A DNA stretch of 56,601 nucleotides from Acidobacteriota bacterium (GTDB lineage Bacteria; Acidobacteriota; Terriglobia; Terriglobales; Acidobacteriaceae). Below the pieces are notes generated by a model. That model worked only from the letters and a program-made list of their open reading frames with translations, was not told where the DNA came from and did not search any database. Below are positions 1-56,601 of the stretch, piece after piece (positions within the stretch are counted from its first letter, which is position 1; each line of letters opens with the position of its first letter). The DNA lies in contig QIBA01000063.1 in the NCBI GenBank assembly GCA_003225175.1, forward strand, positions 1 to 56,601, given 5' to 3'. A program made the translations under genes and the position numbers.

Positions 1-1025
<1,025 letters not shown>

Positions 1026-1537
1026 ATAAAATTAACTCGACCCACGGCAGTTCCTGCTCTCACCCGGATTCTCAACTCCGAATTTCTTCAGAATTGTCAT
1101 CCCGAGTGAAGCAACATGCTTGAGAAGCATGTTGCGAAGCCGAGGGATCTGCATTTCTGCAAACCACTGCGTCTTCCGCAATCGCCACCACACGCCGCGA
1201 AAATTTTATGAGCCTTAAACTCCCTGCTCATCGCGCGCTCGACTCTCTCAAGTCCCGCGCCCCAGCAGGTGTTTTCACTTTCTAGGCACTCATAAAAATT
1301 TACAGCCTTGTAGATTGCCCAATCTATTCAGTTGTCAAACATCGTCCTCGCTGAAACGTCATTGACGTTCAGCAATCCGCCTGAGCGGATCTGGGTTCAA
1401 GCTAGAAGCTAATAGCCAGAAGCTAGCAGCTGCTCTTCTCCAACCCAATGTTCGGCGCCACGCAACACTCTATTAGACCGTACTCGTTATACGTATGACG
1501 GTTGTCGCATGACGCCCAACATCAAGCTGGTTTAAAT
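1026..1537 (-). other. rRNA spacer between the small ORF and 23S
   Basis: This is transcribed spacer just upstream of 23S. It contains a long-range inverted repeat (1199-1214 AAAATTTTATGAG-like against 1283-1302 CTCATAAAAATTT-like) that could form a processing stem. It also holds a GTCATCCCGA repeat element at 1095-1152 with an AACATGCTT/AAGCATGTT hairpin, and a short-word stretch (agaagcta words) at 1400-1432. I see no further RNA gene or credible ORF. Confidence 0.6.
1095..1152. repeat. GTCATCCCGA...GGGATCTGC interspersed repeat
   Basis: The sequence GTCATCCCGAGTGAAGCAAC, a small hairpin (AACATGCTTG/AAGCATGTT) and GCCGAGGGATCTGC form one unit. The same beginning and end recur at 23968-24064, where the unit is inverted and doubled. 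Repeats of this wording are common in intergenic DNA of several phyla. Its presence inside the rRNA spacer is unusual. Confidence 0.6.
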
Positions 1538-1690
1538 TTACCGATGCGGCGTGTCGGGATCAATCCCGCGCTCAATCTTGGCGATCCGCTCCTGATGCCG
1601 AAGCACGAGAATCACAATCGCAATTACTCCGCCGACAATCACGGAAACAATCGGTATCAGTAACCCGCGCAATTCCAGTATCGATTCCAT
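1538..1690 (-). CDS. Small single-pass membrane protein encoded inside the rRNA operon spacer
   Basis: This 50-residue frame starts at ATG 1690 with GGAGAG six nt upstream and ends at TAA 1538-1540. Residues 1-10 are short and amphipathic (MESILELRG). About 11-30 are a strongly hydrophobic helix (LIPIVSVIVGG and AIVILVL). The tail is charged and ends near RIAKIERGIDP. That tail, following one TM helix, resembles the small DUF6249-type membrane proteins, whose function is unknown. The gene lies between tRNA-Ala and 23S in the direction of rRNA transcription, so it should be on the primary rRNA transcript. The combination of an SD, one TM helix and a family-like tail makes a chance frame unlikely. 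I infer that it is translated, either from the precursor or from its own promoter. Confidence 0.7.
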   Translation of the reverse strand: MESILELRGLLIPIVSVIVGGVIAIVILVLRHQERIAKIERGIDPDTPHR

Positions 1691-1752
1691 CCAACTCTCC
1701 GATACCCTTGATTGAAGCCGACGACCGAAGGCCGACGACCAACGACAGATTC

Positions 1753-1828
1753 TGGTGGAGCTGACCGGGATCGAACCGGTGGCCTCCTGGTTGCAAACCA
1801 GGCGCTCTCCCAGCTGAGCTACAGCCCC
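1753..1828 (-). tRNA. tRNA-Ala (TGC)
   Basis: The minus strand gives a complete 76-nt cloverleaf beginning GGGGCTGTAGCTCAGCTGGG, with anticodon loop TTTGCAA (anticodon TGC), T-arm GGTTCGATCC and an encoded CCA end. It sits in the usual 16S-Ile-Ala-23S position. Confidence 0.97.
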
Positions 1829-1832
1829 ACAA

Positions 1833-1905
1833 CAAGTTTCAAAGTTTCACGTTTTCAAAGTTTCATGGCTTTTGAAACCTTCGAAACTTTGCCACCTTGA
1901 AACCT
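1833..1905. repeat. Short-word inverted repeat between the two tRNAs
   Basis: Tandem words CAAAGTTTCA occur on the left (two copies) and their complement (TGAAAC, GAAACTTTG) on the right, so the 73-nt spacer can fold as one imperfect hairpin. It belongs to the short-word palindromes seen throughout the window. In the rRNA transcript it would lie exactly between tRNA-Ile and tRNA-Ala. Confidence 0.6.
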
Positions 1906-1911
1906 GATCTT

Positions 1912-1988
1912 TGGTGGGCCTGGATAGACTTGAACTATCGACCTCACCCTTATCAGGGGTGCGCTCTAGCCACCTGAGCTACAGGCCC
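1912..1988 (-). tRNA. tRNA-Ile (GAT)
   Basis: The minus strand gives a complete 77-nt tRNA beginning GGGCCTGTAGCTCAGGTGGC, with anticodon GAT in loop CTGATAA, T-arm GTTCAAGTC and encoded CCA. It is the first tRNA downstream of 16S in the spacer. Confidence 0.97.
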
Positions 1989-3886
<1,898 letters not shown>

Positions 3887-4320
3887 AACCTGAATGACTC
3901 GCCCCTCGACGGAAGTAGAGGGAATCGAGTCGCCGCCCTGCGCTCGAAAGGCAGGGACGGACATACTTTGTGAGATCGCTTGAACTTGCTACTCAAGCGT
4001 TCCAGGATCCCGGCATGCCGGGACCATCTCACGACTGGCACGTTCAACCTGTTGTCAAAGACCAAATCCGCATTCCGCCTGAGCGGCGCGTTTCAGTCGA
4101 ACTCCCGGCACTCGAAAGCACCGGTTGTCCTCGAAACTTGTGTCATCTTCACGGTCTGTTCAGACGCGTAGAGACGAACCTTTCAAAAGTACCGCAGCCA
4201 TTCTCGATTCGTCAACCCGCGGCGTACATATTTCGCGCAGATGTTGATTTCTCTGGTGCATCTCCGCTGCATTTTGCAGACGACATTTTGCAGACGAGAA
4301 TGCCCACAGGGAAAAGCTGC

Positions 4321-4332
4321 TGTTTAAAGAAC
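4321..4332 (-). promoter_or_regulatory. boxA-like antitermination site in the rRNA leader
   Basis: The minus strand reads GTTCTTTAAACA, close to the E. coli rrn boxA (TGCTCTTTAACA). It lies about 435 nt before the 16S 5-prime end, a reasonable place for a NusB/NusE-dependent antitermination signal. The call rests on one match in the right context. Confidence 0.45.
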
Positions 4333-4591
4333 TTCTTCGGAGGTCGTTGCGACTTGCAAAACCCTTCAGAGCCTGGGTCCCCGCCTCAGCGGATTTGCTC
4401 TGAATTCACTCTGGCCTTGGCGCCGGAGTTTGCCTTTTTATCGGCTTACTATCAGATGTTCCAGGGAGCCCTTAAGATTCAGCGATTTCTGAGTCTCTGC
4501 TCAACCCGGCTGACTGCCAACCGTTATCGTCGAGTTCAGTTATACCAACCGGCACCGGTTTGCGCAAGCGCGGGAGTGCTGTTTTTTGGTG

Positions 4592-4736
4592 CATAGAAGC
4601 AATCGGCACTCAGCATTCGGCATTCAGCCAAGAACCATTTTCTTGCGACATCTTAGAGCCCTGTTTTTGCCTCGCTTCCTCAACTCCAGTAACGGTTTAT
4701 GGCCGAATGCTGAGTGCCGAATGCCGAGTGCTTCTA
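4592..4736. repeat. Short-word palindrome (GCATTCGGCACTCA words)
   Basis: The left arm 4592-4630 consists of the words CGGCACTCAGCATTCGGCAT. The right arm 4701-4736 is its near-complement (GCCGAATGCTGAGTGCCGAA). About 70 nt separate them. Same architecture as the other short-word palindromes in the window, with a different word. Confidence 0.65.
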
Positions 4737-4737
4737 C

Positions 4738-4816
4738 CCCGGGGTTACCCCGAAATATCCACAGGGTTACCCCGAGTTTTCCACGGGGTTACGCCGAACT
4801 TTCCTCAGGGTTACCC
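4738..4816. repeat. 22-23 bp tandem repeat, three and a half units
   Basis: The units each begin GGGGTTACCCC or a variant and continue with gaaatatccaca, gagttttccacg or gaactttcctca. The array runs into the 3-prime end of the gene at 4789: its last codons and stop lie in the outermost unit. The embedded atatccaca differs by one base from a DnaA box, but nothing else suggests an origin. Confidence 0.7.
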
Positions 4817-5427
4817 CAGAGGTCGGTTTCACTGCGAGGTGGTTTGCGTTTTGCGACGCGAACACGTTTTGGCTTCAGCGTGGAATTTGCGATCTGCACG
4901 GCGCGGAGAAGCAACGCTGCCGCTTGCGGCTGGATTCTCCCGGCTACGATATGCTCCATGATCTGCTTCACCGCGAGCTGCAGGCTTTGGCTGTTCTCCA
5001 ACACCTCAATTCGTATGTTGGGGCTCTGCTGATTGTCGATAGAGCGGGTATGAAAAACGCAGTGATACCTGCTTCCCATTGCCGGTGCGCGACATTGCTG
5101 GCCATTAGATTTCAGGTAACTGCATCGAGGAGCCTTATTAGCCAGCTTCAACAGTCCCATATTGAGGCCCTTACGATTCAGCGCCTTTTGTAGCTCGCCT
5201 ATTTTGATACTTTGCTCGTAGAAATGTATGTGCTTATCCCGCTCCTCGTTGGAAAGCGCATCCATTTCCTCATCGCTCATGTCGACGGGTACTAACTCCG
5301 GTTCCTCAGGTTCTCCCGCTGCCGCTTCGCGAAAGAGACGATCTATTTTTTGCCAAAGTGCCGGAGCTTCAGCAGCCTCGTCCGGTTCGTTGTCTGATTC
5401 TGGGTATACCTTTTCTTCGTCACTCAT
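4789..5427 (-). CDS. Acidobacterial Cys/His-motif protein of unknown function
   Basis: I chose ATG 5427 (212 residues, MSDEEKVYPE...) because a perfect TTGACA (5457-5462), a 16-nt spacer and a weak TAGCAC (5435-5440) lie just upstream. The longer frame from 5508 would cover that promoter. The first 60 residues are acidic. Mid-protein there is a compact motif CSYLKSNGQQC, then PAMGS, then CVFH, with Cys/His spacing suited to one metal ion. The C-terminal third is helical and ends in a basic tail rich in K/R. I recognise this as the CxxxxxNGxxC...PA...CxFH type that is abundant in acidobacterial genomes and has no assigned function. Its stop codon lies inside a tandem repeat. Confidence 0.8.
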   Translation of the reverse strand: MSDEEKVYPESDNEPDEAAEAPALWQKIDRLFREAAAGEPEEPELVPVDMSDEEMDALSNEERDKHIHFYEQSIKIGELQKALNRKGLNMGLLKLANKAPRCSYLKSNGQQCRAPAMGSRYHCVFHTRSIDNQQSPNIRIEVLENSQSLQLAVKQIMEHIVAGRIQPQAAALLLRAVQIANSTLKPKRVRVAKRKPPRSETDLWGNPEESSA

Positions 5428-5462
5428 AATTTGCGTGCTACCACAGAACTTAGAATTGTCAA
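5428..5462 (-). promoter_or_regulatory. Predicted promoter giving a leaderless mRNA
   Basis: TTGACA at 5457-5462 and TAGCAC at 5435-5440 are 16 nt apart. Only 7 nt separate the -10 from the ATG at 5427, so transcription should begin at or next to the start codon. There is no Shine-Dalgarno sequence. Confidence 0.45.
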
Positions 5463-5510
5463 CAAACATTTGAAGACCGAGGCAAAAACGGTCAGATGCT
5501 GTGGGCAATG

Positions 5511-5753
5511 CCAGCGCGAAGCACGGAATTCTGATAGCCCAGCGGCGTAAGCCCTGCGCGAGGGGGATGGTTTCAAGTGGTAGCCCTGTAGGCGCGGCAC
5601 TGTTTCGTTGCTGCCTGCAACACTATGGATCAGAATGGGAAAAAGCCGCGCCTCCAGCGCTCGTTCTTTGTCCCACACAAACCCAGGGCTCCCGCCTTCC
5701 CACAAATCACGGCTTACGGCAGTGGGCTACGAGAATTCCGCGCTGCGCGCTGG
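5511..5753. repeat. IR-bounded non-coding element (TGGGCTACGAGAATTCCGCG family)
   Basis: The arms are 5511-5541 (CCAGCGCGAAGCACGGAATT...) and 5722-5753, the near-perfect inverse (GGGCTACGAGAATTCCGCGC...). The 180 nt between have no credible frame. Arm-like sequences recur at 38066-38100 and 38376-38405. The gap between the two flanking minus-strand genes (5428-5854) holds nothing else that I can identify. Confidence 0.6.
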
Positions 5754-5854
5754 TTTTACGTTAAACCGATCCCATTGCTCTAACTGCGCATCACGGAGTA
5801 ATCGATCAAACCCTTACCTCTTGAATTCCGGGAACCGCGTTTTCGAGTGCGTTA

Positions 5855-6391
5855 CTACTTCTTCTCTTTCACGTCGACCGATGCCCGCGTCTTCTCCCAG
5901 TCAAGATTCAGCTTGGCCGAATCAGCGCCGGTTTTGTCGAGACCGATGGTGAATTGCTCCACCGATTGCGGCAATGAGCTCGTAGTCATGTCCACCCGCG
6001 CGAGATCCTGGCTCTGGTCGTAGTTCGTGCCCCACTGTCCCGTCTGCTTGTTGATGATCAGCTTCCACGAATTCTGCCCGGGGAGCGTGAACAGCGTGTA
6101 GCTGCCGGCTGGAACGGTGGTGCCGCCGATTAGCAGATCGGTATCGGTTTTGAGCGAGGTAGCTTCGTTGGCTCCGGTGCGCCAGGCCTCGCCATAAGGA
6201 ACCAATCCACCATAGATCTTGCGGCCTTTCGCGGATGGACGGCTGTATTCGATCGTGACCTTCTTGCCGTCAGCGAACGTTGCTTCGGCGCTGCCCGGAG
6301 GGCTGGGACGTTTGCTCTTGTCCTGCTGCTGTGCCCACGAGGACACGACGAGGAAAACGACAAAGGCGGCGATTGCTGTGTGTCTCTTCAT
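5855..6391 (-). CDS. DUF2911 family exported protein
   Basis: The start is ATG 6391 with GGGAGG 9 nt upstream, giving 178 residues. An N-terminal signal sequence (MKRHTAIAAFVVFLVVSSWA) predicts export. The mature part shows the DUF2911 hallmarks: an ATFADGK stretch, VTIEYSRPSAKGRKIYGG, then VPYGEAWRTGANEAT, then a GSYTLFTLPG segment. The family is common in Acidobacteriota and Bacteroidota and its biochemical role is unknown. The gene stands alone on the minus strand, divergent from the UvrC-like gene. Confidence 0.88.
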   Translation of the reverse strand: MKRHTAIAAFVVFLVVSSWAQQQDKSKRPSPPGSAEATFADGKKVTIEYSRPSAKGRKIYGGLVPYGEAWRTGANEATSLKTDTDLLIGGTTVPAGSYTLFTLPGQNSWKLIINKQTGQWGTNYDQSQDLARVDMTTSSLPQSVEQFTIGLDKTGADSAKLNLDWEKTRASVDVKEKK

Positions 6392-6614
6392 AACGAACTG
6401 CCTCCCGATCAAGTGATTAGTTTTCAGTGTTCAATCTCAGCCGTCCCGAACCACGCCGGTTCGGCAGCTATGTTGGACGATTTACGGCGCTTTTAGTAAC
6501 GGGTTTCAACTTCCCGAGGCTAAGAATTGCAGGTACCAGCGGACTTACTGGAAACTGGCCACTGACTGCTGATTACTTCTTCTTAAACGCCCATAATCAT
6601 AGTGCAGCAGCGAG

Positions 6615-7880
6615 ATGAAATGGCAGCAGTCCATCCCGTTCACGCCTGAGGCGAGTGCAGATACCCTCGGCCGTCTTCCAGAAACGCCGGCGGTTTTTCT
6701 CCTGCGCAGCGACGATCCTAACGCCGATCCGTACATCAACAAGACCGCCAACCTACGCAGGCGTCTCGAGCGGCTTCTTTCTGCGGCCTCGCCGGATAGC
6801 AAGCGCCTGAACCTGCGCCAGCGCACCCGAGCGATTGAGTACACGCTCACCGGTTCCGATTTTGAAAATCGACTGCTGCTGTACAAAGCGCTGCGCGAAT
6901 ACTTCCCGCGCTCCTATCGCAAGCGGATGAAGCTGATTCCCGCTCCGCTGATTAAGATCGGGTGGGAGAACCAATATCCGCGGGCATATTTCACCAGGAG
7001 ATTAGGGAAGAATGCAGTCCTGAACAAATCGCAGGCTGAGGTTACGCAATCACCCAAAACAAGCGTCTACTACGGTCCATTCGCTTCGAAGGCTGCGGCA
7101 AACAAATTCCTGAATGACGCGCTCGATCTCTTCAAATCGCGGCGCTGCACGTTCAACCTTCATCCTGATCCGTCGTTTCCGGGATGCATTTACTCCGAAA
7201 TGAAAATGTGCCTGGCGCCATGCTTTGCCGGCTGCACCGACGCTGAGTATATGGCTGAAGTCGCCCGCGTGCAGGATTACCTCGACAGCCGCGCGGCATC
7301 GCTGGTCACAGAACTCGAAGCTGAGCGCGAGGCGGCAAGTGCGGAACTGGAATTTGAAAAGGCCTCGGGAATACACGGTCGCATTGAAAAAACCAAGGCG
7401 CCATGGATGGGCGTGCCGGGAATCGTGGGACGCATAGAACAGCTTCGCGCCGTGATCGTGCAGCGTTCGGCGCTTGCGGAGCACGTTGCCCTATTCGAGT
7501 TTCGCGATGGCTTGCTCCATGGTCCGCTTCAGTTCAGCGTGGCAGCCATGCAGCATGCCAATCCCAATTCGGGATCGAGTTCTTTGTTCTCGCATCCACA
7601 CATGGCTGTTCCGCTCGAGTCCGACACCAAAGCTGGCAAATCGAAGCCTCAGACCCTTGAAGCTCGTGTTGCCGAAGCTTTGGGCACGATCGAGACGCGC
7701 AAACCAGAGCGCGGCGAACTGGCGGACCAACTTGCGCTTCTGAAGCGCTGGTATTACCGGTCGAGTAAAAAGGGGGAAATTTTCATTACCCATTCAGGCG
7801 AACTGCCGCTAAGAAGAATTGTCCGTGGAATCTCGCGAGTTTTTAGAGGAGAGCGGCAAGAGATGAACACGGAGCGATGA
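6615..7880 (+). CDS. UvrC-like GIY-YIG protein lacking the C-terminal nuclease half
   Basis: 421 residues against about 600 for UvrC. Residues 24-105 match the GIY-YIG region, but the signature is degraded (PAVFLL for GIY, YIN for YIG), although the Arg-rich LRRRLERLL helix and a Glu (E85 in DFENRLLLY) remain. Residues 178-207 have Cys spacing like the UvrC iron-sulfur segment (C178, C191, C199, C203, with KMCLAPC). Residues 215-262 resemble the UVR helix pair that contacts UvrB. The RNase H-like endonuclease and HhH domains are absent. It may be a Cho-like or regulatory relative of nucleotide excision repair; activity cannot be judged from sequence because the first catalytic motif is altered. 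The start codon has no clear SD. Confidence 0.82.
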   Translation: MKWQQSIPFTPEASADTLGRLPETPAVFLLRSDDPNADPYINKTANLRRRLERLLSAASPDSKRLNLRQRTRAIEYTLTGSDFENRLLLYKALREYFPRSYRKRMKLIPAPLIKIGWENQYPRAYFTRRLGKNAVLNKSQAEVTQSPKTSVYYGPFASKAAANKFLNDALDLFKSRRCTFNLHPDPSFPGCIYSEMKMCLAPCFAGCTDAEYMAEVARVQDYLDSRAASLVTELEAEREAASAELEFEKASGIHGRIEKTKAPWMGVPGIVGRIEQLRAVIVQRSALAEHVALFEFRDGLLHGPLQFSVAAMQHANPNSGSSSLFSHPHMAVPLESDTKAGKSKPQTLEARVAEALGTIETRKPERGELADQLALLKRWYYRSSKKGEIFITHSGELPLRRIVRGISRVFRGERQEMNTER

Positions 7881-8186
7881 GTCGATCCTCGCCGGAGGCG
7901 CTCGATGTGGATGAAAAGCCTGCCGCTCGCCCAACCGCCTAATGTGAAAGCCCAGCATGGAGTGCTGGGCGGGTTGGATGATTCCGGGTCCCGGAGGGAC
8001 GGCATGGCTGCCGATGTCGCGCTCAATTCCATATGCCGTCCCTCCGGGACTCGGGATTCTAATCTACGCGTCAACCCAGCATTTCATGGCGAAAACCAGG
8101 CATTTCATGCTGGGCTTTCACATTCGGCGCCTCCGGCGCGGTGGGGCATTTGGCATGTCAACCAGCATTTCGTGTGGGGCTTTCAT
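7881..8186. repeat. Long palindromic intergenic repeat
   Basis: Arms at 7941-7992 (GTGAAAGCCCAGCATGGAGT..., then GGGTCCCGGAGGGACGGCAT) and 8025-8124 (inverse: GCCGTCCCTCCGGGACTCGG..., then ATGCTGGGCTTTCAC) pair over most of their length. A partial extra copy follows to about 8205. Palindromes worded like this are widespread between acidobacterial genes. As transcribed RNA this would be a strong stem between the two convergent genes. Confidence 0.7.
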
Positions 8187-9746
8187 TTAGGCGCTTCCGG
8201 CGCTGCCCAATGCTCCAGCGCTTCTCTTGCGGAACACCACGCTCACGCTCTCGCGCCAGCGCTCGTCAATCGCCACGAGGTTCCAATTGACCTCGGGTGA
8301 CAGGAAGCGGAGGATCGTGTCGGTTGCGGGATGAATGTGCAGAGTGGGCGCAACCAGTAGGAGAATCGGCGATTCGGATGAGAGAGCGTTGGCACTTCCG
8401 TCCGCCTCGATGAAATAACCGAAGCCGTGAAACTCTTCACGCTCGTGATGCCATTTCACGCGCAACCAATAGTCCAGGCCTTGTAATGGAAGATGAATGT
8501 CTTCGTCGGCCTTGAGTTCGATAACAGCGAGTTGGCCGTTGCGGGTGCTGGCCAGCAGATCGATCATGCCGCGATCTGATGCGGCAAAGGCTGGGACTTG
8601 CGCATAGACGTAGCGCGGGTCGAGTCTTGCATCGAGCAACGTTATATCCTTCTTCACTTCGGATTCCAGCCATCGCTCTGGCTGCATGCGCCACAATGGG
8701 TGTTTCTTATCGCCTTCCGCTCGGCGGAGCTCGCGCAATCGTCGCATCAGATCTTCAAACAGCGGTTCGGACTGTTCTGTAAGCAGAGTTTCATGCGGGC
8801 CGCTGCCGAAGACGATCTCCGGCGTCCGATCGAAGCGGTGGTTCGGACTGGCAACGCGCGCTCGCGCAAACTCCAGCCCATGCAGGCGGAAGCCGAGTTC
8901 TGTTGAGCTGAGAACGATTCTTTCGCATTCAGGAACGGCGCCGCGAATGCGTTGGATTGCAGACTGAAAACGTTCATGGACTCGGCTCGTCTCCGGACAG
9001 TGGACTAGCCGTGTGGCGATGTTTCCCTGATCGGAGAGATCGAGTTGCTCGAAGGTCTCCCCACGCTCGTCGAATTCGAATAGCTCAAAGCGGAAGGCCG
9101 CACGATGCAGATAATGCATTCGCGCCTGGATCACCGCCGACCGGCTGCGCGGAATAAACAAGCGCAATCCCTCAACTACCGATCGTGTAACTTCGCGCTC
9201 ACGACAATATTGAAACCAGAGCAGCGCAAAGGTGAGCGCTCCATCGACCGATGCCTGCAACTCCGAATCATTCACTCCAAAGACACAGATGGTCGACCGT
9301 CCATGACGCAGCACTCCTCGCGTGTACACAGGGCTGAAGCTGTGCTCCAGATCTGCCGTAGAGACCAGCCCTTCGACATTCCAATCTGGGAAGGTGCGCT
9401 GCAGTGCTCGTCCCAGCAGCCGCTGATATTGCAGACGCGCCTGGCGTTGCACGGCTGGAGGCCGTCGCTCGCGGTCAGAGACAATTTCGATCCATGATGG
9501 CTTTCCCTTGCCGAAGCGCTGGATGGCCAGATTGAGCTGTCCGTTCTTTCGTTCGAGATCGACGACTCGCCTGACGGTGTTCCTCTCGTGCGACCACAAG
9601 TGCAGCAGGCACTTGCCGTTTTCTCCGGAAACGGAATACTTTGCGGCGCTCAGATCGAAAGTCGTTTCTCCTTCCTCAATCACGCAGGCTCGCGGAGCCG
9701 TCGCCAGGAATTCTTCGAGTTCGCGCGCAACATGGGCCGGATCCAT
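8187..9746 (-). CDS. Uncharacterised protein with a C-terminal PD-(D/E)XK-like nuclease motif
   Basis: ATG 9746 (519 residues) is preferred over TTG 9755 because the SD-like AGGGA lies 10 nt before the ATG and only 1 nt before the TTG. The N-terminal 370 residues are an unrecognised, Arg-rich, soluble region. Near residues 394-412 the order DRGMIDLL ... LAVIELKADED gives Asp, then Glu-x-Lys 15 residues later on two predicted beta strands, followed by a QGLDYWLRVKWH helix. That is the layout of PD-(D/E)XK nucleases. There is no transmembrane segment and no helicase or methylase neighbour. The sequence shows the motif; that it is a DNase acting in repair or defence is inference. Confidence 0.75.
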   Translation of the reverse strand: MDPAHVARELEEFLATAPRACVIEEGETTFDLSAAKYSVSGENGKCLLHLWSHERNTVRRVVDLERKNGQLNLAIQRFGKGKPSWIEIVSDRERRPPAVQRQARLQYQRLLGRALQRTFPDWNVEGLVSTADLEHSFSPVYTRGVLRHGRSTICVFGVNDSELQASVDGALTFALLWFQYCREREVTRSVVEGLRLFIPRSRSAVIQARMHYLHRAAFRFELFEFDERGETFEQLDLSDQGNIATRLVHCPETSRVHERFQSAIQRIRGAVPECERIVLSSTELGFRLHGLEFARARVASPNHRFDRTPEIVFGSGPHETLLTEQSEPLFEDLMRRLRELRRAEGDKKHPLWRMQPERWLESEVKKDITLLDARLDPRYVYAQVPAFAASDRGMIDLLASTRNGQLAVIELKADEDIHLPLQGLDYWLRVKWHHEREEFHGFGYFIEADGSANALSSESPILLLVAPTLHIHPATDTILRFLSPEVNWNLVAIDERWRESVSVVFRKRSAGALGSAGSA

Positions 9747-10132
9747 CTTGAACAATTCCCTGATCGGGTACGAAGAAGCGGAATCGTATCCGTCACATTC
9801 AAATTACTCAACAGAAAGTTTGCTTGCCTGGTTCCGGCCGCCGTCTTCACCCCAACAATTGCAAACCAGCCGCTTGCCGCAGACCCGCCCCTCGACCGGG
9901 TGCAACGCGGTTCGGGTTTCATGATTGTGTAGTGCGAGACGATCGAAAGTGGCAAATGGACTGATCAAGAGCTCACGGCCAGGAGCGGCCAGAACCACGT
10001 AAGCAAAACCCGGAGCATCGGCGTCCGCTGGGGCCCCGACCCTGGCCGGTTCTGATTACTATCCCCTGTTCCGTGTCCTCTGTAACCCGTCCCCTTCCCT
10101 CGCTCCTTACCGGTCTCCACAAACCGCGATGC
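9747..10132. other. Gene-free stretch containing repeat element A
   Basis: 386 nt without a supportable gene. The centre (9820-10010) is the inverted-repeat element described in the next entry. The remaining 120 nt towards the tiny gene at 10133 are pyrimidine-rich, and I recognise nothing in them. Confidence 0.5.
9820..10010. repeat. IR-bounded element A (ACGTGGTTCCGGCCGC family)
   Basis: The left arm about 9819-9843 (TTTGCTTGCCTGGTTCCGGC) and the right arm about 9981-10008 (inverse reads TTTTGCTTACGTGGTTCTGG) match at most positions. The 150-nt interior has no ORF. Two further elements with the same arm sequence occur at 22091-22348 and 42441-42742, always with the arms facing each other. 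Confidence 0.6.
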
Positions 10133-10297
10133 TCAAGCAGCCGTCGAAGGATCGTCGTCGCGATCACTCAGCATGGTGTCGGCAAGGCGAAGATACCGGC
10201 GGATGGTGCCGGTCTTGTCGTGATCTATCTCACGCTGAATGTGAGGTTCTTCTTTCGAGTCATTGGAGGCGGGACCTGTAAAATCCGTCTTGCTCAA
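10133..10297 (-). CDS. Tiny hypothetical protein (54 aa)
   Basis: I place the start at TTG 10297 because AGGAG lies 7 nt upstream; a GTG at 10336 gives a longer frame that includes the SD. The product (MSKTDFTGPASNDSKEEPH...) is hydrophilic and charged, with a RRYLRLADTML helix and an acidic end. It has no Cys and no TM helix. Composition and SD suggest a real gene, but I recognise no family. It is the last of three small minus-strand frames. Confidence 0.45.
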   Translation of the reverse strand: MSKTDFTGPASNDSKEEPHIQREIDHDKTGTIRRYLRLADTMLSDRDDDPSTAA

Positions 10298-10416
10298 CTG
10301 CACGCTCCTTTTCCCATAATTGAACTTGAGAATCACAACCTATGGCCAAATACGGGAATGTATCGCAGCGTGGATTTGCTTGACAAGAATTAAGAAAGAC
10401 GCCGTAATCCGTGAAC

Positions 10417-10680
10417 TTACGACGCGGCTTCGGCAGTCTGAACTTTTTGTTGCATCTGATGCAGATGAATTGAGCGTACGCGCGCGTGGTGATCGGGGAA
10501 CTTTTTGTCGACGGCATTCTGAGCGATATGCCACGCGCGATGAATGTGGTCTGAGCAGAGATGCAAGACGACGCGCTTGTTGTCGGCGGTCCTTGCCTCA
10601 ATGCGGTAAGCGGCCAACTGCGGACACTGCTCGTGTCCGGTGACCAGTCCAAAACCGCAAAGCACAACCGTTCTCGGCAT
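10417..10680 (-). CDS. Small Cys/His-containing hypothetical protein (87 aa)
   Basis: The start is tentative (ATG 10680; ATG 10710 is also in frame). The product begins MPRTVVLCGFGLVTG and contains paired Cys/His sites: C-x10-C in its first 20 residues, then HLCSDHIH. This suggests a metal site or small Zn finger. The rest is helical with several His. No family is recognised. It lies between two other small frames of the same orientation and may be cotranscribed with them. Confidence 0.5.
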   Translation of the reverse strand: MPRTVVLCGFGLVTGHEQCPQLAAYRIEARTADNKRVVLHLCSDHIHRAWHIAQNAVDKKFPDHHARVRSIHLHQMQQKVQTAEAAS

Positions 10681-10777
10681 GAATCGAGACTCACCGAAAC
10701 GCAGAAACATAGATTTCTGCGAATGCTAGGGGTGTTCGCTAAATTTCGCTCCGGGGTTGGAGCAGGTATGGCTGTCC

Positions 10778-10954
10778 TCAAGCAGCCTTGCAAGGTTGTT
10801 GGTAATGCTCTGGACGTGGCTTTCCCGTTTCTGGACTCAGCCCCAAGAATCTCCGCTCTTCTGGAGTCATTTCACGGCCATACTTTTCAACGAACCTCTC
10901 TTCCACGTCCGGCGGCAGGGCGGCAGTTCCGCGGACAATCCGAACTGCTGACAT
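10778..10954 (-). CDS. Tiny hypothetical protein (58 aa)
   Basis: ATG 10954 to TGA 10778. The product (MSAVRIVRGTAALPPDVEER ... EKYGREMTPEERRFLGLSPE) is soluble and rich in Glu, Arg and Pro, with codon usage like the neighbouring genes and a sensible protein-like pattern, so I regard it as real. It has one Cys near the end. No family is recognised. It lies just after folP (stop at 11025) in the same orientation and may be read through from it. Confidence 0.5.
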   Translation of the reverse strand: MSAVRIVRGTAALPPDVEERFVEKYGREMTPEERRFLGLSPETGKPRPEHYQQPCKAA

Positions 10955-11024
10955 GCGGGTGTAGATGCCTGCGGCAGGCTGGATGGTTGTTCCCCAAAGG
11001 CTTAAGCGGATGGGACTAAAGGAC

Positions 11025-11924
11025 TTAAAACTTATCAGTTATGGCCTGGGCGGACCGCCGGCGTGCTCGGAGGATGGAATCGGTTGTTCTGACCGCCTCT
11101 AGCGTTTCCCTAACATCATGAACACGAACCAGATGCGCGCCTTGGAGGATACTTGCCGTCACCGTTGCCAGGGTTCCAGCCAGGCGGTCGGAAACGGCCT
11201 CGCCACCGAGCGTGCCTTTGGTGAGGAACGACTTTCGGGAGGTGCCGCTGAGCAGGGGGAATCCCAATTGATGCAGCTCGCAGAAGTCGGCAAGCAGCGA
11301 AAAATTTTCGTCGAGGCGCTTTCCAAAGCCAAATCCAGGATCAAGGACAACGCGCTCGCGCTGGACGCCGGCCTCCGTGGCGCGCTTCGCGAGGCTGCGC
11401 AAATCTTTCAGCACCAGGGGCGTTACTTCCGCTGCTTCCAGCGGGGGCAGACTACGCCATTCCGGAGGACGTCCGCGGCTGTGCATAAGCACGCATCCGC
11501 AGGCATTCGATACCAAAATGGGAAGCATGTGCTCGTCCCACGTGAAACCGCTCACGTCGTTCACGATCTCGGCCCCGGCTGCCAGTGCTGCTTTCGCAGT
11601 TTCGGCTTTGTAAGTGTCGATCGAGAGCAGGGCATCGGAAGCCTGCTTCAGAATGCCTTCCACGACCGGGAGGACGCGCCGCTTTTCCTCATCGGCCGGG
11701 ACGAACTCCTTTTCTCCCGGACGCGTAGATTCGCCGCCGATGTCAATGATGTCCGCTCCCTGGGATAGGAGTTCGATCGCGTGGGCGATGGCACGATCGA
11801 GGTCGAAGAACCGGCCGCCATCGGAGAACGAGTCGGGCGTAACGTTCACGATGCCCATAATGAGCGTGCGCTCGCCGAGCTTGAGCGAACGGGAACGCAG
11901 CTTCCAATCGAATCGCGGACGCAT
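11025..11924 (-). CDS. folP: Dihydropteroate synthase
   Basis: FolP condenses pABA with 6-hydroxymethyl-7,8-dihydropterin diphosphate to give dihydropteroate in the folate pathway. It is a cytosolic TIM barrel and the sulfonamide target. 299 residues, slightly above the usual 270-285. Visible signatures are GIVNVTPDSFSDGG near residue 24, DIGGESTRPG near 60, the SIDTYKAETA strand, EIVNDVSGF, DPGFGFGK and GTSRKSFL. I chose ATG 11924 because a TACAAT -10 (11931-11936) lies 6 nt upstream; a longer frame back to 12176 would run over the divergent dacB. The C-terminus carries about 15 extra basic residues. Confidence 0.96.
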   Translation of the reverse strand: MRPRFDWKLRSRSLKLGERTLIMGIVNVTPDSFSDGGRFFDLDRAIAHAIELLSQGADIIDIGGESTRPGEKEFVPADEEKRRVLPVVEGILKQASDALLSIDTYKAETAKAALAAGAEIVNDVSGFTWDEHMLPILVSNACGCVLMHSRGRPPEWRSLPPLEAAEVTPLVLKDLRSLAKRATEAGVQRERVVLDPGFGFGKRLDENFSLLADFCELHQLGFPLLSGTSRKSFLTKGTLGGEAVSDRLAGTLATVTASILQGAHLVRVHDVRETLEAVRTTDSILRARRRSAQAITDKF

Positions 11925-11930
11925 GCAGCG

Positions 11931-11956
11931 ATTGTAAACAGCGCGTGCGCTACAAT
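11931..11956. promoter_or_regulatory. Divergent back-to-back leaderless promoters, folP and dacB
   Basis: The 40 nt between folP and dacB hold two TACAAT boxes, one per strand. On the minus strand 11931-11936 is 6 nt before the folP ATG; on the plus strand 11951-11956 is 8 nt before the dacB ATG. Neither gene has an SD. Both transcripts should begin at or within 1-2 nt of the start codon. The -35 regions are poor. Confidence 0.5.
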
Positions 11957-11964
11957 CCGGCGCA

Positions 11965-13563
11965 ATGACCAATTTCTGGCTGCGGCTCATCGCGCTGTTC
12001 CTAACGCTGGTTGCTTTTGCGAATTCCCAGTCGTCGGATACGCAACAATCCGCACCTCCCACGCCTGCGGTTTCTCCGCAGGCAATGCAGGAGCTGGGCA
12101 CACGGCTGGCGTCGCGCATCAATCTGATCCGGCTACAGGATCCGCGGGCGCAGCATGCGACATGGGGCATCAGCATTGTCGACCTCGCAACCGGTGGTTC
12201 GCTCTACGCGGAAAACGCAGACAAGCTGCTGCAGCCGGCATCGAACACGAAGTTGTTCACGACTGTGACGACGATGGCTCTGGTCGGCGCCGACCACAAG
12301 TTCCTGACGACCATGGAATCCGGCGGCGCTCCTGACAACAAGGGCAGACTCGCTGGCGATTTGATTCTCGTCGGACGCGGGGATCCCAATCTCTCTGGAC
12401 GAATCCTGCCGTATAACAGGAGAACGGAGCGTGTAACGGAGCACGCGCGAATGCTCGACGAGCTTGTGGATCAGGTTGCCGCGGCTGGCGTTAGAGTGAT
12501 CGATGGCGACATCGTTGCCGACGACAGCTACTTCGTCTATGAGCGCTATGGCGAAGGCTGGACACAGGATGACTTGATGTGGGACTACGGCGCTCCCGTT
12601 TCGGCACTAACTATTAACGATAATGTGGTTTTTGCCAGTCTCAAACCAGCCGATCGTGTGGGCGAGCGGGCGCTGCTGACCCTTGACCCTTACAGCAGTT
12701 ACTACACGGTCAGGAATCTTGTCACAACAACCGGGCGCGGTGTCGCACGCAATATAGGGATCATGCGGGAACCTGGGTCGCTGGAATTGACATTCTGGGG
12801 AACCATCCCAGTCGGCGACGCCGGAGATGACGAAGCTCTTGCCATCGAAGATCCTGCAACGGCAAACGCTCAACTGTTAAAGACGCTGCTGCAACAGCGT
12901 GGAATTACCGTTCGCGGCAAAGTTCGCAGCGTGCATTCGCTGGCCTGGCAATATCCCCCACCTCTCCCTCATCAGCCACTCATGGTGGCGGCGGGTAATC
13001 CGCCATCGCGAGTCATTCTGGCGCAACATCAATCGGCGCCGCTGCTGCAGGATCTCGTGGTCATTAACAAAGTCAGCCAGAACCTGCATGCGGAGCTGAT
13101 GCTGCGTCTTCTGGGAAAGCTGAAAGGCGTCTCCGGATCGGTCTCAGGCGGGCTCGATGTCGAACAACGATTCCTGACAGAACAGGTACACATGGACGCT
13201 GCTGAGTTCTCGCTTTACGATGGGTCAGGACTCTCACGTTCCGATCTGGCAACGCCGCACGCTTTTACTCAACTGCTGCAATACGCCTATGGGCAGCCCT
13301 GGGCCGCACAGTTTCGTGAAACATTACCCGTCGCCGGAGAAGATGGTTCGCTCTCCACGCGCTTCAAGGGCACATTCGCTGCCGATCATCTACAAGCCAA
13401 AACAGGACAATTGGGTGGAGTGAACTCTCTGACCGGTTATGCCCTGACTAAAGCCGGCCACAACATCGCATTCTCAATCCTGGTGAATCACCACACGCTG
13501 GGAAATACCAGAGCCAAGCAGATGATTGATGACATCTTGAATGCTGTCCTCGAAGAAGATTGA
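11965..13563 (+). CDS. dacB: D-alanyl-D-alanine carboxypeptidase/endopeptidase (PBP4, peptidase S13)
   Basis: A periplasmic peptidoglycan hydrolase that removes terminal D-Ala or cuts DD-crosslinks. 532 residues. Signal peptide about 1-21 (LRLIALFLTLVAFA). The three penicillin-binding motifs are present: S93-N-T-K96 in PASNTKLFTT, SGL in YDGSGLSR, and KTG in LQAKTGQLGG. The region between the first two is the usual PBP4 insertion. Divergent from folP with a 40-nt shared promoter; translation is probably leaderless. Confidence 0.94.
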   Translation: MTNFWLRLIALFLTLVAFANSQSSDTQQSAPPTPAVSPQAMQELGTRLASRINLIRLQDPRAQHATWGISIVDLATGGSLYAENADKLLQPASNTKLFTTVTTMALVGADHKFLTTMESGGAPDNKGRLAGDLILVGRGDPNLSGRILPYNRRTERVTEHARMLDELVDQVAAAGVRVIDGDIVADDSYFVYERYGEGWTQDDLMWDYGAPVSALTINDNVVFASLKPADRVGERALLTLDPYSSYYTVRNLVTTTGRGVARNIGIMREPGSLELTFWGTIPVGDAGDDEALAIEDPATANAQLLKTLLQQRGITVRGKVRSVHSLAWQYPPPLPHQPLMVAAGNPPSRVILAQHQSAPLLQDLVVINKVSQNLHAELMLRLLGKLKGVSGSVSGGLDVEQRFLTEQVHMDAAEFSLYDGSGLSRSDLATPHAFTQLLQYAYGQPWAAQFRETLPVAGEDGSLSTRFKGTFAADHLQAKTGQLGGVNSLTGYALTKAGHNIAFSILVNHHTLGNTRAKQMIDDILNAVLEED

Positions 13564-13702
13564 ACTTCAAGGGCAATTGAACACGGAGGAGACGGAGGGA
13601 ATTGAGGAAAATCAAAAGGCAAAAACATTATGTCGGTCTCATGCTAAATCTTCGGTTTTAACTTTTCCTCGGCGCCCTCCGTCTCCTCCGTGTTCAATCC
13701 TC
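13564..13702. repeat. Inverted repeat of the ACACGGAGGAGACGGAGG type
   Basis: The arms GAACACGGAGGAGACGGAGG and its exact complement CCTCCGTCTCCTCCGTGTTC lie about 85 nt apart, directly after the dacB stop. Related repeats follow at 14668-14757 and 21066-21174, each starting within 10 nt of a stop codon, so they may act as 3-prime end structures. Confidence 0.7.
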
Positions 13703-13732
13703 TTATCGAAGTGGGTAAAATAAATCCCGACT

Positions 13733-14662
13733 ATGCTAATCGCATCACATTCGATTTCTCAGCAAATCCAGGAACTGGCACTGCAAGCCGGGCTCACGCT
13801 TGCCGGTGCCGGATCGGGAACTGATTTCACTGGAGCTCCGACCACAAAGCTTCAACTTAAGTCTGCTATTGGCACCACCTACTCGGTTGAAACGAGTGAA
13901 TCGCTCTCCGCCGAAATTGAAAGACATACGCCCTTAGGCGACGAGTTGAAGACCTATCTTCAGGTTCTCGCGAAGCGCATGCAGACGGCGCGTCCTGATG
14001 TCTTTCTCACTCTTCACGGCTTGCCGCTCTCGATGCAGCAATTCAGCTGGCCGTACCATCATTCCACTTCGGGAGCAGATTCGTTCATTCTGCACGGCAT
14101 CGCGCAACTGGCGGAGCCAGGAAGTCCGCTGCACGCGAAGGTAGCAGCCAGTTTGACCGTAACCTTTGCCGAAGTACTCCCGGCCCTGGAGCAGCCTTAC
14201 GCGGAGGGGGTCACATTCAACGCCATCCGCAAGACGCTGGACCTCGGGCAGCTCGAACTCCTCAAGAGCGGCAATCGCCAACCGGTGCCGGTGAGCACGC
14301 GCTATTACAGCTTCCGCCAGCAGCGGTTCATCTTCAGCGAGACCGACGATAGCAAGCGCAAGGAATTCGTGCGCACCAAGGTTTTCTGGACGGGCGCACG
14401 TCTTGGCGAGGGCAAGGCGAGTTGGATCGCAGATCCTTACGACGCTCAGTATCTCGACTGTTCCATCGAGGACTTGCAGAAGATTGGGCGGGAGCTCGCA
14501 GGCGAAGGATGGCTTACCCTGGATTCTTCCGAAGAGTACGCGACTGTGAGTGCAAAGCTCTCGGGGCAAGCGGATCACTTCGTGAAGCAAATGGAGTCTG
14601 CTCTTGCTTTGCTGAAGCCCAGATTCAATGAAGAGATGCGCGCTGGTCACACCAACATGTGA
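13733..14662 (+). CDS. Conserved hypothetical protein
   Basis: 309 residues, no signal peptide, TM helix or Cys. I do not recognise a family. The sequence is well organised (VLAKRMQTARPDVFLTLHGL, VSTRYYSFRQQRFIFSETDD, FWTGARLGEGKASWIADPYD, ending in a helical tail), with aromatic-rich strand patterns in the middle and a C-terminal coiled segment. A TAAAAT at 13716-13721 lies 11 nt before the ATG, predicting a leader of only about 5 nt. It stands alone between two repeat spacers. Confidence 0.75.
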   Translation: MLIASHSISQQIQELALQAGLTLAGAGSGTDFTGAPTTKLQLKSAIGTTYSVETSESLSAEIERHTPLGDELKTYLQVLAKRMQTARPDVFLTLHGLPLSMQQFSWPYHHSTSGADSFILHGIAQLAEPGSPLHAKVAASLTVTFAEVLPALEQPYAEGVTFNAIRKTLDLGQLELLKSGNRQPVPVSTRYYSFRQQRFIFSETDDSKRKEFVRTKVFWTGARLGEGKASWIADPYDAQYLDCSIEDLQKIGRELAGEGWLTLDSSEEYATVSAKLSGQADHFVKQMESALALLKPRFNEEMRAGHTNM

Positions 14663-14667
14663 CGGGG

Positions 14668-14757
14668 ATTAACACGAAGCGCACGAAGGGAAAGAAGAGG
14701 ACGCAAAAAAATCCTTGTGACCTCTGGTTTCGCCTGTGACCTTCGTGTTCGCCTTGC
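14668..14757. repeat. Inverted repeat of the AACACGAAG/CTTCGTGTT type
   Basis: The arms AACACGAAGCGCACGAAGG and CCTTCGTGTTCGCC enclose a GAGGACGC/GTGACCTC inner pair. The repeat begins just after the stop at 14662 and ends at the stop of the convergent PRC-barrel gene, so it could terminate both. Confidence 0.6.
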
Positions 14758-14759
14758 TT

Positions 14760-15812
14760 CTAGGCTACGTCTTCTTTGTGCCGATTCTGGAGCTCTTCGC
14801 AAACGCTGCAGCGGCCTACAATCTTGGGACGCTCTCTGCGTAGATTTTCTTCAAATCGAGCCCAGCGCTGTCCCTGGCTTGCATCAGGATAGTTCGGCAG
14901 TCGGCCTCGGCTGGTTTCTGTTTCCATTCCGCCGATCAGTGGATAGCTGGGCTCGTCGGCATCGTGGACATTGCCGCGTTCGTGCATACGTCCAGCAATA
15001 TCCTCACTGTTGAAGATGGCATCGCCCTCGATCGTTTGCTCCACGGGTGCGAGCTTACTGCCACGGTCGGTGTGATAGAACCGATCGTCCTCCCGGTTCA
15101 CAATGTCTCTGGCGCGAGTGCTGCGCGAGACATCAGCCGCTTCGCCAATTGAGCGGTCGGCGATGTTCTTCGCGCTCGATCCAGAGTCGGCGGCAATGAC
15201 CGGCTTGTCTTTGATGTCTCCACGATCTGCTCCGATCGCGTCTGGAACGAACTCCAGACGGTCGTTCGACGGATTCTGCCCGATGCCAGTGGGGGTTGTG
15301 TCCATCATCCCAACTTCCCGGTGATGGATGGGGCTCTTGTAACCTGAGGCCGACCGTCCGCTGCTCGTGATGGGCGCTGATCCCTGTGCCCGCAGGCCAT
15401 CAGATACCAGGATGTTGGTTCCTCCCGCCTGGTGCAGCAGACCACCTGTCTCCTCAAACTTCGCTGAGCCGCGGTAAGCGCGTTCGTATGTGTCCCAACG
15501 CTTCTCGTCGCCTACAGTGTTCTCGTCGTACACAGGGAAGTTCTCGATTTGCTCCTTCGAGAGCGCGACGACGTACTCGTCTTCCTTGTCGCTGCGTGGA
15601 CAAATGCGTTCCGCGGGAACAAGAAAGAGTTTGCTCTTGAGCCATCCGCCGGTATCGACAACCGCGTATTGCACCGCCCCGCTGGAGTGATCGAAGATCA
15701 CATCTTTTATTTTGCCCAGCTTCTCGTCTTCGCGCCCGTAGAGCGCTGCGCCACGGATATCGTCAGTGGAATTCTCGAAACGGAAATCATGCAGAGTGCC
15801 GAGGTGAGCCAT
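14760..15812 (-). CDS. PRC-barrel domain protein
   Basis: 350 residues from ATG 15812, with AGGAG 7 nt upstream. Residues about 15-95 form a PRC-barrel (IRGAALYGREDEKLGKIKDV, then VQYAVVDTGG, then FLVPAERI). This is a small beta domain known from photosynthetic reaction-centre H subunits and RimM, and often found in stress or RNA-associated proteins. Residues 100-350 are low in hydrophobics, rich in D/G/S/R, and probably disordered, with a CSVC pair near the C-terminus. No signal peptide. The partner or substrate is unknown. Confidence 0.85.
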   Translation of the reverse strand: MAHLGTLHDFRFENSTDDIRGAALYGREDEKLGKIKDVIFDHSSGAVQYAVVDTGGWLKSKLFLVPAERICPRSDKEDEYVVALSKEQIENFPVYDENTVGDEKRWDTYERAYRGSAKFEETGGLLHQAGGTNILVSDGLRAQGSAPITSSGRSASGYKSPIHHREVGMMDTTPTGIGQNPSNDRLEFVPDAIGADRGDIKDKPVIAADSGSSAKNIADRSIGEAADVSRSTRARDIVNREDDRFYHTDRGSKLAPVEQTIEGDAIFNSEDIAGRMHERGNVHDADEPSYPLIGGMETETSRGRLPNYPDASQGQRWARFEENLRRERPKIVGRCSVCEELQNRHKEDVA

Positions 15813-15906
15813 CGTGATGCTCCTGAGCTGGATTGGCCAGAGCAGCGGAATCCCTCTGGCGCTATAGGCTCAGATGCGGCATTCAGAGCGGAGGAGACCT
15901 CTAGAA

Positions 15907-16098
15907 TCGGGTGATCCGGTGATCGGGTGATCGGGTGAAGGGAAACCGAGGCGTTCAGCTTTCGACTCTCGGCGTTCAGCCTGTAAGCCCGCTCCGGGGA
16001 TTACGGAAACCCGTTATTTGCGCGAAGCCGACAGCCGATCGCCGAAAGCAGTTGGTTTTACTTCACCCGATCACCCGATGGCCCGATCACCCGATCAT
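15907..16098. repeat. GATCGGGT short-word palindrome
   Basis: Tandem GATCGGGT words (with GATCCGGT) on the left and ATCACCCGATGGCCCGATCA on the right form the outer stem. An inner inverted pair (GGCGTTCAGCTTTCG-like against GAAGCCGACAGCCGA-like) lies between. The array ends at the stop codon of the DnaC-like gene. Its overall plan is the same as the two copies at 23757-24268. Confidence 0.7.
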
Positions 16099-16875
16099 TC
16101 AATGTCTTTGTCGCCGTGCCGTCGGACGGTAGTCCTGGCCTTCGAGCTTCACGACTCTGCACATTTCCTGCAGCCTGGAGCGCATGCGTTCGCCGATCCT
16201 GTCGCCGAGAGTCTCTTCGCGCATGGCGCGCCGGGCTGCGAATTTATCGCCTGGTTCACCCTGCGTTCCTGCCGGAGGTTCATCAGGAAAATTCGTCGTG
16301 ATGATTGTCGTGCGCTTGTCGTTATAGCGGGTGTTGAGTACCAGGCTCACTGTGTCCCAGACCCACTCGGTAGGTTTCACGGCGCCGAGTTCATCCAGCA
16401 GCAGCACTTCCGCTTCAAATACCGGCTTGAGGATCTCCAGCTCCGTCGCCTGCACGCTGGGATTGTAAGAATTCTGAATCTGCTTCAGCAGTTCTCGATA
16501 GTCAACGAAAAGGCAGGAGATGCGCTTCTGCTCGATAAGCGCGCGAATGACGCCCACGGCGAGGTGAGTCTTTCCGACTCCTACAGGCCCAATGAATAAA
16601 GGACCAGTAGTATTCACGGGATAGTCCTCGACAAAGCGCTCCGCACGCAACCTGGCGGTATTCAACGACGGATGCAGGCGTTCATCGACTTCGTAGTTCG
16701 TTAAAGTGCAGTGTCCATATCTGGCGGGGATAGATGCTTTCTTCAGCAACCGCTCTGACCAGTTGCCGATGCGGCACTCGCAACGGGTTACGCTTTGCGG
16801 CTTGGCGGTGGTTGCCGGGATCGTCTTCCATCCCGAGCCGCCACATTGCGGACAAGTTTCGGTAGATACAGGCAT
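16099..16875 (-). CDS. DnaC/IstB-type AAA+ ATPase (helicase-loader-like)
   Basis: I prefer ATG 16875 (258 residues, starting MPVSTETCPQCGG); ATG 16956 would add 27 residues of low-complexity sequence. An N-terminal Zn-type site CPQCGG ... RCECR is followed by an AAA+ core: Walker A GPVGVGKTHLA, Walker B VLLLDELGA, sensor TTIITTNFP and an Arg-finger region DRIGERMRSRL. Proteins of this type load the replicative helicase (DnaC, DnaI) or serve IS21 elements (IstB). No istA, phage gene or dnaB is adjacent, and the Zn motif plus isolated location favour a chromosomal helicase loader. The promoter is not clear. Confidence 0.85.
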   Translation of the reverse strand: MPVSTETCPQCGGSGWKTIPATTAKPQSVTRCECRIGNWSERLLKKASIPARYGHCTLTNYEVDERLHPSLNTARLRAERFVEDYPVNTTGPLFIGPVGVGKTHLAVGVIRALIEQKRISCLFVDYRELLKQIQNSYNPSVQATELEILKPVFEAEVLLLDELGAVKPTEWVWDTVSLVLNTRYNDKRTTIITTNFPDEPPAGTQGEPGDKFAARRAMREETLGDRIGERMRSRLQEMCRVVKLEGQDYRPTARRQRH

Positions 16876-17011
16876 CGAACTGATCAGAATTCGCTGGACG
16901 ATTTCATCATAGGCGAGAGCTGCAGAGACCACAAAGGTGCCCAACTGTTGGTCCATCGAAGTCCCACGAATCTCACGAAACCCAACTGAGGTTCGCACCG
17001 TACCATAAGTC

Positions 17012-17716
17012 ATGCGGCCGAAGACCGGGCTTGTGCGGCTTCTATGGACATGTATCTGGATTCTTGCCTTCATCGGGCTCGCAGCGGCTGTACGTCGCCT
17101 TCTTGCGTTAGACCTTCCTGCGCAGTTCTCGAGGAGCAATTCACCCACAGCGGCGTTGGACATCGGTTTCAGCCGGCACAAACTGCTGACCCTCGTGCAC
17201 ATATTGCCGGGCATGCTGTTCATGGTGCTTGGCCCGCTTCAACTCTCGCGAACCATTCGCAACCAGCACCTGAGGTTTCATCGCTGGTCAGGACGCGTGT
17301 TTCTCGTCTGCTGCGCAATCATCGCAGTCTCCGCGTTAACGATGAGCTTCCAGATGGCGATTGGTGGCGCGAATGAGACTGCGGCAACTGTGCTCTACGC
17401 GCTCCTATTTGTGTTTTGCCTGACAAAGGCGTTCATTCATATTCGGCGCAGAGAGATAGCCCTGCATCGTGAGTGGATGATTCGCGGCTTCGCAATCGGC
17501 CTTGGCGTGGCAACCGTGCGGCCCATCATCGGCGCATTCTTTGCAGCACGGCGGTTATCGCCTCATGAGTTTTTCGGGACAGCGTTTTGGCTTGGCTTCA
17601 CGATCAATCTGATCGCCGCGGAGGCGTGGATTAACTACACACGCGGCCGGCCAGTCGCTGAACCGATTACCCTTTTCTCAGGTGAAAAAGCTCGCGCCCC
17701 AGCTCTGCGCAGATGA
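17012..17716 (+). CDS. DUF2306-type integral membrane protein
   Basis: 234 residues with about six to seven predicted TM helices: WTCIWILAFIGLAAAV, LVHILPGMLFMVLGPLQL, VFLVCCAIIAVSALTM, TVLYALLFVFCLTKAF, GFAIGLGVATVRPIIGAFF and WLGFTINLIAAEAWI. Conserved histidines occur at helix ends (H in LVHILPG, HRWSGR, HIRRREIALHREWMIR), as in the DUF2306 family; a role with haem or quinone is only a guess. TACCAT at 17001-17006 is 5 nt before the ATG, so the mRNA may be leaderless. It is divergent from the DnaC-like gene and convergent with the peroxiredoxin gene. Confidence 0.82.
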   Translation: MRPKTGLVRLLWTCIWILAFIGLAAAVRRLLALDLPAQFSRSNSPTAALDIGFSRHKLLTLVHILPGMLFMVLGPLQLSRTIRNQHLRFHRWSGRVFLVCCAIIAVSALTMSFQMAIGGANETAATVLYALLFVFCLTKAFIHIRRREIALHREWMIRGFAIGLGVATVRPIIGAFFAARRLSPHEFFGTAFWLGFTINLIAAEAWINYTRGRPVAEPITLFSGEKARAPALRR

Positions 17717-17771
17717 TCTTCGGCAGAACCCTTTCACGATGGAGAAACGCGTCTCCGTGGTTAACGCGGCT

Positions 17772-18278
17772 CTAACCGACCAACGACTGAGCAGACGGCG
17801 CCAGTCGCTCGAGAACTTCCATTACATCCTGATTGTCAGGCGATTCGCCAAGTTCATAGAGTTGAGCGAAGACGATCTTGCCCGTCTTGTCGATCACGTA
17901 GATAGCCCGTTCGTTGATTCCCGGAATAGGATCGCCTTCGCGGAAGACGCCGTATTTCCGCGCTATCTCGCCGTGGGGATAGAAGTCGCTCAGCAGGGGG
18001 TAGTTCAGCTTGCCGATTTCTTTTTCCTGCCACGCGATGTGGCTCCAGGTGGAGTCAACGCTAATGCCCATGACCTGGGCATCGTAGGCGGCGAACTTGT
18101 CGAGTTCTCGACTGTACGCCGTCATCTGCTCGGTTCACGTGGGTGTCCAATCCAGCGGATAGAAGGCGAGCACAACGTTCTTCTTGCCGCGGAAGTCGCT
18201 CAGGCGCACTTTATGACGCCGGTCGCCCGTGACCGCTGGAAGTTCGAAATCCGGAGCCGCACTGCCAACTGAAAGCAC
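17772..18278 (-). CDS. Selenocysteine-containing peroxiredoxin (AhpC/TSA fold), TGA at the catalytic position
   Basis: The frame opens at GTG 18278 (GGAGG 6 nt upstream) and ends at 17772. It is 168 residues with one in-frame TGA at 18137-18135 (codon 48). It reads [18 protein letters not shown], exactly where TPxC places the peroxidatic Cys. The fold is otherwise intact: [14 protein letters not shown], the VVLAF strand, [19 protein letters not shown] and the conserved Arg in NERAIYVID. There is no other Cys, so this is a one-catalytic-residue (1-Sec) type. Eubacterium acidaminophilum PrxU carries Sec at the equivalent site. Downstream of the TGA is a stable hairpin, and selA lies at 55094. 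I infer Sec insertion by SelB; a nonsense mutation of TGC is the alternative. It would reduce H2O2 or alkyl hydroperoxides in the cytosol. Confidence 0.85.
18090..18120 (-). promoter_or_regulatory. Candidate bacterial SECIS hairpin
   Basis: In the mRNA, 14 nt after the UGA, a 31-nt stem-loop forms. The lower stem GGCGUAC/GUUCGCC is seven pairs with one U-U mismatch. Then comes a small A/AA internal loop, a perfect upper stem GUCGA/UCGAC and a GAAC loop. The loop begins 27 nt after the UGA and its first base is G, as expected of bacterial SECIS elements. It lies inside the coding sequence, as bacterial SECIS must. Confidence 0.65.
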
Positions 18279-18348
18279 TACTTTCCTCCGCTCTTACGAG
18301 CTTGCCTGACCTTGGCTATTTTGGGAACCCGGCAGGTGGGATAGGTAA

Positions 18349-18377
18349 TTTTAACGGGACGGAGCGGCACCTTCAAC
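18349..18377 (-). promoter_or_regulatory. Predicted promoter of the peroxiredoxin gene
   Basis: On the minus strand TTGAAG (18372-18377), a 17-nt spacer and TAAAAT (18349-18354) form a good sigma-70-type promoter, placing the start near 18342 with a 5-prime UTR of about 64 nt before the SD. Confidence 0.5.
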
Positions 18378-18685
18378 CGTGCCGACGATAAATATAGGGC
18401 CGAAATGTTAAATCAGTGTTAACCCCAGCTTACGCTTGACGCCAGGAAAAATGAGCTCGATTGGGTTCGTGTCAGGCCACTGACTTCAGTCGTGCCGGAA
18501 GTAATCGCATATTTCCAACCCCACTCTTCGGCACGACTCAGGGTGGATGCCCCGACGCGAACAGCAATTCAGCCAGCCCGGTGAACCATTATTTATTCTG
18601 TACGCGAATTCCACCGTTGGTACCGAGTTTTCAGCGAAGCTGCCTATTGCCCTCACGGTTTGTGGCAAGTAACCTGCCGTTAGCG
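18378..18685. other. Intergenic region between the peroxiredoxin and dcd genes
   Basis: About 300 nt with no gene. It contains a hairpin with arms AGTCGTGCCGGAAGT (18489-18503) and its inverse ACTCTTCGGCACGACT (18527-18542). Frames reading into dcd from 18461 cross this repeat and are not credible coding sequence. The dcd promoter is not clear. Confidence 0.5.
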
Positions 18686-19939
18686 ATGAATACACCCAAG
18701 CAAAGCCTGCCGAATGAACCTGAGCTGGAGCGCAACAACGGAATCCTGCCGGCGCAATCGCTGCGTGCGCTGGTCAAGAACGGAGTAATTGTTGCTCCGG
18801 AATCGCTCCCCATTAAGGACGAGCAGATTCAGCCTGCCAGTATCGACTTACGCCTGGGCACACAGGCGCTTCACGTTCGAGCCAGCTTTCTGCCGGGAAA
18901 ATCGTCCACGCTGCTAAAGAAGGTTCATGATGGGCTGCTAATCGACACGCTCGACCTGCGCCAGCCAACTCTGCTGACGCCAAATTCGGTCTACATCGTA
19001 AAGCTCACCGAAACTCTGAACTTGCCCGCAGACGTGAGCGGGATCGCGAATCCTAAGAGCACTACGGGACGCCTGGACATCTTCACGCGACTGATCACCG
19101 AACACGGCGAAGAGTTCGAGCGCGTTCCACGCGGATACTCGGGTGAGCTGTACGCGGAAGTCGTAACCCGAAGCTTCCCTGTCTATGTTCGCGAAGGCCT
19201 CAAGCTTAATCAGCTTCGCTTCATCCGCGGCAAAGCGGAGGCTCGGCGCGACAGTGTGCTGCGTGAGCTTGCCAAAGACGACCAACTGGTTCGCTACGAG
19301 ACCGAGGATCGTCTCGTGGACGCCATCAATCGCGGACTGTCAGTGACGGTGAACCTGGAAGGCAGCGAGCGGTCGGACATCGTTGCCTACAAGGCAAAGA
19401 AATACGCTGCACCCATTGATCTCAGCAAAATTCGCCATTATGAGATGGCGGACTTCTGGGAGTTCATCCGCAAGCCGGCCAGTCGTCGTCTCATTTTGGA
19501 ACCAGATGAGTTTTATCTGCTGGCGTCGAAGGAAAAAGTCCGCGTCCCCCCCGACCATGCCGCCGAGATGGTTGCATACGATCCGACGATGGGCGAGTTC
19601 CACGTCCATTACGCGGGCTTTTTCGATCCGGGATTCGGATACGGTGCCCAGGGTGAGATTCCGGGCACGAAGGCAGTGCTCGAAGTCCGTGCGCACGATA
19701 TGCCGATCCTGCTGGAAGACGGCCAGTTCGTCGGCAAGCTGCTCTACTACCGCATGGCCGCGACGCCGCAAGTGGTGTACGGGCAAGATATCGGGTCCTC
19801 GTACCAGAAGCAGGAACTTACTCCCAGCAAGCAGTTCAAGTTCACCGAGCCTCGGGAGACTCAGATGAAGCACGAGGAGCGTGAGACTGAATGGAGCGCC
19901 AGAGGGAGACGCGATGTAGTGCTTTTGGAGCAGCACTGA
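18686..19939 (+). CDS. dcd: Tandem-domain dCTP deaminase (2-deoxycytidine 5-triphosphate deaminase)
   Basis: It deaminates dCTP to dUTP, feeding dTTP synthesis. 417 residues, more than twice the size of trimeric E. coli Dcd (193), because two dUTPase-like beta barrels are fused. The N-terminal copy shows IQPASIDLRLG near residue 46 and SGIANPKSTTGRLDIF near 115. The C-terminal copy shows FHVHYAGFFDPGFGYG near 310 followed by KAVLEVRAHD, which normally carries the catalytic Glu. Long forms of this type are known in several phyla. ATG 18686 is chosen over the upstream in-frame start at 18461, which lies in a repeat. The last 40 residues are charged and probably disordered. No SD is visible. Confidence 0.88.
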   Translation: MNTPKQSLPNEPELERNNGILPAQSLRALVKNGVIVAPESLPIKDEQIQPASIDLRLGTQALHVRASFLPGKSSTLLKKVHDGLLIDTLDLRQPTLLTPNSVYIVKLTETLNLPADVSGIANPKSTTGRLDIFTRLITEHGEEFERVPRGYSGELYAEVVTRSFPVYVREGLKLNQLRFIRGKAEARRDSVLRELAKDDQLVRYETEDRLVDAINRGLSVTVNLEGSERSDIVAYKAKKYAAPIDLSKIRHYEMADFWEFIRKPASRRLILEPDEFYLLASKEKVRVPPDHAAEMVAYDPTMGEFHVHYAGFFDPGFGYGAQGEIPGTKAVLEVRAHDMPILLEDGQFVGKLLYYRMAATPQVVYGQDIGSSYQKQELTPSKQFKFTEPRETQMKHEERETEWSARGRRDVVLLEQH

Positions 19940-19957
19940 AAAGGCAGCAGAGAGGCA

Positions 19958-20095
19958 GCGGAAAGGCAGCAATTAGCGATTAGCAATTAGCTAAACCATG
20001 GATAACAATGGTCTTCTGCTTTAGTTAATTGCTTATCGCTAATCGCTAATCGCTTATTGCTGCCTTTCGGGTATTGCTAATTGCTAATTGCTGCT
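19958..20095. repeat. AATTAGC/GATTAGC short-word palindrome
   Basis: On the left, GGCAGC words lead into AATTAGCGATTAGCAATTAG. On the right, TAATTGCTTATCGCTAATCG words lead into GCTGCC. The two sides are complementary, with a short spacer near 20000. The same word set forms the spacer before ruvA (47650-47900). The outer right edge supplies the -35 hexamer of panB. Confidence 0.75.
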
Positions 20096-20102
20096 CTAGA
20101 AT
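20074..20102 (+). promoter_or_regulatory. Predicted panB promoter, -35 inside the word repeat
   Basis: TTGCTA (20074-20079), a 17-nt spacer and TAGAAT (20097-20102) form a sigma-70-type promoter, with a leader of about 60 nt and GGAGG before the panB ATG. The -35 is one copy of the repeated word ATTGCTA. Confidence 0.45.
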
Positions 20103-20169
20103 TCTCTCGTCTGCACCCTATTTGCAGCTACAGGCGCTATCCATCTGTGGAAGTGCACTGGAGGAAACA

Positions 20170-21063
20170 ATGAGCATCACCTCGCCTCGTTTTGGTGACG
20201 ACGCCAAGGTCACCATCAATTCCGTACAAGAAAAGAAGCAGCAGGGCACGCCGATTACGTGTCTTACCGCTTACGATTACGTTACTTCGCGGCTGGTCGA
20301 TCAGGCTGGAATCGACATGATCCTGGTGGGCGACTCGCTCGCCATGGTCGTACTCGGCTATGAGAACACCTTGCCGATCACGGTCGATGAGATGCTGCAT
20401 CACGTGCGCGCTGTGCGCCGTGGAGTACGCCGTGCGCTCGTCATCGCCGACATGCCGTATGCCTCGTATCACGTCGATGAGAAGCAGGCGGTCAAGAACG
20501 CTGCCCGCTTTTTGAAGGACGGCGGGGCCGAGGCCGTAAAGATCGAGGGCGGCGAGAAGCGCGTCAGCCTCATTCATAGGCTGCTGGACGCCGAGGTTCC
20601 CATCATGGGACACATTGGGTTGACTCCTCAATCAGTGCACATGATGGGCGGCTATCGCGTGCAGGGCAAAAGCCTCGCCGCAATCGAGAGGCTGGTGAAA
20701 GATGCGGTCGCGCTGCATCGAGCGGGCGTCTTCTCAATTGTGCTGGAAGGCATTCCTCGCGAGGTGGCGCGGATTATTACCGAGGAAGTCGAGTGTCCAA
20801 CCATCGGCATCGGCGCAGGACCGGATTGCGACGGGCAGGTGCTCGTGATCAATGACATTCTGAATCTCACCGACCGCGAGCCGGCAAAGTTCGTCAGGCA
20901 GTACGCCGATGCGGGCGCGCTGATCTCGGGAGCGGTGAAACAGTTCAAAGCTGACGTCGAGTCGAAGGCCTTTCCGGCTGACGTGGAGTCGTATCATCTG
21001 CCCCGCGAGACTCAGGCCGATTTGGAAACGATTCGAGCGCGTAAACGGGCGATGACGAGATAA
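20170..21063 (+). CDS. panB: 3-methyl-2-oxobutanoate hydroxymethyltransferase
   Basis: It transfers a hydroxymethyl group from methylene-THF to alpha-ketoisovalerate, giving ketopantoate, the first pantothenate step. 297 residues, a normal length for this (beta/alpha)8 enzyme. Motifs: TAYDYVTSRLVDQAGIDMIL, VGDSLAMV, metal-binding Asp in IADMPYASY, KIEGG, GHIGLTPQS and the catalytic Glu in IVLEGIP. The start is ATG 20170 with GGAGG 5 nt upstream; longer frames run into the repeat. It is followed after a 160-nt repeat spacer by panC, so both unique pantothenate enzymes are side by side. Confidence 0.97.
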   Translation: MSITSPRFGDDAKVTINSVQEKKQQGTPITCLTAYDYVTSRLVDQAGIDMILVGDSLAMVVLGYENTLPITVDEMLHHVRAVRRGVRRALVIADMPYASYHVDEKQAVKNAARFLKDGGAEAVKIEGGEKRVSLIHRLLDAEVPIMGHIGLTPQSVHMMGGYRVQGKSLAAIERLVKDAVALHRAGVFSIVLEGIPREVARIITEEVECPTIGIGAGPDCDGQVLVINDILNLTDREPAKFVRQYADAGALISGAVKQFKADVESKAFPADVESYHLPRETQADLETIRARKRAMTR

Positions 21064-21065
21064 GA

Positions 21066-21174
21066 CCGAAGAGCGAACACGGAGGTCACGAAGGCAGAAC
21101 TAGAGGTCACAAAAAAACAGATGCCGGCGTTGTGACCTCGCTTTGCCTTCGTGACCTTCGTGTTCGCTCTTGTT
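21066..21174. repeat. Inverted repeat of the GAACACGGAGGTCACGAAGG type between panB and panC
   Basis: The left arm GAGCGAACACGGAGGTCACG and the right arm CGTGACCTTCGTGTTCGCTC are nearly complementary, with an inner GAGGTCACAA/TTGTGACCTC stem. It starts 6 nt after the panB stop. A strong stem between two genes of one pathway could attenuate or protect the message; that is inference. Confidence 0.7.
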
Positions 21175-21223
21175 TTTGTCATTGCGAGTAAAGCAGTCCA
21201 TCGAGATTCGAGCACATTCCTGA

Positions 21224-22075
21224 ATGAAAATCCTCCACGGTGCTGTCGAGACTCGCTCGGAGGCACGCGCTGCCAAGCTGCAGGGCAAGCGAGTCGGATT
21301 TGTTGCCACCATGGGCGCATTGCACGATGGGCACATCTCCCTTGTGCGTGCAGCCAAAGCGAAGTCTGACTTCGTGGTGGCCTCGATTTTCGTGAACCCG
21401 ACACAATTTGGGCCCAATGAAGACCTTGCGAAATATCCGCGAACGTTCGAAGCCGACCGGAAAAAACTCGAGGCCGAGGGCGTCGATTTATTGTTCGTGC
21501 CCAGTGTCGAAGAGATGTATCCGCCAGGAGCTGTCACGTTTGTGACAGCGGAAGGAATCAGCGATCGACTGGATGGACGCTCGCGTCCGGGACACTTTCG
21601 CGGCGTCACTACGGTTGTGGCAAAGCTATTTCATATCGTCGAGCCGGACGTGGCGCTCTTTGGGCAAAAGGATGCGGCACAGGTGGCGATCATCAAGCGC
21701 ATGGCTCGCGATCTGATATTTCCGCTTGAGATTGTGGTGGTTCCGATCGTGCGCGAGCCGGATGGTCTGGCATTCTCATCGCGCAATGCGTATTTGTCGC
21801 CAGAAGAACGTAGGCAGGCAGCGGCGCTTTCGCGAGCCTTGCGCGCGATCGAATCGGGATATCGAGGCGGTGAGCGCAGTTCAGCGAAGCTGATCGAGGC
21901 TGCGCGCCAGGTTCTTGCCGGCGAACCGGCGGTGAGAGTGGACTATATCGAGATCGTGGACCGGGATACGTTGGACCCTGTCTCCCAAATCGGGACAGGG
22001 ACCCTGGTGGCTGTAGCGGCTTTTGTGGGGAAAACACGATTGATTGACAACATCATTCTGTCCAGTACCAGGTAA
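21224..22075 (+). CDS. panC: Pantothenate synthetase
   Basis: It ligates pantoate and beta-alanine using ATP. 283 residues, a typical length. Signatures: the HIGH-type motif MGALHDGHISLV, VNPTQFGPNEDLAKYPR, RPGHFRGVTTVV, FGQKDAAQV and the KMSKS-like loop SSRNAYLS. The start is ATG 21224, without a good SD. Downstream lies IR element B rather than panD. Confidence 0.97.
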   Translation: MKILHGAVETRSEARAAKLQGKRVGFVATMGALHDGHISLVRAAKAKSDFVVASIFVNPTQFGPNEDLAKYPRTFEADRKKLEAEGVDLLFVPSVEEMYPPGAVTFVTAEGISDRLDGRSRPGHFRGVTTVVAKLFHIVEPDVALFGQKDAAQVAIIKRMARDLIFPLEIVVVPIVREPDGLAFSSRNAYLSPEERRQAAALSRALRAIESGYRGGERSSAKLIEAARQVLAGEPAVRVDYIEIVDRDTLDPVSQIGTGTLVAVAAFVGKTRLIDNIILSSTR

Positions 22076-22090
22076 AAACCGGCTTCTCGC

Positions 22091-22348
22091 CGTAACCTGG
22101 TACCGGCCGCCCTCGGCCGGTACAAGGCTGAAGAAACCCACGAATGCTCGTGAATACAAGCACTTTTGTACTCAGCAATGAGTGACCAGCTGATTCTTCT
22201 GCCGGCACAAAGCTGAACTCGCTTGCATTCGAGTAGAAGAATTAGCTCGTCGTTGGAAGTTCTTACACCGAAAAAATATTTGGGTTCACCAATACTCGTT
22301 GGTTCCTCAACCGTGTACCGGCCGGGGCGGCCGGAACCACGTTAGCTA
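22091..22348. repeat. IR-bounded element B (ACGTGGTTCCGGCCGC family)
   Basis: Arms at 22091-22155 (ACCTGGTACCGGCCGCCCTC and beyond) and 22285-22348 (inverse reads ACGTGGTTCCGGCCGCCCCG and GGCCGGTACA) are matched over roughly 50 nt with gaps. The interior, about 130 nt, has no ORF. The right arm ends at the permease stop codon. Each arm also contains its own hairpin (CCGGCCG...CGGCCGG). Confidence 0.65.
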
Positions 22349-23728
22349 ACCTGGTATACCCGTCGCGAGTCTCTTCGAAAGCCGGAACGCTGGATAACTT
22401 ACCGCCAAGAGAATCAGCGCATACAAGCTGTTGCGCGCGTCTGCTGCGCAGATACTCGCCAGAAATCCGAGGTAGATCAGCAGTGCAAAGATCGTCGTCC
22501 AGGGATAGCCCGGGATTCGATAGGGTCGTTCCCGATTTGGTTCGCGCCGCCTCAACACGAAGATCGAAATGAAATCGGCGATGTAGTTGATGACGAAGAA
22601 GAACGCCAACACCGCGATGATCTTGTTGAATCCGCCGTACACAATGAACATCAGCGCCGCCGCAGTGCTGAGCGCCAAGGCGATGGTCGGAGTTCCTCCC
22701 CGATTCACGATATCGGCCTGCCGAATGACCAATTTGTCCCGTGACATCGCGAACAATATCCGGGAAGCCATCATGTGGCATGCGTTCATGAAGCTGATCA
22801 CCGAAATCACGGTAAGCGCCGCGATCAGGCGCGTTCCCTGACCGCTCCACAGACGATCGGCGGCCGCTCCCAGCGCCATTTGCTGTCCTGCGACGGCGGA
22901 GATCGGCAGCACATGCACAATCGCCCAACCGACTGAGATGTAGATCGCGGCTACGGCCAGAGCGCCACCGAACATCGAGCGCGGAATGTTGCGAGCGGGA
23001 TCTTCGACTTCCTCCGAGAAGTAAATGACACCGGCCCATCCATCGTAGGTGTAGATCATGGACTGCATTGCGATTAGAAAGGCAACGAACAAAGGCCATC
23101 CATGAGGCAGTGCAGCCGTAGCCGCCGAAAGCGATTGAGAATTCGGCGGTTTGAAAAGCAGGCAGGCAATTACGAAGGCAAAGAATCCCAAACCTTTCAG
23201 CAGCGTGCTGAACTGCTGGAAGCCGCTGCCCCAGCGCACTCCCTGCCACTGCAAGGCTGCCAGCAAAATCAGAATCATCGCTGCCAGCCATCGCGACTTC
23301 CCTGCCAGCTCAGGAAAGAGAATGCCGAGATACTCGCCCATCACCACAGCCGCGGCGGACTCGCTGCCGCAGGTTGAAAGCCAGTCGGTCCAACCGATCA
23401 CGAAGCCGGGATATTCGCCTAGAGCATGCCGCGCAAACGTGTAGTGTCCACCGGAATAGGGCAGCATCGTACCCAGCTCAGTGATGTTTATGGCGGCAAG
23501 AAAAGTTAGGAAACCGCCGGCGATCCAGACCGCAATGAACAGCCCCCGGCTGGGGAGCTGAGTAGCAACATCACCGGGAGTGCGGAGCATGCCGACTCCG
23601 ATGGTGTTGCCGACGATGACGGCAATGCCGAATCCAAACCCAAGGATTTGCAGCAGGCGTCCACGTTTGCGCTCGGAACTCCGCACTTCTACCGCTGAGG
23701 GCGAGGAAGGATCGCGTGATCGGGTCAT
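22346..23728 (-). CDS. APC-superfamily amino acid permease
   Basis: 460 residues with about 12 predicted TM helices. The first helix carries the APC signature GIAVIVGNTIGVGMLRTPGD. Other segments are LPYSGGHYTFARHALGEYPG and YTYDGWAGVIYFSEEVEDPA, typical of the LAT/AAT families. It probably exchanges or imports a neutral amino acid; the substrate cannot be read from sequence. The 30-residue N-terminal tail is polar. Upstream of ATG 23728 is the GATCGGGT repeat, with no clear SD or promoter. Confidence 0.9.
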   Translation of the reverse strand: MTRSRDPSSPSAVEVRSSERKRGRLLQILGFGFGIAVIVGNTIGVGMLRTPGDVATQLPSRGLFIAVWIAGGFLTFLAAINITELGTMLPYSGGHYTFARHALGEYPGFVIGWTDWLSTCGSESAAAVVMGEYLGILFPELAGKSRWLAAMILILLAALQWQGVRWGSGFQQFSTLLKGLGFFAFVIACLLFKPPNSQSLSAATAALPHGWPLFVAFLIAMQSMIYTYDGWAGVIYFSEEVEDPARNIPRSMFGGALAVAAIYISVGWAIVHVLPISAVAGQQMALGAAADRLWSGQGTRLIAALTVISVISFMNACHMMASRILFAMSRDKLVIRQADIVNRGGTPTIALALSTAAALMFIVYGGFNKIIAVLAFFFVINYIADFISIFVLRRREPNRERPYRIPGYPWTTIFALLIYLGFLASICAADARNSLYALILLAVSYPAFRLSKRLATGIPG

Positions 23729-23729
23729 G

Positions 23730-24315
23730 GAGGATCGGGTGATCGGGTGATCGGGTGATCGGGTGATCGGGTGAAGTGAAACCCAAAAGGCTTTCTGCTA
23801 TCGGCGTTCGGGTTTCTGCCAGGAAGCTGTCCTGTGAGTTACATAGCAACCCAGAGGCCGACAGCCGAGTACGAGTGCCGAAAGCCTCTTTACTTCACCC
23901 GATCACCCGATCCTTCCAGTGGCCATGCCGTTCTCTCCCTTTTAGTGTCATCGCGTTCTCTTCGTTTTACTATCATCCCGAACGAAGTGAGGGATCTGCT
24001 GTTCCTGCGGACGTAAAAAATAACAGCAGATTCCTCGCGCCACAATCAAGCGCTTCGGAATGACAGTGTCTAGAAAAGCACGCCTCTTACTTCACCCGAT
24101 CAACCCGGGTCATCGGATGATCGGGTGAAGTGAAACCCAAAAGGCTTTCGGCTATCGGCGTTCGGCTTTCTGCCAGGAAGCTGTTCTGTGAGTTACATAG
24201 CAACCCAGAGGCCGAAAGCTGACAGCCGAGTGCCGAAAGCCTTTTTACTTCAACCCGATCACCCGATGGCCCGATCAACCGATCCTTCCAGTGGCCCGAT
24301 CACCCGATTCACCCC
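23730..24315. repeat. Composite repeat block: two GATCGGGT palindromes around a GTCATCCCGA repeat
   Basis: The 615-nt permease/oxygenase interval is almost entirely repeat. Two direct copies of one 150-nt unit (23757-23912 and 24119-24268) each begin GATCGGGTGAAGTGAAACCC and end CTTCACCCGATCACCCGAT-like, with an inner stem of gccgaaagc words. Five tandem GATCGGGT copies lead into the first. Between the two units (23968-24064) lies an inverted pair of the GTCATCCCGAACGAAGTGAG / CGCTTCGGAATGACA repeat. No gene is visible. Confidence 0.75.
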
Positions 24316-24336
24316 GACCTCATGGTTAAATAGAAT
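24308..24336 (+). promoter_or_regulatory. Predicted promoter giving a leaderless Rieske oxygenase mRNA
   Basis: TTCACC (24308-24313), a 17-nt spacer and TAGAAT (24331-24336) are followed 7 nt later by the ATG at 24344. There is no SD. The -35 is the last degenerate word of the GATCACCC array. Confidence 0.5.
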
Positions 24337-24343
24337 TCCCAAC

Positions 24344-25447
24344 ATGGCTACCGTTTCCCGCTCGCGTAATTCGAATTTCGAAATCGATCCCGCGGTTGGG
24401 AAGTCGTGGACTCTTCCGGCTGACGTGTATCTCGATCCGGCGTTGCTTGAGCGCGAGAAACAAGTTCTGTTCAGTAAGACGTGGCAGATCGTTGGACGGC
24501 GTGATCAGGTTGCGAATCCCGGAGATTACTTCACTGCTGAACTGACTGGCGAACCTTTGCTGATCGTCCGAGGCAGCGATGGCGTTCTGCGCGGCTTCTA
24601 CAACGTATGCCGTCATCGCGCCGGTCCGCCGGCGGAAGGCTGTGGATCGCGGAAAGTGTTTCGCTGCGGCTATCACGGCTGGACGTACTCCCTCGATGGT
24701 CGTTTGCTGAATGCTCCAGAGATGGATGGAACCACAAACTTCGATCATTCCCAGTTTGGCCTGCAACCCGTTCCCATTGGGGAATGGGGAGCGTGGGTCT
24801 TTGTTAACCTCGATGCGCGAGCTGGGGCTCTGGTCTCCGGCTTGCGCGAATTGCCGGAGCAAGCCGCGAAGTACCGGCTGGAGAAGCTCAAGCTGGCCGA
24901 GCGGCGCGAATACGTGATGGAGTGCAACTGGAAGGTTTATATCGACAACTATCTCGAGGGCTATCACCTGCCCAGCGTGCATCCCAGTCTGAATCGCGAG
25001 CTGGACTACGGTCAATACGTCACTGAAACGTTTGCGTTCCACTCACGCCAGGCGAGTCCAATTCGCGGTCCAGAGAACGAAAAGGACGTGCAGCGCCGCT
25101 ACAGCCAGGCGTCGGGTGGAGATGAAGCTGAGTACTTCTGGATTTTTCCCAACTGGATGTTGAATTGCTATCCCGATAACGTTTCGCTCAACATCGTGCT
25201 GCCGCTTGCGACGGAGCGTTGCGTCGCTGTCTTCGAATGGTATTTCCCGGAGAGTGTGGTCAAGACGGAAGCACCAACCCAAACCATTCGCTTCAGCGAC
25301 GAAATTCAGATCGAAGATGGACGCATCTGCGAAGTCGTTCATCGCAACTTGAAGTCGCGCAGCTATACTCGCGGCCGATTCAGCGCCAAGCAGGAAAAGG
25401 GCGTACATCAGTTTCACCGCTTGTACGCGAACTGGCTGGAAAGCTGA
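24344..25447 (+). CDS. Rieske-type aromatic ring-hydroxylating oxygenase, alpha subunit
   Basis: 367 residues. The Rieske [2Fe-2S] ligands are C89/H91 in NVCRHRAG and C108/H111 in RCGYHGW (C-x-H-x16-C-x2-H). The mononuclear Fe site shows DNYLEGYHLPSVH (H208, H213), with the bridging Asp just before it. Members hydroxylate aromatic or quaternary-amine substrates with electrons from a separate reductase. None is adjacent, and no beta subunit is present. The order resembles the choline/carnitine monooxygenase-like branch, but the substrate is unknown. The ATG is fixed by the promoter 7 nt upstream; the in-frame upstream sequence is repeat. Confidence 0.88.
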   Translation: MATVSRSRNSNFEIDPAVGKSWTLPADVYLDPALLEREKQVLFSKTWQIVGRRDQVANPGDYFTAELTGEPLLIVRGSDGVLRGFYNVCRHRAGPPAEGCGSRKVFRCGYHGWTYSLDGRLLNAPEMDGTTNFDHSQFGLQPVPIGEWGAWVFVNLDARAGALVSGLRELPEQAAKYRLEKLKLAERREYVMECNWKVYIDNYLEGYHLPSVHPSLNRELDYGQYVTETFAFHSRQASPIRGPENEKDVQRRYSQASGGDEAEYFWIFPNWMLNCYPDNVSLNIVLPLATERCVAVFEWYFPESVVKTEAPTQTIRFSDEIQIEDGRICEVVHRNLKSRSYTRGRFSAKQEKGVHQFHRLYANWLES

Positions 25448-26110
25448 GCTGGGATTTTCCACAGCACAGATCCGAATCACGGCTGTTGCATTCCTGCTAG
25501 AATTCTGCGCCAGCAGCTACCCTCCTCGACAACCTGCCGAAGCTGCTCGGCCATTCCAGGGCAGACCATGTGTTGATCAGCGGCAGACAAGTTGCCGAAA
25601 AATGGTGTGGAAAGGAGCTTTAGGGAAGGGCCCCGACTTTAGTCATGCGGGTTAGAAATGGTTCGCGCTTTATCGCCCGAGGCAGCGTGTTGCTGATGAA
25701 ACAAGGCATTTACCTCAGCGGCTAAAGCCGAACCATTGTGGGATCGCATTTACGGCACAGATGAGCCGTGCCCTTCCCTACTGCAAATCCTCCTTCTTCC
25801 GCAGCCTGTAGAACCGCTGCCGGCCATCTTTTTCGTTCAAGCAGTAGACGAATTTCTCCAGGAACGCTTCTTAAGTGAGTGATTCGTATGAATAGCAAAG
25901 ATCCAGACTCCAACATTGGCGTTGGCGGACGCGCGACGTTCTGGGAAGGTGTGTTCGAAGTGAGCAGCGCTATGGAAAGTTCACCACCATCGAACCCACC
26001 TCAAAACGCGCATCCGGGTGAGGCGGTTCTTAGCTCCTACGCGCACCGTGAAGTTCGCCCTGTGCGAGAACGGCGAAGCAGAAGACGCGAAGAAGGCGCC
26101 GAAAATAGGA
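25448..26110. other. Gene-poor interval after the Rieske gene
   Basis: About 660 nt. The central part is a long imperfect palindrome (25620-25790). A frame at 25879-26124 (ATG 25891, ending in the DksA terminator palindrome) has odd composition, and I do not accept it as a gene. Nothing else is recognised. Confidence 0.5.
25620..25790. repeat. Long imperfect palindrome (CGGCTAAAGCCGAACCATT type)
   Basis: Nested inverted pairs: TTTAGGGAAGGGC with GCCCTTCCCTA, and AATGGTTCGCGCTTTATCGC with GCGGCTAAAGCCGAACCATT. The loop is about 35 nt. A transcribed copy would form one long stem. Confidence 0.6.
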
Positions 26111-26134
26111 AATCCGGCCGCTAGCGGCCGGATT
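26111..26134 (-). terminator. Candidate terminator of the DksA-type gene
   Basis: A perfect 24-nt palindrome (AATCCGGCCGCT and its complement) lies 12 nt after the stop at 26146 and is followed on the minus strand by a weak T-rich run (TTTCCTATTTTC). Confidence 0.6.
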
Positions 26135-26145
26135 CCAACTTGTTC

Positions 26146-26526
26146 TTAGGTGTGCGACTCTTCGAGTAAGCCCTTTTCCATTTTCTCCTGGCACTCGATG
26201 CAGTAGCGCGTCCATGGCACCGCTTCGAGGCGCTTGGCGTTGATTTCGTTGCCGCAGTGGATGCATTCGCCGAAGCTGCCTTCGCGGATGCGTGAGAGTG
26301 CCATCTCGACCATCCCGAGTAGCTGGCGGTCGTTGTTGCTCTGCGCGAAGAGGAATTCCTTCGTATAGGAATTGGCGGCGCGGTCGGCGATGTCCTGCGC
26401 GGCTTCCGCATCCGCGATGCGGCCGTCTTCCTGTGTCCGCGATACTACTCGGCGCAGCTCCTGCTGCCGCTGCTCGAGCTGCTTCCTGAACTGTTCCAGG
26501 CGCTTCTTTTCCATAGTTGCCTGCAT
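26146..26526 (-). CDS. DksA/TraR-family zinc-finger regulator
   Basis: Start chosen at ATG 26526 (MQATMEKKRLEQ, 126 residues) with GAGGTGAG 8 nt upstream; ATG 26514 is also possible. Residues 5-75 form a long helical hairpin (KQLEQRQQELRRVV and AAQDIADRAANSYTKEF). The C4 zinc finger is CIHCGNE ... YCIECQ (C-x2-C-x17-C-x2-C). Such proteins enter the RNA polymerase secondary channel and, with ppGpp, adjust rRNA and amino-acid promoters. The coiled-coil tip lacks the DxxDxA signature of E. coli DksA in the usual place, so it may be a non-canonical member. Confidence 0.88.
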   Translation of the reverse strand: MQATMEKKRLEQFRKQLEQRQQELRRVVSRTQEDGRIADAEAAQDIADRAANSYTKEFLFAQSNNDRQLLGMVEMALSRIREGSFGECIHCGNEINAKRLEAVPWTRYCIECQEKMEKGLLEESHT

Positions 26527-26873
26527 TCCCTGGCTCACCTCGCAAAAAGTCGAAAATAGATAGATGCCGCGGCGGCTTTTGGGGAAACAAAAAATCATAT
26601 GCCCGCACGGAATTCCACGTCAACATGGCCTGCTGCGCGGACAGGCGGTCGGCTTTCGGCAGTCGGCCAGTAGACCGGAGTTGGGCAGTCGGCTTTCGGT
26701 CAATGGACCGGTGGGTACGAAGAATTTAAATGACAGCGGGAATTGAATCTGGTCAAGAATTCCAAATCGGGAAGCAAACTGGACTTACAAATCGGATCAG
26801 AGGCCGAAAGCCGAACGTGGAGCGCCGACAGCCCTTCCCATCGACCGCCGAATGCTCACGGCGTCCAAGAAAA

Positions 26874-26895
26874 AAGCCCTCATCACTGAGGGCTT
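26874..26895 (-). terminator. Rho-independent terminator of the NtrC-type regulator transcript
   Basis: Perfect hairpin AAGCCCTCA-TCAC-TGAGGGCTT. On the minus strand it is followed by a run of T (complement of 26869-26875). It lies about 310 nt after the regulator stop. Confidence 0.7.
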
Positions 26896-27192
26896 GTTTC
26901 AAAGAGGCAAAGGGGAGGGAACCGTTCACGGAAGGAGAAGCAAGGTACCAGACCGCACCGCGATCAGGCATGGGTGAAGGAATTTTCCATTGTGCAAGAC
27001 CATAGGTCTCAAATATGTAGCCTCTTTTATTACCAATCCCTTATGCACTTCGCCCGCCAAAGCTCATTCGTTTAGGTGTTGAAAACGCGCAACTTAGAAA
27101 CGAATAGGATTCATGCGACTTTGCTGCATTTGGAAAACCCTAAGTATTGTGGAAGGCGCTTCCTGATCGAAAATCTTCGGAAGATTATATGG

Positions 27193-27208
27193 AATCCAAG
27201 TACCACTT
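27193..27208 (-). repeat. 15-nt repeat (AGTGGTACTTGGAT) abutting the regulator stop
   Basis: On the minus strand AGTGGTACTTGGATT begins directly after the TAA of the NtrC-type gene. The same AGTGGTACTTGGAT occurs on the plus strand at 28851-28864, upstream of the gene, so the pair encloses it as an inverted repeat. Confidence 0.6.
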
Positions 27209-28696
27209 TTAGGCTTCGGTCTGCTCAGATTGGGTACTTTGCTCTTCCATAAGCTTGAGCTTGTTCAGCAGAGCTTTGTAGCTGATCTTGAGGATTTTCG
27301 CTGCCTGCCGGCGATTCCAACGGGTTTCCAGGAGCACGCGCTCGATCGCTTCACGTTCAGCTTTCATGGCTGCCCGGCGACCGATTTCGAGCAAGGACAG
27401 CCGATCCTCCCTCAGGTGTTTCGAATTTCCCGAAAACCTTGATATCTGGGGCACCGGGGGCTGGGAGTCGAGATGAGTGGGCGCGGCTGGAGCTGGAGGC
27501 GCACTGTTTGCCGCCTCAGAGTACATGATGGGCTTGTGAATGGAGAGTTCGCGGATGATTTGCGACTCGTTCCCGACGATCACATACCTTTTCACCAGGT
27601 TTTCCAGTTCCCTGATGTTTCCGGGCCAGGTGTATTCCATCATCCGCGTGACGGCGTACTCACTGAATGGCGGCGGCTGCTTACCGTAGAACTCGCTGTA
27701 TTTGCGCAGGAAGAATTCCAGGAATACTGGGATCTCCTCCCGCCGGTCTCGCAGTGGAGGAATGTGTACGGTGACGACGTTCAGCCTGTAGAACAGATCT
27801 TCGCGGAAAGAGCCTCGGGCCACAGCTTGTTCCAGGAATTTGTTCGTTGCGGCAAGCACACGGACGTCAACAGCGATGTCGCGCTTGCCGCCGAGGCGCG
27901 AGAATTGTCCGTCCTGCAGCACATGCAGGAGTTTTGCCTGGAGCGCCGGATGCATCTCGCTAATCTCGTCGAGGAATAGCGTGCCGAAGTTCGCCTGATC
28001 GAACTTTCCCAGCTTCTGACGGTTGGCTCCGGTAAAAGCTCCGGGTTCGTATCCGAACAACTCACTCTCGAGCAATTCGTGCGGGATCGCTGCGCAGTTC
28101 ACCTTGACGAAAGGTTTTTCCCGGCGCATCGACTGGCCATAAATCATCCGGGCAACTACTTCTTTTCCGGTTCCGCTCTCGCCCCGGATTAGGACAGTGG
28201 CGTTGGTATCGGCCACCTGCTCAATCGTGTTCTTGATCTCCTCCATACGCGGACTGGTGCCGAAGAGGGTGGAGAAATCACTTTGCCGCCGCACGCGATC
28301 GCGCAACTGTCCACCATCGCTTGGTCCACGCTTTTCCAGGACTCGCGAGATTCGCGTGAAGAGATCGTTGAGTTGGAACGGAGTTTTCAGATAGTCGTCG
28401 GCTCCCAACTTCGAAAGTCGGAAGATGACCTCGGCATCTGCATCATTCGAATAAACGATTACAGGCATTTCGGGGCGCAATTGTTTGAGCCGCTCCAGGG
28501 TTTCCCCGCCATCCACCGGTGGCAGCGCGTAGTCCAGCAAGACGACCCCGGGGTCAAATGACCGCAGGGTTCGCAGGCTCTCTTCGTGATTGCCGGCAAA
28601 AGCGATGTCGAAGTTGCGCCGCGAGAGGTAGTCGCTCAGCGAGCGCGCCATCGTTTGGTCGTCGTCGGCAATCAAAATCCGGGTCTTAAACGGCAA
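27209..28696 (-). CDS. NtrC-family sigma-54-dependent response regulator
   Basis: 495 residues from TTG 28696, with GAGAGGG 7 nt upstream. Domains: receiver 1-125 (D55 phosphoacceptor in VVLLDYALPP, with the DDD triad at 11-13); AAA+ sigma-54 activator 145-390 (Walker A GESGTGKE, the GAFTGA loop intact, Walker B GTLFLDEISE, Arg finger region FREDLFYRLNVV); a Pro/Ala-rich linker; then a Fis-type HTH 450-487 (WNRRQAAKILKISYKALLNK). Intact GAFTGA predicts direct remodelling of sigma-54 polymerase. No partner kinase is adjacent. Its stop is abutted by a 15-nt repeat that recurs 155 nt before its start. Confidence 0.95.
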   Translation of the reverse strand: MPFKTRILIADDDQTMARSLSDYLSRRNFDIAFAGNHEESLRTLRSFDPGVVLLDYALPPVDGGETLERLKQLRPEMPVIVYSNDADAEVIFRLSKLGADDYLKTPFQLNDLFTRISRVLEKRGPSDGGQLRDRVRRQSDFSTLFGTSPRMEEIKNTIEQVADTNATVLIRGESGTGKEVVARMIYGQSMRREKPFVKVNCAAIPHELLESELFGYEPGAFTGANRQKLGKFDQANFGTLFLDEISEMHPALQAKLLHVLQDGQFSRLGGKRDIAVDVRVLAATNKFLEQAVARGSFREDLFYRLNVVTVHIPPLRDRREEIPVFLEFFLRKYSEFYGKQPPPFSEYAVTRMMEYTWPGNIRELENLVKRYVIVGNESQIIRELSIHKPIMYSEAANSAPPAPAAPTHLDSQPPVPQISRFSGNSKHLREDRLSLLEIGRRAAMKAEREAIERVLLETRWNRRQAAKILKISYKALLNKLKLMEEQSTQSEQTEA

Positions 28697-28976
28697 AAAC
28701 GGCCCTCTCTAATGGCGTTCTGTTCGGATCGTTGCGCTTAAGGCAAGAAAGCTGAGTAGTGAGCGCGGTGGGCTGCTGAGCTTAGCCGATATGGAAGCAA
28801 AGCCAGTTCGCCGGCATCCGAGGCCTGAATCATGTACTCAGATTCCCAAGAGTGGTACTTGGATGCCTATGTTAGCCCAGATTTCGAGGAAAGCATTGCA
28901 GAAGTTTCAAGAGAAGCTCTCCAAAAGATAACTAAAGGGTTATCCCTATCGAATCGCCATTGAATGCAACGAAAAT
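28697..28976. other. Upstream region of the NtrC-type regulator
   Basis: About 280 nt with no gene. The AGTGGTACTTGGATGCC copy (28851-28867) lies here. It resembles a sigma-54 promoter (TGGYAC...TTGC) only loosely, because GG and GC are 9 rather than 10 nt apart. No clear -35/-10 pair was found for the regulator. Confidence 0.4.
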
Positions 28977-28996
28977 GCCCGGCCGAATGGCCGGGC
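28977..28996 (-). terminator. Terminator of the GvpL/F gene
   Basis: The hairpin GCCCGGCC-ATTC-GGCCGGGC is followed on the minus strand by ATTTTCGTT. It lies about 24 nt after the stop at 29020. Confidence 0.7.
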
Positions 28997-29019
28997 AGCA
29001 GATACGCGAACCGGATTTC

Positions 29020-29763
29020 CTACGAATTAGCGCTTCCAGGAGTCCGGAGTTTACCGGGCATGAAGTGATAGGGAGGCCAAGGTCCGCTGATGAGGATTTC
29101 GCAGTTTTTAAGCTGGCGGGCCGCGCTGGAGTAGCTGTTCTGATAGCGCTCCACCGATTTTTCATCGATCAGGTGGGCGATATCGATGAGCATGCCGCCA
29201 CCATTATTCTTGCGACAACTCACATCTTCCTCGAGCGGATGAAAGAGTTTGTTTACCTGGACAGAGATGGCGCGAGCCTTAGTTTGCCGTTCCCGATGCC
29301 GAACTGCCTTTTCCCGGAGCCGGCAAAGATACTCGCCGCCGACCGAAGTAGGCAGTTCGATGTCGTTCATGGCTTCGCGCAGAGAGCCGTCCTTTACCAC
29401 GAGTTTGAGATGCATTTCCGCCTTGCCCCTCAGTCGCGAGACCGAGTCGGTGAAGGCTTTGCGATTGGCGCGGATAGCCCGGCGCATGGCTTCGTCCGTG
29501 TCGAAGACGGTTCCAAAACGGAACGGCAACACGGTCGTGTTGCGGAAGCATTCGCTGACTACGCGCGCATGTTCGATGACCGCCTGCTGATTCAGCTCAC
29601 CAGGCGTGTATTCACTGACGATGACTGCGAGTTCCCCGCTGGGATAGGCAAATACTTGACTGCCACGAACACCGTTTAATCCATCAACTGGGAAGGGACG
29701 ACGAGAACGAGCAGAACCTAGGAACGCTTTCTGTTCGGTAATGCAGTATGCGTACCAAGCCAT
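29020..29763 (-). CDS. GvpL/GvpF-family gas vesicle-type protein (orphan)
   Basis: 247 residues from ATG 29763 (GGAGAA upstream, MAWYAYCITEQKAFLG). The GvpL/F layout is visible: a WYAYCI N-terminus, VSEYTPGELNQQAVIEHARV, the PFRFGTVF core, MHLKLVV, a charged helical middle, a poorly conserved DIAHLIDEK segment and the closing ISGPWPPYHF. In gas-vesicle producers these are accessory shell-nucleation proteins. No gvpA or other gvp gene is in the window. Isolated GvpL/F homologues exist in non-floating soil bacteria with unknown roles. Confidence 0.85.
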   Translation of the reverse strand: MAWYAYCITEQKAFLGSARSRRPFPVDGLNGVRGSQVFAYPSGELAVIVSEYTPGELNQQAVIEHARVVSECFRNTTVLPFRFGTVFDTDEAMRRAIRANRKAFTDSVSRLRGKAEMHLKLVVKDGSLREAMNDIELPTSVGGEYLCRLREKAVRHRERQTKARAISVQVNKLFHPLEEDVSCRKNNGGGMLIDIAHLIDEKSVERYQNSYSSAARQLKNCEILISGPWPPYHFMPGKLRTPGSANS

Positions 29764-30191
29764 GACGCTTCTCCGTGGCGTGCTGGCGCACAGTGCGGCC
29801 AAGCACAGGAAACGAACAGGGTAGAACCGCAACTTCAGATTTTGGAACGGGCGACGCGAGCGACACGCTTTTCGGGGGTGCAGCGTGTTCACAGCTGCAC
29901 GTATCCTAGTACCGGAACGGAGTAGTTTGCAAGTGCTTCATTTTTCTGGACCTACGGGAAACGCCCAAAAAGTTCGAGGAGAGCTCCACGCAAAGTCGCC
30001 GAATTTTAGCCGATATCTTCCGGTTTCATCGGTAAAATGCCCGCTGACTTCTTCAACAGGAAATCGGCCATGTCCTCAGGTTAATCAGCTCGATACCACG
30101 AAGTCCCCTTGATTCGGCATCTTAGGAGCAGCAGTAGAACTGTCTCGGGCCTGGTTCAGATCCAGAATTCGTGCTTCTTCATCATTTGCCA
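29764..30191. other. Divergent intergenic region, GvpL/F and GGDEF genes
   Basis: 428 nt with frames only on the antisense side or running through without an SD. An extended GvpL/F frame back to 29892 is Arg-rich and implausible. No clear promoter or repeat was identified. Confidence 0.4.
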
Positions 30192-31301
30192 ATGACTATA
30201 CCGTCTGGTCCCGAACTCGACACATCGCAGTTTGCCGTGTCTCCGAAAGGCGAATTGAGCCCAGAGATCCTGGGCAAACGCTGGCGCAGCGTGCAGGCGA
30301 TTCTGCGCATGGCGATTATTACCGGATCGCAGATGCAGCTGGGCCCGGCGCTGAATCTGATCTGCGATCTTGCGGGAATTATTACGAATTTCGACAGCGC
30401 CTGCGTCTATTTCTGGAACGAGCCGCAGGAGAAGACCGAACTACGCTTGCGTCGTGGGCACATCAATGACGGTCCCCAGGTGCCATGGGGCGGAAATCTC
30501 CTGCACTTCTGGGTGACCCAGCAAGCTCAGCCGTTGTTGATGGAAACGGGACGCAATCCGAAGGTGGACGCTGAACTCGCGGCGACTGGAGCAAAGTCTG
30601 CCCTGATCGTCCCGCTGTTCGTGAAAAGCAGAGTGTTGGGATCCTTACAGCTTTTTTGTGAGAAGAGCGAGGCTTTCACCGAGGATGACGCGCAATTATT
30701 GTGGACTCTTGCTCTCGTCTCTGAGAATCTACTCACGCGCGAGCAGGCCAATGAAGGCCTGCTGCGCTTCGCATTCACCGACTATCTGACCGGACTGCGG
30801 ACACGAGGATATTTCGAGCAGCAATTAGACCTCGAAGTAAAGCGCTCGGATCGCAGAAACGAACAGTTTGCCCTGCTCATGGTCGATATCGATCACTTCA
30901 AGGCGCTAAACGACACTCACGGACACCAGGTCGGGGACTCTGTGTTGCGCCAGGTTACCTCACTGCTTGTGAAGGATATGCGCGAAGTCGATACAGTGGC
31001 TCGTTATGGCGGAGAAGAATTCGTGATCATCCTTCCTGAGGCCATGGAAGAGGAAGCAATCTCGGTAGCACAGCGCATCCGCAAATCCATTCAAAACGCG
31101 GACTTCCAAATTGACGCATCGAATGGCCACAAGAAGCTCACAATCAGCATCGGAATAGCTGTGTACGGCTGCGACGCCGATTGCCGCCAGAAATTAATTG
31201 AATGCGCCGATGCCGCGTTGTATGCCGCGAAGTCACGAGGCCGTAACCAGGTGCTGACGTACTCGCGCTTGCTCGCCTCCGAGCGGAAGGAAGTTTCTTA
31301 G
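30192..31301 (+). CDS. GAF-GGDEF diguanylate cyclase
   Basis: 369 residues from ATG 30192 (GTG 30171 is in frame; no SD for either). Residues about 35-195 form a GAF-like sensor (SACVYFWNEPQEKTELRLRR, ALIVPLFVKSRVLGSLQLFC). Residues 205-365 form a GGDEF domain with DYLTGLRTRGYF, the MVDIDHFKALNDTHGHQVGD metal/nucleotide segment and an active GGEEF signature (YGGEEFVIILP). It should make c-di-GMP; the ligand of the GAF part is unknown. An RxxD inhibitory site is not obvious. It is followed 3 nt later by a glycosyltransferase gene, so c-di-GMP may be tied to a polysaccharide function. Confidence 0.9.
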   Translation: MTIPSGPELDTSQFAVSPKGELSPEILGKRWRSVQAILRMAIITGSQMQLGPALNLICDLAGIITNFDSACVYFWNEPQEKTELRLRRGHINDGPQVPWGGNLLHFWVTQQAQPLLMETGRNPKVDAELAATGAKSALIVPLFVKSRVLGSLQLFCEKSEAFTEDDAQLLWTLALVSENLLTREQANEGLLRFAFTDYLTGLRTRGYFEQQLDLEVKRSDRRNEQFALLMVDIDHFKALNDTHGHQVGDSVLRQVTSLLVKDMREVDTVARYGGEEFVIILPEAMEEEAISVAQRIRKSIQNADFQIDASNGHKKLTISIGIAVYGCDADCRQKLIECADAALYAAKSRGRNQVLTYSRLLASERKEVS

Positions 31302-31304
31302 CGC

Positions 31305-32600
31305 ATGGCCTTAACGAGATTCAGGAACCGGAAAGATCCCGCCGCGACTGGAAATAGTCTGCGAACTCATTTAGCCGAGGCGGAGACGCGCCGGCATCCT
31401 TCTCCAAAATCCTATCCCTGGGCCGTGATTCACGCTTGCGAACTGGCACGGGATGTCTTGCCGCTAGTGGAAGGTCAGCTGGCTGTGGGCATGAGGCCTT
31501 CCCTGCTTACGCCAAACGGTACTATAGGAACGGCTGGATTTTTCAAAACAGGAAAACGAGAACAGGCGCGCTCGATCTCTCTCCTCGAAACCTGGGGTCA
31601 CGTGCGTGAATGGAAAAATCTGATCTACGAGAGCGCCGCCGAAACCTCCTCCGAATTGCTTCACGCCCATTCTTTTTCGGCAGGAATGGCGGCAGTACGG
31701 GTTTCATCCTCGGTCGTGTATCAATTCAGGCGGCCCATTGAAAAGCTGGCCGCTGCGGCTGGGAATGGCGATGAGAACTCGTGGCTTGGCCGCTCCTTCC
31801 GCGTTGCCGAGCAGTTTGTGCTCACGCGGGCCGGGGCGGTGGTTGTCAACGATCATATCCAGCGCCTCGCATGCCTGGATCGCGGCGTGAATGCTGCGAA
31901 TGTATTCTTGATCCCACAGCCTGTCGAGCAGACTCTGTTGGAGTCTGTCCCCGAACGAAAATGGCTGATCGAATTGGCGAACGCCGGACCCGATACAGTC
32001 CTGTTACTTGCGCCGGCTATCGAGGGTAGCGAATCGGAAAATCGTGCCGCATTCCTGCGCTGGATGCGCGTGCTGTGCACGGTGCGCGGCGACAATCCTG
32101 ATGTCCGGCTGGTTTTGCTCGCAGACGGAACTGATAAAGATTCAATCTCTGAGATAGCTTCGTCGTGCAATCTAATGCCGTGGATTTGCGTCTTGCCTCC
32201 TTGCGTGCAAGAAAGAGCTCTGGCAACAGCAGATGTCGTGATTTGCGACCGCGAACACGCTGCCGGCGGGATCGCCGTTCAGGTTCTCGCACATGGGCGC
32301 GCGCTGCTCGCGTGTGACGCGGAGCAGCATCGCGACATCACTCCGGAAGGCCGCGGCTGCCTCTGGTTCCGGGCGGGCGAGGTAAGCGATATCGCCAAGC
32401 GCGCCAGCTTTCTTGCTGGAAATCCACAGTTCCGCCGCGCGCTTGCTTCCGCGGGGCGAGATCATTGTCGCGCGACACGCAGCCCGGAAGCGGTGGGGGC
32501 TCAATATGACGCTGTTTACCGCAACGCGTTCAGCAAACGAAAAGGACGCGACGCGAACAGCCCAAGGCCGCAGTTCATCCCGCTGCACGTGGGAAGCTAG
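31305..32600 (+). CDS. GT-B glycosyltransferase-like protein
   Basis: 431 residues. It begins 3 nt after the diguanylate cyclase stop, with AAGGAAG 10 nt upstream inside that gene, so the two are cotranscribed. It has a two-lobe GT4-type plan: an N-terminal lobe with AVIHACELARDVLPLVEGQL, then LLHAHSFSAGMAAVR, then VFLIPQPVEQTLLE. The C-terminal lobe has VRLVLLADGTDKDS, a CVQERALATADVVICDRE segment and GIAVQVLAHGRALLACDAEQ, where donor-sugar ligands normally lie. The E-x7-E motif is only partly kept. Donor and acceptor are unknown. Confidence 0.75.
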   Translation: MALTRFRNRKDPAATGNSLRTHLAEAETRRHPSPKSYPWAVIHACELARDVLPLVEGQLAVGMRPSLLTPNGTIGTAGFFKTGKREQARSISLLETWGHVREWKNLIYESAAETSSELLHAHSFSAGMAAVRVSSSVVYQFRRPIEKLAAAAGNGDENSWLGRSFRVAEQFVLTRAGAVVVNDHIQRLACLDRGVNAANVFLIPQPVEQTLLESVPERKWLIELANAGPDTVLLLAPAIEGSESENRAAFLRWMRVLCTVRGDNPDVRLVLLADGTDKDSISEIASSCNLMPWICVLPPCVQERALATADVVICDREHAAGGIAVQVLAHGRALLACDAEQHRDITPEGRGCLWFRAGEVSDIAKRASFLAGNPQFRRALASAGRDHCRATRSPEAVGAQYDAVYRNAFSKRKGRDANSPRPQFIPLHVGS

Positions 32601-32604
32601 CTTT

Positions 32605-32642
32605 CAAGGTTCGTAGCTCCGAAGGTTCGCAGCTCCGTAGCT
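32605..32642. repeat. Short tandem words GGTTCGTAGCTCCGAA
   Basis: The unit GGTTCG(T/C)(A)GCTCCG(A/T)A is repeated about twice, just upstream of the amidotransferase start. Another small member of the short-word class. Confidence 0.5.
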
Positions 32643-32644
32643 TG

Positions 32645-32650
32645 TAAACT
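32645..32650 (+). promoter_or_regulatory. -10 box of a predicted leaderless transcript
   Basis: TAAACT is followed 6 nt later by the GTG start at 32657, with no SD. No consensus -35 is visible in the upstream word repeat. Confidence 0.4.
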
Positions 32651-32656
32651 ACTGGA

Positions 32657-33394
32657 GTGAAGCCTCGCATTGCGATTCCCGAACCTACCTCTTCCAACCC
32701 TGAATATAACCAGCGTTCCCTGCCCCAGTATCTTGACGCCATCAAGGCTGAGGGCGGCGAAGCGGTTGTCATTCCCGCACGCGCGACGCCACACGAAATT
32801 GCCAAGTTGATCACAAGCTGCGAGGGGGTCTTGCTGCCCGGGAGTCCTGCAGACGTCGATCCGCAGAAGTTCGGCGCCGAACGCCACCCCAAGACTGCGA
32901 CTGCTGACGCAGGCCGCGACAACCTGGATGAATTACTGCTGCAGGACGCACACAACCTGCACAAACCGGTTTTGGGAATCTGTTATGGACTGCAATCCTT
33001 GAACGTGTGGCGCACGGGAACTCTGGTACAGCACATTGGGAACACGAGCGTGAATCACGAGGCCGGGCGAAAAGTGGAGTTCGCACACGACGTTCAAGTT
33101 GCTCCCGGATCGAGACTCTCGCAAGTGCTCGGCTCTGAGCACGTGCGCGTAAACTCCAGCCACCACCAGTCAGCCGACGTCCCCGGTGACGGCCTGCGCG
33201 TTGTGGCCCGCTGTTCCGAAGACGGAATCATCGAGGCGCTCGAAGGCACCTCCCCTGACCACTTCGTCCTGGCCGTGCAATGGCATCCCGAGCGAACTTA
33301 CGCAGCGGATGAGCCCTCGAAGGCCATTTTTCGCGAATTCGTGAAGGCGGCGCGCAGTTGGAAGCCGCGAGAAGTATCCGAGTCAGTAGGATAG
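32657..33394 (+). CDS. Class-I glutamine amidotransferase-like hydrolase (peptidase C26, PuuD-like)
   Basis: 245 residues from GTG 32657. The GATase fold carries an intact Cys-His-Glu triad: C109 in LGICYGLQSLNV, and His plus Glu in VQWHPERT near residue 215. The oxyanion segment VLLPGSPADVDP is near 60. The family includes gamma-glutamyl-GABA hydrolase and other gamma-glutamyl peptidases. No polyamine genes are adjacent, so the substrate is open. Confidence 0.9.
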   Translation: MKPRIAIPEPTSSNPEYNQRSLPQYLDAIKAEGGEAVVIPARATPHEIAKLITSCEGVLLPGSPADVDPQKFGAERHPKTATADAGRDNLDELLLQDAHNLHKPVLGICYGLQSLNVWRTGTLVQHIGNTSVNHEAGRKVEFAHDVQVAPGSRLSQVLGSEHVRVNSSHHQSADVPGDGLRVVARCSEDGIIEALEGTSPDHFVLAVQWHPERTYAADEPSKAIFREFVKAARSWKPREVSESVG

Positions 33395-33439
33395 GCTCGC
33401 GCGCAGACTGCTTTTCTCGAATAAAATGTCTTCCCGTTC

Positions 33440-34579
33440 ATGAAGACATCCGCGATCAAATTCCTTTTCGCTGCTGTGGCGCTCATTGCCACGGCATTCG
33501 CCAGCACAGCCGACACTCAAACTTCTCGCTGGTCCGAGCAAAAAACCCAGGAATGGTACGCCAGGCAGCCGTGGCTGGTGGGAGCCAACTACATTCCCAG
33601 ATCGGCAATCAACCAACTGGAGATGTGGCAGCAAGCTACTTTCAATCCCGAGCAGATTGATCAGGAACTCACCTGGGCAGAGGGCCTGGGCATGAACACG
33701 ATGCGTGTTTTCCTGCACGACCTGCTATGGCAGCAAGATGCGCCGGGGTTGCAAAGACGCATTGACCAGTTCCTAACCATCGCGGCACGCCATCACATCC
33801 GGCCGCTGTTTGTGCTGTTCGATTCATGCTGGGACCCGTTGCCGCATCTTGGCCCGCAGCATCCGCCGATTCCGGGCATTCACAATTCAGGATGGGTGCA
33901 GAGTCCGGGTGCGGCGGCCCTGACAGATGAAAGCCAATATCCTCGACTGAAGTCTTACGTTCAGGGAATAGTAGGAGCCTTCGCGAAGGACGATCGCATT
34001 CTCGGATGGGATGTCTGGAATGAACCCGGAGCCGACAACCAGGGATCCTACCCAAAACAGGAATTGAAAGAGAAAGATAAGGTGGCGAGAGTTGCGGTGC
34101 TTCTTCCGCAAGTCTTCCAATGGGCGCGAGAGATGAATCCGATCCAGCCTCTCACCAGTGGAGTGTGGGAGGTCGACAAGTCGCTTGATGAGACAAAACT
34201 AGGCACCCTGCAGGAGATTCAGCTCCGCGAGTCAGACATCATTAGCTTCCACAACTATTCCTGGCCCGAATACTTCAAGCGTGAAGTCGCCTGGCTGAAG
34301 AAGTACAACCGACCCGTGATCTGCACCGAATATATGGCTCGTTCTGCCGGCAGCACGTTTGACACGATCCTGCCGATCGCAAAACAGGAGCGGGTCGGAG
34401 CGATCAATTGGGGATTCGTCGCGGGCAAGACGCAAACATATTTCCCCTGGGATTCCTGGAGACATCCCTACGTTCTCGATCAGCCTTCGGTGTGGTTTCA
34501 CGAAATATTGCTTCCAGATGGCACGCCCTACCGACAGGCGGAAGTGGATTTGATCCGGCAGCTCACCGCAAAACAGTGA
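33440..34579 (+). CDS. Exported GH5-like glycoside hydrolase
   Basis: 379 residues with a signal peptide at about 1-22 (AIKFLFAAVALIATAFA). The TIM-barrel clan GH-A pattern shows MNTMRVFLHDLLWQ, ILGWDVWNEPGA (acid/base Glu in NEP) and RPVICTEYMAR (nucleophile Glu). The RVF and HNYSW strands also fit GH5-type cellulases, mannanases or xylanases. The polysaccharide cannot be decided. TAAAAT at 33422-33427 gives a leader of only about 5 nt before the ATG. Confidence 0.88.
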   Translation: MKTSAIKFLFAAVALIATAFASTADTQTSRWSEQKTQEWYARQPWLVGANYIPRSAINQLEMWQQATFNPEQIDQELTWAEGLGMNTMRVFLHDLLWQQDAPGLQRRIDQFLTIAARHHIRPLFVLFDSCWDPLPHLGPQHPPIPGIHNSGWVQSPGAAALTDESQYPRLKSYVQGIVGAFAKDDRILGWDVWNEPGADNQGSYPKQELKEKDKVARVAVLLPQVFQWAREMNPIQPLTSGVWEVDKSLDETKLGTLQEIQLRESDIISFHNYSWPEYFKREVAWLKKYNRPVICTEYMARSAGSTFDTILPIAKQERVGAINWGFVAGKTQTYFPWDSWRHPYVLDQPSVWFHEILLPDGTPYRQAEVDLIRQLTAKQ

Positions 34580-34655
34580 CGCCCATTCATGCTTCTGAGT
34601 TGAGGCGCGGAAGTCTCGTGGCACGTCCTCTATAATTTCTTGCTTGCCAAACCTC

Positions 34656-35402
34656 ATGAAACCACTTGAAGGCCGAGTCGCACTCGTAACCGGAGCATCA
34701 CAGGGAATCGGACGCGCATGCGCGTTGCGCCTGGCAGCGCACGGAGCCAGCGTTGCGCTCGCCGCGCGCAATGTTGAGAAGCTGCAGCAGGTCGAATCCG
34801 AAATCGCATCTGCGGGCGGGCAGGCAGCGAGTTTCGCAATGGATGTCGCGCAGGAAGAGCAGATCAAGACGACGTTCAAATCAGCCATCGAACGCTTCGG
34901 CAAGATCGACATCCTGGTCAACAACGCCGGCATCACGCGCGATCAGCTCATGATGCGCATGAAACGCGCAGACTGGGAGGCCGTTCTGGCGACGAACCTC
35001 ACCGGACCCTATCTCTGCATTCAAGCCGCCATCAGTTCCATGCTCAAGCAGCGCTGGGGACGCATCATCAACATCACCAGCATCTTTGGACAAATGGGGC
35101 AGGCGGGACAAGCAAACTACGCGTCATCTAAAGCCGGTCTCATTGGACTCACCATGGCGGTTGCCCGCGAGGTGGCGTCCCGCAACATTACGGTGAACGC
35201 AGTCGCGCCCGGCTGGATCGAAACCGCAATGACGGAGGTACTGACTTCCGAATTGCGCGAGAGCATGGCAAAAGCGATCCCGCTGGGCCGCGCCGGAACC
35301 GATCAGGAGATTGCGCACGCCGTCTGCTTCCTGGCCTCACCCGACTCGGGTTACATCACCGGGCACGTACTCAACGTGAATGGGGGCATGTTGATGGGAT
35401 GA
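34656..35402 (+). CDS. fabG: SDR-family 3-oxoacyl-ACP reductase-like protein
   Basis: 248 residues. NADP-binding TGASQGIG near residue 12, NNAG near 88, active-site Ser in INITSIFGQ, YASSK at the catalytic Tyr/Lys, and the C-terminal GHVLNVNGGM all match FabG. No other fab or acpP gene is nearby, so it could be an SDR with another substrate. ATG 34656 is used; a TTG four codons upstream is also in frame. TATAAT lies at 34631-34636. Confidence 0.88.
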   Translation: MKPLEGRVALVTGASQGIGRACALRLAAHGASVALAARNVEKLQQVESEIASAGGQAASFAMDVAQEEQIKTTFKSAIERFGKIDILVNNAGITRDQLMMRMKRADWEAVLATNLTGPYLCIQAAISSMLKQRWGRIINITSIFGQMGQAGQANYASSKAGLIGLTMAVAREVASRNITVNAVAPGWIETAMTEVLTSELRESMAKAIPLGRAGTDQEIAHAVCFLASPDSGYITGHVLNVNGGMLMG

Positions 35403-35467
35403 CCCGCAGCGTTCCCCGTCCCCTGGTAGAGACGCACCATACTGCATGTTTACCGTGGTCTTAACTG

Positions 35468-36073
35468 ATGTCCGAAATAACGCCGGTCCGCAAGCATCGC
35501 ATTGCAATCGTCCCCGCTGACAACCCTGTCCGCATTGCGGCGGTGCGCGAGTTGTTCAAGGAATATGCGCAATCCCTGAGCTTCAATCTCTGTTTCCAAA
35601 GCTTCGAAGAAGAGTTGGCGCGTTTGCCGGGAGAGTATTCCCCGCCGAGTGGAATGCTCCTGCTTGGATTGGTTGACGACCAGGTCGCCGGCTGTGTCGC
35701 CTTTCATCGCCTTGAAGGTGAAATGGCAGGAAAGCACGGCGATGGCCCACAAGTCTGCGAGATGAAGCGTCTATATGTTCGGCCAGCATTCCGCGGATCC
35801 GGAGTCGCACGCGAACTGATCGATTGTCTGCTTCGCTGCGCTGCGGCGGTTGGATATTGGCGCATGCGACTCGATACCGTGCCCAGCGAGATGGGCAGAG
35901 CGGTGGAAATCTATCGAAAGCTAGGCTTCGTAGAGATCGAACCCTATCGTCCAAACCCCATTTCCGGAGCCAAGTACATGGAATTAGACCTCCGAGCATG
36001 GCAACGGAAGTGCGGTTCTAGCCAAGGCGTTACCTTGAGCCTCACAAACGCGCAGGACCTCCGAAGCCATTAA
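35468..36073 (+). CDS. GNAT-family N-acetyltransferase
   Basis: 201 residues. The acetyl-CoA-binding motif A is MKRLYVRPAFRGSGVARELI (Q/RxxGxG/A form). Motif B follows as MRLDTVPSEMGRAVEIYRKLGFVEIEPY. The acceptor is unknown. The last 25 residues are non-conserved. No clear SD precedes ATG 35468. Confidence 0.88.
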   Translation: MSEITPVRKHRIAIVPADNPVRIAAVRELFKEYAQSLSFNLCFQSFEEELARLPGEYSPPSGMLLLGLVDDQVAGCVAFHRLEGEMAGKHGDGPQVCEMKRLYVRPAFRGSGVARELIDCLLRCAAAVGYWRMRLDTVPSEMGRAVEIYRKLGFVEIEPYRPNPISGAKYMELDLRAWQRKCGSSQGVTLSLTNAQDLRSH

Positions 36074-36167
36074 CCGCCTGACAAAAATTCCCCTTGCAGA
36101 AAGGTTCTACTCTGATTACTATTCGCTCACCCCAGGACGCCGCCCCCACGACGAGAAAACCCAAAAT

Positions 36168-36521
36168 ATGAATATTGGTGAGACTATCCGCAGTTATCGC
36201 CTGCAAAAGGGCATGTCGCAGGGTGACATCGAAAAACGTACGGGGCTGCTGCGCTGCTATCTCTCGCGCGTCGAAAACGGCCACACGATTCCGTCGCTCG
36301 ATACGCTAGCCAAAATAGCGTCGGCCATGGACATCGCATTGGCACAGTTTTTCGCCGACCACAATTCGGAAACGCAAAATGGAAAGAACCTTCCGCAATG
36401 GAGCGACGACGAAGTCCGCTTCCTCACCCAGTTCCGCCGTTATTCCAACAATCTGAACGACAGCGATCGCAAGCTGGTGTTGGCTATGGTCAAGAAGCTG
36501 GCGGCGGGTTCTGGGAAGTAG
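36168..36521 (+). CDS. XRE-family HTH regulator
   Basis: 117 residues. The N-terminal lambda-Cro-type HTH is at about 4-60 (IRSYRLQKGMSQGDIEKRTG, YLSRVENGHTIPSLDTLAKI). The C-terminal 55 residues are a short helical region (FLTQFRRYSNNLNDSDRKLV), probably for dimerisation. Candidate targets are the neighbours or itself. The leader sequence upstream contains no SD. Confidence 0.9.
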   Translation: MNIGETIRSYRLQKGMSQGDIEKRTGLLRCYLSRVENGHTIPSLDTLAKIASAMDIALAQFFADHNSETQNGKNLPQWSDDEVRFLTQFRRYSNNLNDSDRKLVLAMVKKLAAGSGK

Positions 36522-36596
36522 GATAGTCGTTGTCATTCCTCATCGCCAAAACCTGGTGGTTCGGAATGAAAGACAAGAGCGAGAGACAGCAAGAGG

Positions 36597-37271
36597 CTAA
36601 GCCGCCTTACTCGCCTCATTGAGTGCCAAAACAGCCAGCTCCAAACGATCCCGAGCCCCGGTCTTTCCGAAGATACTCTGCAGATGCCGCTTCACCGTGT
36701 TCTCACTAATAGTGAGCTGGTTGGCGATATCGCGGTTCTTCATCCCCCGCGCCACTGAATAAGCGATCTGCCGCTCGCGATCAGAGAGACGGTGCAAAGA
36801 CGCCTGTGGTGTGGCATGAGTCGTTCGCGTGTCATTGGCGAGACTACTCACAACCTGGTGTGCCAACTCGTCAGAAAACGCCAGTTCTCCTGACGCAACC
36901 AGGCGGATGGCTTCAAATAGCCTCTGCGGACCATCACCCTTCATCACCAGACCGCGCGCGCCGAGCCGTACTACCTGAGCATAGTCAGTGTCTGACTCCG
37001 ACGCAGTCAGAACAACCGTCGCAACACGGTTGCCGGAACGGTCCAGTGTGCGCAGAACTTCGAAGCCATCGAAGTCAGGCATAAAGAGGTCAAGCACGAG
37101 CACGTCGGGATGGTAGCGCTGCACCATGTCGAGCGCTTCTTGGCCATTCGAGGCCGAGCTTTCAACCTCGAAATCATTTTGGGTTGAGAGCAGCAGCGAC
37201 AGAGATTCCCGCAAAATGGCGTGATCGTCGGCCAGGACAATCCGGATCTTGGGCACGTTAGGTTCGGACAT
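36597..37271 (-). CDS. NarL/LuxR-type response regulator
   Basis: 224 residues from ATG 37271. Receiver 8-125 with DD at 15-16, phosphoacceptor D61 (VLVLDLFMPDFDG) and Lys in GLVMKGDGPQRL. The LuxR HTH is at 160-220 (LSDRERQIAYSVARGMKNRD, ISENTVKRHLQSIFGK). No partner kinase is adjacent. Confidence 0.93.
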   Translation of the reverse strand: MSEPNVPKIRIVLADDHAILRESLSLLLSTQNDFEVESSASNGQEALDMVQRYHPDVLVLDLFMPDFDGFEVLRTLDRSGNRVATVVLTASESDTDYAQVVRLGARGLVMKGDGPQRLFEAIRLVASGELAFSDELAHQVVSSLANDTRTTHATPQASLHRLSDRERQIAYSVARGMKNRDIANQLTISENTVKRHLQSIFGKTGARDRLELAVLALNEASKAA

Positions 37272-37443
37272 ACGCTATGTCTTAGATGCCCAAAGACTAA
37301 CTGGGGTGGGAGTGCCAAAGGTGCAATGTCGAGAGCTGCTGCATAGGCGGTTACGAAGGTTCCGGGCACCCGGGAAGGGCAAGGATTTCCCATGCTATAT
37401 TCCGCTCCAAGCGGCCCATTTGTGCCCAGCCGCAGGTGCGCCC

Positions 37444-38043
37444 TTGACCATCGACGAAGAGCTGAATCAACTCGAGGACAGTGTCCGCCGGCTAAAAATC
37501 GAGTATGACATTTTCTTCGGCGGGGGCGCCAAAAAACCTCCCACCGATCTCGAGTGGCGAGTGCAGTCTCTGCTTAAAAAGTACAGCGACGGCCGCCGGC
37601 TCAGCTATGGACAACGCTTCAAATTCAGCTCCGTTCAGCAAAAGTATGCGGTCTACAACTCTCTTTGGCAGCAGAAGCTCAGGATCAAAGAAGAAGGCTA
37701 CCGCCGCCCGCAGGATGCTCTCCTGGCCATTCAAGGTCTCCGCGACTTTGAGGACGAAGCTCCCGAAGTAATCGAGATCAGCAAGCCGGAGCCTTTCCGC
37801 ATTACCTGTTCAGATGTCGACGCCGAGAAGAACAAAGTAAAGGCCCTGTACGACGCCATGGCAGAGGCTCGCAAGCAACACAAAGCCAAAGCCCCAGCCG
37901 GAAACTTCGAATCGTTCCAGCAATTCGTCAAGAAAAAAACCGAACAGCTTCGCAGGGAGTATGGTACTTCCATAGTCGAGTACAGCGTGGAAGTCGAAAA
38001 GGGTCAAGTACGGCTCAAAGCAAGGGCGATGTCAGCAAAATAG
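37444..38043 (+). CDS. MXAN_5187-type conserved protein
   Basis: 199 residues from TTG 37444 (AGGT 8 nt upstream; TATATT at 37395-37400 could be the -10). The longer frame back to 37249 overlaps the divergent regulator and looks non-coding. The EEYDIFFGGG-like start (KIEYDIFFGGGAKKPP), the RRLSYGQRFKFSSVQQKYAV segment and YNSLWQQKLRIKEEGYRRP match, as I recall, the C-terminal domain of MXAN_5187-like proteins. It is helical and cytosolic, of unknown function. Confidence 0.75.
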   Translation: MTIDEELNQLEDSVRRLKIEYDIFFGGGAKKPPTDLEWRVQSLLKKYSDGRRLSYGQRFKFSSVQQKYAVYNSLWQQKLRIKEEGYRRPQDALLAIQGLRDFEDEAPEVIEISKPEPFRITCSDVDAEKNKVKALYDAMAEARKQHKAKAPAGNFESFQQFVKKKTEQLRREYGTSIVEYSVEVEKGQVRLKARAMSAK

Positions 38044-38406
38044 TCCCCGCCCTCAGACGTAATTCACAGCGCCGAAGGCGCGGCATTCCCGTAGCCCACA
38101 TGCGAATGAGCCGTGATGGAAAGACACCCAAAAACCCGAGCCCGTAGGGCGGCATTCTTGTAGCCCACGTGCGGCTCAGCCGTGGGTAAAACGTATCAAA
38201 AAGAAAACGAGCCCGTAGGGCGGCATTCTTGAACATGCAGAATGTCGTTGCACATCCATGTTCTCAATCCATAATCACGATTTGCATTCGTTGTTTTGCG
38301 CGACGCATCGCCGAATGAATGCCGCCCTCCGGGCTCGGGTTTTTGGGTGTCTTCCCACCCACGGCTCCATTCGCACGTGGGCTACGGGAATATCGCGCCT
38401 TCCGCG
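38044..38406. repeat. Cluster of palindromic TAGCCCACxTGCG repeats
   Basis: Successive units at 38066-38125 (GCGGCATTCCCGTAGCCCAC), 38140-38200 (GCGGCATTCTTGTAGCCCAC) and 38215-38235 face inverted units at 38318-38405 (ATGCCGCCCTCCGGGCTCGG, ACGTGGGCTACGGGAATATC). The whole spacer between the convergent genes can fold back on itself. The arms are related to those of 5511-5753. No gene. Confidence 0.7.
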
Positions 38407-40014
38407 CTAATCAATGATCGATCGCAACCTTCTCAGCACCGTTTGCGTTTCGGGAATCCCAACCATCGAAGTGAGCAAGAAATAAAGCACACCGTAGGGA
38501 ATCAGCACCGCCGTCGCGACCAGAATGGGATGGCGATGTCCAACCGCGAGCTTAATCCCAAAACCGACCGCCGCAGATATCAGCGCGGAGAACCAGAGCT
38601 TGGCCAGAAATGCGCTGGCAGGCGCTACTGCGCCGATGCGCTGATGCAGCTTCCAGCGTAAGAGCAAAAACTCAATCCACCCAGCAACACCTGCGGACGC
38701 TGTCAATCCAGCCACACCCCAACTTCGATCAATGCCAACCATCTGCGGCAAGCGCAGCGCGCAAAAGAGTCCGAGCAAAGTAGTAAGCGCCACCCGAATC
38801 ATGGCGAAGCGCAGCGGCGTGCGCGTGTCGCGCAGCGCGTAATACGTCGACGAGTAGAGTCTTCCCAGCGATGACGCGAGCAGTCCTACCGCTGAGCCGG
38901 CGAGAATGCCCCAAACGTATATCGCGTTCTCGTGTGTGAATCTTCCCGACTGATAAATCAGTGCCGACACAACATCGCCCAAAATAAGAAACGCCATCGC
39001 GGAAGGAACTACAAGAAATGCGATCTGGCGTAGCGCTCTGCCGAGACGGGTTCGCAACTGCGCTGCGATCTCGCTGTCGCTGCCGAGCGTTCCCGACATT
39101 GCCGGCAACTCCGCCGCCGACACGCTCATGCCGAACAGGCTGATCGGCAGTGTGTAAAGGATCTGCGCGTATCCCAAAGCCGCAACCGCCCCTGTCGGAA
39201 GATAGCTGGCAATGATCGAATCGACGTAGGCGCTGAGTTGCACCACGCCACGACCGATAAGAACAGGAAAAAAATTGCGAACTACCTCGTGCACACTCGC
39301 GAGCTGAAGCGCAAGTTGAATTCGCAGGCGGCCTATGAGGCGCAGCGTCACGGGTAGCTGCACGCCCAGTTGCAAAGCGCTGCCTGCGACCGATCCCCAC
39401 GCCGTGATCACAGCCAGCGACTCCTCAGAGTGGTTGCGCCCAAAGCCGATCAGCGTGGCGATCATCACTGCATTCCAGGCGACCGGCGCAGCGTAAGAAA
39501 GAAAGAATTTGCGATGACTGTTGAGAATGCCCAGGCACCACGCCGACATCACCAGCAGTCCAGCGCCGGGAAATAGAATGCGCACGAGACGAATGGTGAG
39601 TTCTCGCTTGGCGCCGTGGAATCCCGGAGCGATGGCGTCAATGATGTAAGGAGTCGCGAGCACTCCGATCAACACGAGCACTGCAGTGACAAGCGCGAGC
39701 AGGGTGGCTACCGCATCGGCCACATCGCTTGCTTCTTCATCTTTACCGAGCGCTCGCAGCCGCGCATAAACAGGAATGAACGAGGCCGATAGAACTCCCT
39801 CCCCAAACAGATTCTGCAGAAAATTCGGGATGCGAATGGCAGCACGAAAGACATCAGCTGTGTCGGAATTGCCGAAGTAATGTGCGAAGACGCGCTCGCG
39901 AATCAGACCGGCAATGCGGCTGAGAAAAATTCCCGCAGCAACCAGACTTGCCGAACGCCCACTCGCGGCTGGTGCGGGTTTCTGGCTCGATGTGCTCTCG
40001 GTCGGAATGGGCAT
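38407..40014 (-). CDS. murJ: Lipid II flippase MurJ
   Basis: MurJ moves lipid II across the inner membrane for peptidoglycan synthesis. 535 residues with about 14 TM helices of the MOP/MATE-like MVF family. Recognisable segments: FLSRIAGLIRERVFAHYFG, DVFRAAIRIPNFLQNLFGEG, SFIPVYARL and GRGVVQLSAYVDSIIASYLP. Arg residues in the first helices, needed for substrate binding in E. coli MurJ, are kept. The start is ATG 40014. It is a stand-alone gene divergent from frr. Confidence 0.95.
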   Translation of the reverse strand: MPIPTESTSSQKPAPAASGRSASLVAAGIFLSRIAGLIRERVFAHYFGNSDTADVFRAAIRIPNFLQNLFGEGVLSASFIPVYARLRALGKDEEASDVADAVATLLALVTAVLVLIGVLATPYIIDAIAPGFHGAKRELTIRLVRILFPGAGLLVMSAWCLGILNSHRKFFLSYAAPVAWNAVMIATLIGFGRNHSEESLAVITAWGSVAGSALQLGVQLPVTLRLIGRLRIQLALQLASVHEVVRNFFPVLIGRGVVQLSAYVDSIIASYLPTGAVAALGYAQILYTLPISLFGMSVSAAELPAMSGTLGSDSEIAAQLRTRLGRALRQIAFLVVPSAMAFLILGDVVSALIYQSGRFTHENAIYVWGILAGSAVGLLASSLGRLYSSTYYALRDTRTPLRFAMIRVALTTLLGLFCALRLPQMVGIDRSWGVAGLTASAGVAGWIEFLLLRWKLHQRIGAVAPASAFLAKLWFSALISAAVGFGIKLAVGHRHPILVATAVLIPYGVLYFLLTSMVGIPETQTVLRRLRSIID

Positions 40015-40055
40015 TCCAATGTCAATCTAGCATTCAGGCAAAGCGGTGACTAATG

Positions 40056-40083
40056 GTAGAGACGCAGCATGCTGCGTCTCTAC
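40056..40083. repeat. Perfect 28-nt palindrome (GTAGAGACGCAGCA type)
   Basis: GTAGAGACGCAGCA followed immediately by its exact complement, with no spacer. It lies between the divergent murJ and frr genes. A degenerate relative (GTAGAGACGCACCA...GTTTAC) occurs at 35425-35450 after fabG. This is a known-looking interspersed palindrome type rather than a gene-specific operator. Confidence 0.7.
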
Positions 40084-40114
40084 TATGTGCCGCGAAGCCT
40101 CGCGCACCTTCCTT

Positions 40115-40120
40115 TATAAT
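40115..40120 (+). promoter_or_regulatory. frr -10 box
   Basis: TATAAT, a perfect -10, lies about 55 nt before the frr ATG. No matching -35 is seen at 17 nt. GGGAGCAAGAG before the ATG serves as SD. Confidence 0.45.
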
Positions 40121-40175
40121 TACCGTTCTTTCATATCGCCGCTTCAGCAACTGAAGCGCCGCTCGGGAGCAAGAG

Positions 40176-40763
40176 ATGGCGGTTTCCATGATGGCCGGCA
40201 ATCCGGCGCTAAAAGAACCCTATGCGCAACTGAAGTCCCGCATGGACAAGGCTGTGAGCGACTTCCGCAACAGCCTTCTGTCTACTCGCACAGGACGGGC
40301 TTCGGTCCACATGGTCGACAGCATTCGCGTCGCCTACTACGGATCGGAAATGCCGCTGAATCAAATCGCGCAGGTGCATGCTCCGGAGGCACAGTTGATT
40401 ACCGTGCAGCCATTTGACCCGAGTTCATTCCCAGAGATTGAAAAGGCGCTGCGCACTTCCGATATGGGCTTCAATCCGCAGAACGATGGAAAAATCATCC
40501 GTATTCCCGTTCCGCCGCTTACCGAGGAACGCCGCAGAGACTTGGTGAAGCATCTGCACAAAGTCCTCGAAGATCACCGCACCGCTGTGCGCAACATTCG
40601 GCGCGATGGCAACGAATTGATCAAGAAGGCACTGAAAGACAAGAAAATCTCGGAAGACGACGAAAAACGCGCGCTCGAAGAGATCCAGCGGCTCACCGAC
40701 GACGAGATCAAGAAGATGGAAGAGATGAGCAAGGCCAAGGAAAAAGAAGTGATGCAGGTGTGA
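40176..40763 (+). CDS. frr: Ribosome recycling factor
   Basis: Frr splits post-termination ribosomes together with EF-G. 195 residues, about 10 more than usual at the N-terminus. Typical segments: FRNSLLSTRTGRASVHMVDS, YYGSEMPLNQIAQV, IRIPVPPLTEERRRDLVKHL, VRNIRRDGNELIKKA and the charged C-terminal helix. The start is ATG 40176 with GGGAG upstream. Frr commonly follows pyrH, but here it stands alone. Confidence 0.97.
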   Translation: MAVSMMAGNPALKEPYAQLKSRMDKAVSDFRNSLLSTRTGRASVHMVDSIRVAYYGSEMPLNQIAQVHAPEAQLITVQPFDPSSFPEIEKALRTSDMGFNPQNDGKIIRIPVPPLTEERRRDLVKHLHKVLEDHRTAVRNIRRDGNELIKKALKDKKISEDDEKRALEEIQRLTDDEIKKMEEMSKAKEKEVMQV

Positions 40764-40949
40764 GTGCCACGCTCGGGAACTGCTATCCACCCGGTCTAGG
40801 AAAGATACTCTTTTGAGGATCCTAGCTGGCGAGCTGGTGAGTGCGCAAAATTGGGACAAAGCAAACCACAAGCATCCCAAAATGCCTCTAGTTACCTTTG
40901 GAACTTCGCTGCCTAGGGCGGGGTTTGAAATCGATAGACGAATACACTA

Positions 40950-41264
40950 ATGTCCACTCAACACAGCATGGCAATCCTCGCACCATCTCTAGATGCTGTT
41001 AAAGGGCAACTCAAAGCAGAATTAGCCCAGATTCCTGCTGTTGAGACCGTGTGTTTGGCTCACGGGGAAGCCGGGCTGTACGTTTGGGTCGGCATTCGCA
41101 GGGATGAGGACACGGTTTGGCAAGCTATTGCCGATGTCGAGGAAAGAGTTGCCGCGGCTCACTCCGATGCCAGTTTCGATTTTCACGTAGTGCCGCTCTC
41201 GCCGGGACGACGTTTAGAGGACTATGTATCTGTAGGTCAGCAGATATTCCATCGAGCAGCCTGA
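40950..41264 (+). CDS. Small partner protein of the HEPN-type gene
   Basis: 104 residues (ATG 40950; ATG 40968 is possible). Alternating strand/helix pattern: PAVETVCLAHGEAG, YVWVGIRRDEDTVWQAIADV, ASFDFHVVPLSPGR. No TM helix. It ends 6 nt before a HEPN-domain frame, the arrangement of many HEPN toxin/MNT antitoxin pairs, but the nucleotidyltransferase GSxxxGxxxxxSDxD motif is absent. It could be a non-enzymatic antitoxin or nucleotide-fold partner. The family is not recognised with certainty. Confidence 0.65.
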   Translation: MSTQHSMAILAPSLDAVKGQLKAELAQIPAVETVCLAHGEAGLYVWVGIRRDEDTVWQAIADVEERVAAAHSDASFDFHVVPLSPGRRLEDYVSVGQQIFHRAA

Positions 41265-41270
41265 AGGCAA

Positions 41271-41687
41271 GTGCCCAAAACCGGAGAACACGTTCAGCGG
41301 GCAGCTCAGAATCTGGAATTCGCGCAGCACTTTGATCTCAAAACCAGCCTCTATATCGATTGGGCGGTGGCTGCCTACTTTTATGCCGCCTTGCATCTTG
41401 TTGATGCACTCCTGTTCGAGGTTGACGGAATAGATCCCGGCAATCATGAATTCAGATGGAATTTCGTGAAGAACAAGCTGTATTTACGCGGAATAAAGAA
41501 CGAATATTGAGTGCTGAAACAGAAGAGTGAGAATGCTCGTTACGACTTGATTACGTTCACCAGCACAAAGCTGGAAAACGAAGTAATTCCACGCTACAGA
41601 TCAATTGAGCAGCATATTCTTCAGCAGCTACCGAGTGCACTCGTTGGTAGTTATCGCTGGTTGACTCGCCCAAAGGCTGCGCCGTAG
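41271..41687 (+). pseudogene. HEPN-domain protein gene interrupted by an in-frame TGA
   Basis: GTG 41271 (AAGG 4 nt upstream) opens a frame of 79 codons ending in TGA at 41508-41510. The same frame continues for 58 more codons to TAG 41685-41687. The joined product (137 residues) looks continuous: a HEPN core with AAYFYAALHLVDALLFE, KLYLRGIKNEY, then beyond the stop VLKQKSENARYDLITF. In such proteins the Tyr before the stop is usually followed by Arg, so CGA to TGA is the likely change. There is no SECIS-like context and no Cys expected here, so I read it as a nonsense mutation or base-call error. A GTG abuts the TGA, so restart is conceivable. Confidence 0.6.
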
Positions 41688-41715
41688 CGAATCGGTTAAA
41701 CCGGCAGTTCCTGAG

Positions 41716-42372
41716 CTAAGCGCTGGCCGCCTCAGATCCCAGCGGCAGGAAGTACTGCGTGCCGCGGATCGGCTCTGACAGCCGCCGCAGAAGTTCCTGT
41801 AGATCCTGATGGCGGTCGACGAAGTCGATATCGTTCGTGTTCACTACCAGCAGATCAGAAGCTGTGTAGTGAAAGAAGAAGTGCTCGTATGCCTTGACGA
41901 CCTCTTCAATGTAGTCATCGCTGACTGCCGATTCACCCGGAGCGTTTTTCCTCCGCAGACGCCTCTTCAGAACTTCCGGACTTGCCTGCAGGTAGATGAC
42001 AAGGTCGGGCGTGGGCAATTGTTCGCGGAAATAGTTGTAGTAACGGTTATAAACAGCCAGCTCGGCATCGTTGAGGTTGATGCAGGCAAACAGCTTGTCC
42101 TTTTCGAAAGTGTAGTCGCAGACGATCGCCTTGTGCGGATTGCGCTCCAGCGCGCGCAGCTGATCAAACCGGGCCATGAGGAAGGCAAACTGCGCCTGAA
42201 ATGCAGCGCCGGGCTCACCATCGTAAAAAGCCGCAAGGAACGGATTGTTTTCGGGCTCAGTGACGCGCTGCGCGTGCAACCGGTCCGCAATAATGCCCGA
42301 GAGCGTGCTCTTGCCTACGCGAATCGGACCGTCCAGGGCGATGTACCGGGGGGGATCGAAGAGCTTGGCCAT
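41716..42372 (-). CDS. Deoxynucleoside kinase
   Basis: 218 residues. P-loop GPIRVGKSTLSG near residue 17, EPENNPFLAAFY near 40, the (D/E)RS-equivalent region CDYTFEKDKLFA near 85, PDLVIYLQASPEVLKRRLRR with the LID Arg residues near 125-140, and a YEHFFFHY segment. This matches the deoxyadenosine/deoxyguanosine kinase family of bacteria (dNK fold), which phosphorylates salvaged deoxynucleosides. The first Gly-rich loop has IR instead of the usual EG. ATG 42372; SD unclear. Confidence 0.9.
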   Translation of the reverse strand: MAKLFDPPRYIALDGPIRVGKSTLSGIIADRLHAQRVTEPENNPFLAAFYDGEPGAAFQAQFAFLMARFDQLRALERNPHKAIVCDYTFEKDKLFACINLNDAELAVYNRYYNYFREQLPTPDLVIYLQASPEVLKRRLRRKNAPGESAVSDDYIEEVVKAYEHFFFHYTASDLLVVNTNDIDFVDRHQDLQELLRRLSEPIRGTQYFLPLGSEAASA

Positions 42373-42761
42373 AAACCGGGTCTGCTCGGAGCATAGCGTG
42401 GAGTAGGAAGAGGAAACAATGCCAAAATTTCCACCGACCGCTTACGTGGTTCCGGCCGCCCCCGCCGGTACAAGGCATGCGACATGACGCGCGGCTGAGT
42501 TCGCAGAGACGCCGTGTGAGCTTTCCTGCAAATCCTTGATCCCCATTTTAGCTACGACGCTCGCAACTCTGCCGCATGCAACTGAAACGGTAAAACTCAA
42601 GCACAACAATCCAGTGAAGCGGGGGGCTAGTTGCGAATGCCGACGACTACAGATGGTTGTGTATGAGTAGCTACGGCGACTTCAATCGCATTTGTGTCGC
42701 ATGCCTTCTACCGGCGGGCGACCGCCGGAACCACGTAAGTGAACGTGTTCACTGCGATCCA
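42373..42761. other. Gene-free interval between the dNK and Big_2 genes
   Basis: Almost all of this 389-nt gap is element C (next entry). TATGCT, 17 nt before the dNK ATG on the minus strand, may be its -10. Nothing else is seen. Confidence 0.5.
42441..42742. repeat. IR-bounded element C (ACGTGGTTCCGGCCGC family)
   Basis: The left arm 42441-42490 (CTTACGTGGTTCCGGCCGCC ... AAGGCATGCGACATG) and the right arm 42693-42742 (inverse reads CTTACGTGGTTCCGGCGGTC ... AAGGCATGCGAC) match at about 40 of 48 positions. The 200-nt interior is AT-richer, without an ORF. It is the cleanest of the three elements of this family. Confidence 0.7.
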
Positions 42762-45700
42762 TCAAGGAACCGCGACCCCACTTGAAACCGTGGATAACGT
42801 GCTCTCCGTCCCACTCGTATCCACCGCAGTCAACGCGTAGTAATACGTCTGCCCTGAAGAGACCGTTGCATCTGGGTATGTAAGCCCACTGATTCCAGCA
42901 GCGATGCGCGTGAAATTAGCCGGCTGGGCTTGCACACATGCTGTGGCTGATGTTCCGCAACGATAAACGTTGTAAGTAACGCTGGGAGTCGTGCTGGCGT
43001 TCCAGGCGAGCGTCACGTTCGCCAAACCCCTCCCTGACAGCGACGGAGCCACGCTGTTGATGTTGCTGGCGAACGTCACCATTCCCGTAGCTGGTCCTGG
43101 TGAGCCCGACGCGGGTGCAAACGTCACGTTGATTTGCATGCTTTGACCGGCGGCGATCGTCATCGGCATGCTGGGCCCAGCGCTGATTGCGAATGCACCG
43201 CCTCCGCCACCGCTTTGCACGATGCTGTCGGAGTTAACTGTGACGCTGTTTCCTACAGCATTGAGCGTGAATGCCAGGGGAGGACTCGTACTACCGTCGG
43301 CCACGTTGCCGAAAGTCAGGCTGGCAGGAGTAACTGTGAGTCCGGCGCCGGTTCCAGCGAGGTTCGCCGTCGCCAGAGGCGTCGTTCCGTTATTCAGAGA
43401 CAGAGAACCCGAGGCGCTGCCCGTGGCCGTCGGAGCGAAGGTAACGGGAACAACCGCGCTCTTTCCAGAAGCGATTGTGACTGGAAAAGTAATTCCGCTC
43501 ACTCCAAATCCGGCGCCTGTGACTGTGGCGGCGGTGAGTGTCACATCTCCGCCTGCTGCGCTCAAGATCGCCTGGATTTGTCCGGTTGACCCGAGGTTGA
43601 CATTCCCAAAACTGAAACTCGAGGGACTCAACGAAGGCCTGCCGCCTGCGGTTGTGAAGTTCAGCCCGGCTACATTTGCATTGTTCACTGTGGCGGACAG
43701 GCTCAGTGGAACAAAGCTATAGGAACTGTTCTGAGGTGTGATGGTGTAAGCGCCATTCGCCAGGACTGTGAACGTATAGTTGCCGTTTAGATCAGGTGTA
43801 GTGGTGGCACTAGCCGCTCCACTCAGCGTGATTGTGGTGCCGGCACTTGCAGCTGCGCTGACGGTGCCTGAAATGCTTGCCGTGGCTGAAATGGTCATGC
43901 TGCCGGCGATGTTTCCTACCGAGGCGGAAATTGTCGATTGACCAACGCCCGCGGCTGTTGCCATGGCGCTTGTATCGAGGCTGACTGCGGCCGAATCGGA
44001 AGAAACCCAGACCGCGGAACTGGTTACGTTCTGCGTGCTGCCGTCGCTGAAAGTTCCGGTTGCACTGAGCTGCTCGTTGGATCCTATCGCGAGTGATGCG
44101 CTCTTTCCGATAACCGCGATCGATTGCATTGCGGCGGCGGTCACTGTCAGCCCGAAGCTGTTGGAGGCAATGCTGCTCTGGGTTGCGGTGATGTTGGCAG
44201 TGCCGATAGCTACGCCGGTCGCAAGACCACCAGCGCTGATGTTGGCAATGGACGGACTCGAACTCGCCCAGGTCACAGCATTCGTGAGGTTCTGGCTGGT
44301 GCCGTCGCTGAACGTTCCAGTCGCCGTGAACTGGACGCTGGTGCCTTTAGCGATCGAAGAGCTGCTTGCATTGATCGCGATGGATTGCAATACCGCCGCA
44401 GTCACAGACAAGGCGACGCTGTTTGATGTAACTCCATCTTGCGTAGCAGTGATATTGCTGGTGCCGATCGCGACACCACTGACAAGACCTGTCGCGCTGA
44501 CGTTGGCAACCGCTGAATTCGAGCTGTTCCAGGTAGCGGCGCCGGCCAGGCTCTGGGTACTGCCGTCGCTGAAGGTTCCGGTTGCGGTGAACTGAACGCT
44601 CGTGCCTTTGGCGATGGAAACGGCGGACGCGCTGATAGTGATCGATTGCAGCGCGGCTGCGGTTATCGTGAGAGGAAAAGTGTTGGACACAACTCCATTT
44701 TGTGTGGCAGTGATGCTGCTGGTGCCGATGGCCTCTCCGGTCGCCAGGCCGCTTGCGCTGATATTCACTGTCGCCGGAGTCGAACTCATCCAGGTGGCGG
44801 TGCTGGTGAGGTTCTGTGTAGTTCCATCACTGAAGGTTCCCGTCGCTGCGAACTGAACGCTCGTGCCTTTCGCGACCGAGGAACTGCTCGCCGTGATGGC
44901 GATCGATTGCAGCGTGGCTGCCGTTACTGCCAGCGCGAAGCTATTCGAAGTAATCCCGTTTTGGGCTGCAGTGATGTTGCTCGACCCGATGGCCATGGCG
45001 CTCGCTAATCCGCCGGCGTTTATGCTCACAACCGCCGTAGCCGAGCTCGTCCATGTGGCCGTATTCGTAAGGTCCTGAGTACTGCCGTCGCTGAACGTTC
45101 CTGTAGCCGTGAACTGAACTGTTGTGCCTTTCGCAATGGAAGAACTGCCGGCGTTAATTGTGATCGACTGCAGGATGGCAGCGGTCACGCTAAGCGGAAA
45201 GCTGTTGGAGGTGATTCCATTCTGGGTCGCGGTGATGTTGCTGGTCCCGAGCGCGACACCGGTGGCCAGGCCCGTCATGTTCACTGTGGCAATCGCCTGA
45301 TTTGAAGTCGACCACGTGGCGGTGTTGCTGAGGTCCTGTGTACTGCCATCGCTGAACGTTCCGGTAGCCGTGAACTGAAGGGTTGTGCCTTTGGCAATCG
45401 ATGAACTGCCGGCATTGATCTTGATCGACTGCAGTATGGCCGGAGTGATTGTCAGGAGCACGGTGTTGGAAGTAATCCCATTTTGGGTCGCGGTGATGTT
45501 CGCCGAACCGATCGCAAGGCCACTCGCGAGGCCAGCGGAGCTGATATTGGCTATGGCTGGACTTGAGCTCGTCCATGTGACGTTGTTCGTCAGGTTCTGT
45601 GTGCTGCCGTCGCTGTAGGTTCCTGTGGCTGTGAATTGAACGCTTGTTCCTTTCGCCATGGAAGAGTTGGTGGCGTTAATGGTGATCGATTGCAGAGTGG

Positions 45701-46298
45701 TTGCGATCACGGTGAGAGCTACCGCATTCGATGTGACTCCCGCGAAAGTAGCCGTGATGTTCGTGACACCTGCCCCTACGCCTGTAGCGACACCGCCAGA
45801 GCTCATGGTCGCGACCGACGGATTGGAAGAGGTCCAACCTACAGAACTGGTCAGATCTTGAGTGGAGCCGTCGCTGAACGTTGCCGTCGCAGTGAACTGG
45901 TCAGTGCTGCCCTGTGCGATCGATGCAATCGCTCCGTTAATGCTGATTGATCGCAGAAGCGACGATGCCGAAAAATCCACCGATATAGTGGACGATCCTC
46001 GGAGAGTGATGTTCTGGCTGGCTGGTTGAAAGTTGAATCTTGGATTCGAAGGATTGATGGTGTAGTTACCGTTTGGAAGACCGGGAAAAGAGTAGTTGCC
46101 GTTCACGTCGGCAACTGTCGTTCCACTCGCTGCCCCGCTGAGCGTGACTAAGGATCCGGCGGTCACGCTTCCGGGATTGAGGGTACCTGAGATCCTGACT
46201 GCTTTTGGAGAATGACCTTGACCTTCTAAAACTGGAGTGCCCGGCAGTACCGTCAGGAAAAGACACACTACCACCGACCCGCTTTTGAAAGATCGCAC
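42762..46298 (-). CDS. Large exported Big_2 (bacterial Ig-like) repeat protein
   Basis: 1178 residues from GTG 46298 (GAGG 10 nt upstream; two GTG codons closer to the SD are less suitable). Signal peptide 1-25 (SVVVCLFLTVLPGTPVLEG). Then a carboxypeptidase-regulatory-like domain (30-105), eight Big_2 repeats of about 87 residues each (LQSI-I-A-SSSIAKGTSVQF ... GTFSDGSTQNLT ... ITATQNGITSN), a second regulatory-like domain, two choice-of-anchor-D-type segments (LSPSSFSFGNVNLGSTGQ, LTVTPASLTFGNVADGST) and a final FN3-like domain (VTLAWNASTTPSVTYNVYRC). It is Ser/Thr-rich and almost Cys-free. Probably a cell-surface or secreted adhesin-like protein. The repeats are similar enough at DNA level to favour recombination between units. 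Opposite-strand frames are artefacts. Confidence 0.88.
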   Translation of the reverse strand: MRSFKSGSVVVCLFLTVLPGTPVLEGQGHSPKAVRISGTLNPGSVTAGSLVTLSGAASGTTVADVNGNYSFPGLPNGNYTINPSNPRFNFQPASQNITLRGSSTISVDFSASSLLRSISINGAIASIAQGSTDQFTATATFSDGSTQDLTSSVGWTSSNPSVATMSSGGVATGVGAGVTNITATFAGVTSNAVALTVIATTLQSITINATNSSMAKGTSVQFTATGTYSDGSTQNLTNNVTWTSSSPAIANISSAGLASGLAIGSANITATQNGITSNTVLLTITPAILQSIKINAGSSSIAKGTTLQFTATGTFSDGSTQDLSNTATWSTSNQAIATVNMTGLATGVALGTSNITATQNGITSNSFPLSVTAAILQSITINAGSSSIAKGTTVQFTATGTFSDGSTQDLTNTATWTSSATAVVSINAGGLASAMAIGSSNITAAQNGITSNSFALAVTAATLQSIAITASSSSVAKGTSVQFAATGTFSDGTTQNLTSTATWMSSTPATVNISASGLATGEAIGTSSITATQNGVVSNTFPLTITAAALQSITISASAVSIAKGTSVQFTATGTFSDGSTQSLAGAATWNSSNSAVANVSATGLVSGVAIGTSNITATQDGVTSNSVALSVTAAVLQSIAINASSSSIAKGTSVQFTATGTFSDGTSQNLTNAVTWASSSPSIANISAGGLATGVAIGTANITATQSSIASNSFGLTVTAAAMQSIAVIGKSASLAIGSNEQLSATGTFSDGSTQNVTSSAVWVSSDSAAVSLDTSAMATAAGVGQSTISASVGNIAGSMTISATASISGTVSAAASAGTTITLSGAASATTTPDLNGNYTFTVLANGAYTITPQNSSYSFVPLSLSATVNNANVAGLNFTTAGGRPSLSPSSFSFGNVNLGSTGQIQAILSAAGGDVTLTAATVTGAGFGVSGITFPVTIASGKSAVVPVTFAPTATGSASGSLSLNNGTTPLATANLAGTGAGLTVTPASLTFGNVADGSTSPPLAFTLNAVGNSVTVNSDSIVQSGGGGGAFAISAGPSMPMTIAAGQSMQINVTFAPASGSPGPATGMVTFASNINSVAPSLSGRGLANVTLAWNASTTPSVTYNVYRCGTSATACVQAQPANFTRIAAGISGLTYPDATVSSGQTYYYALTAVDTSGTESTLSTVSSGVAVP

Positions 46299-46553
46299 GT
46301 GCACCACTCCTCAATGTGAGTTCTTGACCGGGGGTCAAGCGGCCAGAGTGGATTTTGGTAGAGGTTTGGATGGACGAACTGATTCTGCGGTTTTATGGAA
46401 AATCAGCAAATCCGGAGATGAACACGAGGTCACAAACGTTACAAAAAGAAGAGGTGACGCTTCTTGGCGTTCTGTTTCTCTTCGTCATCGGAGCGTGCCT
46501 GAGCGCAGCCGAATGGGTGTTCACCTCGTCTGTTCCTCTAAAATCACGAGAAC
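46299..46553. other. Divergent intergenic region, Big_2 and deacetylase genes
   Basis: 255 nt. It contains a degenerate ACACGAGGTCACAAA/GTTCACCTCGTC inverted pair (46421-46530) related to the GAACACGGAGG repeats. TAAAAT at 46539-46544 lies 9 nt before the deacetylase GTG. No gene. Confidence 0.45.
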
Positions 46554-47258
46554 GTGATTTCAAAACCAGTTATTGCAGGCGCGCTCGCCGGAGCAGGATA
46601 CCTTGCCTATCACTGCTACTCTCCTGAGTCGCAACTCTACGGGCGCACTTTGACGCACTGCGCCGATGCCCAGCATCTTGCGCTTACTTACGATGATGGT
46701 CCGAACGATGTTCACACCGAGCACTTGCTCGATGTGCTCGCGCGGCACGACGTGAAAGCCACGTTCTTCCTGATTGGGCGCTTTGTGAGCGCGCGTCCGC
46801 AGATTGCGCGTGCCATCGCCGATGCTGGACATCTATTAGCGAACCACACCGAGACACATCCGAACCTTCTGTTCCGTTCGCGCGCGAAGGTGCTCCGTCA
46901 GCTCTCAGACTGCTCCGAGGCAATCGCCGATGCCACGGGCGTGCAGACGCGACATTTTCGTCCGCCGTTCGGAGCGCGCCGTCCCGCCGTGCTCCAGGTT
47001 GCGCGCGAGCTCGGCCTCGAGCCGGTGATGTGGAGCGTCGCTTGCTACGATTGGCATCGGCACGCAACAACAGACAGCGTCTTTCAACATGCTTGCAAGG
47101 GAATCGAGCGCAACCATGCTCGCGGGCACATTGTCCTGTTTCATGACGGGGGTCATACCAATTTGGGACAGGATCGCAGCCACACGGTTGCGGCCACAGA
47201 GCGCCTGATCTTGCGATACCGGGGGCATTATCGTTTCCGCCGCGTCGACGGGATTTGA
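46554..47258 (+). CDS. Polysaccharide deacetylase (CE4, NodB-homology)
   Basis: 234 residues from GTG 46554. An N-terminal hydrophobic stretch (PVIAGALAGAGYLAYHC) may be a signal anchor. NodB motifs are complete: TYDDGPN (catalytic Asp and metal Asp), HTETHP (metal His pair), RPPFGARR, and a late LFHDGG with the catalytic His. It acts on N-acetylated sugars in peptidoglycan or exopolysaccharide; the substrate is not determinable. A TAAAAT box 9 nt upstream predicts an almost leaderless mRNA. Confidence 0.92.
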   Translation: MISKPVIAGALAGAGYLAYHCYSPESQLYGRTLTHCADAQHLALTYDDGPNDVHTEHLLDVLARHDVKATFFLIGRFVSARPQIARAIADAGHLLANHTETHPNLLFRSRAKVLRQLSDCSEAIADATGVQTRHFRPPFGARRPAVLQVARELGLEPVMWSVACYDWHRHATTDSVFQHACKGIERNHARGHIVLFHDGGHTNLGQDRSHTVAATERLILRYRGHYRFRRVDGI

Positions 47259-47325
47259 CTTGGATCCGCTTCAGCGGAATGCGGGGAATGCTGGAATTGA
47301 GCTATCATCCGCAGAGGCGACATAT

Positions 47326-47637
47326 ATGGCTAAACCAAAGCTGGATGCATTCGAGGTTGGCTGCCCGTGCTGCGGAGCGCTGCTGAAGGTGGATCCGGAG
47401 ACCAGGGCGGTGATCGCGCATACTCCCCCAGCGCGTCCGAAGACCTTTAACGACTTCGAAGAAGCGGCGCGCGCGATGCGCGAACAGGAAAGCCGCAAAG
47501 AATCACTCTTCCGTCAGGCAGTGGACGCAGAGAAGAACAAGGCCAATCTTCTGGAGCGCAAATTCCAGGAAGCCATAAAGCGCGCCAAAGATACTCCCGA
47601 TACCGGCAAGCCGCTGCGGGATTTTGATTTGGATTGA
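47326..47637 (+). CDS. Small zinc-ribbon-like protein (103 aa)
   Basis: ATG 47326, with AGAGGCGA upstream and TATCAT at 47303-47308. The N-terminus has VGCPCCGALLKVDPET, a half zinc ribbon (CPCC). The rest is a charged helix (FEEAARAMREQESRKESLFR, ANLLERKFQEAIKRAKD) ending in an acidic tail. Possibly nucleic-acid-binding; function unknown. Confidence 0.75.
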   Translation: MAKPKLDAFEVGCPCCGALLKVDPETRAVIAHTPPARPKTFNDFEEAARAMREQESRKESLFRQAVDAEKNKANLLERKFQEAIKRAKDTPDTGKPLRDFDLD

Positions 47638-47649
47638 AAGGCAGGAAAG

Positions 47650-47900
47650 ACAGCAATTAGCGATTAGCAATTAGCAATTAGCTGAAACTTGAAGCAGCAA
47701 AGGCACTCGTGATTCTGAAAAATATAAGGCAGCTAGCAACAGGCTGTAGGTGCCAGTGGTTCAGCTTATCGCTAATTGCTAATCGCTTATCGCTGCCTTT
47801 TCGCCTATCGCTAATTGCTAATCGCTCATCGCTGCCTTTCCGATTTAGCTTATTGCTAATCGCTAATCGCTTATCGTTGCCTTTCAGCTTATCGCTTCCT
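47650..47900. repeat. AATTAGC/GATTAGC short-word array before ruvA
   Basis: The left side starts with GATTAGCAATTAGCAATTAG. From 47763 the right side is a long run of TATCGCTAATTGCTAATCGC words interspersed with GCTGCCTTT units, ending at the ruvA ATG. The word matches the pre-panB array (19958-20095), and together they show one word used at two loci. Confidence 0.75.
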
Positions 47901-47905
47901 TTCCC

Positions 47906-48493
47906 ATGATCGCTCACCTTCGCGGACGGATCCTCGAAAAAAATCCTTCACACGTGATCCTCGAAGCTGCTGGTGTGGGCTACGAGGTCACGATCAGTGT
48001 CCCGAGTTTTTCCGGATTGCCGGCCGAAGGGGCGGAGGTTTCGCTGTACATCCACACGCACGTGCGCGAGGACACTCTCGCGTTGTATGGATTTCTGCGG
48101 CGAGAGGAAAAGCAGCTCTTCGAACGGCTCATCGGGGTCAGCGGCATTGGGCCAAAGCTCGCCATCACCGTCCTGAGCGGCATCGCAGCCGATGCGCTGG
48201 TAACCGCGCTGCGGAGCAACGATCTCACCGCATTGACGCGCATTCCCGGAGTGGGAAAAAAGACCGCTGAACGCATGGTGCTGGAATTGCGCGACAAGCT
48301 CGAAGGACTCGCTGCGGCACCCGCCCCCCCGCAAACCAGCCGCATGGAAGAAGATGTCGTCTCTGCCCTGGTGAATCTCGGCTACCAGCGCACGCCGGCC
48401 GAACACGCAGTCAGGCGGGCTCTGGAGAGAGCGGGAAACGCCGCGTCCTTTGAGCAGGTTTTCCGGCAGACGATGACGTTGATGCAGAAGTGA
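47906..48493 (+). CDS. ruvA: Holliday junction branch migration protein RuvA
   Basis: RuvA tetramers bind Holliday junctions and recruit the RuvB motor. 195 residues, as expected. Domain I is an OB-fold (MIAHLRGRILEKNPSHVILE, YIHTHVREDTLALYGF). Domain II has two HhH motifs (LIGVSGIGPKLAITVLSG, LTRIPGVGKKTAERMVLE). After a flexible linker, domain III (EDVVSALVNLGYQRTPAEHA) contacts RuvB. The ATG directly abuts the word array and has no clear SD. No ruvB or ruvC is adjacent. Confidence 0.97.
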   Translation: MIAHLRGRILEKNPSHVILEAAGVGYEVTISVPSFSGLPAEGAEVSLYIHTHVREDTLALYGFLRREEKQLFERLIGVSGIGPKLAITVLSGIAADALVTALRSNDLTALTRIPGVGKKTAERMVLELRDKLEGLAAAPAPPQTSRMEEDVVSALVNLGYQRTPAEHAVRRALERAGNAASFEQVFRQTMTLMQK

Positions 48494-48552
48494 GTCGTTG
48501 AGGCACGGAAGTCGCATCCCGACGGTCAATAGCGGCACCCGTTACGCGCAGT

Positions 48553-48558
48553 TATAGT
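48553..48558 (+). promoter_or_regulatory. -10 box of a predicted leaderless transcript
   Basis: TATAGT is followed 6 nt later by the ATG at 48565, with no SD. Confidence 0.4.
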
Positions 48559-48564
48559 GCGCTT

Positions 48565-49245
48565 ATGCGCCGGATTCTGGCTTCCATAATTGTCTTTACA
48601 CTACCCGCAAGTGCCTCAATTTCGCTCCGGGAGAGCCTTAATCTGTCGCTCAAAGTGCCTTTAAGTGGCTTCTTTAGTGCGAAAAAGCTGCGCCTTGCTG
48701 GCTGGGTATTGCGCAAACAAAGCGCAAATCTCGAAAAAACCGCGTTTAAAGTCGCAGAAAAGCCGTGCGAAAACTGGGCTTGGGTGGCCGGAATCGTGTC
48801 GCTGGCTGCCGCGCAAGGCGTGCATATTGAGCAGCAATACCTGGTTGATCGTCTCTATGGAGGCTCAATTTGTCGCTCGTCTCCTGTCGATGTGGGCTCT
48901 TTAGCGCGTGAGATAAGCCGCGATTACGTGCTTCCAGACGGGCAAAGGTTCCGCTTAGAGGCGCAATTCAGCGCCGGAGCGCCCACGCAACCTGATCCGT
49001 TGATCGTCGCGATGCGTCAAAATCGGCCACTGATGGTGCTCTGGAATGGGCGCAGCTACCTGCTTACGGGTGTCAGTTACGACGAATACACGGCGCCAAC
49101 CGGCAATAAATTGTTGATTGTGACGGAATTTAAACTCTTCGATCCCGCCGCCAATGCACCAAAAAACGAGCTAACGTTCTCCCGGGAGAGCGACAACGCC
49201 GACGATTTGGGTGGCGTACTCGTTCTTAACGTCTATCCGAAGTAG
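48565..49245 (+). CDS. Papain-like-fold exported protein, possibly catalytically altered
   Basis: 226 residues with a signal peptide (RRILASIIVFTLPASASI). Residues about 70-165 resemble papain-like/C39-type proteases: PCENWAWVAGIVSLAA in place of the usual Cys helix, GVHIEQQYLVDRLYGG, then RPLMVLWNGRSYLLTGVSYD, where active enzymes have a GH. The Cys is offset (C-E-N-W rather than C-W-A) and the His position holds Ser/Tyr, so activity is doubtful. No family was confirmed. Confidence 0.6.
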   Translation: MRRILASIIVFTLPASASISLRESLNLSLKVPLSGFFSAKKLRLAGWVLRKQSANLEKTAFKVAEKPCENWAWVAGIVSLAAAQGVHIEQQYLVDRLYGGSICRSSPVDVGSLAREISRDYVLPDGQRFRLEAQFSAGAPTQPDPLIVAMRQNRPLMVLWNGRSYLLTGVSYDEYTAPTGNKLLIVTEFKLFDPAANAPKNELTFSRESDNADDLGGVLVLNVYPK

Positions 49246-49326
49246 TCACTTTGCGCATCTATGTGACTGCAGAGTTCAGCAAATGTGACCGCTGAACCTG
49301 TTCAGATGACCTGCTTGAGGTTGTAA

Positions 49327-50121
49327 ATGTCCTCCCTTCGTATGCTGTTCGTCGACGACGAACCCAGCATCAGGCTGACTTTGCCTGAGATTCTTCGCCT
49401 CCACGGACACGAAGTTGAAGTCGCTTCTACCGTCGCAGAGGCCTTGGCGGCCATCTCTGGACGCAAGTTTGACGTGCTTATTTCCGACTTAAATATCGGA
49501 AATGCAGGAGATGGATTCACCGTTGTTAGCGCAATGCGCCGCACCCAGGCGCAATGCATTACGCTAATTCTGACCGGATATCCCGGTTTTGAGACCGCTT
49601 TACAGGCAATTCGCAGCCAGGTTGACGATTATCTGGTGAAACCAACGCAGATCGACCAGCTCGTCGACACCATTGAACGCAAGCTGAAAGAACGCACTCC
49701 ACATAGACCTGCTCCAGTAAAGCGCGTGAGTCGGATCCTCAAAGAGTCTCAGCAAATCGTTGTTGATCGCGCAGTTGCATCGCTTTCGGAGCGCAGAAAA
49801 ATTGCAAAGGACAGGCTTTATGACGGAATGCCAGAGCTCTTTCGTGCGCTAATCGCGTTTGGTAATCCTTCTATTGAGCAGAAAACCTTTGCTGAAGGAG
49901 CCACATACGGCGTGCTACGCCGCGAGCAAGGTTCTTCCATAGACGATCTGTTCAATGAATTCCGGACACTTGAGCGCGTAGCGTACGAAGTTGTACAGGA
50001 GAATCTGCTTGCAACCGACGTAAGCAATCTCGTTCCTGACCTCAGAGCCTTCAATGATCATGTGCAAAATGTGTTGAATCATGCGGTATGCGCCCTGCTT
50101 GAGAAGCCAATGGCTGCCTGA
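49327..50121 (+). CDS. Response regulator with a C-terminal RsbRD-type globin-like domain
   Basis: 264 residues; GAGG 7 nt before the ATG. Receiver 1-120 (DDE at 10-12, D54 in LISDLNIGNAGDG, Lys in DYLVKPTQ). Residues 140-260 are all-helical with YGVLRREQGSSIDDLFNEFR and LRAFNDHVQNVLNHAVCALL, which resembles the RsbT co-antagonist RsbRD N-terminal domain. It has no DNA-binding domain, so output is probably by protein contact. It converges with the histidine kinase, the two stops being 1 nt apart. Confidence 0.83.
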   Translation: MSSLRMLFVDDEPSIRLTLPEILRLHGHEVEVASTVAEALAAISGRKFDVLISDLNIGNAGDGFTVVSAMRRTQAQCITLILTGYPGFETALQAIRSQVDDYLVKPTQIDQLVDTIERKLKERTPHRPAPVKRVSRILKESQQIVVDRAVASLSERRKIAKDRLYDGMPELFRALIAFGNPSIEQKTFAEGATYGVLRREQGSSIDDLFNEFRTLERVAYEVVQENLLATDVSNLVPDLRAFNDHVQNVLNHAVCALLEKPMAA

Positions 50122-50122
50122 A

Positions 50123-52339
50123 TCAGGCGTAAGGCAGGAACACAGAAAACGTCGTTCCATGATTCGCTCCCGTGGAGCTCTTCATGCAAATAGTTCCGTG
50201 ATGCTTCTCAATCACTCCTTGTGACACCCAAAGACCCACACCTGTTCCTCTTTCACCTTTGGTTGTGAAGAAGGGCTCGAAGATGTGAGGCCGTGTAGCG
50301 GCGGGAATACCCGGACCATTGTCGCTGACAAGGACGCGCAGACCCATATTGCGAGATCCCCAATTGCGTCCGTGCTTCACACGGATTTTGATCATGCCGC
50401 CACGCGGCACGGCATCCACAGCATTGACGATCAGGTTCGAAAATACTTGCCGCATCTCGCCAGGAAAGGCGGGCACAGTGACTTGGGTCTCAATCTGCGT
50501 TTCAATGTGAACACCCTTGTTCTGAGCTCCCGCCGCATATAGGCGCACAATGCTCTCCACCAGATCGGCAACACTGACATCGACAGGAGCGGCAGCTTCG
50601 CGATAAAACCCAAGCGCCTGGCGCGCAATGTATCCGATGCGATCAACTTCGCTGATCGCCATTTGTGTGTACTCATGCGCTTTATCATCGAGAGATTTGT
50701 TCTTATCCATGAGATACAAGAGGTTCGTCACTGCCTCCAGCGGATTATTGATCTCGTGGGCCATTGTTCCGGCGAGGCGTCCAGTGGCGGCAAGCTTTTC
50801 CGTTTTTCGCAACGCCTCTGCGGCACGGTTGCGTTCCGTAATGTCCCGGGCGATCGTGGAAGCGCCCGTCACCACACCGGCCGAGTTGCGAATCGGTGAA
50901 ATGGAAACTGAAACTTCAACTGGCCTTCCATCCTTCCGCACCCGAACGGTTTCGAAGTGGTCGATGGACTCGCCTCGTCGCAGGATTTCGAGCAGGTCGT
51001 CAGTCTCTCTACTGCGCTCGGGAGGACTGAGCACTGAAACATGTTCTCCGACCATCTCCATCGCCGTGTAGCCATACATCTTCTCTGCGCCGCGATTCCA
51101 ACTGCGAACATAACCTTCCAAGTCCTTGCTATAAATCGCATCCTCGGAGGTTTCGACAATTGACGCCAACCGAGTAAGCGCCTCTTCAGCGCGTTTTTGG
51201 TCATCGATATCCGTGAAAGTTCCCAACCAGCGCACAATTGCGCCGCGTTCGTCACGCAGTGGGAGGGCTCGACCCAAAAACCAGCGGTAGGAACCCGCAA
51301 CATCGCGAACACGCAGTTCGATCGCAAGCGCCTTACCGGACGCGATCGAAGCTTGCCACGCGGCTGCCGCAGCGGAACCGTCATCAGCATTCACGCGCTC
51401 TAGCCATGGCTCCCGCGACTGACGCGCCGCCCCGATGTAGTCGAGCCAACGTTGATTAAAGTATTCGGGCTTCCCTTCGGGTGAGGTTGTCCAAACCATT
51501 TGGGGAATGGCCTCGGCAAGAACTCGGAAGTGTGCCTCTCGTTCCGCCAACTCCCGCGAGAGAACGTCGGCTCTGGAAAGAGCTTCTTCGTATACGTGGG
51601 AGATCGATAGCAACTGATAACCGCCAAACGCCGCAATGATGAAGCCCATCGATAAAGCAAGAAGAATTCCGAGCCGCGAAGTAAATCGGCTTGCTTCCCG
51701 AGAGGATTCCAGATAAGAGGCGCGTCGTTCCTTTTGGCTTGAGACCAGACGCGAGAGCTCCTCCCGAATGTTGTGAATGATCCTGTCTTCCCCGGAGCCA
51801 GCGCGGAAAGTCGCAGGTAGAGTCCGACTTCGCATCGCTTGTTCTGCGACACGTCGCCACTGTTCAACGGAATTCCGAAGCTGCTCTACCTGTTGTGATT
51901 CTGTATCTTCGTCGCGTGCCATCGACGCAAGCTGATTGAAAACAGAGTCGGCATTTTCGGAGCTCTGCCGATATTGATCAACCAAGCTCAAATCACCGGT
52001 GTTAACGTACCCGCGAAGCTCCATGTTCATATCGAAAATGAGATTCTGAGCTTCGAAGCTGTGAGCGATCATTTGTCCGGTGTGCTGCACCGCGCGCTCG
52101 GCAGTGATCAGGCTCCGAATCGCCCACAGCAGGGTTGCCGAAGTGATAGCCATGAGCAGCAAAGGCAGGCCCACCATTAGCTGTAATGCGCGCCGAAAGC
52201 GTTCCCGATTCGGAGAAACTGTTACACTCGTCACAAGTCGGCGCACAATTCCGAGTTGGGGAGCCGGCGGTGAAATATCCGCCGAAGGACGTCCCGGAGA
52301 TTCTGCCGAGAATTTGCGAGCTTCTGAGGCTTTGGACAC
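50123..52339 (-). CDS. CHASE3-PAS-PAS hybrid-less sensor histidine kinase
   Basis: 738 residues from GTG 52339. TM1 about 50-72 (LMVGLPLLLMAITSATLLWA), CHASE3-like extracytoplasmic region 75-215, TM2 about 222-245 (ILLALSMGFIIAAFGGYQLL), PAS 265-385 (EAIPQMVWTTSPEGKPEYFN), PAS 390-510 (ETSEDAIYSKDLEGYVRSWN), HisKA with the phosphoacceptor His in AGTMAHEINNPLEA, and HATPase_c with N box FSNLIVNAVDAVP, G1 DNGPGIP and G2 GERGTGVGLWVS. It ends 1 nt from the convergent RsbRD-type response regulator, which is its probable partner by proximity. Confidence 0.92.
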   Translation of the reverse strand: MSKASEARKFSAESPGRPSADISPPAPQLGIVRRLVTSVTVSPNRERFRRALQLMVGLPLLLMAITSATLLWAIRSLITAERAVQHTGQMIAHSFEAQNLIFDMNMELRGYVNTGDLSLVDQYRQSSENADSVFNQLASMARDEDTESQQVEQLRNSVEQWRRVAEQAMRSRTLPATFRAGSGEDRIIHNIREELSRLVSSQKERRASYLESSREASRFTSRLGILLALSMGFIIAAFGGYQLLSISHVYEEALSRADVLSRELAEREAHFRVLAEAIPQMVWTTSPEGKPEYFNQRWLDYIGAARQSREPWLERVNADDGSAAAAAWQASIASGKALAIELRVRDVAGSYRWFLGRALPLRDERGAIVRWLGTFTDIDDQKRAEEALTRLASIVETSEDAIYSKDLEGYVRSWNRGAEKMYGYTAMEMVGEHVSVLSPPERSRETDDLLEILRRGESIDHFETVRVRKDGRPVEVSVSISPIRNSAGVVTGASTIARDITERNRAAEALRKTEKLAATGRLAGTMAHEINNPLEAVTNLLYLMDKNKSLDDKAHEYTQMAISEVDRIGYIARQALGFYREAAAPVDVSVADLVESIVRLYAAGAQNKGVHIETQIETQVTVPAFPGEMRQVFSNLIVNAVDAVPRGGMIKIRVKHGRNWGSRNMGLRVLVSDNGPGIPAATRPHIFEPFFTTKGERGTGVGLWVSQGVIEKHHGTICMKSSTGANHGTTFSVFLPYA

Positions 52340-52448
52340 ACCGGGACCTGGCGAAGGAGATGCGAACCACAGTATCTTAGCTTAGCTTTCCCGTGTCCGT
52401 GGTGCGGAGTGGGCGGCTGGACAGCCTGTCTCCGTACGTCTTCGGCAG

Positions 52449-53816
52449 CTACTTTCCAATGCAGAAAGTGGTGAAGATTAGACTCAGGATGTCATCCGTG
52501 GTGGTTTCTCCAGTGATGGAATCGAGCGGCCGAAGCGAGTTATAAAGATCCATCAGCAACATTTCGTGAGGCGTGCGATTACGAACTGCTCCTTCCGCAT
52601 TTTTCAGAGCCAACAGCGACTCCTCGATCAGGTTCCTTTGTCTTAGATTGGTTAGGAATCCGCCCTCCGGTGGAGTTGCCGAGTTTCCCCCAAGTTCTGC
52701 TATCAGTCGTTCCCGAAGCATTTCGATCCCCTCACCCGTAACAGCGGAGGTGCTGACTTCTGGCATGTGATTATCAGCAAATCTGCTGTAATCGCTGCCT
52801 CGACCCAAGTCAGCTTTGTTTCGAACCAGGATTCGCTTGCGACCGGAAGTAGCTTGAAGCAGCCGTTCTTCCTCGTCCATGTGTTGCGATGAAGTGTTGT
52901 CCGTCACTATGAGCACAAGATCAGCGTCAGCGAGCGCCTCGTAGGACTTGCGGATCCCAATCGCCTCTACCTCGTCAGCGTTGCTGCGAATGCCTGCGGT
53001 ATCGATGAGCCGGATCGGAATTCCAATCACAGACACGGTTTCAGTAACCAAATCGCGTGTCGTTCCGGGAATCGCAGTAACAATTGCGCGCTCCCGCTGC
53101 ACGAGGCGGTTAAACAGACTCGACTTGCCAACGTTCGGACGCCCAACAATGGCAAGTGTGAGTCCCTCATGTACCACCCGACCATACGCGAACGATTGCG
53201 CAAGAGATTCGAGCGGCATCTGAATTTGCGAGATTCTTGCCAGAATTTGGTCGTCTGGAAGGATCGCAACGTCATCTTCCGCGAAATCGATTCCCGCTTC
53301 GAGCAATGCAATCACATCGACTAACTGTTTCTTAATTGGCTTAACCCGTCGTGAGAGAGCTCCCTCCAGCTGTTGTGCAGCAACTTTGGCCTGGAATAGA
53401 GTTTGCGACTCAATTAGATCGCGTACGGCTTCGGCCTGAGTAAGATCAATGCGGCCGTGAAGGAATCCCCGCATCGTGAACTCCCCCGGCTCGGCCAACC
53501 GCGCTCCTCGCGCCAGTGCCTGCTCGACGATGTACTCCAGCACAACCGGCGAACCGTGCGCTGATATTTCGACGATGTCTTCTGTCGTGTACGAATGGGG
53601 TTTCTCGAAAAACGTGACCACAACTTCGTCGATACGATCTCCAGTGTTCGTGTCGACGAGTTCCCCAAACGTGGCATGTCCCGTTGCGAGAGGATACTTA
53701 AGTCGAAGCAGTGGAGTTGCAATCTCCAGCGATGCGGGTCCACTCAGCCGAACGACGCCAATTCCCCCGCGGCCGGGCGGCGTGGAGACGGCAACGATGG
53801 TGTCGTCAAGGTGCAC
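52449..53816 (-). CDS. mnmE: tRNA modification GTPase MnmE
   Basis: With MnmG, it makes the cmnm5 group at U34 of certain tRNAs. 455 residues, as expected. The N-terminal THF-binding domain has IVAVSTPPGRGGIGVVRLSG. The central helices carry a G domain at about 215-380: GRPNVGKSSLFNRL, GTTRDLVTE, DTAGIR and NKADLG. The C-terminus ends in the FCIGK motif with the essential Cys. The start is GTG 53816, fixed by a TAGAAT box 6 nt upstream. mnmG is not in the window. Confidence 0.97.
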   Translation of the reverse strand: MHLDDTIVAVSTPPGRGGIGVVRLSGPASLEIATPLLRLKYPLATGHATFGELVDTNTGDRIDEVVVTFFEKPHSYTTEDIVEISAHGSPVVLEYIVEQALARGARLAEPGEFTMRGFLHGRIDLTQAEAVRDLIESQTLFQAKVAAQQLEGALSRRVKPIKKQLVDVIALLEAGIDFAEDDVAILPDDQILARISQIQMPLESLAQSFAYGRVVHEGLTLAIVGRPNVGKSSLFNRLVQRERAIVTAIPGTTRDLVTETVSVIGIPIRLIDTAGIRSNADEVEAIGIRKSYEALADADLVLIVTDNTSSQHMDEEERLLQATSGRKRILVRNKADLGRGSDYSRFADNHMPEVSTSAVTGEGIEMLRERLIAELGGNSATPPEGGFLTNLRQRNLIEESLLALKNAEGAVRNRTPHEMLLMDLYNSLRPLDSITGETTTDDILSLIFTTFCIGK

Positions 53817-53822
53817 TCTGGA

Positions 53823-53828
53823 ATTCTA
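53823..53828 (-). promoter_or_regulatory. mnmE -10 box, leaderless
   Basis: On the minus strand TAGAAT is followed 6 nt later by the GTG start at 53816. There is no SD, so the mRNA should start at or next to GTG. A clear -35 is not visible. Confidence 0.45.
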
Positions 53829-53961
53829 ACGAGCGGCACGGCCGAGCAGGAACCCTGATACATGACTAACCACTAGTCTAAACTCATGAATCTAAAGAGT
53901 TAAATCCTGCAACTTTTAGCTATTTGCCTGGTCTGAATAGAATAGAGGAGAGGTGGTTCCC

Positions 53962-54336
53962 ATGAAGTGTACCGTTCTGGTGATGCTCGCACTGGCGACG
54001 TTGGTAGCTGTAGGCGCAGCTCAAGTGACATTTCTTGATACGCCAGTCGCTGACAAGAATCAGGATCAGGGCCGTAATGTGACCGGCCAGGTAATGACAA
54101 AGGCTGAGACGCCGCTCCCAGATGCCGTCGTGTACCTGAAGAACACCAAGACTCTGACGATCAAGAGCTTCATCACCGAGAAAGACGGAGGATACCGCTT
54201 TCACGGACTTTCGCCCAATATCGACTACGAGATCTACGCGGACTACCAGGGCCAGAAAAGCGGCACCAAGACAATCAGCTCGTTCGATAACCGGAACAAC
54301 ATTACGCTTAACATCCGGATCGACACTAGACAATAG
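53962..54336 (+). CDS. Exported carboxypeptidase-regulatory-like domain protein
   Basis: 124 residues from ATG 53962 (GGAGAGGTGG 5 nt upstream; GTG 53953 is less likely). Signal peptide (KCTVLVMLALATLVAVGAA). Then a single transthyretin-like fold: RNVTGQVMTKAETPLPDAVV, YLKNTK, FITEKDGGYRFHGLSPN, YEIYADYQG. Such domains are often periplasmic or on TonB receptors. TAGAAT at 53938-53943 is the likely -10. Confidence 0.82.
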   Translation: MKCTVLVMLALATLVAVGAAQVTFLDTPVADKNQDQGRNVTGQVMTKAETPLPDAVVYLKNTKTLTIKSFITEKDGGYRFHGLSPNIDYEIYADYQGQKSGTKTISSFDNRNNITLNIRIDTRQ

Positions 54337-54672
54337 GGACGGGGAACACATCACAGCGGACAGAGAAAGACTTGGTTGCTGACGTCCTTCTAGTGACCTG
54401 AGTCTCTTTATTCTCTTGCGTTTTACTCGCGAAGTAGCCCCGCGCTTGAAGTTCCCGATTATTTCCATCTCACTCGGCCATTTTCCTTTTCTTTGTTCCT
54501 TTTCCCTATCCCCTACTTTCTCGGGATGAAATCAGCTTCATCTCCGGTTTACAGAGATGAAACAACTCCACATGGTCATGCGTTTGGCGCTTTCAGGGTT
54601 CGACTGGCGCACTCTCTCCATGCCTGAACCGTGTGAGGTTTGTTTAAGAACGTCAAAGATTGCCGAGGTTTT
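54337..54672 (+). other. Interval upstream of the LytTR gene
   Basis: 336 nt. The middle is strongly pyrimidine-rich (CCATTTTCCTTTTCTTTGTT). A GATGAAATCAGCTTCATC hairpin lies at about 54522-54539. Frames here are not credible. The LytTR promoter probably lies in the last 150 nt but is not evident. Confidence 0.4.
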
Positions 54673-55164
54673 ATGGCCGCATCAACTGCTAATGCCTTTG
54701 TCCAGCCGAATGGAAACTTTCAACCCGAGGTCCGGGAGTATCCGAAAAAGATCGTTATCCGTTCTCAGAATCGAATCTTTCTTCAGACGGTCTGCGAGAT
54801 CGACCACCTCTCGGCCGCCGCTAACTACGTGCAAATCCATAGCAACGGCCAGAGTTTTCGCATCCGTTCGACGATCAACGCGATCGAACAGCGTCTCGAT
54901 CCAAAGAAATTCGGGCGCGTTCATCGTTGCACCATCGTGAACTTCGATTTCGTAAAGGAGTTCCAACCGCTGCAGCGGGGCGATTACCTGCTCGTGCTCA
55001 ACGATGGGAGTCAGCTGAAGATGAGCCGGCGCCATCGCGATCAACTCGAAAAGCTGGCTTGTCTGTCCAGTAATCATCTGGTGAAATACGGGAGTGCCGG
55101 CAACGAAAATACAGGATTTGCTTCGGCAAATCCCATCTGTGGACGAGGTTCTTCGCTCGTCTAG
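54673..55164 (+). CDS. LytTR-domain DNA-binding protein
   Basis: 163 residues from ATG 54673 (GAGG just upstream; TTG 54640 is possible). It is a bare LytTR domain with no receiver, at about 28-125: KKIVIRSQNRIFLQTVCEID, LSAAANYVQIHSNGQSFRI, FGRVHRCTIVNFDFVKEFQP and LNDGSQLKMSRRHRDQL. The 30-residue tail after the domain overlaps selA by 71 nt and looks non-functional. Because it overlaps selA in the same orientation, the two are probably cotranscribed, possibly with translational coupling. Confidence 0.85.
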   Translation: MAASTANAFVQPNGNFQPEVREYPKKIVIRSQNRIFLQTVCEIDHLSAAANYVQIHSNGQSFRIRSTINAIEQRLDPKKFGRVHRCTIVNFDFVKEFQPLQRGDYLLVLNDGSQLKMSRRHRDQLEKLACLSSNHLVKYGSAGNENTGFASANPICGRGSSLV

Positions 55165-56548
55165 TCTGACAGGTGCATTGCGGCGTGAGGGCCGTGCCGC
55201 CACGAGCGACGCGGTCCGAACCGTTCTTGAGCGCCTACGTCGTGAGATCACGGCCGGCGGCCTCGATGAAATCGCAATTCAGATCGCAGTAGAAGGAATT
55301 CCAGAAGCTGTTGAGCGCGAGCTGCGGCGATCTCTTGATTACTCTCTGCGCAGAGTAATCAACGCTACCGGCGTCATTCTCCATACGAACCTTGGACGCG
55401 CGCCTCTCTCCCAGGAAACGATCGAACATCTTTCGGAGATCGCGACTGGTTATTCCAATTTGGAATTCGACTTAGTCACGGGCGAACGTGGACGTCGCGA
55501 TGTGCACGTGCAGCGTCTCCTGGATCTCCTGCTCGCGGATCATCACTACGAAGACACCGAGAATTCCACTCCTGAGGCGATCGTCGTAAACAACTGTGCT
55601 GCTGCAGTATTGCTCGCGCTCAACGCGCTGGCAGAGGGTGGCGACGTCATCGTCTCGCGCGGTGAGCTAGTGGAGATCGGCGGTTCGTTTCGCGTGCCCG
55701 ACGTGATGGCCAAATCGGGTGCGCGGCTTCGTGAAGTGGGCACTACAAACCGCACGCGCCTCTCGGACTACGAGAGGGCTATTACCGAGAACACGCGTCT
55801 GCTGCTTCGTGTACATCGCTCAAATTTCGCGATGATCGGGTTTACTGAGCAACCTGCATCCCAGGAGCTTGTTGAGTTAGGCCGCAGCCGCGGAATTCCT
55901 GTAATGGAAGATCTCGGTAACGGTTTGCTGGTAGATCTCGCGAGTGCCGGCGTCCAAGGCGAATATGGACTGCACGAGAGTCTGCGCGCCGGTGTTGACG
56001 TAGTCTGCGTCAGTGGAGACAAGCTGCTTGGGGGTCCGCAAGCGGGCGTAGTCGCCGGACGGAGAGAGCTCATCAAGCGTATTCGTGCCAACCCGTTGTT
56101 CCGAGCGCTGCGTGTCGACAAATTGACTTACGCGGCGCTTGAGTCGACGCTGCTCGCTTACGTAAAGCGAGATTATTCGGCGATTCCTGCTTTGCGCATG
56201 ATCTATACACCGAGGTCTGAGATTCGCAGCCGCGCTCAATCTTTCGTCGCGCGCCTTAGCTCGATACCGGGGGTGCATGCCGAAATCGCCGAAGGAAAAT
56301 CACTGATTGGCGGGGGAACCGCGCCGACAGCCACTCTTCCAACGTTCCTGGTTGCCCTTACTTCGGACCATCACACAAGCGAACAACTCTTAAGCCGGCT
56401 TCGCTCGCAATTGCCACCTGTGATTGCCAGGATTGAAGACGATCGGCTCGTATTAGACCTGCGAACCGTGTTTACAGAGGATGACAACGCCACGGCGGCG
56501 GCGCTCGCAGCCACAACGGCGCAACCATCCCCGGCTGTATCGAAGTAG
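55094..56548 (+). CDS. selA: L-seryl-tRNA(Sec) selenium transferase
   Basis: SelA converts seryl-tRNA(Sec) to selenocysteinyl-tRNA(Sec) with selenophosphate, using PLP; it is a homodecamer in E. coli. 484 residues from GTG 55094, as expected. Signatures: N-terminal LLRQIPSVDEVLRSS, RRVINATGVILHTNLGRAPL, VVNNCAAAVLLALNA, SRGELVEIGG, and the PLP Lys K310 in CVSGDKLLGGPQAG. Its presence shows that the organism can make Sec and supports the peroxiredoxin at 17772 as a selenoprotein. selB, selC and selD are outside the window. The start overlaps the LytTR gene. The end overlaps the next gene (TAGTG). Confidence 0.96.
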   Translation: MPATKIQDLLRQIPSVDEVLRSSSLTGALRREGRAATSDAVRTVLERLRREITAGGLDEIAIQIAVEGIPEAVERELRRSLDYSLRRVINATGVILHTNLGRAPLSQETIEHLSEIATGYSNLEFDLVTGERGRRDVHVQRLLDLLLADHHYEDTENSTPEAIVVNNCAAAVLLALNALAEGGDVIVSRGELVEIGGSFRVPDVMAKSGARLREVGTTNRTRLSDYERAITENTRLLLRVHRSNFAMIGFTEQPASQELVELGRSRGIPVMEDLGNGLLVDLASAGVQGEYGLHESLRAGVDVVCVSGDKLLGGPQAGVVAGRRELIKRIRANPLFRALRVDKLTYAALESTLLAYVKRDYSAIPALRMIYTPRSEIRSRAQSFVARLSSIPGVHAEIAEGKSLIGGGTAPTATLPTFLVALTSDHHTSEQLLSRLRSQLPPVIARIEDDRLVLDLRTVFTEDDNATAAALAATTAQPSPAVSK

Positions 56549-56601
56549 TGGCGACGATTCACACGATCGGCCATTCGACGCGAGAGCTCAGCGAATTGAT
56601 C
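56548..56601 (+). CDS. DUF488 family protein, N-terminal fragment
   Basis: GTG 56548 overlaps the selA stop (TAGTG). The 18 codons to the window edge read VATIHTIGHSTRELSELI, the typical start of DUF488 proteins (TIGHSTR motif). The gene is cut by the window end. It is presumably in the selA operon. Function unknown. Confidence 0.75.
   Translation, partial: MATIHTIGHSTRELSELI

Follow-up and report, generated by a model that had tools for sequence, protein, structure and literature searches.

The window studied here, a whole stretch of 56,601 nucleotides of acidobacterial DNA, carries a gene which very probably encodes a selenocysteine (Sec)-inserting peroxiredoxin with peroxidase function, as judged from its sequence. 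The original prediction had read the gene as a Sec-peroxiredoxin. We found support for this reading, as the Sec machinery is present in the genome, the in-frame TGA and the frame downstream of it are conserved and the SECIS hairpin behind the TGA covaries. Therefore we consider it a selenoprotein gene and not a pseudogene, and we infer its decoding as Sec strongly.

The gene and its signals were located as follows.
17772 to 18278, minus strand: predicted Sec-peroxiredoxin gene, 168 amino acids plus TAG stop, GTG start
18135 to 18137, minus strand: in-frame TGA, codon 48, at the peroxidatic (TxxU) position
18285 to 18289, minus strand: Shine-Dalgarno-like GGAGG, 6 nt before the GTG, read from the sequence, the same in homologous locus L018
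18348 to 18376, minus strand: sigma-70-like site TTGAAG-17-TAAAAT, 9 of 12 matches, pattern match only

The frame, for which no strand had been given before, runs on the minus strand from a GTG start at 18278 to a TAG ending at 17772 and is broken by one TGA. The active-site motif reads DWTPT-U-TEQM, where U stands for the in-frame TGA codon. The Pfam AhpC-TSA model matched residues 4-137 with 123.7 bits (cut-off 26), and the match runs across the TGA. An AhpC/TSA frame intact but for one TGA, placed at codon 48 in the peroxidatic position of a protein with no other Cys, was what the original prediction described, and each of these points was borne out; the cysteine count in the 168 residues is 0. 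The predicted Shine-Dalgarno sequence was found as well. The promoter claim holds as far as a sigma-70-like site is present, matched by pattern only. A terminator scan found none. The protein has no visible signal peptide, by which we take it to be cytoplasmic. In NCBIfam 13 models matched the protein, 0 of them at or above their own cut-off, and a PHROGs search gave one family without known function and, weakly, a peroxiredoxin.

In the short flanks compared (mostly about 1.5 kb per side) the three largest clusters of frames gave no neighbour conserved across the family. The peroxiredoxin's own cluster held 41 loci and the next two held 34 and 28 loci; judged by the longest member of each, which spans the TGA, these two are frames overlapping the peroxiredoxin. 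The remaining clusters hold at most 14 loci each. An rRNA operon (16S, tRNA-Ile, tRNA-Ala and part of 23S) lies at positions 1-3886 of the window on the minus strand.

We searched 61 genomes (the gene's own and 60 relatives) for peroxiredoxin matches at E <= 1e-15 and found them in 56. Whether TGA or a Cys codon occupies position 48 in homologues had been named as a check, and both occur: among 94 aligned loci there were 36 with TGA, 56 with TGT or TGC, many of these being distant thioredoxin-like relatives, and 2 with other codons, which are poor alignments. In the closer loci L017-L057 (n = 41) TGA was found 36 times and Cys 5 times; the TGA loci L047-L050, identical in the hairpin stretch to L020-L023, are probably repeats of the same species. 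All 5 other same-genus genomes searched have TGA at codon 48. The TGA further occurs in the Bacillota genera Ammoniphilus and Anaerobacillus, with the isolate Anaerobacillus arseniciselenatis DSM 15340 among them, in Anaerolineales and SAR202 (Chloroflexota) and in Zixibacteria. When 297 genomes spread over the phylum were surveyed, 15 gave a match at E <= 1e-40 and 12 of these had an in-frame TGA, counted anywhere in the match and not tied to codon 48; the position was established codon by codon for the 94 aligned loci only. In 4 of 4 same-genus pairs tested, dN/dS was 0.05-0.15 before the TGA and 0.05-0.13 after it.

These values bear on two other readings of the gene. A TGA inside an ordinary peroxiredoxin frame resembles a nonsense mutation, and both TGC and TGT are one base away from it, so that the gene could be taken for a pseudogene whose Cys codon mutated to a stop and which is now decaying. 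We find this hardly credible, as the TGA is shared by the 5 same-genus genomes and by several phyla, the cultured A. arseniciselenatis included, purifying selection acts 3' of it, the SECIS covaries and the genome holds the Sec machinery. Close relatives with a Cys codon and a decaying downstream frame, which would speak against a Sec-peroxiredoxin, were not what we observed: the TGA is kept and the frame is conserved. The other reading is that only a 117-residue product from 18125 is made, the 5' part being a leader or a separate short peptide. This product coincides with the ORF under translation table 11, which does begin at 18125, as had been expected of automatic callers. It begins at residue 52, so that the peroxidatic residue is missing from it, as are the initial strands of the fold. 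Further, there is no GGAGG before the 18125 start, the AhpC-TSA match extends from residue 4 on, and the 5' part is conserved in frame in the 4 pairs, which makes the short product extremely improbable. As standard annotation would truncate the gene, a means of peroxide defence in this acidobacterial lineage is easily overlooked.

Downstream of the TGA lies the putative signal for Sec insertion.
18089 to 18121, minus strand: bacterial SECIS-like hairpin, loop GAAC at 18107-18104, fold -15.6 kcal/mol

RNA folding after the TGA had been proposed as a check, and the hairpin 18121-18089 did fold at the energy given above. Pairing begins with the 14th base behind the TGA, in agreement with the predicted position, but its length is 33 nt and not the 31 nt claimed. 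The lower stem is CGGCG...CGCCG and the upper stem GUCGA/UCGAC. The loop starts with G 27 nt after the TGA, within the SECIS range, also as predicted. For bacterial SECIS elements the available part of PMC13188914 gives an apical loop of 3-9 nt, an upper stem of 4-16 bp, G in the first two loop positions, 16-37 nt from the UGA and an MFE of at most -7.5. The present hairpin has a loop of 4 nt with G first, a stem of 5 bp, a distance of 27 nt and -15.6 kcal/mol, and SelB binding is predicted for it. The commoner loop start is GG or GU (PMC13188914), whereas the window's loop starts with GA. The fold of the lone hairpin is modest (z = -1.96 against shuffles, 6 of 200 shuffles as good).

We aligned the hairpins of 31 TGA genes. 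All Cys loci were dropped. So was L022, whose 5' end is cut off by the contig edge and whose 54 nt equal those of L017, and so were L047-L050, which repeat the 54 nt of L020, L021, L022 and L023. The covariation score was 0.246 compared with 0.121 in shuffled alignments, and 0 of 500 shuffles were as high. The named structure paired 69.4% of cells, against 29-43% for slid versions. Two other measures were less clear: double-sided changes were seen in 9 pairs, a value reached in 76 of 500 shuffles and exceeded in one slide (+2, 10 pairs), and there were 24 further pair types, a value reached in 17 of 500. Pairing was kept despite change as GGCG/CGCC in Acidobacteriota, UUCA/UGAA in Anaerobacillus and GGCA/UGCC in L025. 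Cys homologues keep the protein frame but have fewer hairpin pairs: the lower helix was paired in 153 of 186 cells in the 31 TGA loci and in 23 of 60 cells in 10 Cys loci (Mann-Whitney p = 2e-5), a comparison biased in that the structure was drawn from TGA genes and the Cys side covers 10 of the 56 Cys loci.

Not every member follows the consensus. Scored in the register of the consensus, none of the 4 apical pairs forms in the window's gene, L018 or L020; in the window's gene this is due to a one-base shift of its own upper stem. No G stands at either of the two leading loop places inspected in L036, L055 and L056 (3 of the 31 TGA loci), and only 4-5 of the 12 hairpin pairs form in L038, L040 and L054. 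In all 4 same-genus pairs tested, synonymous divergence was lower over the 12 SECIS codons (0-0.62) than in the rest of the downstream part (0.94-1.30). By codon identity in windows along the gene, the SECIS stretch (0.72 and 0.67) does not stand out from other windows (0.76, 0.72 and 0.71). Alifold found no consensus on all 31 TGA loci jointly (0.0). For the same-genus set of 5 genomes the signal was weak (as low a value came up in 11 of 300 column shuffles), and windows at downstream offsets 24 and 42 folded better there than the SECIS window. In the 20-genome family set the value was -5.47 (0 of 300 shuffles), with a window 60 nt downstream near it at -5.09. A covariance model built from the 31 hairpins (R1) was run on the genome, with 150 of 2585 candidates scored, and at a meaningful score returned only the gene's own hairpin, which is one of the training rows. 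The matches that followed had E of 0.48 and 0.62, and the other TGA genes of the genome were not found. As the model recovers only its own gene, it is blind to the SECIS of other families and gives no selenoprotein count.

A gene of the Sec apparatus, absent from the original prediction, lies in the same window, 37 kb from the peroxiredoxin gene, and is trans-acting.
55094 to 56548, plus strand: selA, selenocysteine synthase, TIGR00474 554 bits (cut-off 268), Pfam SelA 446.9 bits

The genome had further been proposed to be checked for selB, selC and selD, and all of them were detected over curated cut-offs: tRNA-Sec (selC) on contig 44 (anticodon TCA, 64.4 bits), selB on contig 30 (377 bits) and selD on contig 38 (371 bits). 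In 14 control genomes the cut-offs were reached by tRNA-Sec in 5, selB in 2, selA in 1 and selD in 2. TGA-bearing peroxiredoxin matches, whether to the present peroxiredoxin or to a paralogue, go with selB: 35 of the 48 genomes in which selB exceeds its cut-off have one, as do 2 of the other 13 (p = 2.7e-4). The two exceptions are G034, in which tRNA-Sec exceeds its cut-off, and G029, a 75% complete genome in which a search for tRNA-Sec found none.

With this apparatus at hand we can weigh a third reading, in which a suppressor tRNA or plain read-through puts Cys, Trp or another residue, and not Sec, at the UGA. Cys is indeed the alternative residue at codon 48 in homologues, and odd tRNAs (allo-tRNAs) have been reported from Acidobacteria (PMC7609411, in the part available). 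We nevertheless hold this very unlikely, given that tRNA-Sec with anticodon TCA, selA, selB and selD are all present, that TGA-bearing peroxiredoxins track selB across the 61 genomes, that a covarying hairpin stands at SECIS distance, and that this genome holds three more genes with TGA at redox positions (selD with AGUASK, a UPPC glutaredoxin and an exported TGGU peroxiredoxin). The pseudogene, suppressor and short-ORF readings were rejected on TGA conservation, Sec machinery and the conserved 5' frame. For the Sec-peroxiredoxin that we favour, SelB with Sec-tRNA-Sec would bind the hairpin and insert Sec at the UGA, giving the 168-residue protein.

We also recorded the TGA-bearing genes of this genome in their own right. 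selD is one of them, its TGA lying in AGUASK (L115, within 1201-2568, plus strand). A second peroxiredoxin, of exported type, begins with a stretch resembling a signal peptide and has AFTGGU as its active-site motif (L113, from 5426 downwards on the minus strand; match at 43437-43823 of the own contig 66). Lower-scoring peroxiredoxin matches with one TGA, counted anywhere in the match, recur in many relatives among the 61 genomes. With such a set of TGA redox genes in one genome (two peroxiredoxins, a glutaredoxin and selD) one can ask what advantage selenium brings to a peroxidase free of Cys, and by what route its oxidised Sec is regenerated when there is no resolving cysteine.

The AlphaFold model of the peroxiredoxin (mean pLDDT 95.3, pTM 0.90) places residue 48 near the start of helix 46-57. 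The best 50 of 1365 Foldseek matches were all peroxiredoxins by title, counting 6j13, which is titled 'Redox protein' but was named 2-Cys peroxiredoxin in the PDB chain sequence search. None of the 41 aligned rows varies at position 48 or at Arg124, with Sec and Cys alike entered as C. The third residue before Sec is Thr, and T or S stands there in L017-L071. Attack of the Cys on peroxide is established for the peroxiredoxin family. By analogy, the Sec selenol at the start of the helix, together with Thr45 and Arg124, would attack the peroxide and become selenenic acid.

Oxidised Sec needs an outside thiol or selenol, since the protein has no resolving cysteine. One gene of the own genome is for a glutaredoxin of 79 residues in which a TGA takes the first place of the active site (UPPC; L120, 1456-1692, minus strand), and there are two further glutaredoxin-family matches over cut-off, both without TGA. 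The UPPC glutaredoxin gave 24 matches in the 61 genomes, 22 of them with TGA. We compared its distribution with that of the peroxiredoxin (cut at 180 bits) in 29 of 37 same-family genomes, namely 28 with selB over cut-off and G034 with tRNA-Sec. UPPC-type glutaredoxin was present in 20 of 23 of these Sec-trait genomes with the peroxiredoxin and in 0 of 6 without it (p = 1.8e-4). With one genome per genus the counts were 15 of 18 and 0 of 6 (p = 6e-4), and on all 37 genomes the table read 20, 3, 1 and 13. The test is correlative, with shared ancestry still in it, and the cut leaves out G018, which has a Cys form at 168.8 bits and no glutaredoxin match. In two Anaerolineales (L055, 2989-3741, plus strand; L056, 2989-3753, plus strand) the Sec-peroxiredoxin is fused to a C-terminal glutaredoxin domain, scoring 48.1 and 45.0 bits (cut-off 22.9). 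The AhpE peroxiredoxin of actinobacteria is reduced by mycoredoxin, a glutaredoxin homologue (PMC4360819).

Co-occurrence, fusion and this precedent together favour a glutaredoxin-type reductant, and we lean slightly towards such a reduction step. A glutaredoxin-like protein would reduce the oxidised Sec, possibly with bacillithiol, as suggested by the co-occurrence, the distant domain fusion and bshC of bacillithiol synthesis in the own genome (289 bits, cut-off 27). It is possible instead that Sec is inserted and recycling is performed by thioredoxin, the glutaredoxin not being the partner, although we would not count this as probable. The best-scoring NCBIfam model, PrxU, is described as thioredoxin-dependent, and 3 of the 23 Sec-trait genomes have the peroxiredoxin without the glutaredoxin. 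On the other hand, the score of 91.5 bits is far under the cut-off of that model (270), the protein has no resolving Cys, and both the 20 of 23 against 0 of 6 distribution and the two Anaerolineales fusions point to glutaredoxin. Extending the glutaredoxin reading, we tentatively propose a selenium relay in soil bacteria, in which a Cys-free one-Sec peroxiredoxin may be recycled by a dedicated Sec-glutaredoxin (UPPC) with bacillithiol behind it, the free-standing pair of Acidobacteriota corresponding to the fused Anaerolineales protein. If true, peroxide would be reduced via Se-Se or Se-S intermediates between two selenoproteins.

We built a tree of 41 rows, which omits L022 and L047-L050 and takes L058, L059, L066, L070 and L071 of the 53 distant loci L058-L110. 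It needs 5 Sec/Cys label changes, at least 3 of them forced by well-supported branches. Cys rows L030, L037 and L041 are nested among Sec rows, and their genomes (G031, G014 and G018) all have selB and tRNA-Sec. The nesting reads as Sec-to-Cys replacement and does not prove it, the root being undecided, some joins weak and L041 a long branch. For peroxiredoxin, 5 Cys-to-Sec and 0 Sec-to-Cys events are given in the table of an early survey (PMC1794560, the part available). Cys forms among Sec forms, in genomes still with selB and tRNA-Sec, are natural comparisons. Family orthologues outside the genus (L023, L026-L029, L033-L036, L039 and L040) have a PLCSDF Cys 48 residues after Sec; it is absent from the window's gene and the same-genus rows and is a possible resolving residue in the others. 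In L073 and L077 (Blastocatellia, Pyrinomonadaceae) a TGA stands three residues before the aligned Cys (WUPFC and WUPYC), and these are likely UxxC-type selenoproteins.

Sec-peroxiredoxin (TxxU, PF00578) is catalogued among families with tested members, with the PrxU work cited there (PMC13188914), and ranked second in size among the families of the Sargasso Sea survey (PMC1088965). PrxU of Eubacterium acidaminophilum, which the original prediction named as precedent, does belong to a known family with a tested member. In the accessible parts of the sources, a 2006 count gave Acidobacteria four selenoproteins belonging to three families (PMC1794560), and one Acidobacteriota genome with 3 selenoproteins served as a test in 2025 (PMC12013277). 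Among the titles and abstract openings listed by full-text literature searches, which cover few subscription papers and no supplementary files, none dealt with the acidobacterial gene or with a Sec-peroxiredoxin/Sec-glutaredoxin pair.

With the PrxU family the present protein shares the AhpC/TSA domain, the Sec in TxxU and a bacterial SECIS downstream; Cys homologues at the codon and selA, selB, selC and selD are found as well. Set against the PrxU model NF040737, and not the PrxU sequence, it is shorter (168 aa against 233 positions) and scores below the cut-off, as given above. It differs from PrxU in having no Cys and in coming from Acidobacteriota. AhpE, the one-Cys actinobacterial enzyme, likewise has no resolving Cys and resembles it in fold (TM 0.84-0.86 by query, 0.92-0.93 by target, 36% identity), but has Cys where Sec is predicted here. 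By sequence the top-scoring PDB chain is a 2-Cys peroxiredoxin (97.6 against 88.2 bits for AhpE), both classes scoring alike. Prx-like selenoproteins are distant homologues of peroxiredoxin and carry UxxC, where TxxU stands here (PMC1088965). In summary, the enzyme kind is already known, and its partnership with a Sec-glutaredoxin is possibly new.
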